Below are positions 1-64,000 of a DNA stretch of 64,000 nucleotides, piece after piece. Numbering within the stretch: position 1 is the first letter of the stretch; each line of letters opens with the position of its first letter. This DNA is from Diadema setosum (taxonomy: Eukaryota > Echinodermata > Echinoidea > Diadematoida > Diadematidae). The notes under the pieces are model-generated. The model was not told where the DNA came from, did not search any database, and saw only the letters and a program-made list of their open reading frames with translations. A program made the position numbers and the translations under genes. The stretch spans positions 15,071,696-15,135,695 of the forward strand of contig NC_092686.1 in assembly GCF_964275005.1 (NCBI RefSeq). The letters are read 5' to 3'.

Positions 1-1190
1 CACATGCTTTGGAGTAAAGCTTTCGTCTGTTAGATACTGCATACACAATGTCCTGTGCGATACTGCATACAGTTTGTTTGATGCTGTCATTTTCTTCTCT
101 CTCCTCATGTACCATATATCCATTCCCCCGAAAAGCAACCTCACCAGCGTGTATAGGCTGTTTGGAATGACTTGATCCACGTGTTCTTGATCAAGATCTT
201 GCCAGGTACATGAAAGACCAGGGCTGTCAAGCAGATCCTGTCTCACTCTCATGGCAATGTGAACTAGCTCATGACATGCATTTCCTGTAGTCAATCTCAT
301 CATTGGAGTATCAGAGTCTTGGCTGGACTCAGAATCAGATGAAAACAAACTTTGACACGACTTTGTCAGAGATTTTGAGATGACGTTCCCCTGGGTACAT
401 GAGCAAAGAACCTGTAGAAAGAGTCCTCACGTAACTGGCCTGTTTTCCAATTACCAACTGTATTGCTTCATAGAAAGTTGATTTCCTGCTCTGATACCTC
501 AATGGAATAGAAATACCCAAATCTATGCATGAACTCCTGAAGTTTTCCCATACATCAGACATCAGATAAACATTCCCTTTAGCAAGGCCTATGCAAAGTT
601 CCGTGCAGAGTTTAATCAGATGCTCATCAATCAAATGCTCCTGGATATTCTTCTTGCCCTCATCTTTTGTGGATCTTCGTTCGGTCATTCAAAGGTTACC
701 AAGCACCCAAGATGGTATTTAGCTCTTGCTGCTATTAAATCAGTTACCCCAGAGAGCCTCAGCTGCTTGACAGGATCATTTTGGGCCTTCCTAATGATAT
801 CTTCACTCTTTATTGCAGTCTGTACGTGATGCAATTTTGCATTTCTTTCTTCTTGGCAAAACATACATTTCGACCAGTCTATTCTACTTTCACAACTTCT
901 TGTCGTAGGTGTTGAGCTAGAAGCCTTGACATCTGTTCGTCCCTTCAGTCTATCTAGTATTCTTTCAGAGCTGAAACTAGCATAGCAATCTTTGTGCCAT
1001 CTCAATTCAGATTCACAAAATTCTTCTTGAGTGATGTTATCTAGTTTTTTTCACTACTTCAGCATATTTAGTGTCTTGCAGTTTTCTTCTTCGCTGACCA
1101 ATGTCCCATGTTCTTTTTCCTCCATCTGTTGAAGAAAGATGAAGTTCACCTTCCCTTTTGTTGTAAAAAAAGCATTGCAATCCGACAGGA
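1..1190 (-). pseudogene. Broken copy of an uncharacterised multicopy Cys/His-rich protein family
   Basis: Several open stretches on the minus strand read like one protein family: a segment with LRWHKDCYASF, then SKCMFCQEE, then AKYHLGCL, and near the window edge IAQDIVYAVSNRR. From memory, this order (a His/Cys pair, a CxxC-like FCQ motif, a second HxxC, then an SxxQDI motif) occurs in large uncharacterised proteins present in many copies in cnidarian, mollusc and echinoderm genomes. The copies are often damaged, which suggests dispersal by a mobile element, but I cannot name the element or a function. This copy is broken and runs off the left edge. The family assignment is pattern recognition, not a search result. 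Confidence 0.45.
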
Positions 1191-3684
1191 TTTTAACGTT
1201 GACGCTTTGGCTTCAAAGTATATATAGGATCAATCTCCATGATCTATGCTGTTAGGCACTGTGATCTTAATAACGCTGCCTTCAAAATTGAAAATGTATC
1301 CAATTCTACTGTAAATCACATTAACAAAGTAGTTTTGTGGACATTTCAATATCGGTCATTGCTGTACTTCAGCACTAAAGAACTAAGAGGAATCACATAT
1401 GAAATCAAATTTACACCTCATCTAGCGTAAGTAATAATTCCCAATAAAATACGTACTAAAGTCAAATATGTTGTGAATACACTTGAAAACAGGAAATGAA
1501 GGCATCCCTTGTGTGTAGGAAGTGAGGTTCCAATGATGCCCTGCATTCAGACGTTGGTTGCTGACTGGATAGCCTGGCAGGGCTGTTCCTGGAGGGAAGG
1601 GGGGGGGGGACAGAGAGGTAGAGGAATGACATATTTGCTTATTCGTGGTGAAACAAACATGTTATTTTTTATTTTAACGGCAAAATCAAAGGTTAAATGG
1701 CAAAAGTAATGATAAAGACACACAGAACTAATGTCTCCTTTGACATATTGATTCTATATGCTAGAAATGACACATTTAAACGCTTGCTATTATAAGGATT
1801 AAAAAAAAAAAAGATTATATAAATCTAAAACATTATTGAGCTTAACTCCAGGTCACTAAGTAGTCAAGAGCTATTTCTAGCTAGCATCACACTAAAACAT
1901 TTAGTACCATAAGATCACATTACTACACATTATTTAAGCGATAAATACAAATATCCATTTTTTGCATTTTAAACAATGTGAACGAAGTGCAAGCCTGATA
2001 ATGCAGTTTCGTACAATTTTGATTTGAGGGAGAAAGCAACATTGTAATGGTTGGATGACTGCTGAGACCTTTGACCTATCTAAGCTTGAAACTTGTCAAG
2101 GCCCCATTGCAAAATGTTATGGTAATTGTCATCAAAAGATAACTACCATGGTTACTATCTTCGCAGTCAATAAAAATTAGAGTTTCAGTGGGAGTTACCA
2201 TCAGCAGCAGAACCACCATTATTGTATCTTTAATGCAACAAATCACATCTCTTCTATATAAAACCAAGTTTAGTGTGAAGAATGAAAACGGGACAGATGT
2301 GTGGAATGTACCCTGAGACATAATTTGCCTCTTTCAACCACCTTGAACAAAGACTTAATTAAAAAAAAAAAAAGGATTAGAAACAAATTCATGTGAATTT
2401 TGATTGGAGTAACTTACTATAATAGACCCTAGGTACAATACCGGTACATGTACAACATACTTCTATTCTCGGGTGAAAATGGACTGTTTTTATGCTAAAT
2501 AAACAATCAAAAGTCAACATAATCATGATCAAAAAGGTTCAACTAAATATCCAGTCGCATTTGAAGCTTAGAAGTTACCATTGTTTACTTCCTTGATTCC
2601 TTTTGAAAACAGATTACAGGGTGGATGTAACGATGAAGACAGCAGTCAAGACATCTGTCTCTTTTCTTTCTCTTCTGCATAGATTCACCTTTTCCGTTCT
2701 TTGCTGTTTCTAGTTCAAAGAGAATTAGTCAGACCTTCAAAAATTATTCTTCTTGAAGTGTGACAGGAAACAGAAGAAACAAAAGCAAACACATTCAGCA
2801 TACAGATGATATTAGATAAGATTCTATAAATGAAGGGGTTGGTCTTTGTGTCACTTCCACAAACCATGTACATATCTGTCCTTCAGTATTTCTTATTATT
2901 TTCATCATCTTTGATACTACATGCATTTTTGATAAAAGTCATCTTCACCGTAAACTTTTGTAATTCCTCTAACAAATATTTGATAACATAGTGTTTTCAT
3001 TTTTCTGTGCGTTAAGATAAAATTTATCTTTGTTAATTTTAAAATATGCAAATAAATTTGTAAAATGAGGTAATCAACTTGGCTTTTGATAAATTTCTAA
3101 CTTCTAATCATTAAAACTTACTTGTGAGAGCTAGTAAGGATAAAGGATTCACAGATTAGATCCAGGCAGGATATTGGCATCTCTCCCTCTCACTCTAGTT
3201 GTGTGTCATCTGCAAGTTGACATGTCCATGTGTTGCTCAAACCTTGATGAAAACAACAGTGCAACAAAATTTAAAAATAAGTTAATTTGAAACTAAAGAT
3301 GTATTTCAATCTGTTCACACTCTAAATTTGTGTCTCTGCCAAGTGCACTTGATAAATATATTTCATACCAATCTGAGTTGGTTTCAGATGATTATGTTTA
3401 ATTCTTACATTATCTCCTCTTCAGTAAATACAAGTCTGCTCGTTCAGGGGACTCTTCACAATAATAAATTTATATTTTCAATTTTCATATTTTCCTTGTA
3501 ACTAGTTTTATGATGTATTGTAAATATAGATGTTTCTCCTTTTTAATAATTTATTTTTGCGAGCAAAGTAAAGTAATGTAGTTGTCTATATGAAAACATA
3601 GTTGTCACAGATCATTTTATGAACATTTTCAGTTTCGTACACTCTGCACTTTCTTGTAAAGTAGAAATAGTAAAGGATTTTTAT
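1191..3684. other. Non-coding AT-rich stretch, nothing recognised
   Basis: About 2.5 kb of AT-rich sequence with short A runs (1801-1812, 2361-2373) and a G run near 1600. Open frames are short, lack domain-like composition and have no convincing splice partners. I see no gene, RNA gene or bounded repeat here. It may be intron or flank of the THUMPD3 gene, whose first exons lie upstream if the gene is complete. Confidence 0.5.
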
Positions 3685-3783
3685 TTACACTTGGGCAAGT
3701 CGGGATGTGTCTCTCGGATCCCTCTCTGTGGCACAGCTGGAAGGCCAGCAAGACTCTGTCAGTCCACTTGGTAGAACAACTAG
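3685..3783 (-). CDS. Possible terminal coding exon of an unidentified gene
   Basis: Read on the minus strand, a TTTTCAG acceptor is followed by 99 bases that stay open for 32 codons in frame zero (LVVLPSGLTESCW near the start, DTSRLAQV at the end). They close with TAA directly overlapping an AATAAA polyadenylation hexamer. This is what a last exon can look like. No partner exon was found upstream on the same strand and the peptide matches no family I know, so it may be chance. Confidence 0.2.
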   Translation of the reverse strand, partial: LVVLPSGLTESCWPSSCATERDPRDTSRLAQV

Positions 3784-3962
3784 CTGAAAATATCAATCAT
3801 CAATAGTTCAATGATTATTGATTACCTAGTACAGGATTATGAATTAACAATGAAATTTAAACTGCAAGAAGCAAGAATGATACTGAAAATAAATTGGTTT
3901 TGAAAAGAAATATTTGCATAGACATAATTTTCCTTATTCCCTTAGAAAATTGATAAATTTTA

Positions 3963-4331
3963 CCCAGAAGCGGATCTAGAGGGGGGGTTGGGGGGGTTGC
4001 AACCCCCCCCCCCCAAAAAAAAAAAAAAAAAAAAAAAATCCAGGGACCATTTTTTTTATCTTATTTTTTTTCTTAAACTTGTAATTTTATTTTTTTCTAT
4101 TTATGGCAATGACCTCTATACCAAAAATAGTGGTGTTTTAGATGCAAGAAAACGCCATTTTCACACACAGATTTTCAAAAATTCTCCCTACTGTGGGAGG
4201 GGGGACACCCCCTCCCACACCCTCCCCCCCCCCCTCGCTCGCTCCGCTCGCTCGGGCTCGGTCCCTACGCTCCCTCGCATACCGCCCCCAACCTCCTCCT
4301 TTATAAAAAGCTAGATCAGCCCCTGTTACCT
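3963..4331. mobile_element. MITE-like element with GC-rich core and imperfect inverted ends
   Basis: The left end reads CCAGAAGCGGATCTAGA and the right end, reverse complemented, ACAGGGGCTGATCTAGC, an imperfect inverted pair. Inside are G and C runs, a long A run at 4014-4038 and a GC-rich module (about 4190-4285) with CTCGGGCTCGG and CGCTCCCTCGC. The same module recurs in reverse orientation at about 4659-4752 inside the neighbouring hAT element. No coding sequence is visible. Family and target duplication are unclear. Confidence 0.45.
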
Positions 4332-5034
4332 CTTTACGCAAATCAACATACAAGATTTTTACTACATCAAATTGGTCTATGGCCTAGGCCTACTCAGTAA
4401 TAGACAATAGTCTACACAACTTTGTACAAGAAATTACTCTCAGTCTAACTAACGTTAGTACACATTAAGATGAATGTAGGTTTCCTAAGACCAAGATTTT
4501 AGCAAACAGCTAGAGACCTTTACTGATCACATTAGACTAACAATAGCAAAATCTTGCATTAGCAGACCCACAAGGTCTCAGCCCATGTATAGTGCTAATC
4601 TCTGGATCTGCATCTGAATGCATACTTGCCAACATTCTGAAATCCTGAAGAGGTAGATTTTGCGAGGGAGCGAAGCAACCAAGCCCGAGCTAAGTGAGGG
4701 GGAGGGGGGGGGGGGGAGGGTGTGGGAGGGGGGTGTTCCCCCTCCCACGGTGTGGACTTTTTTTGTTTTTCAATATCAAAATATAAGATTTGGTGCATGC
4801 TTTTTAACCTTTTTAAAGGGTTCTTGGTATTGATTAAAAAAAAACATATAATCCATGTATGTAAATCTATAAACTATTTTGTAGACTATGCATATAAAAA
4901 TAAAATCAGACATATTGGTAAATAATTTTTGTAGGCTAAGCATAGCTATGTGAAAAAGTAATCAAACATATTGGCAAATAATTTATCCCCTTATAGTGTA
5001 CTTTCTATTGTGGAGCTAGTTTGACGAATAATAT

Positions 5035-5199
5035 ACAAATAATGACTGCTTATGAGGGCACAGTTAAAATTATGGGCCCAAGGTGATGTGAAAACCGTAA
5101 CTATGCCCGAAGCGAAGCTGAGGGCATGGTTAAGGTTTTCACATCACCGAGGGCCCATAATTTTAACTGTGACCCGAATGTCAAGCAGTTATTATTTGT
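5035..5199. repeat. Long-armed foldback (hairpin) sequence
   Basis: Two arms of roughly 70 bases are near-perfect reverse complements, separated by a core of about 13 bases (GAAGCGAAGCTGA). The arms share GTTAAAATTATGGGCCC and GGTGATGTGAAAACC, the latter inverted on the right as GGTTTTCACATCACC. The outermost bases ACAAATAATGACTGCT pair with AGCAGTTATTATTTGT. It lies inside the hAT relic. It could be an independent foldback element or a palindromic part of a larger non-autonomous element ending near 5560, where GGGCACAGTTA recurs. Confidence 0.65.
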
Positions 5200-5552
5200 T
5201 TTATATACCGAAAATATAGATTCCGAAATATAGATACCGAAAATATAGATTCTAGTCTCTTTTACAGCACTCGTAATCAATGCTGATCGAGAGCGCGGCG
5301 GTCGTATCACTGGTGCATACAGTGATGTGTACAGTGTACGTTGTTACGTGTATGTACTACGGGGTTGCGATTGTCTCCAAACCAGTCTGCTAGTCTCTTT
5401 TACAGCACGCTGATTGAATGCGCGGCGGTCGTATCATTGGTGCGTACATATGAGCGATCTACGTGTACGGGGTCGCGACTGTCTCTAAAACCTATTTACT
5501 AACTGTGCCCGGGCCCCGGTCACAGTAACTCAAAAATAGGGCACAGTTATTT

Positions 5553-5957
5553 TCATGACTCCCCTTTTAACCAATCAGATGAGAGGATTCTAGAAATGAG
5601 GTATATAACACATAATGTTGCCCTCACCAAATCTAAATTAATTAGCAGATGTTGCGGATTCCTGTCGTTGTTGCATACACACCATCTCTTGAGTGTCCTT
5701 CTTTGCCCGTTAATACCAAGTTGCGATCTCATGCTCGTTGCCATTTTATTGACCATATTGAAAATGGTCTCGCATCTGGCATTTGAATGAGGAATGAGAA
5801 GAAGGTACGTTGCTAGTTTTGACAGTTTAGGGAACCTTAGGGAATTATCCTCCACATTCCTGAGTAGGCTAAGCTCATGCCAGAACTTGTCTATGCGGTC
5901 ATCCTTTACTTCTGGCAAGTCAGTGGCACACTGAAAATCACATAGTTCAGGTGACAA
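5553..5957 (-). pseudogene. hAT transposase C-terminal dimerisation region (fragment)
   Basis: The 134-residue open frame contains IDKFWHELSLLRN, FPKLSKLATYLLLIPHSNA, CETIFNMVNK and MRSQLG in order. This is the pattern of the hAT C-terminal dimerisation domain: Trp, then FPxLxxLAxxLLxIPxSNAxxExxFS, then RxxL. Full hAT transposases run to roughly 600 residues with an N-terminal BED zinc finger and an RNase H-like core; neither is visible here. About 60 residues at the C-terminal end of the frame do not look like the family. Its position inside matching TIRs supports origin from the host element. It should not be annotated as a host gene. Confidence 0.75.
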
Positions 5958-6260
5958 GAAGTCAAGTTGGTCGTCTGTAAAAATTCACATACTACGTTTA
6001 ATACAATCACGTACGGTACGTACACGGCCGGCTGGGATCATGCCACGCGTATGCCGCATCGGCCGCACCACGCACACGTGAGCTACCAAAACATTACAAT
6101 TATGCGTGGTTCTAGCTACACGTACACGTGTACAGTAAGTCTTGCACGCACATAGATATGATAGAGACTAGTGCGCCACTGCAGTGTGCATACATGTGTG
6201 CATATTAGAAGACTGAATACGGCGTTTTTGAGGAATGAGTTCCTTAAAATTATTATTAGT

Positions 6261-7054
6261 ACAGTAAGGGTACCGGTTTTCGACACTTTAGCACATTTCC
6301 TTGTTTACCATCAATACTGCACCGTTTTACCTCGGAATTTCGATATGAAGTTGAGCTACAAAGGCCAATAATAATATGCCTTGAACGAATTCCAATTTGA
6401 ATGCACTCGTGTTCAATTTTAGCGATTTCCGTCACGCCGTCGCTGGCATCAGATTTCGACACCCAGCATCATTTTTCGACACAACCACAGCACGCGTCAC
6501 GCATAAATCACATGGCGCGTACAGTATGCGTACACTGCATTGTGGACGCAAACCAGCAAAGTACCGGCGCAAGAACTTGTTGTTTCCTCTATAATGTGTC
6601 TTATTATGGGAATGTCGAAATCTGGTGCCACATTCTCAAAGCCAACTCTTTCTACAACTTTGCTCATTTATCACGAATTCAGCCATGAAATTACTAAAGA
6701 CGATTATGAAGTCAAACATCAGGATTTGGCAAACAAACTGATACTGAAGTAAGATAACTGGCGTGGGTGAATTTCATTTTACGGCGATGTATACAAAATG
6801 CGTCATATTGTTTGAACCCCTGAAAATGGCCGACATCAAAATTTCTGCTGACACTGTGTTGCTTTTCTCCTAAATATTCTACTGTCGGATTATGATGACA
6901 AGTGACAAACGGTGTTTATATAAGACTGGAAATGTGATTGATAACTTGGTTGATTGTTGAAGTCAGACGTTTGTGTTGAGTATAAAATTTAATAAGAATT
7001 ATCTGCTGGGTGTCGAAATCTGGGTCCTGTCGAAAACTGGTGCACTAACGGTAT
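6261..7054. mobile_element. Probable nested MITE with TTTTCGACA subterminal repeats
   Basis: The left border ACAGTAAGGGTACCGGTTTT is mirrored by the right border, which reverse complements to ATACCGTTAGTGCACCAGTTTT, with roughly 20 of 25 positions agreeing. GTCGAAATCTGG and its reverse complement recur near both ends (about 6449, 6612, 7009), as subterminal transposase-binding repeats often do. The interior is non-coding. It sits inside the hAT relic, so it was probably a later insertion. I found no clear target duplication. Confidence 0.4.
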
Positions 7055-7279
7055 TCTAATTACTAGCTTATTTTAGGGAATCAACGCACAATGAAGGGAA
7101 AATATGACTTCCATTTCATTTTATGGTACCTAGGTTTGCTACAAAATCGGTAGATCAGAAGAGAAAATCGGTAGCTGGTCAAAACCTCTAAAAAGCGGTA
7201 ATAGTCTACCGCCCAAAACAGTAGAGTTGGCAAGTATGTGAATGATGTCTTTCAGAACCAACTTTAATCTCCCAAACTG

Positions 7280-7674
7280 ATAAAAATCATGCCAGTAAAA
7301 CTGCATTTAGATTTAGATCTAGGTCCTGATTTAGTTCTAGACACAGATCTAGAGATTAGAGTTTGTAGAACTTCCTCTGGGCCTACTACCGTTAGGTAGC
7401 CTCTAGGTCAAGGGTCTAGGCCAAGTCTACTGCACTAGTCAACTACGGGCTAGGGTCTAGGAGATAGTAGGATTGTTTTACTTATGTACCGGTATGTGTA
7501 AGAGAAGAGCTTTAGTGACTAGAACTCTAGATCTAGAATCTATCATCTAACGTTAGATCTAGACTGTAGACAGAGAAGTAGAGTTGTCCTCTCAGGCTTT
7601 CAGAAAATATGCAAAACAAGTATAGGCCTAACTAGAAGATAGACACATCTAACAGTTAACGTTAATGCTCAAGA
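7280..7674. repeat. Low-complexity belt of self-complementary words
   Basis: The stretch is built from recurring palindromic words: CTAGATCTAG variants, TAACGTTA and TAGGCCTA, spaced irregularly. It is not a tandem repeat with a fixed period. The same vocabulary resumes at 8450-9670 and appears briefly at 4440-4460 and 36340-36475. No coding sequence is present. Confidence 0.5.
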
Positions 7675-7676
7675 TA

Positions 7677-8445
7677 TGTGACCCGCTACAACAAAATGGT
7701 CCTAAAGTCGCGCACGGTCAAAGCCATGAAAATCGAGTTTGAAGTTAGAGCATCAAAATTGGTCAAAACTTACGATTTTCTGAATTTGACATATTATTAG
7801 AGTCTGACATGTCTTCTATCGTCTGTCAAAATTTTGAGACAAAATGGTGAAAGGAAAGACCAAAAAATAGCGTTTTTCTGGGCCATGTTTTTTGGCGTTT
7901 CAACGAAGCAGAAACTGGTTCGAACATTTGGATTGAGCGCCACAGATAGGCTCCGCCCCTAACAACGACCAGAGTGATCTCATTGGTCAGTTTGCTGTTT
8001 GCCGCTAACCGAAGCGTGAAGCTCGCACACTGCCTAGTCGACTGGTGCGTGCTGGCAGGGTGCGCTATGCCCAGCCGCTTCTCCTCGCATCCTGGTCACT
8101 GATTGGTCGGTGAGGAGACCGCTGACGTTGTGTTTGAATAAGCATTTCGGGGGTTGCTAGGGCTTACCTTCTATTGTCCGGAGGTGAATACTGACTTGCG
8201 TGTCCTTTGATCGTGATTGCGTCGCAAGGAGATCATTTAGGGCGCTTTTCTCGAAACAGTGATTTCCCAGACGTCTCGACATGCTCTCTTTTAAACATCG
8301 ATATCTCCACAGCCGATTATTTTTATAAGATGTGTTATACATCAATTGAAAGCAGAAAGATTCGGAAAATGTGTCATGCAATTTTCAAATAATCGGCCTC
8401 ACCCGACTTTAGGACCATTTTGTTGTACCCTGGTAGCGGGTCACA
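7677..8445. mobile_element. TA-flanked MITE with long TIRs (Tc1/mariner-like target)
   Basis: The ends read TGTGACCCGCTAC and GTAGCGGGTCACA, with TA outside each end (7675-7676, 8446-8447). The inverted similarity continues inward through ACAAAATGGTCCTAAAGT on the left and ACTTTAGGACCATTTTGT on the right, about 40 bases with small gaps. A TA duplication points to the Tc1/mariner/pogo superfamily. The 769-bp interior has no transposase. Short open frames inside have no recognisable domain. Confidence 0.75.
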
Positions 8446-8738
8446 TATAGCGTTAGAGTTAGAAACTCTAGACCTACCGGAGCTTAGAGCCCTAACGTTA
8501 GGTAAGATTGACTTTGGTCTAGGTCTAACACTGATAGAACCTAACTTCTCGACTCTAACCTGTGTTAGAACTGGATGTAGAGCCTAAGCCGACCTGGGTC
8601 CTTGATCGACAGTTCAAACGTTAGCAGATGTATCATGTAGAAAAGAATAAGTTGTGGGGGGGGGGGGCTACACAAATCTAGATCTAGGCCTAACGGTTAG
8701 GGCTTAGCCTACACGCACCAGTAATGTTAGGCCTAAAA

Positions 8739-8862
8739 CATACTTGCCAACTCTACCAGTACCGCTTTTGAAAGATTTCATTAGCATTCAAGCTAGTGCT
8801 GCTCGCATAGGCATCCTGAAGTCTACCGCTTAATTTTTCAAATGAAAATGTTGGCAAGTATG
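8739..8862. mobile_element. 124-bp hAT-related MITE
   Basis: It begins CATACTTGCCAAC and ends GTTGGCAAGTATG and is flanked by CCTAAAA on both sides (8732-8738 and 8863-8869); with one base of slack the duplication is the 8-bp CCTAAAAC typical of hAT. Its left subterminal bases (CTCTAC then ACCGCTTTT) resemble the right end of the hAT relic at 4621-7238 inverted, and its right end (AATGTTGGCAAG) resembles that relic's left end. It is therefore probably a deletion derivative of the same family. Confidence 0.75.
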
Positions 8863-9395
8863 CCTAAAACTAGGCCTAGATTTCTAGCAGATGTAGTAAC
8901 TGTCTAACGTTAGACTCTAAGAATAGATCTAGACCATATAGTCTAACGTTAGGTCTCGTAGGGCCTAGGCCTAATTCTAGACAATATTGGTCTAGGGCCT
9001 AGAATCTAGATCTAGTAATCTAGGACCGTTTTGCCACGTAGACTAGATCCAAGGCAAGGGTTTATCATATTTGAGTCCTTATAGTCACATAAAATCAAAG
9101 TGTGTGACTTTTTCATGTTGCTAGTAGGCCTAACACGTTACTGTCTAACGTTAAACATAAAGACCCTAACAAATAGGTTTGTGACAATACTAACAAGTTC
9201 GTGATGCACGGTCACTGATCTTCGTTAGACTAGACAAACTCGGGGGGGGGGGGGGATGTCATGGTTTTAAATGGACACAATTAATCCGGGGTAGAACTAA
9301 AATCTACACCATTGCACTGTAACGTCAGAACTAACGTTAAAATCTAACGATACATAGACTTAGACCATATCCCTAACTTTTAGGCCTCGATTCGA

Positions 9396-9523
9396 CTGCA
9401 ACAAGCGGTGAGCCCGAACGAAAAGCCAGTTACTAGAACCTACTGCCTGCTAACAGTTAGGAGCTTACCCAGTTTACAATTAACGTTCCATTATCCAGTG
9501 TTTCGTGTTCGGGCTTGTTGCAG
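9396..9523. repeat. Short foldback element
   Basis: The left arm CTGCAACAAGC plus GCCCGAACG and the right arm CGTGTTCGGGCTTGTTGCAG are reverse complements apart from a 5-base insertion in the left arm. The loop is about 80 bases. It may be a small MITE, but no target duplication is clear. Confidence 0.5.
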
Positions 9524-9670
9524 TAGACCTAACGTTAGACGTCCAACGTTATACGTAGGCATAATGTTGGATCTAACATTAGTGTTTAACGATGTTACTC
9601 TAACCTGTGCAATAGATTTTTAGTAGAAATAGCAGTTGAAATGTAACGTTAACGTTAGATATAACTGGTT

Positions 9671-10659
9671 TTTTTCTGTCTTCTAACAACGTTATTCTTT
9701 TATACTGGCAAGGGTGCTTGATTTCGTCAGACATGGGACCGGTGCGAAATCCAATAATGTTAGTCGTTTTTACGTGTTCTGTTACAAGGTGACCATCTCG
9801 GCCTACTAACGTTACACTATAAAGTATGTAGAAAAACCGTGACAAATATATAAGTTAGATATCTAACTAAAAGATCAAAATTGATTCCTTATGTAATTCA
9901 GCAGATAATCATACTAGTTTACTTACATTTTGATGTATCTTGATTATCTTTAACAGTTAGTTTCTTTAACCGTGTCTCCAAGTTCATGGCCAAAACAGCT
10001 AGCGGCCTCCAAAAGTCTAGCTATAGCTATCGATATCATATCTGCGATGCACTATGCACGCACTTGCCATCCCGCGCGCGAGCAGAGGGGTTACTTGAAA
10101 AGCTCAAAAACGAATTTTCTTTGTATGTAGGTGTTCGGAATTGTGACAAAAAAGAACTTATTTTTCAAGAAAACCTGAGAAAATACAGGCATATTCAATT
10201 AATGAAACATCTGTAGTTTCATAAAACGGAAATTGTTATTGAATTAGATTTAAGTTAGCTTAGAAATGCAAACTTTACGAAACAGTAGTAATTCCAAAAA
10301 TATTATTTCAAGAAAGCAACACATATTTATTTGAGACTCCCATATATTGATGTAGAAAATGACTTTTTAAAATGCCCAGAAAAACACATTTAAACCTGCA
10401 TTCTCATCTAAAGTGACAATTGAAATTTTTGATCTTCCAAATATGAATTGAATGCAAGCAAAAAATAAAAATCTTGATTTTTGACATGCTTCTGAATTTT
10501 GAGCTATGGGATATGTAAAAGACATTTTTCGGCAAAAATATGCTTGACATCCGGCCATACGCTATTCCTCAGTATTTTTGCAAGACTTTCAGCATGAGAA
10601 TGGAGCATTAACAAAAAATGCCGTCGAATCCTTATCTAGAGCCTTTTTTGAGGTTTGGC
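9671..10659. other. No recognised feature
   Basis: AT-rich sequence with one 76-codon open frame (9986-10216, plus) that resembles no family I know and lacks convincing splice borders. Nothing else is supported. Confidence 0.4.
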
Positions 10660-13130
10660 TGGTCTACTATTTAAGCCAATACCACCACAGCAGTTCATAT
10701 TTTTTCGTACAGACCGTCAGCCAACAGGCAAGTTGAATGCTTCAGCGGAACCCTAATGAACGCAGTACGGTGCAACATCAGTACCAGCAACAGTGACATA
10801 GACACGGAGGTGTGGTCAGCCGACCTGGGAAGCCCCACCAAGACTGACCCCCCCCCCCCCCCCCACCTGCCCTGCTGGCCCCCACCAACTATGAGGCCAA
10901 CAAGAGCCCACCGGCAATGCCGGTGGCTCTACTTCTATCCTGCTAGCAGGCCTGCCTGCATAACCAATGGCATCTGCCGGCAAGAGGGGTTTTGTCAGCC
11001 CACAGGATGCAAAGAAATTTAAGACCTGAAATACCAGCAGGAGCAGCTGAGGCAGCGAGGCTGGACTACTGTGGACCTCCAGCCTCACAGTATGCTGGCG
11101 GGTAACCTCCACCAGCGTGGCATTGTGGGAGAGGGGGGCAGGGGGCATGGAAGGGTCAGTCAGGCCCAGGACACCCCCCTAGTGCCCCCAAAACAATAAC
11201 CACGCCACAAAAGGGTGCAGAAGAGTCCGGTGGTGAGGTGTGGGCATGTAACGCAAAAATTGCGTGGACATGTCAACTACCACCTACCAAACTACTTAAA
11301 GGGAAGATAAACCCCAAGAGCAATGTGGATTGAGTGAAAGTAGTAACATTAGTAGAACACATCAGTGAAAGTTTGAAGAAAATCGGACAATCGATGCAAA
11401 AGTTATGAATTTTTAAAGTTTTGGTGTTGGAACCGCTGGACGAGGAGACTACTAGAGGTTATGACGTATGAGTGGACAACAATACCAAGAAAATATAAAG
11501 AAAATTCTACAAAAATCCATTTTTCATGAAAATTACAAATTCCATCAACTTGATATTGACATATGTTAAGGGTAGCAATTATTCCCCCTGCTTTCTGAAA
11601 GAGGTTGGTCCATTGCTCTTTCATTATTCTAGAAAAGTGAATTTTTGTTGAATTTCCTTTATATTTTCTTTGTATTGTTGTCCACTCATACGTCATATCC
11701 TCTAGTAGTCTCCTCATCCAGCGGTTTCAACAACAAAATTTTAAGAATTCATAACTTTTGCATCGATTGTCCGATTTTCTTCAAACTTTCACTGATGTGT
11801 TCTACTAATGTTGCTGCTTTAATTCACTCAATCCACATTGCTTTTTGGGTTTACCTTCCCTTTAATCCCTACAAGGACCACCTAAGCCAGAGGTGGGCAG
11901 TCAGTTACTCGGCAGGTGGAGGGGCTCTAATAGGCTTATATTGCCAGGTCTCTAATTGGCAGGCAGCCACTCTAGATGACCTGGTGGCCAAAGGCGATGG
12001 GTCTTGCCATGCCGGCACATCAGCCATTCTGACATGTTTATGGATATGGAGGCAATGATTGACAAGGAAAACTGGGCAAGAGTCATCCCCCCTCCATCTC
12101 CCCTGTAAACACACCAGCTGCCTTATCTCATTAGCACATACTATGTAGCCTTTCTTCTTGGCCTGCTCCCCAGAGAGCTAGGGGTGCTGGCCAACAGCCC
12201 TGACAGCCCAGCCCTCCACCCAAGCTCCGGCAAATGTGACGGGCACAATGAGTGCAAGGGTTGCCGAGGTGGCAAGGCAAAGGAGGGCCATGGCACCTCA
12301 AAAAAGCACTGACACCTCTGGCATATGATGCCCACTCTTACCTGGACCGGCTCCATATCGGCTCCATTTAGAACCCCATGGACCCATCCTTGTTGACCCA
12401 AGGGAGGAAGACAGGGATGCCAGTCCAGGTTTGCTGGAGGAGTCATAAACTTCTGCGACCTGGAGAAGTTCGCCAACGTCAGATTTGAGGGCAAGTTCAT
12501 CAAGCCCTCTAATACAAATTGGCGATGGGAATCCACCCGAAACAGGCAACAAGGTTTACCGCTTAGCAGTGGAAGGCCTTTGTTTGCCACCTGCAGCACC
12601 AGTGAGCGAACTGGGCTTCAATTTATGGATGCCCAGGAATCAGATGGGGCACCAGGAGGACTGCTCTAAGAGGATCTTTACTCTAGGACCCTTTGTTTAT
12701 GTGTTGGTAATGCGTCTCTGAGGGAGTGCTGAGGACATCTTCAGCACGGTGCCCCACCAGCAGGCTCTCCGCCTGTTATGGCAGAGATGCTAGCAATTCC
12801 AAAGAATTCATCTTTACTGCGTTGGTGGGAACATAGCCCTCGTCTGGGACTGGTGCAGTAATTCACAAACATGTGTACTTTGGGATCACCGGCCTGGCCC
12901 GCACCTTCGGCAACTAAGGCCCAGCAGGAGGCTGTGCGGCCCCATCCCGACATTTGTGGTACAATATGCCCTCTTTGTCAGTGATGTGGGCCGATGGTGG
13001 CAGATATCCATGGGGTGGCCCTGCCTACGCTACTGGTGGAGACCCTCACCAACAGGCACTGCCTTTATGGCCAGTATTACCACCCATCTGGCCATGGTAT
13101 ATAGCAAATAGATTTATGTGTATATATATA
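10660..13130 (+). mobile_element. Decayed integrase-bearing element
   Basis: Near 10700-10790 the plus strand encodes YRPSANRQVECFSGTLMNA, which matches the motif at the end of retroelement-type integrase cores (YRPxxNGxVERFNxTLxxA). The following 2.3 kb is GC-richer than its surroundings and keeps traces of protein-coding composition on the plus strand, but I recognise no further domain. It could come from a Gypsy-like LTR element or a Ginger-type DNA transposon. It is badly broken, with many breaks, and no LTRs or TIRs are visible. A TTAA-flanked MITE (11296-11865) interrupts it, so it predates that insertion. Confidence 0.45.
11296..11865. mobile_element. TTAA-flanked MITE with very long TIRs
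   Basis: The element is TTAA-AGGGAAG at the left and CTTCCCT-TTAA at the right. The inverted similarity runs about 250 bases per arm: AATGTGGATTGAG, GAAAATCGGACAATCGATGC and GAGGAGACTACTAGAGG all recur inverted on the right. TTAA target duplication is the rule for piggyBac and Kolobok elements. No transposase is present. A relative lies at 30441-31007. Confidence 0.75.
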
Positions 13131-13391
13131 TCTGTAGTTGTAGGTATGTTCATATGTTATCACTTGATTTTCAAGTGACACTTACATCTAAGCTGAGATG
13201 TAAAGAGGACGCATGAGTATATGCACTGTTAGCATGAGTTCTGTGGTGTCTATCACCACTCACCCTGGAAATGTCTCTCTGAATTTTTTTTTTTTTTAGC
13301 AATGTACGGTACCCAATTTGCATAGAATGTCTATGCATATGCACAAAAGATTGTAGATAAGTTTTCTTTGCTTGCATTTGGTTATTTGCAG

Positions 13392-13891
13392 GAAGCAGCA
13401 GTCAATACAATATGCCAACAAATTGAAATGGGCAACTGGAAGCATGCACTGGACACTTGGCAGATATTTACAGGGTCAGAGTTTTGCCTTGATCCCCTGC
13501 CCAAGTCACTCTCAAAGCCACAGTCATCTGAGGCGAAGCAGTCTACACCAGACGAGGAAGAGGGAGGCGGGGACGACGGAGCCAGCGGGGATGGTGGAGG
13601 GGAAGCCGGGGCAACGGCACCGCGGCCCACCTTCAGGGTGACCTGCACTAGGTCGGGCGATCGGCATCACTTCAACTCCAGGGATGTAGCGCCCTCTGTT
13701 GGCAGCCTCATCAATGAGACCTACGGCTGGCCGGTAAAGATGAAGGACTACGACTTGGAGGTGGTGGTGAATATCCTGGAGGACTCGATGCTTGTTGCTC
13801 TGAGCATGACGAAGGAATCCATGCACCGCAGAAACATCACACACTTTGGCGTGACCACCCTCAGGTCCACTATTGCATACTGCATGTTGAG
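13392..13891 (+). CDS. THUMPD3: THUMPD3 exon with THUMP domain
   Basis: The acceptor is TTTGCAG and the donor GAG-GTACAA; it enters in phase 0 and leaves two bases over. The first about 50 residues (EAAVNTICQQIEMGNWKHAL) lead into a low-complexity acidic and Gly-rich linker, then the conserved FRVTCTRSGDRHHF segment of THUMP and the RRNITHFGVTTLRSTIAY junction with the methyltransferase fold. A methionine at 13368 lies before the acceptor and is not taken as the start, because the acceptor is good and the protein needs an N-terminal part. Confidence 0.9.
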
Positions 13892-16800
13892 GTACAATGG
13901 GTTTTTTTTGAGCTTGCTCTTTTTCATTTGATTTCTCCGCCATATCATCTATTATTTTCCTCACTGTTAACCCCTTTTATTTGCTTCCTACCTGAATAAT
14001 TTATTATACCTTTTCAAACCGTGAGGAAACGTTACTCTAGATATTAAAAGATCATTTCAACATTGGAGTGAATCTTACACACTCTGTCCCATGGATGAGT
14101 AAATGGTGGTAATATTTTCTCAGTTTTTTTTTTCTCAAATAGTTTGGGTTTCTATCAATGCAGAATAAATGAAAACACAAATGATTTAGTGTTTGATGTT
14201 TGCAGTGGTATAAAACGTGATTTACTAGCCAGTCAAGTATTATTTGATATGGTTAAAAAACAAACAAAAAAACTGTGTCCCAAACTAATTCAGGCAAATT
14301 GATAAGAAAGGAATATAATTGCCTGAATTAAAACACTGTTTGCACGTAAGAACATTGAAGAAATCATTCAAGTATCCAACTCAGTAAATGATAATTTTTT
14401 TTTTTTTTTATTTTTTTTTTTTTATAGAATGACCCAGCCCCAACCAGGAGAAGTAATCTGTGACCCTATGTGTGGGGTCGGTGCAATACCACTGGAGGTA
14501 AGTATGCCTAATAAGTAGTGATATCTGAAAGAGCAATGTTGCAATACTAACTTGCATTATCACATTGATAATTGTTCATTTCTGACAATTTTAATTTTCA
14601 AATTCATGACGTCAATGTAGGGCAATTTGTCAATCAGTTGCAATTTTTATTATTTTTTTTTTTACTTTCTTTCTGATGTCCAGTGTTCCTGTTATTGTTC
14701 ATATTGTCACTGACTTGACATTGACTGACAAGTCTTGAGTTTTAGATCTTCATATTAAGAGAATACATAAAGAACCAAGCATATTGCACTTATACATGCA
14801 GCTAAATTAATAAGACTCCATGTCATTTCGTTCAGCTTTTGTCCAACTTGAACGTCACTGTGTATGGTGCTGATATGATACTTGCCCCACATGTTCCAGA
14901 TATCTTGGGATGTTGAAAATAAATATTTCATTCTTTCTTAAATCACACTTATTTGTAAAAACTCATAGGTGTGTGATATTTCCCACACATACATACACTA
15001 TACCAAGTATACACACATTTGGAATTATATGAGTGGAATTTGCAGCCGAACTTTCGTTGAATGCCTCATCCTGCTTCCTGCAAATGTTTCAGGGTCTGTT
15101 GGCATGGCGATCCTGCTTAGTGATGTCCGGTGATGTCAATGAAGTGGCCGTGGAGAGGACAAAGGGAAATATTGACTCACTGACAGAGAAAAGGAAATCA
15201 AAGCAAATCATAAGGTGAGATAATCTGTGTCATATCCCCAAGCATATTCAAATCTAGCACACATTACACCAGGCCTCATCTGTGTGAAGTGACCTATTGT
15301 AAAAGTGGAAATTTTCGTGCATTGGCACAAATATGTTTTTTTGTTGCCAGATTTTTTGCTTGTTACACGTTATGATATTGTTTTATATTTTTGATCTCAA
15401 GTAGGTATATTGTATGGCAATATTTGCTTATGTTATTTGTATTTTTCTTAATATTTTAAAGTCCTGTAGGCTGAGTAGATTTGCCACCATTATGTGGATT
15501 AGTCTTATGTTTTGCGGTGTTACATGCTGCCAAAGCCCTTAACTGTCATGACAGCAATGAGCTCAGTTGTTGTGACCTTCTGTGAAATAAAAAACACACA
15601 AAATTCTTCTCACACAGCTGCGTGTGAGATATTACAAGCATAAAGATTTTTGCTTTTGCAGTATTCAGTGACATGAATTCCATCTAGGTGATATACATGG
15701 TATATCCCTCTTTTTGAGCACCCTTCTGATGGGTTTCAAACACATCACTTTGTTTTGGCATCATATGGGAGTGATATTTTGTTTCTTGTTTCTTCTGCTG
15801 GTACCTTATATTTTCTGTTTTTGTAAGTAATCTGGACAAATGTATCTTCATTGTGTATCTATATGCCCTCTATGTATTCTGTGAAAAAAGGTTTTCTAGG
15901 CTTGTATATTTGTTTTTATGAATGACTATCTAAATGATAATTCTCATGATAGCAACAAGACGTCTTTTACGTCAAACCTGACGACACTTTTGTGTGGTGG
16001 ATACAGCTTCTGTATTTACAATTTTCATAAATTGTTAGCCCAAATTTATTCTGTTAATGGCAATGTGAGCAGGAATAACACCTTTTCAATTTCAAATTTT
16101 CAAATGATTGTGCTTTTTAACTATTCAAAGATTTGAAAGTGGTCATTTGCTTCCTCATGTCAACATGTGTGCCTTTGTCCTTGTAGGTGTGTGTACAGTA
16201 TTTGTGAGTGCATTTACAAACCATAAGTGCAGGTTGTTCTTTACACTTATATGATACCGTTTCCCTTCAGACCTGATCTTGCAAATGACGTCTTCAGATG
16301 GGATGTTACAAATCTGCCGCTGAAATCTGCCTCCATCGACATCTTTGTGACTGATTTGGTGAGCAGTCCCAATATTTCCCAAAAGACCTGTGTCCCATTA
16401 ACCTTAGACCCATCTTGTTTCCTTTCCCCATTCATTACATCACTTGTGTATGTGATTTTAAATTATTCTTAATCTACCATGTCCAGGCACCATCACCAAG
16501 AACACCCCCACCCCACCCCACCCCAAATGAAAAAGGAAGAATACACGTGTGTATGTAGTTTCCAATACTGTAAAAGTGGAAATTTTCGCGGTGTTGAAAT
16601 TTTCGCACATTTCGCACAACCAGAAACAAGCGCGAAAATAAAAGCATGCGAATATTTTTGCATGCTGTATGTTCCAGTGGTTGATGTCTTGATTCCACGG
16701 AATTAAAAACACGCGAAACTCTTTTCGTCTGGCCAAGCGCGAAAAATTAGTCGCGCGAAAATATCCACTTTTACAGTAATTATGAACGTTATATTTTGTA

Positions 16801-18566
16801 TTGATTGATGTTTTTGCCTTTGCCCAGTGTCATGCAGGTCACCTATGTCTATCAAAGAAAAAAAAATGCAAGTATTTTGTTCTGTCTGTGATATACACAT
16901 GTGGTGATATGCAGTATGACCAGTATTTTACCCCCTTTTCCCTCACCCCCTCCTTTGACCAATCTCTTTCTTTTTCTTTTCTTTCTGCATATCACACATA
17001 TTCTGCAGCCATTTGGCAAGAGGTAAGTTATCTACATAAGTGTCATGGAATTTCACAATGCTAAGCCTTGTTTATAACATAATCGAAACTGCCCTAGATG
17101 AAATTTTTTAGTTACCTTACTATACTCCACTAACACTCATGCAAATGTATCAAGATTGGAGAAATGCAAAGCTGAGGTGAAGAACGGTTGTTAAACAGAA
17201 AAGGTTAATGTTAGAAAATAAGTATGAAATATGTGCATCTGGAGATTTGTCATAAGGTCAGTAAGTGGAATTTTTTGTTTGAAAGGAATCCTCTTTGTGC
17301 TTACTGATAATTTTGTTACACCTTTTTTTTTTTTGTCTTTTGTGAATGCATTCTAGAATTGTCCTACACATGTCCACCTCATCCACACTTCTTGCTCTCT
17401 CTTCCCTGCATATACTTATGCTGTTTGCAATACTCTTCTGATATTTTGCCATATGAACCTGTCTTCCAGTCTCTTCATTGGTCATATCACTGACTATGTT
17501 TTAATCTGTGTGAGCTACTGTTAACATTGTTGTGCAAACTTGAGTGGAATTCATTTGAATTCATGTAGCATGAGAGAAGTTTGTGGGGAAATGAAAGATA
17601 ACAAGAAATTAAGATCTTACATCATGCCTCAAACCCCTTTTCCCCCCAGGATGGGTAGCCGAAGGAACAACTGGTCTTTGTATCGCCAGTGTTTGGAAGA
17701 GATGGCCAGAGTGTGTCGGCCAAAGACCAGCCGAGCTGTTGTCCTCACGCAGGACAAGAAGTGCATGGCCCAGGTGAGAAAAACTTTTCTGTCGGGTGGG
17801 CTTGAGAGTTACACCATGAAAACCAATTTTGAGAAAAAAATGACTCTTAGTCATGAAACAACTGGCTGTTTGCTCTAATTTGCAGATTGCACATATCTTC
17901 TCGTACTCTCAGTTGTGTAGACATTAAATCGTGCTACAAACTTACAGAACTTTAATACTGAAGGTCATGTTTCTTCCAAAGTACCAACGTATATATCAGT
18001 GTTTGGGACCAGGACATTTCCCCTCTTTAGAAATATACACTGTCAAAGATTTCCGTATCAAAGTCGTTATGATTTTGTTGGAGGGTATATCATGCATATG
18101 AATTTGTTTCCCATAAGGTTGACAATATATCACACAGAAGAATAAAACAATTATTGATCCTCCCAACTCTTTGATTTACTGAGAACTTGATACCCGTATG
18201 TGATTTGGAATGTGCGCTGAATCTTGAGAAGGCTGTTGCATCCAAGTGTCCACTTTCTTTTCATTTACTTACTTTGTCCAGACGTTGCAGCGCTGTGGTC
18301 ACCTGTGGCGGAAGAAGAACTTTGTCTTCATCAATCATGGAGGACTTAAGGCATGTGTCTACCTGCTTCAAAGGGCAAAGGAGAAAGAAGGGAAAAGGAA
18401 GCACGAAGGGGACGATGAATCTGGTTCCAAAGCGGCAGCAGTGGGCAGCGATGAAGGGGACGCCTTGGAGGATGATGTTGAGGATGACCAAGACCAGGGA
18501 TTTGAAGGAAAGCACGACAGTGGTCAGGAAAGTGAAAGGACATCAGGACAAAAAGAGGCAACGTGA
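13392..18566 (+). CDS. THUMPD3: tRNA (guanine-N2)-methyltransferase THUMPD3, 3' seven exons
   Basis: Seven exons join in matching phase: 13392-13891, 14428-14497, 15093-15214, 16271-16358, 17009-17022, 17650-17773 and 18282-18566. The product contains the C-terminal part of the THUMP domain (FRVTCTRSGDRHHF to MHRRNITHFG) followed by a Rossmann-type methyltransferase: CDPMCGVGAIPLE (SAM-binding loop), MSGDVNEVAV (acidic residue after beta-2), WDVTNLPL, VTDLPFGKR (catalytic motif IV) and RAVVLTQDKKCMAQ. Vertebrate THUMPD3 works with TRMT112 to place m2G at positions 6 and 7 of several tRNAs. The final exon adds a charged tail not recalled from the human protein. The N-terminal half of the THUMP region is missing; no upstream exon was recognised in 1-13391, so it probably lies left of the window. 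Confidence 0.9.
14428..14497 (+). CDS. THUMPD3: THUMPD3 exon with SAM-binding loop
   Basis: The acceptor TTTATAG follows a 30-base T-rich tract and the donor is GAG-GTAAGT. Phase agrees with the preceding exon (AG plus A gives Arg). It encodes VICDPMCGVGAIPLE, the DPxCGxGxIxxE methyltransferase motif I. Confidence 0.9.
14606..14645 (+). repeat. Dispersed 35-40 base motif, copy 1
   Basis: GTCAATGTAGGGCAATTTGT followed by CAATCAGTTGCAA recurs almost exactly at 42786-42820 in an intron of the other gene, with no wider similarity noticed. It may be a scrap of a dispersed repeat. Confidence 0.45.
15093..15214 (+). CDS. THUMPD3: THUMPD3 exon with motif II
   Basis: The acceptor is GTTTCAG and the donor AAG-GTGAGA. 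It encodes GLLAWRSCLVMSGDVNEVAV and a basic helix (LTEKRKSKQII). The Gly-Asp pair after the hydrophobic strand matches the human AGDNN region that contacts the SAM ribose. Confidence 0.88.
16271..16358 (+). CDS. THUMPD3: THUMPD3 exon before motif IV
   Basis: The acceptor is CCTTCAG and the donor TTG-GTGAGC. It encodes DVFRWDVTNLPLKSASIDIF and ends exactly at VTDL, so catalytic motif IV (TDLPFG) is split by the next intron. Confidence 0.9.
16568..16776. mobile_element. 209-bp TA-flanked MITE in a THUMPD3 intron
   Basis: The ends CTGTAAAAGTGGAAATTTTC and GAAAATATCCACTTTTACAG are inverted repeats with one mismatch, and TA flanks both (16566-16567, 16777-16778). The interior is rich in TTCGCG/CGCGAA. 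A lone end of the same family (TGTAAAAGTGGAAATTTTCG) is at about 15298 in another intron. The target site suggests the Tc1/mariner group. Confidence 0.75.
17009..17022 (+). CDS. THUMPD3: THUMPD3 14-base microexon
   Basis: Between TTCTGCAG and GTAAGT lie only 14 bases, coding PFGK plus two bases of the next Arg. Without it the TDL of the previous exon cannot join RMGSRRNNW of the next, and the frame is lost. The human protein reads LPFGKRMGSKKRNW without a break, which fixes the call. Confidence 0.9.
17650..17773 (+). CDS. THUMPD3: THUMPD3 exon after motif IV
   Basis: The acceptor CCCCCCAG and donor CAG-GTGAGA bound MGSRRNNWSLYRQCLEEMAR and SRAVVLTQDKKCMAQ. These align with the human MGSKKRNWNLYPACLREMSR and GRAVLLTQD segments as remembered. 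Confidence 0.9.
18282..18566 (+). CDS. THUMPD3: THUMPD3 last exon with charged tail
   Basis: The acceptor is TTTGTCCAG and the stop is TGA at 18564-18566. The first about 35 residues (RCGHLWRKKNFVFINHGGLK, then VYLLQRA) complete the methyltransferase fold. About 60 residues of Lys/Glu/Asp-rich disordered sequence follow (GDALEDDVEDDQDQGFEG near the middle), which the human protein lacks as I recall it. No AATAAA is obvious before the retroelement at 19564, so the 3' end is unknown. Confidence 0.88.
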   Translation, partial: TLQRCGHLWRKKNFVFINHGGLKACVYLLQRAKEKEGKRKHEGDDESGSKAAAVGSDEGDALEDDVEDDQDQGFEGKHDSGQESERTSGQKEAT

Positions 18567-19563
18567 GCTCCTTGCCAGCAGAAAGAAACAAACAAGCAAA
18601 CAAGAAAAGAAAGACATCTTGCCCGCTTTGGGTGCAGATGTCTCCAAGCCGACATCTTTAGGCAGCAATGAAAACAGTGTAGGAGTCATGACAGAAGCTT
18701 GTAAGGGAGGCAGTCAGTACCATCCTGTTTCTCTGGAGGCTCAGTGTAATCACCTGGCATTAGCAGTGCCCCTCCCGATTTACAGACCAGATGCTCTGTG
18801 TCTGACAGCTTGGACGCATGATGTACAGTGATAGTTTAGAAGGCAAGAAAGCTGCTAGGAAGGAAGATCTGGAAGCCGATATAGAATTATTTTTTTTCTT
18901 TTTTAAACATATTTTGGAGTGTAGTAAGGGTGTCTATTACACTGAAGTTTCAGTACTGCAAGTAACTCAGTTACACAGCTTGAATCCTGTAAGAGTGCAT
19001 GGGGGGGGGGGGGGGCTCTTTCGCACAAAAATGTAACTGGTCACTAGGGTTAGAGGCTGCGTTTTTCGCTGGTCTGATCAAAACAAATATGCAATCCTTC
19101 CATGCCGATGTCTGCACACGAGTGAATACAATCAAGAATATAGGCCCAACAACATTATGCCATGTGCAGTGTTCATATGGGATATCCAATCACACATGGC
19201 CTTTAAATTACATACATGTCAAAACCTGTCTAGGTTTCTTTTCTACTGTCTGTCTACCTTCCTAGGTAATTGTGAACATTATCAACATGAAATGGAACTG
19301 GACCATCACAATTGTTTGTTCTCAATGCACTGCTTGTTTGTGCAGCACATGCAATTCTCACTATCGTCAATGACGTAAAAAACTCCTCCGCACGCTAAAG
19401 AGCTTTGTCACAGGTGCACTGTGGGATTCCTCGGTCCCTTGTTCGATTCCAGTTGTCTCATGCGAGTCACAGTTCCCATACGATTCAGTGGAGTTCTTTG
19501 TCTGCTTTTCCGTTGTTAGTCCTTTTTTTTCTTGGCTATAATTCAGCTTAAAAGAGTTGAAAG
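18567..19563 (+). other. THUMPD3 3' flank or 3' UTR up to the retroelement
   Basis: The kilobase after the stop codon holds a G run near 19000 and no further gene. Its right edge is the target-site copy GAAAG (19559-19563) of the BEL/Pao element, and the original sequence resumes at 28758. Confidence 0.5.
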
Positions 19564-21192
19564 TGTGGCTGCCTCAGTTCACGACGACCTCGTTTGCTGA
19601 GGAGTTTCGTTCTCTGTTATACGCCCTGTATTATTATTCGCCATACAACTTGTAAGATCCAACAGACGACACTGGAAACATAGATATACGACTAAATCCT
19701 GTTTAATCAGACTGGAATCCAACTTGTCATCGATCTTGGAGTGGAGTGGAGTGGAGTGGAGTGGAGATGAGATAATAATCTGAAATAGATGTGATACAGA
19801 CTCAATTCATACTTGTTTACCCTCATGTAACAAGGTAATAAAACTGTAATACTGAAATCTGCACGTATCAGTCCATATAAATGTTAACTTCATCACGTGT
19901 AAACTTACACTGATAATTCAAATTTCACTTTATATTTCCATGAATAATAACCAAAATAAATATCAGACAATTTATCTTATTTGTGTCACAGCTTTCGATC
20001 TTTGTTGTCATGAACAGCTTGTGACAACTTCAGAATTTCACTTCACTGTACTTATTGAACATTATAACAACATGTGGATATCTGCTATCAAATGACCATC
20101 TGAACGCACCCTGACAAAAAGGTTATATAACTCGGACTCTTCCTACTAATTTACTGAAATATAATATAATCATCCAAATTGTTTTGACTTCCCATTGGGA
20201 TTTGAATACCCACTAATGCTGGTGTATGTTACAAGATATTCCTGTTTGTGAGATAATGTGTTTATTTATATTAATCAAATAATATCATTATATCACCTGT
20301 AAATGCAAAGGTTACACTTTCCATCACATTATGTGTGTCTCTCTCAATTACTAATAACCTGACTACACAGAGTGCATGTAACTATAATTACTCTCTCACA
20401 TACCACAAAGGATGAGTAACCTCTATATACTATTATGTGTTATTAATATATTACAAACATGAAAATGACTGAGGATATTGAATATCACCTGTTTATCCCA
20501 GTGTTATCCCACTATAAATCTGAGATTATAAATGATACTTGTATTAAATCATGTGCATAATAATCACTGACATCTGTACTAATTACTTATAGAAAGTTTG
20601 AACACTGCAATTAACACAGCAACAGCACTCACCTAATCTCCACACACTACTCATACATCCATGCACTACCCATTCACAAACAAAGACAAGCACTCATGGG
20701 AGCATATACATCCACCTGAATCACAACTCCTTTGTCTACCAATATCTTACAAAGTTTGCATCATCTACCTAACTTTCTTACAACATAGAAAGCACACATG
20801 GAGTATACAGTGACTACAAAGTACATGTACTGTATAACAGTAAAGGCATAAAATGTCAGTTCTTACCGAATTCGGGCTTTGAAACACAGAGATCATCAAG
20901 TGAATGCTGTATAGAACTTTCTTATACGGTTTCCTCGGCTGCAATGCCTTTCTCTTCAGAAGTGCACAAAAGGGGCAGCTCCTTCTCAATATACCAACCA
21001 CCTTCACTGAGTTGAAACAAGGGGGTCATTATGGAATGTTTACATTAGCTGGGGACGGAGGGCTTTATCTCCTCCTTGGGGTTTGCCTGGACTGACCATT
21101 TCAGACCTGTTTATGATGGTTAGTCTTGGTCTGTAAATTCACACAGAAACAGCAAAGTTGCTAAGACCTCACTACACATAGCTGTAGTGACA
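19564..21192 (-). repeat. 3' LTR of the BEL/Pao element
   Basis: It is the partner of 27132-28752, with the same TG...CA ends and the same GGAGT run. A short purine stretch (AAAGGAG on the minus strand) just inside it may be the polypurine tract. Confidence 0.93.
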
Positions 21193-21449
21193 TGGCTCCT
21201 TTAAATGGTATTGCCATTTACCATTTCTTTAACAAATAACATATTCACCTGATCCTAACTTACGATGTAGTATCACACAGAAGTTACGTGTAGGTAAAAT
21301 TAAACACCATACAACATTCAGGAATGAATGTTTGCACTTTCGCTTTCTCCTGATGCAATTGAAAACACAACACATTCATTCTGTGTAATAACTCAAAGGC
21401 TCCTTGATGGGGATTCGAAACTGGTCTTCTTTAGTGACAGTCCAGTTAT

Positions 21450-23770
21450 TTTTCTGCTGGTAATAACAGTACCAACTTGTGGACAGGTCTCTCCAGTTCA
21501 CTAGGGGGGCGTTGACGCTTTCCCTCATTGTCCAGCAAGCCGTCGGCCATCAGCACCTTGACCTTCCTGATCAAGCCGTCCTTGCTGGGGTAGACCTCGA
21601 TGACACGCGCGAGGGGCCACCTGCCACGAGCGTTGTCGTTCTCCTTCGCTATCACCACATCTCCAACTGCGAGTTGTCAGCTTGGGCTGACCCACTTCTG
21701 ACGGCTCTGCAGTTGCTGAAGATACTCTCTCCTCCACCTTAGCCAGAACTGATTGGTCAAATACTGGACCCTTCTCCACCACTTCCGCGCAAACATATCT
21801 TCCCGCTGGAGCTGTCCTGGAGGGGGTAGGGCGACCTTCGGCTTTATGGTTAAAAGATGAAGCGGTGTCAGCGGCTCTGGTGTCTCAGGGTCACTTATGC
21901 CAGATGTGGTCAGGGGTCTGGAATTGATGATGGCCTCTGCCTCTGTCGTGAATGTACAAAAGGCCTCATCATCTAACTGGCTTCCTGCAGACTTCATCAG
22001 CGGCTCTAGGACACGGCGAACTGTCTGGATCTGTTGTTCCCATACACCACCCATGTGAGAAGCATGAGGTACATTCATTACGAATGGTACCCAGTCACAT
22101 CCATTTTCCAACAGATACTCTCGCACCCTCTCCTGGTCCATCTCTGACAAGGCTTCCCTGAGCTCGTTTCGTGCCCCAACAAAGGTTGTAGCCTGGTCAG
22201 ATCGCAACACCCTCACAGATCCACGCCTATTCATAAAGCGTCGCAACGCGTTGATGAAGGCGCTGCTGCTGAGGCTATTTGCTGTCTCCAGGTGCACACT
22301 CCTGGATGATATGCACGTGAACAGCACCCCATACCTCTTTACTTCACTGCGTCGTTCCTTGATCAGGAATGGTCCAAAGTAATCAACTGCACAGTAGGAG
22401 AATGGTGGTGAGGGTTGTACCCTTTCCTCTGGCAGCTCTGCCATCTGCTGGGACAGCTGACCTCGAAGCCTTCTACAGATCACACAAGAGGAAATGCATT
22501 GTGACACAGCTGATGTGCCCCCTATCACCCAATATCCCTTCTGGCGCAGCTCATTGTGGGCGATTCCTCTGCCCATGTGCTGGGTTCTCTGGTGACAGTC
22601 ACGAATCGACAGCGTGCTAATGTGACACTTACGAGGAAGGATGATGGGATGTCTGACATCACTGGACATGTTGGCGCGATCTATCCGACCACCAACTCTG
22701 ATGATTCCCTCACTGTCCAGGAATGGGTCTAGCCTGAACAAGGCACTGGTTTTCTTGATTGCTGCATTTCTTGTGCGGACTTGGCCTCTGTCCACCACTT
22801 CACCAGTGTTCTCTAGACCTCTCAGTACCTGCAGTTCTTCATGGAAGTGCTCATGCTGTACACCCCTCAGGATAACTCTTTCCGCTTCTTGCATCTCAGC
22901 CACTGTTACGGGTGGAATTCTCGTTTCCCTTGTTCCAGTGGTCATCTTTTGATTGTGTCTCCCCTTCAACTTCTTTAACTGCAGGCAGTGTGCAATTGGT
23001 CGCTTGGCTGAGTGCCAAGTAGAGAAGCACTCAAGGCGACTTGACTCCAAGTGACCCGTTCTCTCTTGCAGCTGTGTTTTCAGGGCAGTTACACGTTTCA
23101 CTTCGGGGTCATCATCATCGATGGAGCAGGATTCTTCTGCGGTCGGCTGGAACACTCCATCCCTCCACAGAAAATCAGGCCCTCTGAACCAGGTGTCGCT
23201 GGAAGTGAGTTGTTGAGCTGTCATGCCTCGGGATGCCTTGTCTGCAGGATTCTGAGTAGTGTCTACGTAGAACCATGAGTCAGGATTGGTATGGTCCCTG
23301 ATGAGCTGTACCCTGTTGGCCACGTACACATGAAACCACCTGGCTTCATTCTTGATATAGCCAAGTACGACCTGGCTGTCTGTCCAGAAGAACTCCTTCA
23401 TGTCAGCATACTTCAACTCGGCTCTTAGGAACGAACTTGTCTTGGCAGAGACTGTTGCCGCTGCCAACTCCAGCCTTGGAATTGTAATGGGTCTCAAAGG
23501 GGTCACTCTGAACTTGCCTAGCACTAATGTACAGTGCGTCGTCCCATGATCGTCCACAAGACGGATGTATGAGCACTGCCCATATCCTGCTTGACTCGCA
23601 TTGGAGAAATGATGAAGTTCCACAGCCTTGATCTCCCCGAAATCGCTTGGTTTGAAACACCTGGGTATCCTGAGCTTCTCTAGCTCATGTACATCAGTCA
23701 GCCACCTTTCCCAGCACGGTTGAAGGTCATCTGGCATCGGGCCACACGGGTCATAAATTGAGCTGACCAC
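21450..23770 (-). pseudogene. RNase H and integrase region of the BEL/Pao element
   Basis: LHHFSNASQAGYGQCSYIRL and FFWTDSQVVLGYI belong to RNase H. HQRTQHMGRGIAHNELR with CISSCVICRR is the H2C2 zinc domain. YCAVDYFGPFLIKERRSEV, LRSDQATTFVGARNEL and PHASHMGGVWEQQIQTVRR are the integrase core, and a DUF5641-like C terminus (GRWPLARVIEVYPSKDGLIR) follows. The order is right for BEL/Pao pol. Confidence 0.88.
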
Positions 23771-24840
23771 TGAAAGAACGCCACGCCTGGTGAAGGGGCG
23801 TTCCTTGAGCTCAAGTTGAAGCCAAGGATGTCATTCGCGATGCACCATACGATTCCAAGGACTCTCTCTACTGTCTGGGTGCCTTTGTCAAGGTTAAGGC
23901 TCTCTGTGTTGATGGCTCTGTCCTCTAGTGGGAAGCTCTCCAACACTTCCTGGCTGTTTGAGGCTATCTTGTGAAGACGTAACCCTGCCTTCTCATAAAG
24001 TCCCTGGCTGTTTTTCAGGAGCTGGATTGCTGAAGGAACATCTGGCTCAGATCTAAGGCCATCGTCTACATAGAAGTCTGTCCGATGTAGTCGGCTGCTG
24101 AGAATCCGAATTCTCCTTCACCATCATCTGCCGCACGCCGCAGTCCAAATGTTGCTACTCCTGGTGAACTTGCTGCACCAAAAAGATGAACCTTCATGTG
24201 GTACTCTACAACAGGCTGCTCTGGGTTCCCATCTTCCCACCAGAGAAATCGCAACAGACCTCTGTCTTCAGGAGTGACGTAGAACTGGTGAAACATGCTT
24301 TTCACATCTGCAGTCACAGCGATGTAGTCCTTGCGGAACCTGCAAAGTACACCCAGAAGGCTATTCATCATATTTGGTCCCTGCAGCAAATTGTCGTTCA
24401 AGGACACACCTTGATATTTTGCTGAGCAGTCGAAAAGCGCACAGATTTTGTTCTTTCTTGGATGATACACACCTGTGTGTGGTATGTAGTTCACTCTGTT
24501 CTGGACTCCTAGACGCTCTGTTGGCACTGTCTCTGCATAGTTTTGGATTACGTCATCCATGAATGCTCTGTAGTCGTCGCAGAACTTTCGGTTTTTTCTC
24601 AGTCTGGCTGATAACTGATTCCATCTCTTGATTGCAAGGGGCTTGTTGACTGGGAGATTTGGTTCCTGAGCCTTGAGTGGCAATGGCATTTCGTAGTGCC
24701 CATCCTCACATCTTCGAACGCCCTTCTCCAGGATCTCCATGAGCTTGGTTTCTTCCACTGAGTAGGGTTCTCCCTTTGAGTCTGTCTCCTTGAAGTCTTG
24801 CTCAAGGACCTGGAGGACCTTCTCAGCACTGAACACCTCT
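23770..24840 (-). pseudogene. Reverse transcriptase region of the BEL/Pao element
   Basis: NYIPHTGVYHPRKNKICALF, DCSAKYQGVSLNDNLLQGPN and YIAVTADVKSMFHQFYVTPE are Pao-type reverse transcriptase motifs (fingers and palm). The catalytic YVDD region is recognisable downstream. The region is broken, as in the rest of this fossil. Confidence 0.85.
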
Positions 24841-25610
24841 TTTACCTTGCGGAAAAGGTGAACCTTTGATGTTTCTCCGTCACTGTCATTCTATTACAGA
24901 CTCCTTCATTACTGGTTGCTGTCAGACAGACACTCCCAACAACTCCCCAGCCAAGGAGAGATCTCTGCGCATAGGGGTCGTCCTCTTCACCACAGATGAT
25001 CTCCCTTGGTCTGATGGCTCTGGGACAATTGTTGCCAATTAGTAGAGACACCTCCACTGCAGGATTATACGGCATCAGGTGGTCTGCTATCGGTGCAAGA
25101 TGAGTCCAACGTCTAAGCGCCTGGCCCTTTGGGATCTGGGAGCACCTTGCAGGGACCTCGTCTCTTGTGAAGCAGTCTGGTAGCTTGATTGTGTGCTCTT
25201 TATTGAAGTCCAGCACCTCGAGACCACTGATTTTCTTACTCTTCACTTGTGCACTGTGGTGCATAGTGGTCAGTTGGAGTGTTGTGTCTGGTCCTTCAAT
25301 GTTGAGCTTTTGCCGCAGTCCCTCAGAAATGAACCCAACGTTCGACTGATCGTCCAAGATGGCGTACTGTAGCACTTCCTTTCCAGGATTACTTCTGTGC
25401 CTCACCCAGACCGGAACTATCATACAGTGCTCCCGACCATCCTGGTCTGGCAAGGAACACACAGTTGTGCAATTGGTTGAGCCCTGCGGTTTCACATCCC
25501 GATGGAGACAGGCTAGGTGGGTTCCCTCACACACCTTGCATTTCCTTCTCTCTGTGCAATCCTTCACTCGATGGGCATCTGTTTTTGCACATCCCATGCA
25601 CAATCAATTT
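24840..25610 (-). pseudogene. Zinc-knuckle and protease region of the BEL/Pao element
   Basis: CMGCAKTDAHRVKDC and RKCKVCEGTHLACLHRD form the zinc-binding knuckles. LQYAILDDQSNVGFISE carries the LDDxSN active-site motif of the BEL/Pao retropepsin (DUF1758 family). It lies between the gag-like part and reverse transcriptase, the expected order. Confidence 0.85.
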
Positions 25611-26990
25611 TGAAAGAAGAAGGCCTTCTTGGACTTGTATGAAACCTTCTGAAATTCTTGACATTCATCCAAGTGATGTGCCTGTTCGTAGTATGGGCAT
25701 GAGGAATATTGCCCCTGCTTTGTGTTTGGTCGGCTTGTTGTTCCAGATGTGGAGAATGTTCGCCCAGAGTTGCTGCTTGTGGTTCTACCAGATGCAGGCT
25801 TTGCCTGCACATCATGTCTCGGGCTCTCTAGCTCAGGCATGTTGGCCTTCTCAGCTGCCTCTCTCACAAAATTTGCAAACTCTGTGAATGTGGGATAGCA
25901 GCATTTTCCACCTTGTGATTTTTTCTTCAGTACTACGTCCCGCTACTTCGAATCCAAATAATGTGGCAACTTAGCCAAGACCTGGGCGTTCTCTTGTGGG
26001 CAGTCCAGAATGCCTAGGTTGGGGACCATGACCTTGGCTGCAGTTACCTTGTCCAGAAAATCAGAGAACTCTCTCAAAGCTTTACCATCCCTGGCATTAA
26101 CTTTAGGCCACTTCTCCAGACGGTTCATGTAGGAACAGCTTACTAGCGTGCTGTCTCCATACCGCTCCTTCAGCACAGATCTGGCCCTCTGGTATGCATC
26201 GTCAGTACCAAGGAGGAGGTAATGGTCGACCACATCCTTTGGTTCTCCCCTCACATATTGCCCAAGATAGTTTAACTTCGTAGTGGGATCTACTTGTTTC
26301 GAATCAATCAGAGCATCAAATGCATTATTCCACATCGGAAATTGTAGAGGATCTCCGGTAAAAACTGGGACTGCTATTTTTGGCAATTGACCAGATGCAG
26401 CCAGCTGAAGACTGATGGCACCTTGTTGCCTGCTTGCATCTGCCATGTGCAACATACATCTTTCCATTGTACTGGAGATTCGATCCAAGGCAGTCGCTGT
26501 TTGCTCTGATTCGGGTTGCTTCTCTGCATAAATATGCGCTGTTTCCACTTGAACATGTGAAGGCGGGTTCTGTTGAGATGGCGCTTGATGCTGTTCTGAC
26601 TGTGCATGATCCAAGGACTTTCTCAGATCATTATCTTTCCCAGATTGCTGCTCTCCTGGCAACTCAGGCTGATCCATCCGAAGCATATCACCCATCTCAT
26701 CAACCACTTTCTGGACTGCTTCATTTTCTGCAATTTCTCTCTCCAATTGCAATTTCTGCAACATTTCTTCCCCTTTCAGTCTCAGCATTTCTGCCTGCAT
26801 TTCCTCATTCATTTTCCTCCTTTTTTCTTCCAATTGTTGAAGCTTGACTTGTCTTTCCTTTTCTGCAAAAGCCAACCTGGCTTTTAGGGCCGCTTCCTTC
26901 TTTTTGAGCTCAAACTTCTCGCTCAAACTTCTCGCTCTTGATTGAAGTTCTCGAAACCTAGCTGACGCAGCTGATGTCACTCATTGCTGC
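25600..26990 (-). pseudogene. gag-like region of the BEL/Pao element
   Basis: The minus strand encodes a charged coiled coil (RSLSEKFELKKKEAALKARL) followed by PKIAVPVFTGDPLQFPMWNN, the DUF1759 signature of BEL/Pao gag proteins, and KLNYLGQYVRGEPKDVVDHY. A Cys/His knuckle follows towards the protease. It formed the particle core protein. The region is part of a fossil and is broken. Confidence 0.85.
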
Positions 26991-27131
26991 TTCAGATCTG
27001 CTTGAGGATGATGCAGACATTTTGTTGCAATGGATACCAACACAGGTTTGACACGAACCGAGAGAGTGCAGACCTCTGCACTGTATTGAAATTACTGTTC
27101 TTGCTTCGTTAGATTACCATTCGATTATTAT

Positions 27132-28752
27132 TGTGGCTGCCTCAGTTCACAACGACCTCGTTTGCTGAGGAGTTTCGTTCTCTGTTATACGCCCTGTATT
27201 ATTATTCGCCATACAACTTGTAAGATCCAACAGACGACACTGGAAACATAAATATACGACTAAATCCTGTTTAATCAGACTGGAATCCAACTTGTCATTG
27301 ATCTTGGAGTGGAGTGGAGTGGAGTGGAGTGGAGATAATAATCTGAAATAGATGTGATACAGACTCAATTCATACTTGTTTACCCTCATGTAACAAGGTA
27401 ATAAAACTGTAATACTGAAATCTGCACGTATCAGTCCATATAAATGTTAACTTCATCACGTGTAAACGTACACTGATAATTCAAATTTCACTTTATATTT
27501 CCATGAATAATAACCAAAATAAATATCAGACAATTTATCTTATTTGTGTCACAGCTTTCGATCTTTGTTGTCATAAACAGCTTGTGACAACTTCAGAATT
27601 TCACTTCACTGTACTTATTGAACATTATTACAATATGTGGATATATGCTATCAAATGACCATCTGAATGCACCCTAACAAAAAGGTTATATAACTCGGAC
27701 TCTTCCTACTAATTTACTGAAATATAATATAATCATCCAAATTGTTTTGACTTCCCATTGGGATTTGAATACCCACTAATGCTGGTGTATATTACAAGAT
27801 ATTCCTGTTTGTGAGATAATGTGTTTATTTATATTAATCAAATAATATCGTAATATCACCTGTAAATGCAAAGGTTACACTTTCCATCACATTATGTGTG
27901 TCTCTCTCAATTACTAATAACCTGACCACACAGAGTGCATGTAACTATAATTACTCTCTCACATACCACAAAGGATGAGTAACCTTATATACTATTATGT
28001 GTTACTAATATATTACAAACATGAAAATGACTGAGGATATTGAATATCACCTGTTTATCCCAGTGTTATCCCACTATAAATCTGAGATTATAAATGATAC
28101 TTGTATTAAATCATGTGCATAATAATCACTGACATCTGTACTAATTACTTATAGAAAGTTTGAACACTGCAATTAACACAGCAACAGCACTCACCTAATC
28201 TCCACACACTACTCATACATCCATGCACTACCCATTCACAAACAAAGACAAGCACTCATGGGAGCATACATCCACCTGAATCACAACTCCTTTGTCTACC
28301 AATATCTTACAAAGTTTGTATCATCTACCTAACTTTCTTACAACATAGAAAGCACACATGGAGTATACAGTGACTACAAAGTACATGTACTGTATAACAG
28401 TAAAGGCATAAAATGTCAGTTCTTACCGAATTCGGGCTTTGAAACACAGAGATCATCAAGTGAATGCTGTATAGAACTTTCTTATACGGTTTCCTCGGCT
28501 GCAATGCCTTTCTCTTCAGAAGTGCACAAAAGGGGCAGCTCCTTCTCAATATACCAACCACCTTCACTGAGTTGAAACAAGGGGGTCATTATGGAATGTT
28601 TACATTAGCTGGGGACGGAGGGCTTTATCTCCTCCTTGGGGTTTGCCTGGACTGACCATTTCAGACCTGTTTATGATGGTTAGTCTTGGTCTGTAAATTC
28701 ACACAGAAACAACAAAGTTGCTAAGACCTCACTACACATAGCTGTAGTGACA
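27132..28752 (-). repeat. 5' LTR of the BEL/Pao element
   Basis: In the element's own orientation this is the upstream LTR. On the plus strand it starts TGTGGCTGCC and ends GTAGTGACA, and is nearly identical to 19564-21192. It carries five (GGAGT) units near its outer third. An open frame inside (28325-28567, minus) is present unchanged in both LTRs and is not a gene. Confidence 0.93.
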
Positions 28753-28757
28753 GAAAG

Positions 28758-30440
28758 TGTCTAAGCTTTACTGATTTGCGGTCACTAGAGTCATGGTTCA
28801 CAACTGCAAGGCTTCAATGTGCTGGTCACATGATGGAAAGCGAAGAAATCTTCAACAAAAAATACCTCTTTATAAAAACAGAGCGTGGTGTAAGTGCATG
28901 TGTAGCCAAAACCGGGGCAAGTTTGTCCCATGAGCTATCCCATAATGCATCTAAAACGCTGCTCTGCGCACGGCACCTACGTATTGGCGATACCCTCAAT
29001 TCCTTGCAAATTTCTAGCCTTGTTGCATGGCTTCCTTGTGGCTGATTGTTATATGACTGACTGTTGTATTGGGTGTTCAAAAACATGGGCGTATGTGTGG
29101 GTAGCTAGTCCTTTGTCAGTAGAAAGCTTTGATTTCAGGATGGTACGTAGGCAGACAGGATGGTGGATAGAACATAAAATCAATCTGCGCATTCCCAAAA
29201 CCGAACATCTCTCTGTCCTGCAGATGTTCTGGTCAGTTCTTGTTGGAAATATCCCATGGTCTGTGAACAGGACAGGACGGATAGCTGCTGTGTGTTTTTA
29301 GGTACAGTAGTGCACACTCAGGATACACATAGCTTTCATACTTGGTGCAGTGGAAGCGAGACTCCCAGTCCTCAAAAATCGAGACAGGCAACAAATTAGG
29401 ACAGAGCAAGACTCACTAGAGAATGGACTTACCATCCTGAATGCCCTCCTGTCCCGAATCATAAGCTCTCTATTGGCGTTGAAAGAAAAAAAATATCTTG
29501 AGCACCAAGTTCATTCAAAGGCATAGATGGAACACACAAACTGGAAATGAAAAGGCTGTGACAGCATACTTGCTTGTGTAAACAGCATTTAATTATCTCT
29601 GTCTTTGCTTTGCAGCAGTTCTGAAATGATTACAAGTCACACACAAAGTCAAGAGTACATGTATCTCTGCCAATATAAATAACACACAATTTGTACATAA
29701 AACTTCTTGCAAAATTAAATATACTGTAACAGACTCGTACACCCACTACTGATTCTCTACTTAATTATGGTTAACACTTGTAACACGAAAAAAAAAAAGT
29801 ATCAAAAGTGAGTTTTGAACAACTGTACTGCGCTTTAAGCAATTGCAGCAAATATTTTCCACTCAATTTCATCGCTAAATCTGTTCCAGTTAAGGAATAC
29901 GTTACATCTCGTAGAATTTTGGTGAGATAAAGTGTACAGCCCAAATGGCCGATTATCAGTGTGTAGTTCATGAGTTTTCAATAAAAGAATTATGTATGCA
30001 ATCAAATTTAGTTTAAACTGTACATAATCATTATATTGTTGGAGTTAAAGCTAACTATTTTCTCATACATAGCTTATATTCATGAAGGTAGTTATTCATT
30101 TTCATACCATCTCTTTGGTGTCACAGATATTAGAGGAAACTGCATACATGTACAATGTAGTATTCTCATTTTTGCTCCAAACTCTAATACGTGTGCATAG
30201 CAATCATTTCAAGGACTGATAATGACTCGGACGTTCTGCCACAGTCCAGACAAAATATTCAAAACAACATTCAAAGTTCTTACTGTACACAGATAGCACT
30301 GCCTCAAACTGATCCCATCATTTTGAAGGTGATCGGTCACATTAAATGCAGATTTTGTAGACTCCTCACATTTCATATATTAACTAAAATGCCCATTGAA
30401 TACATGAAACAACAACAAACCCAAACCCTAACACAGGAGC
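28758..30440. other. Intergenic flank, nothing recognised
   Basis: This resumes the host sequence after the retroelement. Open frames are short and domain-free. It lies downstream of both convergent host genes and may include 3' UTR of either. Confidence 0.4.
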
Positions 30441-31007
30441 TTAAAGGACAAGTTCACCTTCATTAACATAAGGATTGAGAGAATGTAGCAATATTAGTCG
30501 AACACATCATTGAAAGTTTGAGGAAAATCGGACAATCCGTTCAAAAGTTATGAATTTTTGAAGTTTTTGTGCAGTCACCGCTGGATGAGAAGACTACTGC
30601 AGTGTCTGATGTCACATGTGTACAACGATATAAGGAAAATATAAAGAGAATTTCACAAAATTTCATCTTTTGAAAAAAGTACACATTCCCTCGACTCGTT
30701 ACTGACATGTGTTATGGGTAATATTATTCCCATTGCCTTTAGAAAGAGGCAAGTCAAGTGCTCTTTAATTATACGAAAAAAGTGAAAATATGTGGAATTT
30801 TCTTTACATTTTCTTTATACTGTTGTACTCATATGACATCACGAGCCTTAGTAGTCTCCTCATCCAGCGGTTCCAACACAAAAATGTTAAAAATTCATAA
30901 CTTTTGCATCGATTGTCCAATTTTCCTCAAACTTTCACTGATGTGTTCTACTAATATTGCTGCATTCTCTCAATCCTTATGTTTATGAAGGTGAACTTGT
31001 CCTTTAA
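30441..31007. mobile_element. TTAA-flanked MITE with long TIRs, second copy
   Basis: The left end TTAAAGGACAAGTTCACCTT and the right end GGTGAACTTGTCCTTTAA are inverted repeats continuing inward for more than 200 bases (GAAAATCGGACAATCCGTTC, and its inverse on the right). The internal similarity to 11296-11865 (ACACATCA-TGAAAGTTTGA, AAAAGTTATGAATTTTT, CCGCTGGA-GAG) shows one family. It is non-coding. Confidence 0.78.
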
Positions 31008-34000
31008 CATTTCATATTTTTGTGCAAAAATTGATTTTGTAAGAGAGAAATCTCATTTTGTAAAATGTAACAAAAATGATTTGAGTGCATACTCATCACA
31101 GTACTAGTAATCATTGAGTTGACTAGAGTAATGAGAACATCCTTCAAAATTGAATAAAAATATTTAAAAAAATTGAGTACTAATATCAATGGGCATTATT
31201 TTGTTGCAAAAATTTCATTAGCCAATATCTTACAGCGCGAGGACACACAAACGCTCAAAGTTTACTGTTTGTGCTTTCCAGTTTCTTGGTTTTTGGCAAG
31301 ACGTAGGTGTCTAGCACCAGCAGACAAACTTCAATAACACACACTACATTACTCTCTATTTGAGCAATTGATTTCACACTTGCCACTGTATCAAAACGGC
31401 ACGACAACAGATTTCTCAAAATGTCAGATTTTGAACAATACGGGTGAACTCCGTTACGATATAGGATGGCAAACATGTTAGATAAAATCTTGTTGAAATG
31501 GACAAAGTAAATCTGGAAAAGGAGTTTTAAAATCTTCTTGTTCTAACAAAATAGTGTAGTATCCATGTTCATTATAATAGGGTTCACCTGGAATGTTGTC
31601 ATCAGAAAATCTAAATGCAGCCTGCTGCAACCTCATCTCAAAAGGTAATGCAAATATCAAATGCATGCAATGAATGCAATGGGGATATTCAAAGGCAGAT
31701 TTTCACAAAGACCCCAAAGTACTGTATGCCCTAACAATGGATGAGGCAACCATTCATTTATGCCTCACTCAGAACCAACCTTAGTCCATGCCCAGTCTAA
31801 AATCAGATTATTTATTAGATTTATTGGAAGAGGAAACATGAGCAAGAGGACAACTTTTGGAAATCTTGACATGAATGGTTCTCTGTAACATAGAGACACA
31901 TCTGTTTTTAAACAAAGCAGGTTATATATATATATAGGGTTAAACCTTCAAGTTGTCAAATTCACCCACCACAGTTCCAACTGCAGTGCAAATGGAACAG
32001 AGTATACTGGATTCAGAAGGGAAAATGTAATAAAAACAATGGAACAATCTGCATGTATTTCACATTCCATGCAAGCTGCTTTAAGATCGGTTTTAAACAG
32101 GTTCCAGCCTGCCTTGCAAGACTCCTACACATCTCGAAAAATGATAACATTTAAAAATTAGGTTTCCATATGCACCTCACAAGCTTTCAAACTAGCTTTT
32201 AGTAAAAGCACGCATTAGTCTTTACATGTATGTACACATAAATAGGATTCTAAAAAATAAGATGGGTTTACAGATTTGTATTAATAATTTACATTCACAC
32301 CCATCCATGCTAAAACCTGTAACAAATCAGTCTTACACAAAGTTTGATAGTGTATCAAAAGACAAGATGTAGGAACTCCAAGGTAAATAGTACATAATAA
32401 TACATGTGCTACTTTATGTTTTGTGGTGTGTTTTTTTTTTTTCTCCAATTGAAGTTTAAAGATGATGAAAAACAACAACTGAAGACCTCTTATACTGCTT
32501 TACAAATGAAGTTACCAAAGTCTGTGCAACAGAGAAATGACTTCAAGAAGATGGTGTGAAATACAAGGGAGAAATGACTTCAAGAAGATGGTGTGAAATA
32601 CAACAAGGGAGAAATAATGTGATTAATGCCTCAAACAAGTCGACATGCAGGTACACATTTTGACACAGAATTTTACTTGAGGGCAATTGTCTTCCTTGGA
32701 ATGGTGTAAAAATGGCAGGACTATCATCTACATGCAAGGCAAAAATCTAAAAAGATGTTTGCGTATATGCATTGCGTTTTCAATTAAAATCTTATTTAAT
32801 TATACATGTATATGCAAAAATGTAACAGCCCTTCATTGTAGATTTAAGATTTCTAATATTATTCATTTGTGCAAATTGATGAATTAATTGTATTTCTACA
32901 TCTAGCTTATGGCTAGAGATTTAGTTTTCTGTTTTTTGGCATGTACAGTCAAGGTGAATCAAATATACATCAAGGTGCAAATCTGACAGAATTTCAGTTA
33001 ACAACGAACACATCACAAAATCAGATCAGAAAACAGCAGACGGTGTTTACTGTGAAAGAGAAATCACACATACTGGGTTTTGACGGCAAATTTACCAATC
33101 ACATCACATATGTATATTTAGTAATATAGAGATCTAACAACATAGCACACGAGTGACAATTCAGTCGTCCCTACCTACTCGTCCCCATCAAAAAGCAACA
33201 AACAAACAACTACACACCAGAAACTTAACTTTCAAAAATCAATATGATATGTCTTTGTGTAGAAACCAGTGGGGATCTGATCATCTTTGCAGGATTTCTT
33301 CAAGATCCATGTACACATTACATTTAAACAGTTTGAAAATGTGCACAGAAGTGTGCTCCGCTACTTGGACCATCTACAGAGGAAAGGAAGAAACCCATTA
33401 GTGCTCATACCACCAAAGAGGTTCAAGAGTTCGAGTTCCAACTGGCTATAATTATTCAATCAGCAGACAGTTTTCTTTGGATGCACAGAAGAATTTCACT
33501 GGACTGGTGTATTTGTGCCTGTGATGACTGGGAGGGCATTTCATGAAGCGTTTTGTCGGATATTTTGTCTGACAAAATGTTAAAAGCTACTGAAATCCAT
33601 GCATCTGATTGGCTGAGAGCAAATTTGTCCGACAAGTTGTCAGACAAAATGCTTCATGAAATGCCCCCCAGGATTTGATGTCACTATCTTTCTGAGCAAT
33701 CTGAAGATTAATTTTGAACCCTGACATGATATCAGGTATATTTTGCTTGTTTACTCGTTAAATGAAATGAAATTCCACCAAATGATCAAACATATCAAAC
33801 AAAAGTAAATCCCTTCCAGAAATATGTGCAAAAGTGTCAATCGGAGCTGTATGTTGTGAAAGTGTTTGAAACTGTACCCTACTGGAAAGTAAATTTTATT
33901 ACTTTTCTGATTGATACCTACAACAAAAATGATATGGTATAATCTTCAAATATAGCTCTTCATAAGTTAGTATGTGAGATTGGTGTCTGACATGTCCAGT

Positions 34001-34779
34001 CAAATCATTTTAATTTTAATTTCATCAATCTTTGCGCAATTTATATTTTCACATCCCTGTGTCTCTACCATAATGTATCACTTATCTTTAATATGGAGGA
34101 ATGGCAAAAAGTGATTCCATCACCACCATAAAGACATATTTTTTTCATAGATACTGACTTGATATTATGCAATGAGACACAAAACAATCATCTTCCTATC
34201 GGTGAGGCAGATCCAGTTTGGCACACACTTTCAACATTTTTGAGTGGCAGCGTCAGGGGTTCAAAGGGAATCAAGACTGTCGTGACTCTACCCAATATCT
34301 CTTGAAGCTCTTTGCTTGTACTGTACTAAAGCAGTCACGTTCTCTACACAACTACTTTACTTCCATCAATGCAAATGATTTGTGGACACCCATGACTATT
34401 CTACACATGCACTCCCCAAACCAACTGGCCTCACAAAATGACCTTGCTCAACTGCTCAGTGTTATTCTCATTCTCTTTCTCAGTTACCTAGTACCCTCTG
34501 GCAATGAATAAGCACACATGGTGCAAGCTACAGTAGGATGTATGCACATGCACATACCAGAGAAAATTGAATTGAGTTTGCACTTTGGTACTCAGGGTTC
34601 CTGAAGTACTTTTAAACTTTTGGCAACATTTACATCTGAAATTGGAAGTCTAATGGAAATACTTAGGGTTTGTAAGAGCTGCTTGTTCAAGGTCTTTATC
34701 AAGGAGTATTTCCAGCAAGTTTGTCACTATATGGGTCACCACTAGATTAAAAGCTTCAATAACTGTCAGCATGAATACA
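31008..34779 (-). other. Probable 3' UTR or 3' flank of the ANKRD26-like gene
   Basis: This is AT-rich sequence downstream of the ANKRD26-like stop codon. Several TTTATT hexamers on the plus strand (for example at 33895-33900) would be AATAAA on the transcript strand, so the 3' end could be anywhere here. A 62-codon open frame at 31478-31666 (minus) is unremarkable except for its length. Around 32540-32600 a 37-base segment (GAAATGACTTCAAGAAGATG plus flank) is tandemly duplicated. The foldback at 33531-33670 is listed separately. Confidence 0.4.
33531..33670. repeat. Foldback MITE with GGGCATTTCATGAAGC ends
   Basis: The left end GGGCATTTCATGAAGCGTTT and the right end, reverse complemented GGGCATTTCATGAAGCATTT, are almost identical; TTTGTCNGACAA blocks recur on both arms. 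The element is about 140 bases, without coding capacity. The target duplication is not clear. Confidence 0.6.
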
Positions 34780-34922
34780 TCAAACAAAATAGTTTTTCCT
34801 CAGGACAGAGAGATAATTGTTGTTTGGTATCGTTGAACCCAGCGAGCTGATCCCTTGTGAGTTGTTGAGATGATCCCTGCCCAACCTCTCTGCTAGCAAC
34901 GTTGACCCAAATTCTGTCGGAG
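34780..34922 (-). CDS. ANKRD26: ANKRD26-like last exon
   Basis: The acceptor is AAATTTCAG. Two bases complete an Ala codon, then PTEFGSTLLAERLGRDHLNN and a tail ending YLSVLRKNYFV before TGA (34780-34782). The frame is dictated by the phase of the previous exon; a second open frame in the same exon (ending CLMYSC) is out of phase and rejected. Confidence 0.72.
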
Positions 34923-37900
34923 CTGAAATTTGAGCAATGTGAAATAAAAACACATTTATATTTCAAACTTAGAGATAGGCACATCATATTGTCTAAACAC
35001 TCACACTTGTCTCTATTCCCTTGATGTAAATCTCTCTCAAACATGCTATCCTACACAAAATGCACATTGGAGGTTTTCATTGATTTGATACCCGTGTATA
35101 TTGTACATGGGTACTCCATACTGCCAGTGCAAAAATAATGTAAAAAAAAAAAGAACAATGCAACAACAGAAGAGACTACCCTGGATAAATGAGACTGTAT
35201 ATACTATTGGCTGCTTTACTGGGAGTATGATTGTATTGCTATTGTTATTTTCATTAACATTCTTAATATCATTATCATCATTATAATTATATAATGCTTA
35301 ATTTTTGTACTTGGTGATAAAGACTCTATATCAAAGCAGGGAGGTGGAAGAAAGATGGAGATGGCACTCTGAGAGCTTCCCTCAGAGAAAAAATCAAGTG
35401 GTCTTACACCGATTAATGTCTTGAAATCCAACCCTCATTCTGTGATAAATATGTCAAAATCTGGCCTTATCGGTCCACCCATCACCCTCCGGCGCACTAG
35501 AGTGACGCAACATGATCTCCTTTCCAGGCCTTCCATAAACACACGCTCGTAAAAATCGGGCTTTGAAGCGATGCGTGGCACCGACAATATGACGTCATAT
35601 TCAAAATTTTGGCAGTCTATTACATTCAGTGAAAGACGTCCCCCTTCGAAAGCTACAACTTATGGCTCAAGAATTGGGTAGCGTGGTATGTCTATACCTT
35701 TCGCTGGTTCAGCAGACTGTGCTGAGGAGATTGCCGTTTGAACCAGCGAAATCGGTACACAAACAACGGAGTTACTGAGCAGTAAGTTTTGTGCGCTAGA
35801 GATGTCATCATATTGTTTCTGTATCGATTATGAGAAATCCCGCACATTTCCGCAATTTTTTTATAGTTAGAGAGGTAGGCCTGACCTTGATCTTCAAAAT
35901 GATATAAGTTACATGAGCGTGTTCGGGCGTGTTTTCAAACAGTTCGAGTGTAAAAGTAGTGCTTCACAGAGACCGAGGCGGTTTTTTTTTTCGTCTGCAC
36001 CCGAGCGAGCTGGGGCTTTTCAGCGTACTCGTCGGGTTGTTGTAGGGCCGCCGCGTAGGCGTCGGGACAGCGTTCGTTGCCGTTGTTTTGGTGAATTTGA
36101 GTTACTAGTAAATACATATTGGAATAGAAAGTTGAGTGTTAAAAAGTGTAAATTAGACATATCAGCCTTGATTATAATAATTTTCCGTAGAGAATTAAAG
36201 ATGATATCTATAAAAGCCTAAATGTATGATGCTGTAAGTATATTTTAGGGGGAAAAACAGAGCTTAGTATACAGTGTTTCGCCTCGCTCTCCCTCGATCA
36301 TTCATCGGTAAATACTGGTAATCGGCTTGACTCTACCCCATGCTAACGTTACAAAAAATTGAATTAAAAAGTAGTAGAGAACACCTCTGGAGCTAGTAGA
36401 ATCTAACGTTTAACAGTGGTTAGATTCTAGTTTGTGAAATACTAGAGTCTACTAGCTAGGACTAACGTTAGGTATGCTTTTGCTAGGCAGCGTACCTGAG
36501 GTGACGCTGCGCTATTCAGTGTCCTGAGCCTTGCCCTTGCCTTGGCCTCCAATTTCCAAGCCAAGGCCCAACTAACTTTCTGAGTTTCAGTTTCAATTGC
36601 AAATCAAATTTCGTGAAGTTGCTGTGTCAATGTGATTTTGAATTTGCTAAAAGCAATTCCTCCTCAACAAACTCGTCTCCGTCAAAATCACGATCGCCAG
36701 AACCACCACCACTGCTTACACCACTGCTTTACAGAATACACTCTATGAGTTCTGTGCTTACACCGTAGGACGCCATTTTATTCCCCGACCACAATGCATT
36801 TCGCGTCGTGATTTCCGCCACAAGATTTACGACTTGCAGTGCGCCGAGCGTGAGTAATGGGATTACGGGAGGGGGAAAAAAACGCTGTCGGGGCCACGCA
36901 TGACTTCAAAGGAAACTCAGAAGAGCACACTCCATCTTTCTTCCACCTCCCTGATCAAAGCCATGATGCTGCTCAATTTATTCTAGGAAATTTGGAGAAA
37001 CTTCAATATACCTTTTGCTTTACTCATTTTGATGTGCAAAAACAGTTCGAGTCAGTTTTTGTCTGAAGCTTGTTCGAAATAACAGCTGCCATCAGGTCAT
37101 CCAACTTTAGTGATATAGGGTATGGTGAGGGTTTGGCGAAAAGGACTTGTGGGCAATAGCTAGTTTTTAGTTTCACAATGACATTTATGATAAGAGACAC
37201 TTGACTCCTTCATTCAAATTACTCACCTGTTTGTAAGTGTCTCTCTATGCTCTTGTCTAACTCGAGTCGAACCTGTCATGGAAATCAATTAATTAATGTA
37301 AGTGAGGAGTCTGATGTAATCACAAACATTTAGTACTGCAATGATACCCCATTATTTAGTAAGTCGACTTTTTGTGCGAGTGCTTGCTACTGTAATGAGT
37401 GCATGAACTCTTGTTACAATTCACAAGCACACAAAACATCGTGCTACATACGCAGGTGCCAGTCACTCCTTTTTCAATGCAGAGTCGACTTCAAAGTCTA
37501 GTAGAAGTGTGGTACTTTTTTAAAGGTGCATGGTCCCGGTGTTTTAGTCAAATGCGTACGCGGGCGCACGGCGCAAGTTTCCTATAGAGACCTACGCTAT
37601 CGACTCCTCTTTAGCGCTTACGCTTTGGCCCACTTTCCCCGAGTCCGAAGAAGTCCGATTCACTGTAGCCAGTGGTCGGATCACAGTTCGGCTCATGATT
37701 CGGCTGAGGGGGATGACAGCTTTAGCAAACTTCCTTTTGTGATGTCATAATAACAAGCACATATGCACGCACCCTGGCATTACTACAGACAATGCGCAGA
37801 GAAGACAACAAAGGCAACGTTACTTAGCAACACCTACGCACTTTACTCTGGATGACAGCTCAACTTCGGTAATCTTCGTATCAATGCTAACGGTGATCGG

Positions 37901-38600
37901 CAGTATCATCAACAGCGCCATCTACACTACCGGGACTATGCCCCTTTAACAGTTTATGCCTTCTCTACAAAATGATTACATATAAATAATGATAATGGAT
38001 GGCTTTAATTCATAGAAGACTTGGGAATATTGCACTTGTTAGGGTCAATATTGCGCTCATCTTTGATTAGTGCAATATTCCCTCAGATCCCATTCATTGC
38101 CATCCAATGAAATATAAATAAACCTGTCACAGATTTGACACACTACCGTCGGAAATATAAACTGCAATGATAGCTTCACTATTTTCAATGAGTCTGAGGC
38201 AATGCCAACTTCGCTCAGTCTATGCATCTACAATAAGAAAGCTGCCAAAGTGGATTGGTACCTTTTCAGTGATTGGATCCACTCCGGTGCCAGGACCAGG
38301 ACCGGGGCTATGGGGTGTGGCTCTGGGAGAGGCCTTGGTTGGTGTCAGGTCCAGGCTACTGGTCCGCAGGTGTTTGGTCTTACGCTCCATCCTAACATGG
38401 GTAACAAGTTTCATCACATACCTTTCATATCAAAGAAATAAATTTACCCAAAACTCAATAGTATCTGAAACATACTTTATGACTGCAACAGGGATGCCAA
38501 CCTTGTAAATGGTGTTGCAGTATTTTGGTGGCTTAAAAAGCATATTATTGGTGGAAACAATATTTTTACATTATCTCCAATAGAAACGTGTAGTGATAAC

Positions 38601-38651
<51 letters not shown>

Positions 38652-41600
38652 GTTTCCATGAAACCTGCAGCATTTTGGAGGAAAAACAGTTCTGAATACT
38701 AAACAAAAGAAAAAAAGAAAAAAAAGAAGAAGCAACAGGTGGCTTCTTCTACTGTGATAAGGAGAGTTTGGTTCTTACGTCATTCTTGCTGTCAGGTCTA
38801 CCAGTCTGTTCTGTGTCCTATCTAGCTCCGCCCCGAGCCGCTCCCGAGATTCAACCTCTTGCCTATGGAGGTCCTGTGAGAGAGAGAGAGAGAGAGAGAG
38901 ACAGAGTGTGTGCGTATGTTCAGAATCAATGTGGATGAAAGGGGACATGTCCGTAGTGTGGGGTCCACAATGGAGGAAAGGGCATATCGCTGGGGTGACA
39001 AGACCTTGTATATGAACTTTTGGTGAAAATGACTTTTTTGGATTAATGGTCAAATTAAAGGTTAATTGATGTCCTGTTCAAATCCCAATTGTCTTCCTCT
39101 AAAAATTAAGCCACCACGGCATGTCAAAGGAAAGGCTGTCCCATTCACTGTAGTGCTTTGGCTGCCATGTTTTTTGGCTCTCCTGAACATTTGACATTTT
39201 GTAGATACGACGTCTTGTCGCCCCAGCGACGATATGTAAGTAATGTATTTCTTATAACCAAAACCAGGTGTATTAACAGCCAACCACTGGATAATTCAAA
39301 GCATTTTTTCTTCTCTAATTTCACAAATTGCCCTTGCACAAATCAAATACAGTCAAACCTGCCTTAGTGGCCACCTGTCTATAGCGGCCACTGAAAAATC
39401 CCCCCAAGAGAAAATCCCTGTTAAAGACCCTGTGTATAGCGGCCACCTGTCTAACGCGGCCAGCGGCCACAAATTTTGTTTCCCGCGGTAGACTTTAACC
39501 TGTCTATAGCGGCCAAAAACCCAACGGAGCCGGAGCTGAGCCGATAATTCAGCGTGTTTTTCTGCTTTGTAGCTGTGCGGGCAACGTTCAGTGATCGCCA
39601 CCGCTGCATCCATCCCTTATTCAGTCATAATAATGCACTAGTGTTAAGCTTTCTTCACGACAATACACATACTAGTGCGCAACAATTTCATATACACCGA
39701 CATGAAACACATGGTGTGTGCATACGTACACACATACATGTACATGTAAGGATACAACGATGATACGTGTTCATGTAAGCAATGCACACAAAGTTGGATT
39801 ACCTGTCTATAGCGGCCACCTGTCTATAACGGCCACCTTTTCCGTTTCCCTTGGGTGGCCGCTATAGACCGGTTTGACTGTAATTGCAACTGATTGATCA
39901 ATTGCCTTACATCGACGTACACGCAAATAAGCACTGAAATAATTACCTTGATGTGGGGAACTTTGTCAATCATTTGCAATAAGAACAACTCCATGCATGA
40001 ATCATACTAAATTTGAGCAACGTTTGTCTGTCTGTCTGTTTGTCTGTTTGTACCTCTACTCCTCCCAGGTCCTTGGTTCGATCTCCAGCAAACTTAGTGG
40101 GTGGATGCAGGTTGACCGCAAAATTGCCCTTGAGGGGTTCATTTTTGAAAAGGTCAAGGTCACTGGAGTCAAAGGTCAAATAACTTCTAATTTTCGTCAG
40201 CTGCAATCAGACACCCGATAGAGGGTGCTATGTAGGCCTACTTATATGGGGATTCCCCAAAAAATATCATCAGACACCCGATAGAGGGTGCTATGTAGGC
40301 CTACTCAGTGCCGTATATAAAGAGAGTCTGGCCAACTGCTAATTTGGACGCCATGTCGTTACCGCGCGTATTACGCGTTACAGGGTTGGCGTGTACGCTC
40401 AGACGTAACAAAATAACCAAGCCAAATAAGGGGCAGTTAACAATGGGCACTGCGTATGAGCGCACTTCAGTAACGACATGGCACCTGTAGATCACTAGAC
40501 CAGCTTTTGACCAATCACAGGCTTCAAAACACATAAGCCAAAAACCGAGTTGGCCAGACTCTCTTAATATACGGCACTGGGCCTACTTATATGGGGATTC
40601 CCAGGTGAACGCCTACTTATGCTTCAAGCAAGTTCATCATCATGGGTCATCATAGGTGATTTTTATTTAATAGTTTAATCCAATTAAATTCAATTCAATT
40701 TTATTCAAAAACCAAATATAAATAACAAGATGAGCAAGTTTGGCCAAGATCGGACCAAGGAGTAGCGCAAACAGTTATTTGACCTCCATAGACCCATAGA
40801 GGATCTCTGGCACTCCACGGGTACATTGACTAGTTCTATCAATTTGAATAAATCAAATGATATTGGAAAGTACTCCTTTTCCAATTTCCTTTTTCACCCC
40901 AATAAAATAATTGTTAATTTCATTGGTACATAAAAAAACCAAAAAAAAAAACAACAAAAAACCACAGGACAATGCAGCAAATCATATTCCAACACAACTC
41001 GGCACTCGATCATCAAGTCATGACCCTGGTAAATGCCTCACTACACTGGAACAGCATCACCAGACAACCTTTGCATTAAAAGAAAAGACAAAAAAGCAAC
41101 TTGGTGAAACTAACCTTATATCTGGTCACCTCAGCCTCCAGTGTTGCCTTCTGAGTCTGTGCCTCGTGGTAACTTGATCTCAGCTGGGAGCATTCCATCT
41201 GAAGGTAGCACATCATATTTCATTTCATGAATTGACGAGAACTCTCCGAAGCCATTTTCTCATTTCCACATAACATACTTTAATGCATTTTGATTGTCAG
41301 CACCACAAAGAAAGGCCATTATCCACTTGATATGACTTCACATACAGAAATACCTACACTTAAAATGACAGTATACAAAACTCATATGACTGTCAATATA
41401 TTCTGCTCGAATGGATTTTGGTAATTCTATAATTCAAAAAATAAAAAACCTAAAGTTCTGTGATGTTTTTCTGATCATAAACAAAGGAGTTTGTAAAGTT
41501 GATTTATCATCTAAAACATTTACTACAAATTCATTCTAATGGAATTGGGGCACTAACCAGCATTGAAAATGCTCATGTACATTTGGATGAATTGATGGGT

Positions 41601-44600
41601 AAAACAAAAATAATGTGGCATTAGTCTCAACTTTGGGGAATTTAGGGAAGTTGGGACTGAAGGGGAGAGTTGCAATTGGGAACTTGACATAATTTAAGCC
41701 CATCACTGATTGAAGGTCAAGATGAAACTCATGTAACTTTGACAGAGAAAACTATTTTATTTACATCAAGCCAACTACCTGTTACACAAGGAGTCGTAAT
41801 TCTCAATGTGCATGAAACTTTTACTTCTGCCTGTTTATTTTTTTTTAATTCACACAAGAAAACGATGGAGGGGAAAGGATGATGACAACTCTGAGTGCAT
41901 AAAAATTTGTCACTTGTACAAAAACGGGCATTTTCTATTCCCTCCTGCACTCTTTTTATCACAATGACTTTCAAATATATCAGAAGTGCATTCTGCAACC
42001 AACTTCCAGACATTGAGTTAAAGGGTCAAAGGTCAGGGGAGGATGTTAAGCAGCACACACATTGCCATGGAGATGTCTTCCTCACCTTGAGGTCGTTGAT
42101 GCTTGCCTCCAGTTCCCTCTTGGAGTCCTCGTCCCTGGCCTGCTGGAGCTGCTCCAGACGGTCCCTTGCAAGGCTCTGGCAGGTGAGAAGGGTGTGGAAT
42201 GAGGCAAAGAACAGGAACAATCACAAAACTGGAAGAAACTTTCATAAAGTCAGGCTCCTTATGTAATTTCGCGGGATTTTTTTTGTAGAGTATAAAGATT
42301 ATACATTTTTGGAAAGCTTATTGTATAAGAAATCAGGAAAGCAATGTTTCCATTTGCCCCGATACCTACATGGCCGCCATCTTGGATTTTTCCAAAATGG
42401 CTGTCATAAAACAGATTTTCTTCAAATGTCGGCTTCTACATAACCTAAAAACATGAATTTGACAGCAAATCCACCATTGCACCAAATTTGAGTTCAACTG
42501 CTTTAAAACTGTGGAAGATGTTCACTCCACAAGATTTCAGATGGCAGTGGCAATGGCAATGCCTTGGCGGGGACAATAAGTCTTGCATAACTACACCTAT
42601 AGATCATTATGCATACCAAATTTGGAATAAATTGCTTAAATATTCAAATTTATGAAGTTCTTCCGTCAAGATGTTTTCATTGCAACTGATTGGCAAATTG
42701 GGTTTGAATCCTGCTCGAGTATGTACGCCCATGATTTTTTTATCATGGCTACTACTAAAACACTGATCAATTCAGTGCTTATTTACGTCGATGTAGGGCA
42801 ATTTGTCAATCAGTTGCAAAAAAAAATTGCTTAAATACTGTGAAAGTAGTTCAATCCATAAGGTTTGGGGAAAATTTTGGTTACCATGGCAACGCTTTCT
42901 CCAACAAACACAAAAAAAAACATGTCTTGCACATCTACACCTCGATGTCGTCATGAATTTCATCGAAATTGCATTAAAACTGTAGATTATGTAAGGAATT
43001 CGCGACGCGGGGGTATAATGACAGGGTTTACAGAGAGCTGAGAATAAAAGGATTATAAAAACTGTTCTGCCAAATGAAATGGTGTACACTGAGCAGAGAA
43101 TAAAAGGGTTATGGAAACTGTCCAGCCAAATGAAAGGGTCTACACTGAGCTGAGAATAAAAGGGTTATAGAAACTGTCCTGCCAAATGAAAGGGTCTACA
43201 CTGAGCTGGGAATAAAAGGGTTAGAGAAATTGTCCTGCCAAATGAAAGGGTTTACACTGAGTTGGGAATAAAAGGGTTATAGAAACTGTCCTGCCAAATG
43301 AAAGGGTCTACACTGAGCTGAGAATAAAAGGGTTATAGAAACTGTTCTGCCAAATGAAAGGGTCTACACTGAGCTGGGAATAAAAGGGTTATAGAAACTG
43401 TCCTGCCAAATGAAAGGGTCTACACTGAGCTGGGAATAAAAGGGTTAGAGAAATTGTCCTGCCAAATGAAAGGGTCTACACTGAGCTGGGAATAAAAGGG
43501 TTATAGAAACTGTCCTGCCAAATGAAAGGGTCTACACTGAGCTGGGAATAAAAGGGTTATAGAAACTGTCCTGTCAAATGAAAGGGTCTACACTGAGTTG
43601 AGAATAAAAGGGTTATAGAAACTGTCCTGCCAAATGAAAGGGTCTACACTGAGCTGAGAATAAAAGGGTTATAGAAAATGTCCTGCCAAATGAAAGGGTC
43701 TACACTGAGTTGGGAATAAAAGGGTTATAGAAACTGTCCTGCCAAATGAAAGGGTCTACACTGAGCTGGGAATAAAAGGGTTATAGAAACTATCCTGCCA
43801 AATGAACCAGTCTACACTGAGCTGGGAACAAAAGGGTTATAGAAACTGTCCTGCCAAATGAAAGGGTCTACACTGAGCTGGGAATAAAAGGGTTGTAGAA
43901 ACTGTCCTGCCAAATAAAAGGGTTTATACCGAGTTGGGAATAAAAGGGTTATAGAAACTGTCCTGCCAATTGAAAGGGTTTATACTGCTGAGCTGGGAAT
44001 AAAAGGGTTATAGAAACTGTTCTGCCAAATGAAAGGGTCTACACTTAGGTGGGTATAAAAGGGTTATAGAAACTGTCCTGCCAAATGAATGGGTCTACAC
44101 TTAGGTGGGTATAAAAGGGTTATAGAAACTGTCCTGCCAAATGAACCAGTCTACACTGCGCTGGGAATAAAAGGGTTATATAAACTGTCTTACAAAATGA
44201 AAGGGTCTACACTGAGCTGGGAATGAAAGGGTTATAGAAATTGTCCGGTCAAATGAACCAGTCTACACTGCGCTGGGAATAAAAGGGTTTTGAAACTGTT
44301 CTGCCAAATGAAAGGGTCTACACTTAGGTGGGTATAAAAGGGTTATAGAAACTGTCCTGCCAAATGAACCAGTCTACACTGAGCTGGGAATAAAAGGGTT
44401 ATAGAAACTGTCCTGCCAAATGAAAGAGTCTACACTGAGCTGGGAATAAAAGGGTTATAGAAACTGTCCTGTCAAATGAAAGGGTCTACACTGAGCTGAG
44501 AATAAAAGGGTTATAGAAAATGTCCTGCCAAATGAAAGGGGCTACACTGAGTTGGGAATAAAAGGGTTATAGAAACTGTCCTGCCAAATGAAAGGGTCTA

Positions 44601-47600
44601 CACTGCGCTGGGAATAAAAGGGTTATAGGAACTTACAAAATGAAAGGGTCTACACTGAGCTGGGAATAAAAGGGTTATAGAAACTGTTCTGCCAAATGAA
44701 AGGGTCTACACTGAGGTTGGAATGAAAGGGTTGTAGAAACTGTCCTGCCAAATAAAAGGGTTTATACTGAGGTGGGAATAAAAGGGTTATAGAAACTGTC
44801 CTGCCAATTGAAAGGGCTTATACTGAGCTGGGAATAAAAGGGTTATAGAAACTGTCCTGCCAAATGAAAGGGTCTTCACTGAGCTGGGTATGAAAGGGTT
44901 ATAGAAACTGTTCTGCCAGGTTGAAATGAAAGGGTCTACACTGAGCTGGGAATAAAAGGGTTATAGAAACTGTCCTGCCAAATGAAAGGGTCTACACTGA
45001 GGTTGGAATGAAATGGTTGTAGAAACTGTCCTGCCAAATGAAAGTGTCTACACTGAGCTGGGAACAAAAGGGTTATAGAAAATGTCCTGCCAAATGAAAG
45101 GGTCTACACTGAGGTGGGAATAAAAGGGTTATAGAAACTGTCCTGCCAATTGAAAGGGTCTACACTGAGCTGAGAATAAAAGGGTTATAGAAACTGTTCT
45201 GCCAAATGAAAGGGTCTACACTTAGGTGGGTATAAAAGGGTTATAGAAACTATCCTGCCAAATGAACCAGTCTACACTGAGCTGGGAACAAAAGGGTTAT
45301 AGAAACTGTCCTGCCAAATGAAAGGGTCTACACTGAGCTGGGAATAAAAGGGTTGTAGAAACTGTCCTGCCAAATAAAAGGGTTTATACGGAGGTGGGAA
45401 TAAAAGGGTTATAGAAACTGTCCTGCCAAATGAAAGGGTCTTCACTGAGCTGGGTATGAAAGGGTTATATAAACTGTTCTGCCAGGTTGAAATGAAAGGG
45501 TCTACACTGAGCTGGGTATGAAAGGGTTATAGAAACTGTCCTGCCAAATGAAAGGGTCTACACTGAGGTTGGAATAAAAGGGTTGTAGAAACTGTCCTGC
45601 CAAATGAAAGTGTCTACACTGAGCTGGGAATAAAAGGGTTGTAGAAACTTTCCTGTCAAATGAAAGGGTCTTCACTGAGCTGGGTATAAAAGGGTTATAG
45701 AAACTGTCCTGCCAAATGAAAGGGTCTTCACTGAGCTGGGTATAAAAGGGTTATAGAAACTGTTCTTCCCAAACTAGAAGTATCACTAAAGGTAATTAAT
45801 ACCCTCGCTCCCAAATCCAGATTAAGCTCACCAGATTTCTATGGAAAAGAATTGAACTAGGGTTTGATAAAAGGTTATGTGTATGTGTGTCTGTGTGTAT
45901 GTGTGCAGTACCTTGTTTGTACCTTGTGAGTTTGACTGCTTCACAATTGCAAGAGTAGTTCACTCCACAAGATTTTCAAGAAAATATGCAGTTACCATGA
46001 CAACACCTTGTCAGGTACAAACAAGAGTGTCTTGCATAACTACACCTATAGATCATTATAGAGCCTACATACCAAGTTTGAAATAAATTGCTTAAACTCT
46101 GTGGAAGTAGTTTGTTCCACAAGGTTTTGGAGAAATTGTGGTTACCATGGCAATGCTTTCTTCGATAAACATAAAAAATGTCTTTTCACATCTACACCTC
46201 AATGTCATTATCAGGGCCAAGAAATCCAATGGTACTAAAATGGATAAGCTAACTTCAACAATAAACGCACATAACTGACATTTTCAATTTTCTTGATTGT
46301 TTACGAGTGACCAGACATTAACATTGCAATAAGTTAGGTGTCTATGGCTGAAGGACCAACATTCTCCTCATGACAGAAATGGATTTAATCTTTCAGGCAA
46401 CTAATCTTCTTTACAGAAGAAGAATTCCAATGACAAAGGAATCTGCATTAGATTCAACCATGAACTTGCTTGACTGATATTTCCTGTTTCATCAGCTGTA
46501 TTACCGGTAATCAGACATGAACGTTCCATTATTAAGTTGTGTATTGTGTCTAACAAGAGAACAAGCATGCTCCTCATGGCAGATATTGGTTTAATCTCTG
46601 AGGCAGCCAACTTTCTATATATCTCATCTTAATTATCATCATCGTCAGTTTCATGCTTCTTCTACCTGCCCTCATCATTTTGACACTCCCTGCTGTAACA
46701 GCATATAAAAACAATGATTAAAAAAATTCAACCATTTTCTGTTTCATTGACTGTTTTACAAGTGAATAGATTTAGATGTTAGAAATTCCACATTGAATGA
46801 AAAAAAAATAATAACTCCACACAAGAATCATTAATTTGACTGTCACTTGTTCTGAACAGTGCCAGTCCATGACTCCTGTAAAACCATTTGAATCATATTC
46901 TCCTTCTCCCCCTTCCCCCCCCCCCCACCTCTCTCCTTTTTTCTGTTCATAGGTCTACCTCACCTGTTGCTCCAAATAAGCATTAACTTGTTCCAGTTTC
47001 TCATTGATCTCAATTCGAGCCTGTTGGAGTCAGAAAGCAAACAAATGAGGGAACGTAACACGTAACAAAATCACACACGCATGCACACACACACACTACA
47101 ACACACATGCCAGCAGAGAACCTGCATTATTTCTTCAATAAACAAATCACATCTAAAACTACTTTTTTGTATGGATTTGACTGCCTTAAAACACAACTTT
47201 TGGAATCATCATTCACAAACTCCACTGTTGATGAAACACAACAACTCTTTAACACTGGCAGGGGCAAAGCATATTTCATGAACCTAAACTTAATGTTGCA
47301 GTTATGTAGGAATCTAATACAAATAATAATAATGACAATTCAAGTATCAATACCTTTGAAAACAGCAAAATACACGTGTGATTTTAGGATATCAACTTTT
47401 GTTTCCTGTAAAACATGACATATTCACGACATGAAAATTTCGCGAATTGGAGCCGACGGCCTTTCTTGCAGTATGAAATTTTTGTGACTTACCACCGGCA
47501 TCCAATGCATATTGTGTAGGCAAGAACTTTTGCGTGCATTTTAATTTCGCGAATGTTGCCGCTCGCAAAATTCGCGAAATTAAAATGCACGCGAACATTC

Positions 47601-50600
47601 CTCGTTTTACAGTTTTTGTTTGCTTGCTTGATTTTTTTTTTTTCTATAGAACAGCAGACATCCACACAATTTGAACTAGGAAAACAAACCACTTTTATCT
47701 CACACTCTACAGACTCCAAACTTAGAAATATCTCCCCTTACCTTTGCATCTAGCTCCTGCTTGTATTTCTCTAGTTCTCCTTTCTCTACATAATTCTGCT
47801 GCATGGCCATCTGGGAAAGAGAGAAATTAGGTAGAAAAAATTAAACTCAATCTCACAAATCATCTGATTTGATAAGAGATCAAAAGCATCTTCCCAGAGC
47901 TACAGAAAATGAATCAGACAAGTTGCCTTTACAAAGCACATTGAGTCTCACTGGAAAGAGAGCCATTCGCAGATCATGATGTATAAATGGTAGAGAGAGT
48001 TATGATGATAAATAGGTTAACATGCATTTGACCTTGAGAGTACAGTGTGTTTCAGATAAAATGGAGGGAGAGTTGAAGTTATCAAACTGTAATTTCATAT
48101 CAAAATCAAGCGCTTGATGATATTCCTGGGATCCCCACCTCATATCCAAGTTAACATTCATGAAAAGAACTTTAAAAAAAAAAAAAAAGTATGTCGACTG
48201 TGAATGCAAATTAACATAAAAATTACTCTTACTGTTGGCCAAACCCACATTATTCAGCATGTTTCTACATAGCATTAAACAGAGAAATGAGTTCATTGCT
48301 ATCCTAATCATGCATCCACACACCTGGAGAGTTCCATCGGTCAGTTGATGGAAAGGAAGTGGCTGAGAAGAGTTTCAATGGATGAAAGAAAATATAAGCC
48401 AGGAGAGGGAAACATAGAGAATGGCATTATAATTAGACAAGAATGGAGGAAATGAAATGATGAGGAAAAGACAGAGTAATGATTATGGAAAATGAAATTG
48501 GAAAAACGAAATAAAAAAAAGGAAATGTAAGGTCTGATAAAAACATTATCTGAAGCTCATCAAGAGACTTGGGTAGAATTAAGTTGTTCTTTGAATACCT
48601 GTCAAGTGTTGCATTACCAAAACGTGAGCAAAGTATTGAAATTGGCCTCAAATGCCATTTACATACCAGAGAAAGTGCTGAACTATGGAGTAATGACATT
48701 ATCCTTATGACCCTTACATGACATCAAGGAGTAACTAGGTCAGTTTTTTACTTCTTCCAAATGACCAAATGCAAGGTTCAAGAAGAAACTCGGGATAAAA
48801 CGTGACAACGGCACACTGGAGTAGCACTCGGTCAATCCAGCTCATGAAATGGTCACGTCGGTACACTGACCACTGCTCTGACATTTGCACAACATACCAA
48901 CCGATACTGAATGAGGTACACCTCTAAAACACACAGGCGAACAAATTCTGCATTGGTGCAGTACAATGAAAACAAAAACAAAAACACCAAACCATTACAC
49001 TGCTAATGAGAAGTGTCATGATTAAACAGCCTTAAGGACCCCATCCTTTCCATGAAATGATTGAAGCCATTCTGAGCAGTACTGTGGTTTGTTAAAAGGT
49101 CTTTACAAAAAAAATAGATAAATAATAATAATAATATGAATAAAGAAATGGATTATATTTGCCAACTAATGACTGCAAATACACATAAATAAACAAATAA
49201 ATAAATAAAAATACAAACTCCCTACCCAAATAAACAAACAACATGTACACTTGTAGAATAACACAACATTTCTAGTCCAATCATAGATGTCACATTGCTT
49301 CCCAAACCTAATTAAAGCATAAAATTGGCGTTTGGTTAGACATGCCTCGAACTAATAAAAAACCTTTCACACTGGCGTCTATGGCATATTCGCATGGAGG
49401 TTTAGTTAACTCTTCTATTCCTATGGCCAACACATTTATGTAGACTGTAAATAGGATGTTAAAGGCCGGTGTGCCCAAGAATGTTAAGGGGGGGGGGGGA
49501 GACGGGAGGAAATCTTTTTGAACTTACTCTTGTGTGTGACAGCTCTTCTTGGAGTTTTCGCTTGGATTTCTCGAGCTTCTCTTTATTCTAAAAGAAAATG
49601 AGCAAATGTTTGAGAAACGCAAGACTAAGAGTCAATAAGGTCTGAAATTGCACATGTGATAAAGAAAAGGTCTAACAGAAATGTTAATTTACATGAGGTG
49701 CACACTATACTGTAAGCACATGAACATAAGAGTGAAAATGCAACAGGTCAATACCATCATCTCAACACTGTACATACTTCATTACAAGAAGTATTTTAAA
49801 GTTTGTATCCATGTATGATGTACAATGCACAGGTCACACAAATTAACAGGCACATATGAAACATTAATTTACAAAGCCAAAATGCAAGTTGCCACCAACT
49901 CTGCATCAAACCAACAGTGTAACAAACAGGGTAAGATGGTTTGTCTGAGCATTACAATCTCCCGGTATTGATGTTGGAAGAAGGATTTGACCATTTTTTG
50001 AGATATGGCTTTCTTTTCTAGACTGAACTGTTAACTATTCTTGCTGCATCTATAGATATGGAGTGAAAAATCTCTCACCTTTACTGCACTCTTTGTAGAA
50101 TTAACCTCTGTAAAATAATCAGACATTGATAACGATGATTTTGAGTACTCATCACAAAAAGACTTTCTTTGATTTTTCTCAAGGGCTACATTCCAACTCT
50201 CACTGCTGATACTTCCTAATGACAGACAAGTTCACTATAATACGCCAGAATACAATCATCTTTATCTAAACAGCACTCGCAGGCTGTCCAAGTAAAACAA
50301 TGCAAAATCACTATTATACTGCCATAGAAGTTGGGTCACTTCCCTCTTTAAACTGTGACTTCTGTTCTTTCACTGAATTTTCCAGGATAGTTGTTACATT
50401 GGTGCAAAGCTGACGAAATTTATCAGTGCATTCTTGTTACTGTCTACATTTTGAGAGTTAAATCTACATTTGAGGTCTGATGCTAGACCCTAGAGAAGCT
50501 ACAGCTGGAAAAGTGTGATCCGTATAACCTGTCTGATGAAAAAAAACCCCAAACAAACAACAAAACAACCTAACACAAAAAACGGAAGAATGCTGCGAGA

Positions 50601-53600
50601 CATTTCTTGAAGAAGATATCAGAAGTATGCATGATGACTTACAATATTGAATGTTAAATGAATAATGTATCCATTAGTATGACAAGTCTATAGGTAATAA
50701 TCACTACAGGATAACCTGTTTTAATTCATTCACTCCAACTGGCAGCCCAGTCACATAGGCAGTGAATGGCAGTAGGGGATGTTGGTTGTAAGAGTGTTAA
50801 ATCAGTTTACAGGGGGAAAACCCCAAACTTGGAACCCACCCTGCAGAAGTCGTCGGTTCTCTTTCTCTATGTCTAGCCTGAGGAGGTTCTCTCTCTCCAG
50901 CTGCTGGTTGATGTCATCCAGCTGGTAGGAAGAGAGAAGGTGTGGTCTAACTGAAGACAGTTGGTAGTCAACATTTCGTTCATTTCATATCAATTTCATT
51001 AAATTTCATTTCATATTCACTTCATTTTAATTCAATTTCATTTCATTTCTAACCCATCTAACTCCCAACTGGCCCTTCTACGGAACCCCCCACCCATCTC
51101 CCGACCCCCTCTACCCAACCCACCAGTCTCCCAACCCACCCATCTGACACACCCATCTCCCAACCCATTCATCTGCAGACTCATCCGTCGCCCAACCCAC
51201 CTGTCTCCTTAGCTATCCATCTTCTGACCCACCCATCCTCCTGACCCATCAATCTTCAACCCACCGATCTCCCAGCCCATCCATTTCCGATCCATCCATC
51301 TCCTAACTCACCCATCTCCTGACCCACCTGTCTCCCGACCCACCCATCTCTGGACTCACCCATCCCCCAGCCCCCTCCCCCCTCCCCCATCTCCTAACTC
51401 ACCCATCTCTAGACCCACCCATCTCCCGACCCACGGCTCTCCCAAAGCACAAATCTCCTGACCCGGCCATCTCCCAAAACACTCATCTCCTGACCCATAC
51501 ATCTCCCAACCCACCCATCATCTGAAACACCCATCTCTCAACTCATCTGTCTCCTGAAACACCCACATCCTGACCTGCCCATCTCTCAACCTACCCATGT
51601 CCCAATCCACCTGTCTCCCAATCCACCCATCTCCTAACCCACTAACTCACCTGTCTCCAGACGTACGTGTCTCCTGACTCAACTGTATCCTAACCCACCC
51701 ATCTCCTGGTCCACCTGTCTCCCGACCCAAGCATCTCTAGACACACCCATCTCCCAACCCGCCTGCCTCCCAACCCACCTGTCTCCGGAGTGTGACCACT
51801 GTGCCATCCATGTTGATCCTTTCTCTCTCAAACTCAGACTGCAGGGAGTTGATTCTTAGTTCCGGTGCTTCTTGCTCCTGCAAATCAAAACCAAGGAGAC
51901 GTGATCTCAGTCACTGATTATTGGTAAACGAAATGTTTTCTCACGAATACCTGATCGAATCTACCCTAAAGGCACAGTATTAAATCTCTATTCATCTATC
52001 TTCCTCTATTTCTCTCTGTCTCTATTTCCCATCTACCTGTCCATCTATTGGTCTCTTTATGTATCTATCTATCAATCTACTTGTGTCTATTTATCTACCA
52101 TAATTATCTACATATCAAACAATTAATTCATTCATATATCTATCTCTCTCACAATATTCTGTGTACATATGTTTTACAGTTTAGGTGCCGCTGCAAAGTC
52201 TTTGAAACAAATATTTGTCGCCATTTCAATTGTTTGTAACATTTATAAAGCACACCTTTTCAATTTCAAGCACAATGCCATCCTTTACCTCTACAGAGAC
52301 GATATATAACTTAGTCTTGGACCTTAAAAGAGCTGATGGTACAACCAGCACAAACTTGGGAGCCACAAACTTTGAAAACTGGAAGAGCTTGGCACGTGAC
52401 ACAAACCTTGAGTTTTCTCTTCATGAGCTTCATCTTGGACCTGGCAGCCGATAGATCTTGCTCCAGTCGTTGATTCCTGCCAGAGTGCCATCGATAAGAA
52501 CAAAGATTACACTCACAACATGCACTGCACCTGCTCAACATGCTACATTATACATGACACAATCATATAGAGTACCGAAGTGTGACATCATAGCCATTTG
52601 TTGCCATGGAAACTGGTTCTAAACAACCTCACCTGGTCCGAATATCTGTGAATGCTATGTTGCTATTAACCATGATTTCACCTGGTTCTGACTCAAGTTA
52701 TAACAAAAGACTGTGACATTATCACTGCAGTACTCTATGACATGCTTCCTCTAAACACAAACCTCACAATAAGACATGGACATATAAGGAAAATCCCTCA
52801 CCATACAGTAATGGTAATTGTTTGGTCTTAACCCTGGGGGTCTACCAGCTAATTCTTTTCAAAAAATGTTCACTCTTTCTCACACTTTGCCTAAGTTGTA
52901 CATTTATTCTTGACTCAACAGATGGTCTTATCTTTCAGTTTCCCAACAATTCTAAATTACTGGACTGAATATTGAAAATGTTGAAACCATTAATGAACAA
53001 TAATACCATGACCACTCTCATACCTTTTGCAATTACTCATATATAATTTTATAATCCATCCTTTTGAAAACAAAAAAAAAATCACATTTGAGAATTGATT
53101 GCAAGAGATTTTTTTTCTTCATGTTTATGAATGCCGGATTAAGGAGTAATAGCACAGAAAAACAGATTGACAGCCATTTGGACAGACTGACAAATAGGCA
53201 CAATGACAAGATATAGAGCCAGAAAATGAAGAGACAAACAGTGACAAAAGTAACAAGCAACTGTAGGGAAACCTGACTGCTACTAAGAAATTTATTTGCT
53301 TCCAAACTCACTTCTCAGCTTCAGCTTTACACTGGATCTCCATGTTCTTCTTGAGTTCGGCAAATTTCCTGGTTTTTCGTTTCTCCTAGATTGAAGCAAC
53401 ATGAATGACAAGAGGTTGAGCTGGTGTGAATTGCACATGGCCTGGGGTAAAGGTATGATAAACTCCCATAAAATCTCAAACTGGGTTTTTGTAGGAAATA
53501 AGGAATAGCATACAAATAATGCCCATTGCACAGGTCATTAGTAAGAATTATCCACCAGATAGTAATTTCGGTACAGTAAAAAATACACAAGGTGAAGCTG

Positions 53601-56600
53601 AGCATGTTTTGGACCATTCAAAAGTTTCCGAGGGTGGATAATTTCACCAATATTTGACCAAGTAATGAGCATTATTTGTTTTTTAAATGGTGATATAATT
53701 TAAACTCTGTGGAAGCCACTTTAGCAAAATTCCCAGGTCAACACCCAGCTCAAAACAAACTGAACCACACACACAAACAATCGGAGTGCATTTCTAATAC
53801 ACAGGCTACGCAGTTGAGCAGACAAGCAGTACACCAACACTCAATGAAAAGCAGAGTTGGGCCCTAAGGGAAAATAAAAGCCTTGTCATGTGATAGCTAG
53901 TTCTCAGCCAATCATTTACTAAGGATCCATATCACTATCTTATATTGGGATCTTACCTCTTCAACATCTGACTGCATTCTGGCCTTCTCCCTCTCTAACT
54001 GAGATATCTGCATGAAAGAACGCGCAAGAGATTGGGATTGGACCTCAGTTTTATCAAACATACTTTGTGTATAAACACACTCAAGGTCTTGGAGATAATT
54101 ATACACTGTAATCTCTCTCAATTGTGAGAAAAATATTGGGTTTCCAAGAATAAAACTAGAAATGTCGCTACAGCGACTGGTTATACCCCCGCCAAACAAC
54201 ATTTCATAAGCTTTGGTCAAAACAACATTTCATAAGCTTTGGTCAAAAAACTGAGGAAGTAGTTAAATCCGCAAGATCTTTCCTTGATCTTCTGCCATTA
54301 ATATGCCGTTACCATGGCAACGTACTTTCGGGTACTGTCGAAAAATGCGTCTTGCACATCTACAACCAAAGGCACACATCTGTACCAAGTTTCATGGAAA
54401 TTGGGCAAAAACTGAGGAAGTAGTTTGCAACACAAAATTTTCCATCATTTTGGCTCATAATATGTGAGCTGTTACCATGGCAACATACTTTTTGTCACTG
54501 TCAAGAAATGTGTCATGCTGACCTATATCCTAAGACAAACATTCAATATGAATTCCATGAGAATTGGAAGAACACTGATGAAGCAGTTTTGCCATGAAGC
54601 ATTTTGCCCTATATTTTACCAATAACATGCCGTTACCATGGCAACGCACTTTTTGCCACTGCGGAAATATGTGTCTTGCACATTAACATATTCAGATGAA
54701 CATCTGTACCTAATTTCATAAAAATTGATCAAAAACTGTGGGAGGAGTTCGCGACGCAAGATTTGTACCCATTTTTGCCCATAATATGCCGTTACCATGG
54801 CAACGTAGTTTTGGGTACTGTCAAAAAATACGTCTTGCACATCTACAACCTAAGGCACACATCTCTGCCAAGTTTTATGGGAATCGGTTGAAAACTGAGG
54901 AAGTAGTTCGCGACGCAAGATTTGCAACGGACCGACCGCCCGCTGATTCCTATATACCCCCTTCAAACTTCGTTTGGCGGGGGTATGATAACGAGGAAGG
55001 GAACAAAGCTGACAACACAAACATGAGAGCAGCAAGGAAAAGGTGATTCATATGAGAAAATGAGATATTTGAATGTTAATAGAAATAAGGCATAACGTGA
55101 GTAGATACGATACAGACATATGATGGAAATTATTGACCTATGAAAACACAATAAATGCATGTACACTGCAAGCACCATATCGATTGTCTCACAAATGAAC
55201 ATCACATAGTTGTACCTAGGCCTGCTTTGCAAGGTGTAATCAACGTATGTAGTAATCTGTAGTACACAGTTGAAACTCTCACCAAAGCATTCATTCTTCT
55301 TGACTGTTTGCCTTGGATCAAGACATGCCTGGTTTTTCTCAAGACAGTCTGCAATGTTCAAAAGGTGAGGGTCAGTGCACTGTGTATTCTAGTACAAATT
55401 TCTCTGACCTTTATACCCAGGCGTGACCTGGACTTGACCTCTGTCTCCCATAAGTCTTTGTGCTCCTCAGCCTCCTTGGCAAAGATGTTCCTGGCAGCAA
55501 ACTCCTCCTGTAGAGAGAAAGAACCTTATTATGAGGTGGGGGAGTCAGAATTTTGTTCCTCTCAGTATTCTTACACTAGAGACAGACGAGGCTTGAGTAC
55601 ATGTAGACCATGGTGATGACTGTAAAAACTGTAATTTTCATGTATAGATATTTTCATGAATGAGGAGGTCACAGACATTTTCATGAGATGTTATTTTTCA
55701 AAACTTGACACTGAGGCTATTTTAAGAAAGCACTACATTGGCGCCTGTCTGTCTACTCCGCCACTTAACTGTTTATGTACTTTAATAGTACATGTATATG
55801 ACTGAGTGCACGAAAATACTAGTACACATGCACTCAGCATGTATAACCCATTAACGAAGATCAGTGCAATACACTGGGTGATTTCAAGTTCGGTGCTAGT
55901 GCTAGTGCTATCTCAGCACTAGCACCGGCGATAAAACCGAACTTGAAATCACATCGATGTTGGGAGTCGACCTAAAAAATTATGACCTATTTCCGGTTGC
56001 CGGTGCTGGGCTCGGTGTTGAATGTCGTCTGCTGAACCGAGCTCCACCGTCTGTGTTAGGGATTTACGTGCTTTTTCCCTATTGACTAACACTAGCCCCT
56101 AGGGATTATCATTTTCTTCATTTCAAATTCGGTGCTGGTGTTAGCGTTGCCGTGCGAGACCCGTATTCACTTCCATAAGAGATGCACGTTTTACGTGCAA
56201 AGTCTATGCTAATGCAATGGTTGCCCACGTAAAGAACACGAACACTACAGACATGGCCATAGAAATCTGAGCCTGGGAGCAAAATAAAGATAATTGTGTT
56301 TTAAAGAAGGGATGAAATTTGTGGCATTTTAATCAGCCTTCCTCGTTACGTGTCTAAAACTAAGCAGTTTTGGCTATATCTTTTTGTATTTGACTTTAAC
56401 TATGCGCCATCACTTTTTTCGTCGCGCAAATCCTGCGGAGCTCGCGGTGCTGTGATCCAACACCTAGTGCTGGTGATCAATAATTTTGATCGGTATCGCC
56501 TCGTTAATCTGACCGTCGGTGTTGGAGGTCGATTTAGGGCTGTTATTTGGCGGCTAGCACCAGCACTAGCACTAGCACCGAACTTGAAATCACCCACTGT

Positions 56601-59600
56601 ACCTCAAGCTCAAGTTTGTCGATGCATATACTACCAAAAGGAGGGATGTGCATACCCAAAACCCTCATGACATTGACAGCTTTTACAGTCTTACAAATTC
56701 AATTTTTTTTTCTACTTTCTAATTGCCAGCATGTGCAAAACAGCTATACTTTGCTGTTTATGCTTCCCACATCATCAGATCACATCTATTCATCATCTAA
56801 GCAGAAGAAAAATTGGGGAAAGGGGGTGGGGATTTCCATACAGAGAGGCATGAAGTAGGATATGTGAGGAGGAGGAGGAAGAGGAGGAGAAGGAATGGGG
56901 GAGGGAGGAGAATGAGGAGTATGTGGAGGAAGAGGAGGAGAAGGAGGGCTTACATTGAGTTTGCCTTCAATCTGCAAATTACTGGTCTTCAGCGTTGTAA
57001 CCAGGGATTCCAGTCCACTGCGAATCTAGAGAGGGTATAATATGCATGTGTATTACTACAGATGCAGAATGTGCCAGACAAACTGAAAGCAGTACGACTC
57101 TCCTGTACTAGGTACTACACATCATTTCTGACACTGTGAATTTTTGACACAGCAGTGGCAATTATAACATGAAAGAGAAGTTTGTATTTTTTATTCATTT
57201 TTTTCTTTTTTATCAATCTAGAAATATCAACGGAATGAGTATGATATATTTTATAAAAAAAAATTATTTCTATTACGTAAAGTTTAAAAGAATATAGGGT
57301 TGCAAAACTATGCCTTCTAAGTAATCTGTATACTAAAGAGCACAAAATGTAATCTTCTCTTATTTTACATGCAATCCGAGTACATGGCCATATATGTCCC
57401 ATAAGTTCAAGTGTACAATCATTGCTTCCAAGTTTTCCCAGATGTACAGGGAAATGAAATGAATGGCTGTTAGGTAATCTGTACTACAATGTAAACAGGG
57501 GCCTCGGAACGTTTTTCAGGGTGTGGGGGTCGAGGTCAATAAGGTTTAAGGATGGAACCTTTGGAAATTCATGGGTGTTTATCTTTTTTTTCCTCAATTT
57601 TGTTGTTTTGTTTGGTTTCAATTTTTGACTTTTTTGATAAGCCCAAAAGGGGCGTTGCAACCCTCACCCCCCCCCCCCCACACGGTTCTGCTAAAGGGCA
57701 CAAAATGAAATTTTCTTTTTCTTTACATAGACTCAGAGTATATGGTCAAATTTGTCCCACAAGTTCACAGCTTCCAAGTGTTCCCTAAATTCTAATTGGG
57801 CAACCAATTTGTAATCTTCATCAAAAAATTCATTATGACCCATCAACAGCTCAACAGAAACTCCATTATGCAGACATCTCGCAGGCAAAAAGTTAAGGAC
57901 ATTTGGGTGTGGTGCCAATTCTTTTTTTATTCCTTACCTTCTGAGATTCCTGGAGGTCAGTCCTCAGGCCCTCACTGCGTTCTCTCTCCTGCTGCACAAC
58001 CATCTCCATGCGAGAGTTCTCCGCCTCAAAGTGGCGCAGTCTCTCCTCCAACTCACTCTGTGATGATCAGACAAGATCAGAGAATTATGTGGAGACACCA
58101 ATAAATACAAATCAATTCCATCTCCATCTTACCCTGCTGTTTTATCCCATGCATTGCAAAAGATTCAAGTTACTGTACATGCCATGTAATTTGGTTGTAT
58201 AATCACTACTGAAACAGGATTTGAATGACGATTTCATGCATTGTTGAATATGCAACTGAGAATAACGGCAAGATCAAGAATTTATTATAAGCATTCTCAC
58301 TGTGTGAGAAGAAATGTTTGAAAGTTTCCGCCTTGGTGACAAAAGACAGTGCATTTATTCTTTGGCAGGCAATATTTTTGGTGTGTTATCAATTTAACAA
58401 ATATTAGGTGATGAGAGAAATTTGAAGAAAAAAAAAGCCAGCCACTGTTTGATAAATAAATGATGCATACAGGATCACATAGAACCATGTACCCTCTTAC
58501 ATATTCAAAGTGAATTCACTATCTATATCAATACTGGAAGACAACTGCATCATATGTCAGTCTTCATCCAAACAATATATAAATACACACACTCATATCC
58601 CCCCCAAAATGTGACCTTTACAGTGGAAAGTCCTTTGCGACTTTTGAAGTTTTGTCAGCACTGACCAGAATGTCATATCTCCTACACTACCACTCAAAAA
58701 CAAATCGAGACACACGGATTTGGAAAGAGACATATATCTGTTCATCAAACAGCATTTTGTCTTTGCAGCTTATTGGTTCCAATGCATTCCACATATAACA
58801 CAACAGTTTCTTCAAAGGCTTTGCTTACATATGGCACGGCTTCAACCACGACACCAGTGGAGGTGCTGAAAACTGTAATACATATTATAGGCATTCACTT
58901 TATCTACAAATCAAAAGGGGGAGGAATAAAGAAATGAGGAGAGGATGACCAATGGGAAAACAAAAGTTGCTATGGCAACGCACCATCTTCTGCAGAGATT
59001 TGTTGGTGTCGACCAGCTGCTGTGAGGTGGCCATGCCATTACGCTCTGCCTGGAGCAGCTCTGTTTGGAGCTCCTCGATTCTGGTCTCCAGAGTGCGCCG
59101 CTCCTGCTGCATGATGGCCACCTGGTCCTGCATCTGTCTGAGGTCGGAGCGGGCCCCCGCCTTGTCCCTCTCCTGGTCACTCAGGGCCTGGGTGATTGGG
59201 GGGGGGGGGGGAAGGGTGGGGTGAGGAGGGGACAGGGGAGGGGGGGGGGTGAGGAAGGGACAGGGGAGAGGGGATTGGCAAGTGGGAAAACAAGAACTTT
59301 GTTAAGTTCCCTAAAGACACAAGGTCAAATCCAACTAGCCCCTTTCCTGTGATGACTGAGCACAACTCTTAACTCACTGATCAACCTAGTGACCACTAGG
59401 TTGACACGTGCACCTATCCTTTTACCACTTACAGTATATCCATGACATATTTCACCAGCACACTGCATTGCGCATCAGGGCCAGTAAGGCTATTTTGGGA
59501 GAGGTGATACTTACAAATGAAAAGCAGTGTGATGGAAAGGAAAATAAAGATCAGCAATTTTTAAGAATACATATCAGCCATTTTAAGGAGTAGTGTTAGC

Positions 59601-60845
59601 AATTTCAATTTTGGAAATATATATTGCAGCTGTGTGTAATACAGGAAGCAGTATTTTGGTGTGTTGTTAAAATTCCCAAATATCATTGACACATAGAATT
59701 TGCAAAAAATGTAACCACTGCATTTTAGTAGCCAGCTTTAAAAGAGCCGGTGCAATGGATAATAAATTGAGCACCTCACATTCTTACCTTACTGCGAACC
59801 TCCAGGTTGGCTTCTGCAATGGACTGCTTTCTTAGCGCCTCAGTCAATTCCTGGAGTGACAGGGTAAAAGCAAAATAAGTCAATTTTGAGATTCACTGTT
59901 AGCCACAAATGAGCTAGTAATGGCATATTTCTAAAATAGATGTTTTATTAATATGAAGTGATAAGCCTTGGATATATTATTCAATACCAACATCAATCAT
60001 TCCATTAACCTGTTGAAGACTAGTCCTGAGTATACTTGCACACAAGGTGTCTATGAGAATTGTGTGTTATAACAAAATCAACTCATCCTCAACGGGTTAA
60101 CCATTATCTCTTAACACCTTCATCAACATCACATCATATTATTTCATGATAACATCACACATCACTACAACCATAATGGTACTGTAATCCCCATATATCT
60201 CCATAACCCATAGCACTGTCATAAAGACTGTCCTCTTTCGTCATCACTGATGCATTCTCCGTCACCATCTCAGCGACATGACCAACTTCTTCGATTGTGA
60301 TCGATGACTACCAACACCACCCCCATTCACCACGATCCCACCGTTACCTGCTGGAGTTGCCGCAGCTCCTGCTCTCTCAGCTGCCGGTTGTGCTCCGACT
60401 GGAGCAGCTCCTCCTTCAGCCGATTCACGTTCTCCGTCATGTTGGCCTGTCTCTCCTCCCACACAGTGCGGGCCTGCCCAAAAGACCACAAAATTGTCTC
60501 AGTGTGGGACTAAGACACCTCAGCAATCTATTCAGACATGCCATGCATCCAAACAATCTGTTTTACCACTATACAAATTCCAATTTCTGAAGGGCAGAAA
60601 ATACACAAATATTTTCTGCTGTGCTCCAAGAGTTGTTGCTGTACTTGATTTTACATCTACACAAGGAAGCATTCTGCACGGTCTAGTAAATTCCTTCAGG
60701 ATACGAGTGAATGGGAGACTTTTTTTTTTGTGAGCTCAGCTTTCAACACAGATGATGCCAAGCCTATGGGTCTTTATCAGTCAAAGCAGGTGGGAAAATA
60801 ATGTTTATATTTCATGTAGTACTAATGCTATAATGCATGGCAAAA

Positions 60846-60912
<67 letters not shown>

Positions 60913-63895
60913 TTCCATTTATATTGTTGGACACAAAAATTAGAATTCCTACATGTGAATATTATCTGTCAGTAGCCAGTAGTATTTATCATTTTTGGTC
61001 ACATGATTTTTCCTTCAATGTTTAAAGTCTTTCTGTTAGTCCGTGTCAATTTGAATTCCTGTTTTATGGCCATCTCACAAACTCCTCTGATCTCCTTTCA
61101 ATGCAGCAGCACACAGTTAGACACTACACTAGTCACTTACATAGAACTGGGTTCCAATTTACAGTGTGTTGAACGATTTAGACACACCCATGATATGATT
61201 AACAACTTTTGCACTATCATCATGCTGATTGGTTCAAATCAGTTCAATCACAGACAACAGGAAAAAACAAACAAACAAATGTACATCGTTAAAGAAACAG
61301 CCCAGTCCTAGAAATTATCTGCACACATGCATTTTTAGATATGTCAGTATTACAGGAAGCTGCCACTATGAATTCAAAAGTCACTGCTTGACAGCTAAAT
61401 CATTGCAATGACAGTAGATACCACATTACCTCTTAGATGGGGTCATCAGCTTTAATTTCTTGTTATTTCTTAATCCAACCATGATTAGCAGTTATTAATA
61501 AAGCGAATGGATGGAAGTTCGATCAAATCACTCACATGCTCAAATGAATATCTGAATCGACATATGTACACATGGTGAGGACATGTGGACATACTGGTAA
61601 TTGTTCACACACATAAACACACAAACATAGCTATCTAAACCTGCTTTAACATTGAGATAAATCCATAATCTACCATCGCAGGGATGTTGATTTTTAATGT
61701 GGTAATCTTATATCTAGTCTTATCTCATCCCAGGGCTGATATCATTTTTTCTTTTTTGAACAGATGTAACATTCCAACATAATTATGTTACTATCTTTGA
61801 TGAGACTATCACATCAGTATGAATTGTGTGGTTAGCATAAACAACAATGCTCAAAACTTTACATGTTTGACAAACCACACGCAGAAGAGATGACAAAGAT
61901 GAATAATATGTACAAACAACAGTATGTGTACCAGGCTCATCACACAAGACATGGCAATGAGACGATGACATGAAGGAAGTTTGCAGTGATGATACACAGA
62001 TTTCCTTGAAAGAAATCAAATGATGAATATCAGCATACTGACAACTTAAAAAAAAAAATGACAAGTATTTCTGATCATGCCACACATTTTACTCACATTT
62101 CTTCACTGACACAATATTTTTGTATGTTAAAGTCCTGTTTGCTCAGGATGAATGTTAATATATTAAATGAAAACACTTGCCCTGTTTCACCCATAATATA
62201 AGGCACACATTCAAACAATGTACTTTGAATGAGGTGTATCATATTGGATGAAAGTGTTCAGTTTTGTTAGTTTACATGATTTTGATATCAAGAAATGATA
62301 CAATGAAGGATATTGCTGTAGTCTGATAATAACTGACAGGACAATGTCATACACTGAAGCTCGTTTCTACAAACAAAAAACTGTAAGCATGTTAAGCAAT
62401 CAATTATACAAATGGTATAACATGCAATAGTGATACAGGTATGAATACATGATAAAACAATTCAAGCATGTTTTAGTATATGAGCGGTTTAAGGAGATTA
62501 ATCTGTGAGTAGTAGAACTCCATTTGATGGGGATTAGTCGGAAAGGGAACATATCATCTGGCGTTACCCGGTTATTTTCCATCTGCATGGCAGTGAGAGT
62601 GGAGTTCAGCTTGTCCTGTGAGGGGAGAAGATGTTTACTGAGGTTCATAACTGTTTCTGCCGAGATTTGAAAGAAAGATTCTAGATTCTGCTCTTGGTCC
62701 CGCTTCTATGCTGCCAAACAAAACAAGCTTACATTCCCAAGACTTTGACAATGCCTTGGTACGACAAGTAAGAGAATATTGGAGGAAAATTTAGCAGTTG
62801 CAGAAGCTGCTTTGGGCCTGCCAGATTTTCAGCACAGGGGTTGATATGCTAAAAGGGGCTCGTGACGCCACATTAATGCCGGAGCAAAGCTGCAGGATTG
62901 GGAAGGCATGGGACTCACCAGACTGGGCACCAGAGACATGTTTTGATTCAGCATTCACCAAACGTGCAGCAAACTAATAAGGAAGCAGTTTTTTTCTCTT
63001 CATGTTCGCAGGCACCAAGTGTGATGATTTGTTTATAATGGCACATAACCATTCATGTAACACATATAGACAGAAACAAGCTTGTGGTTTCTGTACTCTC
63101 ATACTGTACTTTGGCCATCATAGAAAGTTGTGAATCATTCCAAGGCAAGGCTGAGTACATAATCTCATCATGCAAAAAATAAAACAAAAAACAAAAAACA
63201 AACCCTGGTAACAGTACATCTCAGACAAGCGATACTTGCAGCAGTCCCTAGAATATTCAACAATATCATATTGATCAACCTTTTGTTTGTTGGCTGGGAG
63301 CAGTTTTTAGAAGTCTAGGGAAGGTAAAACTATTGAGTTTTAAACAAACATATACATAGCACTTTGACAGTATCCAGCACACCAGCATATTCACTTGAGA
63401 GACAAGAATATTGGGGCAGGACGTAAATTGGAAGAAAATCTAAAACTTTTATGTATTATACATAATTATATATCTTTTTTTTTTTTTTTTTTTTTGTGGC
63501 AGGGTATTCATATACAAACATTTGTACATGTATATAAAAACACACACAGATACACTCACATAAAAATACAAACATACACACATTCATACATGCAAAAATA
63601 CATACACTTGTACATACATGCAAACATACATACATACACACAGGCAGTACACACATACATATGCATACATGTATGACAAACATACATACACATCACCTGC
63701 ATGCATGCGTACATACACATACATGTTGTACATACAAATACAAAAATGGAACAAAACATATGGCAGCAGGAAAACAAAATAAATGAAATGGTCACCTGTG
63801 CGGTCAAGGTTTCTCTGTTCTTCTCACTGGACTCCTGCTTTGCCATGTCCAGTGACTGGCGCAGAGACGCCACCTCAGCCTGGGACTGGGCAAGT
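34780..63895 (-). CDS. ANKRD26: ANKRD26-like coiled-coil protein, 3' 23 exons
   Basis: Twenty-three minus-strand exons, most a whole number of codons, join in consistent phase and encode about 650 residues of almost unbroken coiled coil. Towards the end the order GELEKYKQELDAK, ARIEINEKLEQVNAYLEQQ, RDRLEQLQQARDED, REVEAS-like INDLK, LEAEVTRYKDLHRQEVESRE and LGAELDRTQNRLVDL parallels the human ANKRD26/CCDC144 C terminus (DUF3496 region: [30 protein letters not shown]). A Ser/Pro/Gly linker and LELDKSIERHLQ follow. Human ANKRD26 sits at centriolar distal appendages and recruits PIDD1 to activate caspase-2. The ankyrin repeats lie beyond the right edge. Paralogy within ANKRD26/POTE/CCDC144 cannot be settled; an unrelated coiled-coil gene is unlikely given the C-terminal order. 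Confidence 0.8.
34923..37226 (-). other. ANKRD26-like intron; one palindromic-word patch
   Basis: This 2.3-kb intron contains CpG-bearing stretches near 35900-36100 and 36760-36900 and, at 36340-36475, a patch of TAACGTTA-type words. A 69-codon plus-strand open frame (36857-37066) starts next to a CpG-bearing GCCATTTT stretch but has no recognisable domain. No element with clear borders was found. Confidence 0.4.
37227..37272 (-). CDS. ANKRD26: ANKRD26-like short exon
   Basis: The acceptor is CATGACAG, the donor CAG-GTGAGT. It encodes VRLELDKSIERHLQT with one base over, like the human LQQELEKSIIRELKE near the C terminus. Confidence 0.78.
37520..37949. mobile_element. TTAA-flanked MITE (430 bp) in an ANKRD26-like intron
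   Basis: The left end TTAAAGGTGCATGGTCCCGG and the right end, reverse complemented TTAAAGGGGCATAGTCCCGG, agree at 18 of 20 positions. TTAA is the target sequence at both borders. The interior is CpG-rich and non-coding. It belongs to a different family from 30441-31007. Confidence 0.7.
38262..38391 (-). CDS. ANKRD26: ANKRD26-like exon with Ser/Pro/Gly linker
   Basis: The acceptor is CATGTTAG, the donor AAG-GTACCA. It completes a Thr codon, then RKTKHLRTSSLDLTPTKASP, a Pro/Gly-rich turn (HSPGPGPGTG) and VDPITEK. It corresponds in place to the non-coiled linker after the human DUF3496 region. Confidence 0.75.
38606..38648. repeat. Poly-A run of about 40 bases
   Basis: A near-pure A run lies in the intron between the 38262-38391 and 38779-38873 exons, with further A/G-rich sequence to 38730. 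No retroposed gene or SINE body is recognisable beside it. Confidence 0.7.
38779..38873 (-). CDS. ANKRD26: ANKRD26-like exon (DUF3496 region)
   Basis: The acceptor CACAG is preceded on the transcript strand by a (CT)n microsatellite that serves as polypyrimidine tract. The donor is AC-GTAAGA with two bases over. It encodes DLHRQEVESRERLGAELDRT and QNRLVDLTARM, parallel to the human [20 protein letters not shown]. Confidence 0.86.
38877..38902. repeat. (AG)n microsatellite at a splice acceptor
   Basis: The dinucleotide run, (CT)n on the transcript strand, ends three to four bases before the acceptor of the 38779-38873 exon and so forms its polypyrimidine tract. Confidence 0.8.
39350..39880. 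mobile_element. TA-flanked MITE with reiterated TATAGCGGCCAC motif
   Basis: The ends CAGTCAAACCTG and CCGGTTTGACTG are inverted, with TA outside both (39348-39349, 39881-39882). CAGTCAAACC ends are typical of pogo/Tigger-like elements. TGTCTATAGCGGCCAC or close variants recurs at least six times, near both ends. No transposase is present; the 531-bp body has only short open frames. Confidence 0.75.
40020..40850. repeat. Degenerate repeat region with inverted similar halves
   Basis: The left half (40060-40200) reads GGTCCTTGGTTCGATCTCCA, then AAGGTCAAGGTCACTGGAGT and GGTCAAATAACT. The right half (40725-40800) contains the inverted counterpart GGCCAAGATCGGACCAAGGA and AGTTATTTGACCTCC. Between them is a roughly 55-base direct duplication (40206-40258 and 40269 onward) whose second copy is split by the 274-bp element. 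Confidence 0.5.
40306..40579. mobile_element. 274-bp hAT-like MITE with perfect 8-bp target duplication
   Basis: The ends CAGTGCCGTATATAAAGAGA and the inverted right end CAGTGCCGTATATTAAGAGA continue through GTCTGGCCAACT, about 32 bases with one mismatch. GGCCTACT flanks it exactly (40298-40305, 40580-40587). The unoccupied neighbouring copy of the duplicated host sequence reads GGCCTACTTATATGG, confirming the insertion point. An inner inverted pair (CCATGTCGTTAC / GTAACGACATGG) lies in the body. Confidence 0.85.
41115..41198 (-). CDS. ANKRD26: ANKRD26-like exon
   Basis: The acceptor is ACCTTCAG, the donor AAG-GTTAGT, phase 0 to 0. It encodes MECSQLRSSYHEAQTQKATL and EAEVTRYK. Confidence 0.85.
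42086..42175 (-). CDS. ANKRD26: ANKRD26-like exon
   Basis: The acceptor is CCTGCCAG, the donor AAG-GTGAGG, phase 0 to 0. It encodes SLARDRLEQLQQARDEDSKR and ELEASINDLK. The human counterpart reads EQLVQLREDNTTSIKTQMEL then TIKDLESE. Confidence 0.85.
42480..43010. repeat. Partial copies of a TTACCATGGCAAYG repeat family, left flank
   Basis: Two imperfect units share CTTGCATAACTACACCTATA, AATAAATTGCTTAAA and TTACCATGGCAACGCTTTCT. The same units reappear at 45950-46215, on the far side of the 56-bp minisatellite. A second copy of the dispersed motif of 14606-14645 lies at 42786-42820. Confidence 0.6.
43011..45766. repeat. 56-bp minisatellite, about 49 copies
   Basis: The unit can be written AGGGTCTACACTGAGCTGGG - AATAAAAGGGTTATAGAAAC - TGTCCTGCCAAATGAA, 56 bases. 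Copies differ at recurrent variant sites (GAGTTGGG, TTAGGTGGGTATAAAAG, AACCAGTCTAC, TTTATACTGAG), and a few carry a short insertion (GCCAGGTTGAAATG). A 158-base stretch at 43772-43929 recurs exactly at 45232-45389. It lies wholly within one intron of the ANKRD26-like gene. Confidence 0.95.
45950..46215. repeat. Partial copies of the TTACCATGGCAAYG family, right flank
   Basis: This contains CTTGCATAACTACACCTATA, AATAAATTGCTTAAACTCTG and GGTTACCATGGCAATGCTTT, collinear with 42540-42960. The minisatellite is thus embedded in this older repeat family. Confidence 0.6.
46964..47020 (-). CDS. ANKRD26: ANKRD26-like exon
   Basis: The acceptor is TCCAACAG, the donor CAG-GTGAGG, phase 0 to 0. It encodes ARIEINEKLEQVNAYLEQQ, closely matching the human [20 protein letters not shown]. 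Confidence 0.85.
47406..47612. mobile_element. Probable MITE with CTGTAAAAC ends
   Basis: The outer ends CTGTAAAAC and GTTTTACAG are inverted, and the interior holds GCATTTTAATTTCGCGAATG near its inverse CGCGAAATTAAAATGC. It resembles the element at 16568-16776 in style, but TA duplications are not evident. Confidence 0.5.
47742..47810 (-). CDS. ANKRD26: ANKRD26-like exon
   Basis: The acceptor is CTTTCCCAG, the donor AAG-GTAAGG, phase 0 to 0. It encodes MAMQQNYVEKGELEKYKQEL and DAK. The Met is not taken as a start; it follows a good acceptor. Confidence 0.82.
48324..48362 (-). CDS. ANKRD26: Candidate 39-base cassette exon
   Basis: A CTTCTCAG acceptor and CAG-GTGTGT donor bound 39 bases that would add PLPFHQLTDGTLQ in phase 0 to 0. 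The peptide has two prolines and breaks the coiled coil, and no homologue is recalled. It could be an alternative cassette or chance. Confidence 0.3.
48363..49527 (-). other. ANKRD26-like intron without recognised elements
   Basis: AT-rich intron sequence with short A-rich simple stretches (49100-49220) and a G run near 49490. No gene or bounded repeat was identified. Confidence 0.4.
49528..49587 (-). CDS. ANKRD26: ANKRD26-like exon
   Basis: The acceptor is TCTTTTAG, the donor AGA-GTAAGT, phase 0 to 0. It encodes NKEKLEKSKRKLQEELSHTR. Confidence 0.8.
50079..50107 (-). CDS. ANKRD26: ANKRD26-like 29-base microexon
   Basis: A TTTTACAG acceptor and AAG-GTGAGA donor bound 29 bases. With the single base left by the preceding exon they read EVNSTKSAVK and restore phase 0 for the next exon. 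Skipping this exon puts a stop codon at the second codon of the next one, so it seems required. It was found from phase and splice signals only. Confidence 0.65.
50840..50921 (-). CDS. ANKRD26: ANKRD26-like exon
   Basis: The acceptor is CCTACCAG and the donor CAGG-GTGGGT, leaving one base over. It encodes LDDINQQLERENLLRLDIEK and ENRRLLQ. Confidence 0.8.
50968..51049. repeat. (ATTTC)-like simple repeat
   Basis: TTTCATTTCAT and variants are repeated imperfectly just before the 17-bp array on the plus strand. Confidence 0.6.
51050..51778 (-). repeat. 17-bp minisatellite built from the exon's own splice-donor junction
   Basis: On the transcript strand the unit is GGAGAYRGGTGGGTYRG, 17 bases, about 43 degenerate copies. 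The first unit is the real junction: eight exon bases GGAGACAG and nine intron bases GTGGGTTGG. Many later units keep a usable donor, for example CAG-GTGAGT at about 51645-51653. The array starts exactly at the exon border and fills the first part of the intron. Confidence 0.88.
51779..51877 (-). CDS. ANKRD26: ANKRD26-like exon whose donor is reiterated in the intron
   Basis: The acceptor is GATTTGCAG and the donor CAG-GTGGGT, phase 0 to 0, 33 codons: EQEAPELRINSLQSEFERER and NMDGTVVTLRRQ. The last eight exon bases (GGAGACAG) and first nine intron bases (GTGGGTTGG) equal one unit of the minisatellite that fills the next about 730 bases. Confidence 0.82.
51970..52170. repeat. TCTA-rich simple repeat
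   Basis: ATCTATCTATC, CATCTACCTGTCCATCTATT and similar tetranucleotide-based runs with heavy decay. Non-coding intron. Confidence 0.6.
52407..52476 (-). CDS. ANKRD26: ANKRD26-like exon
   Basis: The acceptor is TCTGGCAG, the donor AAG-GTTTGT. One base completes a Lys codon, then NQRLEQDLSAARSKMKLMKR and KLK. Confidence 0.8.
52477..53311 (-). other. ANKRD26-like intron, nothing recognised
   Basis: No bounded element or additional exon was found; open frames here are short and lack the charged heptad composition of the gene's exons. Confidence 0.4.
53312..53385 (-). CDS. ANKRD26: ANKRD26-like exon
   Basis: The acceptor is CAATCTAG and the donor GAA-GTGAGT. It leaves two bases over, which the next exon completes. 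It encodes EKRKTRKFAELKKNMEIQCK and AEAE. Confidence 0.8.
53957..54007 (-). CDS. ANKRD26: ANKRD26-like exon
   Basis: The acceptor is TCATGCAG, the donor GAG-GTAAGA, phase 0 to 0. It encodes ISQLEREKARMQSDVEE. Confidence 0.8.
54183..54986. repeat. Four-copy block of about 160-bp repeats with 15-bp inverted ends
   Basis: ATACCCCCGCCAAAC at 54183-54197 is exactly inverted at 54972-54986. Inside, a unit carrying GTTACCATGGCAACGTACTT, a GTCTTGCACATCTACAACC-like block and AACTGAGGAAGTAGTTCGCG recurs four times at about 157-165 base spacing (near 54307, 54472, 54632, 54789). A 27-base direct duplication (AACATTTCATAAGCTTTGGT core) lies just inside the left end. It is related to 42480-43010 and 45950-46215. 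Confidence 0.75.
55409..55507 (-). CDS. ANKRD26: ANKRD26-like exon
   Basis: The acceptor is CTCTACAG. The donor AAG-GTCAGA is weak but keeps phase 0 over 33 codons; an alternative GTATAA eight bases earlier would break phase with the next exon. It encodes EEFAARNIFAKEAEEHKDLW and ETEVKSRSRLGIK, close in feel to the human WRxEVKxRxxLE stretch. Confidence 0.75.
55872..56599. mobile_element. TA-flanked MITE with GCTAGT-repeat ends
   Basis: The left end CACTGGGTGATTTCAAGTTC and the right end, inverted CAGTGGGTGATTTCAAGTTC, differ by one base; both run on into GGTGCTAGTGCTAGTGC. TA flanks the element (55870-55871, 56600-56601). A further inverted copy of CGAACTTGAAATCAC lies at about 55940. The 728-bp body carries no transposase. 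Confidence 0.78.
56954..57025 (-). CDS. ANKRD26: ANKRD26-like exon
   Basis: The acceptor is CTCTCTAG, the donor AAT-GTAAGC, phase 0 to 0. It encodes IRSGLESLVTTLKTSNLQIE and GKLN. A GGA-rich stretch (plus strand 56860-56948) lies directly past the donor. Confidence 0.78.
57026..57937 (-). other. ANKRD26-like intron with a G/C-run patch
   Basis: The patch at 57495-57720 has GGGGCCTCGGAAC, a GTGTGGGGGTCGAGG stretch and a C run (57667-57680), in the style of the GC-rich modules at 3963-4331, but no paired ends were found. Confidence 0.35.
57938..58057 (-). CDS. ANKRD26: ANKRD26-like exon
   Basis: The acceptor is CATCACAG, the donor AAG-GTAAGG, phase 0 to 0, 40 codons. It encodes SELEERLRHFEAENSRMEMV and RERSEGLRTDLQESQK. 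Confidence 0.82.
58984..59187 (-). CDS. ANKRD26: ANKRD26-like exon (longest, 68 codons)
   Basis: The acceptor ATCACCCAG follows a 12-base pure C run and a wider pyrimidine tract; the donor is ATG-GTGCGT. It encodes ALSDQERDKAGARSDLRQMQ, then VAIMQQERRTLETRIEELQ and a helix ending TNKSLQKM. Confidence 0.82.
59188..59280. repeat. G-rich low-complexity tract at a splice acceptor
   Basis: GGGGTGAGGAGGGGACAGGG-like repeats on the plus strand are pyrimidine-rich on the transcript strand, directly upstream of the 58984-59187 exon. Confidence 0.6.
59788..59850 (-). CDS. ANKRD26: ANKRD26-like exon
   Basis: The acceptor is CACTCCAG, the donor AAG-GTAAGA, phase 0 to 0. It encodes ELTEALRKQSIAEANLEVRS then K. 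Confidence 0.82.
60348..60473 (-). CDS. ANKRD26: ANKRD26-like exon
   Basis: The acceptor is TTGGGCAG, the donor CAG-GTAACG, phase 0 to 0, 42 codons. It encodes ARTVWEERQANMTENVNRLK and a Gln/Leu-rich helix ending RQLREQELRQLQQ. Confidence 0.82.
60841..60910. repeat. Poly-A joined to (AT)n microsatellite
   Basis: About 22 A residues run directly into about 23 AT units. It lies in an intron. An open frame reading YIYIYIYIY across it is an artefact of the repeat. Confidence 0.9.
60911..62567 (-). other. ANKRD26-like intron, nothing recognised
   Basis: Long AT-rich intron without visible exons, TIRs or tandem repeats. Confidence 0.4.
62568..62615 (-). CDS. ANKRD26: ANKRD26-like exon
   Basis: The acceptor is CCCTCACAG, the donor CGG-GTAACG, phase 0 to 0. 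It encodes DKLNSTLTAMQMENNR. Confidence 0.75.
63535..63735. repeat. (CATA/CACA)-rich microsatellite
   Basis: CATACATACACACA-type runs with scattered changes fill 200 bases shortly downstream of the donor of the 63796-63895 exon. Open frames of repeated Cys-Met-Tyr-Val here are artefacts. Confidence 0.85.
63796..63895 (-). CDS. ANKRD26: ANKRD26-like exon (rightmost in window)
   Basis: The acceptor is CTCTCTCAG and the donor CAG-GTGACC. It takes one base into the first codon and ends in phase 0. It encodes LAQSQAEVASLRQSLDMAKQ and SSEKNRETLTAQ, a heptad-patterned helix. Confidence 0.8.
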
Positions 63896-64000
63896 CTGAG
63901 AGAGGTAAGAGAACGACACAAGCAAATACCTTTAATATCATACAGCAGTCTATAAGGATTCATGAGTATGATTGTTTTTTGTTTCCATGTTACATGTAGC

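Follow-up and report, generated by a model that had tools for sequence, protein, structure and literature searches.

A degenerate 16-base minisatellite spanning a predicted exon-intron border in an ANKRD26/CCDC144-like gene: a probable further case of the mirage type

Introduction

The locus described here raises the question of how an intron comes to begin with dozens of imperfect copies of a short G-rich unit, the first of which straddles the end of the preceding exon, and how the donor sites carried along in such copies bear on splicing. The window, by which is meant the whole stretch of 64,000 nucleotides that was analyzed, has a G+C content of 40.4%, a value that would suit a lancelet as well as other animals. 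The reading preferred in the present work, to which a probability of roughly 0.74 is given, is that of an intronic minisatellite which originated when a 16-base stretch of the exon-intron border in an ANKRD26/CCDC144-like gene was duplicated in tandem, in the manner of the so-called mirages of amphioxus.

Results

Host gene

An exon chain predicted from composition and splice signals comprises 15 exons on the minus strand, including the exon which adjoins the array. Two further exons, 52476-52407 and 50921-50840, were added, since reading continues in frame between them and the 51779-51877 exon, such that 17 exons were used. The exons around the array are as follows.

53312-53385, minus strand: candidate small exon, EKRKTRKFAELKKNMEIQCKAEAE, in the phase needed ahead of exon 52476-52407
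52407-52476, minus strand: preceding exon, 70 nt, NQRLEQDLSAARSKMKLMKRKLK (coordinates of the original prediction, outside the exon chain)
51779-51877, minus strand: predicted exon ahead of the array, 99 nt, in phase 0, EQEAPELRINSLQSEFERERINMDGTVVTLRRQ (exon chain)
50840-50921, minus strand: next exon, 82 nt, LDDINQQLERENLLRLDIEKENRRLLQ plus one base (coordinates of the original prediction, outside the exon chain)

For the link from 50840 to 49587 no convincing exon was found. The joined predicted exons match Pfam CCDC144C (PF14915; 1.2e-9, 37.7 bits, cut-off 35) upstream and DUF3496 (PF12001; 7.8e-7, 29.9 bits, cut-off 23.3) downstream, in the order of ANKRD26/CCDC144-like genes, and this pairing is what we take to denote ANKRD26-like proteins. 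Judged by these predicted domains, the host is an ANKRD26/CCDC144-like gene of coiled-coil character. For the stretch around the junction no Pfam match was significant (best E 0.18), and one stretch of the joined exons, searched against PDB sequences, returned nothing under E 0.1.

Period, units and extent of the array

A G-rich, degenerate tandem array runs on the minus strand from 51786 down to 51050 and occupies, in its intronic part, 729 of the 857 nt of the predicted intron.

51771-51786, minus strand: junction unit GGAGACAG/GTGGGTTG, 8 exon and 8 intron bases, perfect fit to the consensus
51050-51778, minus strand: part of the 16-base minisatellite within the intron, consensus GGAGAYRGGTGGGTYR (consensus matches and unit parse)
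50979-51049, minus strand: second tandem array, AT-rich and ATGAA-like, within the intron's 3' part and adjoining the minisatellite

The G-rich minisatellite of the original prediction is borne out, since the consensus, at no more than two mismatches, is matched 27 times in the window, all 27 within the array, against an average of 0.21 in shuffles. Its unit of 17 bases is not: self-match reaches 0.59 at lag 16 as opposed to 0.31 at lag 17, with extra peaks at lags 32, 48 and 64, and the period is hence 16, the seventeenth letter being the G with which the next unit opens. The estimate of about 43 repeats, placed at 51050-51877, is likewise corrected by wraparound alignment. Over 51786-51042 this gave 48 pieces, of which the last, lying beyond 51050, was left out; the remaining 47 units are mostly degenerate, all 16 columns being filled in 38. 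Mean identity between units is 66-71%, and their likeness stays at 0.66-0.71 across lags 1-11, so that neighbours are no closer than distant units and recent tandem growth is not visible. The array is old, with little recent turnover to be seen.

Anchoring at the splice junction

The first unit, GGAGACAG/gtgggttg at 51786-51771 on the minus strand, agrees with the array consensus in 16 of 16 positions and spans the predicted end of the 51779-51877 exon, as had been claimed; this boundary-spanning result depends on an exon that is itself predicted from composition and splice signals. Against a profile built from the array units with the junction copy left out, GGAGACAG, the eight bases at the end of the exon, reaches a score of 10.7. 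Among other predicted-coding 8-mers, 2 of 1390 equal this value; outside the array it is equalled by 11 of 63241 8-mers of the minus strand and at none of 259 AG/GT sites. None of the other 16 exon ends reaches it either, the best scoring -0.5. The sixteen exon bases upstream of GGAGACAG score -19.4, which places the beginning of the homology eight bases inside the exon and makes the anchoring dependent on a short match. On the intron side, two other predicted donors resemble the unit's intron half (8.7 at 50840 and 8.3 at 58984), and the argument is therefore carried by the exon half. When up to four mismatches were allowed, 20 more copies of the junction 16-mer were found within 1 kb (shuffled queries gave 0.6), and the other 16 predicted donors and all 17 acceptors of the same gene have 0 or 1 repeated copy each.

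These comparisons support an array anchored at the splice junction, with an exon-side match far above chance for predicted coding sequence and for AG/GT sites. The claim that amplification began at the junction stands as regards the anchoring; the starting point is something that we infer from it.

Traces of CpG decay in the units

The unit contains two degenerate YR pairs, which look like two former CpGs. At columns 6-7 (46 units, junction unit included) the dinucleotide is TG in 27, CA in 10, CG in 1, TA in 1 and another in 7; at columns 15-16 (43 units, junction unit included) the figures are 17, 10, 5, 4 and 7. TG and CA are linked by Fisher tests (1.8e-7 at columns 6-7, 0.006 at columns 15-16), values which overstate independence, as the units are related by duplication. 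Linked TG and CA are what CpG decay on either strand would produce, and the ancestral unit was thus probably GGAGACGGGTGGGTCG, with two CpGs that decayed to TG or CA; inherited variants could account for part of the pattern. The CA of the junction unit is one of the two decay products. TG is more frequent than CA at columns 6-7 (27 versus 10; binomial P 0.008, among related units), whereas columns 15-16 show no comparable excess (17 versus 10, P 0.25). The observed/expected ratio of CpG stands at 0.51 for the array as opposed to 0.47 for the window, which means that depletion in the array does not exceed that of its surroundings.

Decoy donors and the reading frame

Weights for donors, acceptors and amino acids, together with the U1 tail, entered the calculations. 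The true donor, CAG/gtgggt, scores 5.7 and ranks seventh among the gene's 17 predicted donors (range 1.3-7.3), and second among them by U1 pairing energy. The array holds 74 other GTs, of which one scores above the true donor and two equal it; by U1 pairing energy three of the 74 are at or better than the true site, and by a plain count of U1-matching bases five are at or above it. The sites that matter for splicing and for the frame are listed below.

51737-51739, minus strand: first TAG in the frame of the exon, 39 nt into the intron
51644-51658, minus strand: unit one base short with the only decoy above the true donor, CAG/GTGAGT, 8.2, intron side from 51650 (donor score)
51320-51335, minus strand: unit with a decoy equal to the true donor, CAG/GTGGGT at 51327 (donor score)
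51193-51208, minus strand: unit identical to the junction unit, with a decoy equal to the true donor, CAG/GTGGGT at 51200 (donor score)

The original prediction had named CAG-GTGAGT near 51650 as better than the real donor, and this is confirmed (8.2 versus 5.7); its more general statement that some units carry a better donor reduces to one better and two equal. An array rich in better donors is ruled out, given that by score, as by U1 energy, 3 of 74 GTs equal or surpass the true site. The corollary that numerous decoys force a choice, or the toleration of many isoforms, was overstated, as only those three reach the true score and AGGT occurs at 7 places across the whole intronic array. Of the 37 gapless inner units, 24 have GT at the donor position and only 4 have AG/GT. 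Donor-like sites of at least true-site strength are nonetheless denser in the array than elsewhere on the same strand, at 4.07 versus 0.27 per kb.

When the exon is read straight into the intron, it continues as VGWEAGGLGDGCV and then meets the TAG at 51739-51737, in agreement with the 13 codons that had been predicted. Beyond this stop lie 69 of the 74 GTs; four of those ahead of it would shift the frame and lead to a stop in the next exon, and the single GT in frame (51742, with a very weak score of -9.9) would add 12 codons. Inner donors would thus nearly always give a premature stop. The reasoning by which every alternative donor shifts the frame, the period not being a multiple of three, fails in principle because three units make 48 bases.

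Selection on decoys and G-rich structure

Purging of strong decoys is not supported by shuffling. In a block shuffle of columns 6-7 against the rest of the unit, 2 sites at or above the true score were observed versus 3.3 expected (P 0.26), and 5 versus 5.9 at scores of at least 4 (P 0.37). Retention of GT showed no dependence on the state of columns 6-7, as GT is present in 5 of the 8 units with CA and in 15 of the 22 with TG (Fisher P 1.0). Compared with mononucleotide shuffles, G3 motifs with loops of 1-12 number 35 in the array versus 23.7, and G-quadruplex motifs with loops of 1-7 number 13 versus 10.1, a modest excess. Folding of two 200-nt pieces with a quadruplex term, in a calculation that had no shuffled comparison, lowered the energy from -51.3 to -55.9 for the junction piece and from -32.7 to -107.3 for a piece inside the array.

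Other features of the window

Further tandem arrays occur in predicted introns of the same gene. One of 56 bases, with about 49 copies and 89% matches (43017-45763), lies between exons 47020-46964 and 42175-42086, off the predicted junctions; another of 159 bases, with 4.3 copies (54239-54923), lies between exons 55507-55409 and 54007-53957. A short array at 59207-59273, C-rich on the minus strand, stands where the pyrimidine tract would lie, about 20 bases ahead of the acceptor that belongs to predicted exon 59187-58984. Elsewhere, long minus-strand reading frames at 21677-26980 resemble those of a BEL/Pao-type retroelement split over several frames. The window also contains a plus-strand reading frame with a THUMP domain (13326-13931; Pfam PF02926, 3.5e-8) and a minus-strand one with the hAT transposase dimerisation region (5553-5984; PF05699, 2.8e-6).

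Discussion

In the preferred reading, the 16-base border stretch would have been duplicated in tandem and would then have grown into the intron by slippage or unequal exchange. Selection would hold the junction copy only, which is both coding sequence and donor, and the remaining copies would be free to drift, presumably as neutral sequence, the two CpGs of the ancestral unit probably decaying to TG or CA under methylation. In splicing the exon-proximal donor is probably chosen, as it is among the strongest of the array and part of a defined exon, and splicing would be normal; G-runs downstream may aid U1 at this site. Rare use of an inner donor would yield a premature stop and decay of the mRNA.

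The opposite direction of events has also to be weighed, namely that an earlier G-rich intronic array reached the exon and that the exon end or its donor was remade from a unit. The junction unit is an ordinary member of the array, identical to the unit at 51208-51193, and the frequency of GT in the donor place of the gapless inner units (24 of 37) is in keeping with such a capture. The frame of the exon and its coiled-coil character are kept through the junction (LRRQ/LDDINQQLEREN), however, and strong donors are present in few inner units, which together render capture an improbable course of events, although the best placed of the alternatives to duplication of the border.

Readings in which the array itself acts in splicing fare less well. 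Its G-runs and donor-like units might recruit hnRNP F/H or U1, and thereby strengthen the exon-proximal donor or tune removal of the intron; passages of the literature describe G-tracts near 5' splice sites that can recruit U1 and bind hnRNP F/H (PMC5778605), and both the excess of G3 motifs (35 versus 23.7) and the density of donor-like sites on the same strand would be in keeping with such a role. The true donor shows no obvious need of help, ranking seventh of 17 by score and second by U1 energy, the array consists of degenerate units, and selection on the donor-like ones went undetected, so that a role of this kind is judged to be quite unlikely. Slightly less credible still is an array kept as a row of weakened donors acting on splicing, a reading prompted by the lack, in most units, of the CAG of a good donor (TG in 27 and CA in 10 at columns 6-7). 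Since the early in-frame stop means that each of the three strong inner donors gives a dead transcript, the length of such an array could tune the yield of functional mRNA and could differ between individuals. A G-rich array that merely happens to start at a G-rich donor is the least plausible explanation of all, for the fit of two other donors to the intron half makes that half uninformative by itself, whereas the exon half is unmatched at the 16 other exon ends and the 259 AG/GT sites.

Duplication of the border as the preferred origin has a known counterpart. Amphioxus mirages, as published passages describe them, are minisatellite-like tandem duplications of exon-intron boundaries, known in lancelet Adh3, TnC and the globins BflGb6 and BflGb9, and PGBD5 carries similar imperfect repeats; Adh3 units measure 10-72 bp, and many units of mirages, although not all, hold AG/GT splice signals (PMC3087553, PMC3902484). 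The same passages suggest that regular splicing is undisturbed by the mirages of Adh3 and the globins and by the PGBD5 repeats, state that the TnC mirage produces no aberrant mRNA, and report variation of BflGb6 mirage length between haplotypes and somatic instability of that of Adh3 (PMC3087553, PMC3902484). The present array resembles the mirages so described in that its unit spans a splice junction, that of a predicted exon, in that some units retain splice signals, and in its unit length of 16, which falls inside the Adh3 range. It differs in being long, at about 47 units, and degenerate, with a unit identity of 66-71% compared to 81-100% in BflGb6; AG/GT is retained in few of its gapless inner units, GT in more of them, and its ANKRD26/CCDC144-like host is not among the genes named in those passages. 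Lancelet or not, the host animal carries an array with the build of a mirage, and this array probably represents a further case of the type, old and decayed. Regarding the decay, CpG methylation of the amphioxus genome is described, in passages of one report, as very low overall and as located almost entirely within gene bodies (PMC6292497).

Intron gain by tandem duplication over AG/GT proto-splice sites, as outlined in excerpts of the literature, likewise copies a splice signal in tandem, yet it creates a new intron, whereas the copies seen here sit within one intron and there is no sign of a new one. The minisatellites of earthworm metallothionein are described, in the excerpts concerned, as lying in the first intron and not as junction repeats. 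A search of the open literature on minisatellites at exon-intron borders in general found nothing closer than the mirages. An exact 30-base pattern, nearly two units long, had no match among viral contigs, a result which says little, as the pattern is so strict that it is absent from the window as well.

Tandem duplication of exon-intron borders has already been published, and the value added here lies in one more measured example, from a different gene. From the TG/CA pattern it would seem that the decay of methylated CpGs improves some copies as donors and worsens most of them. The locus serves as a clean natural test of the choice of the exon-proximal donor by the spliceosome among tandem copies, and as a natural test of how an intron may be filled with copies of its own border.
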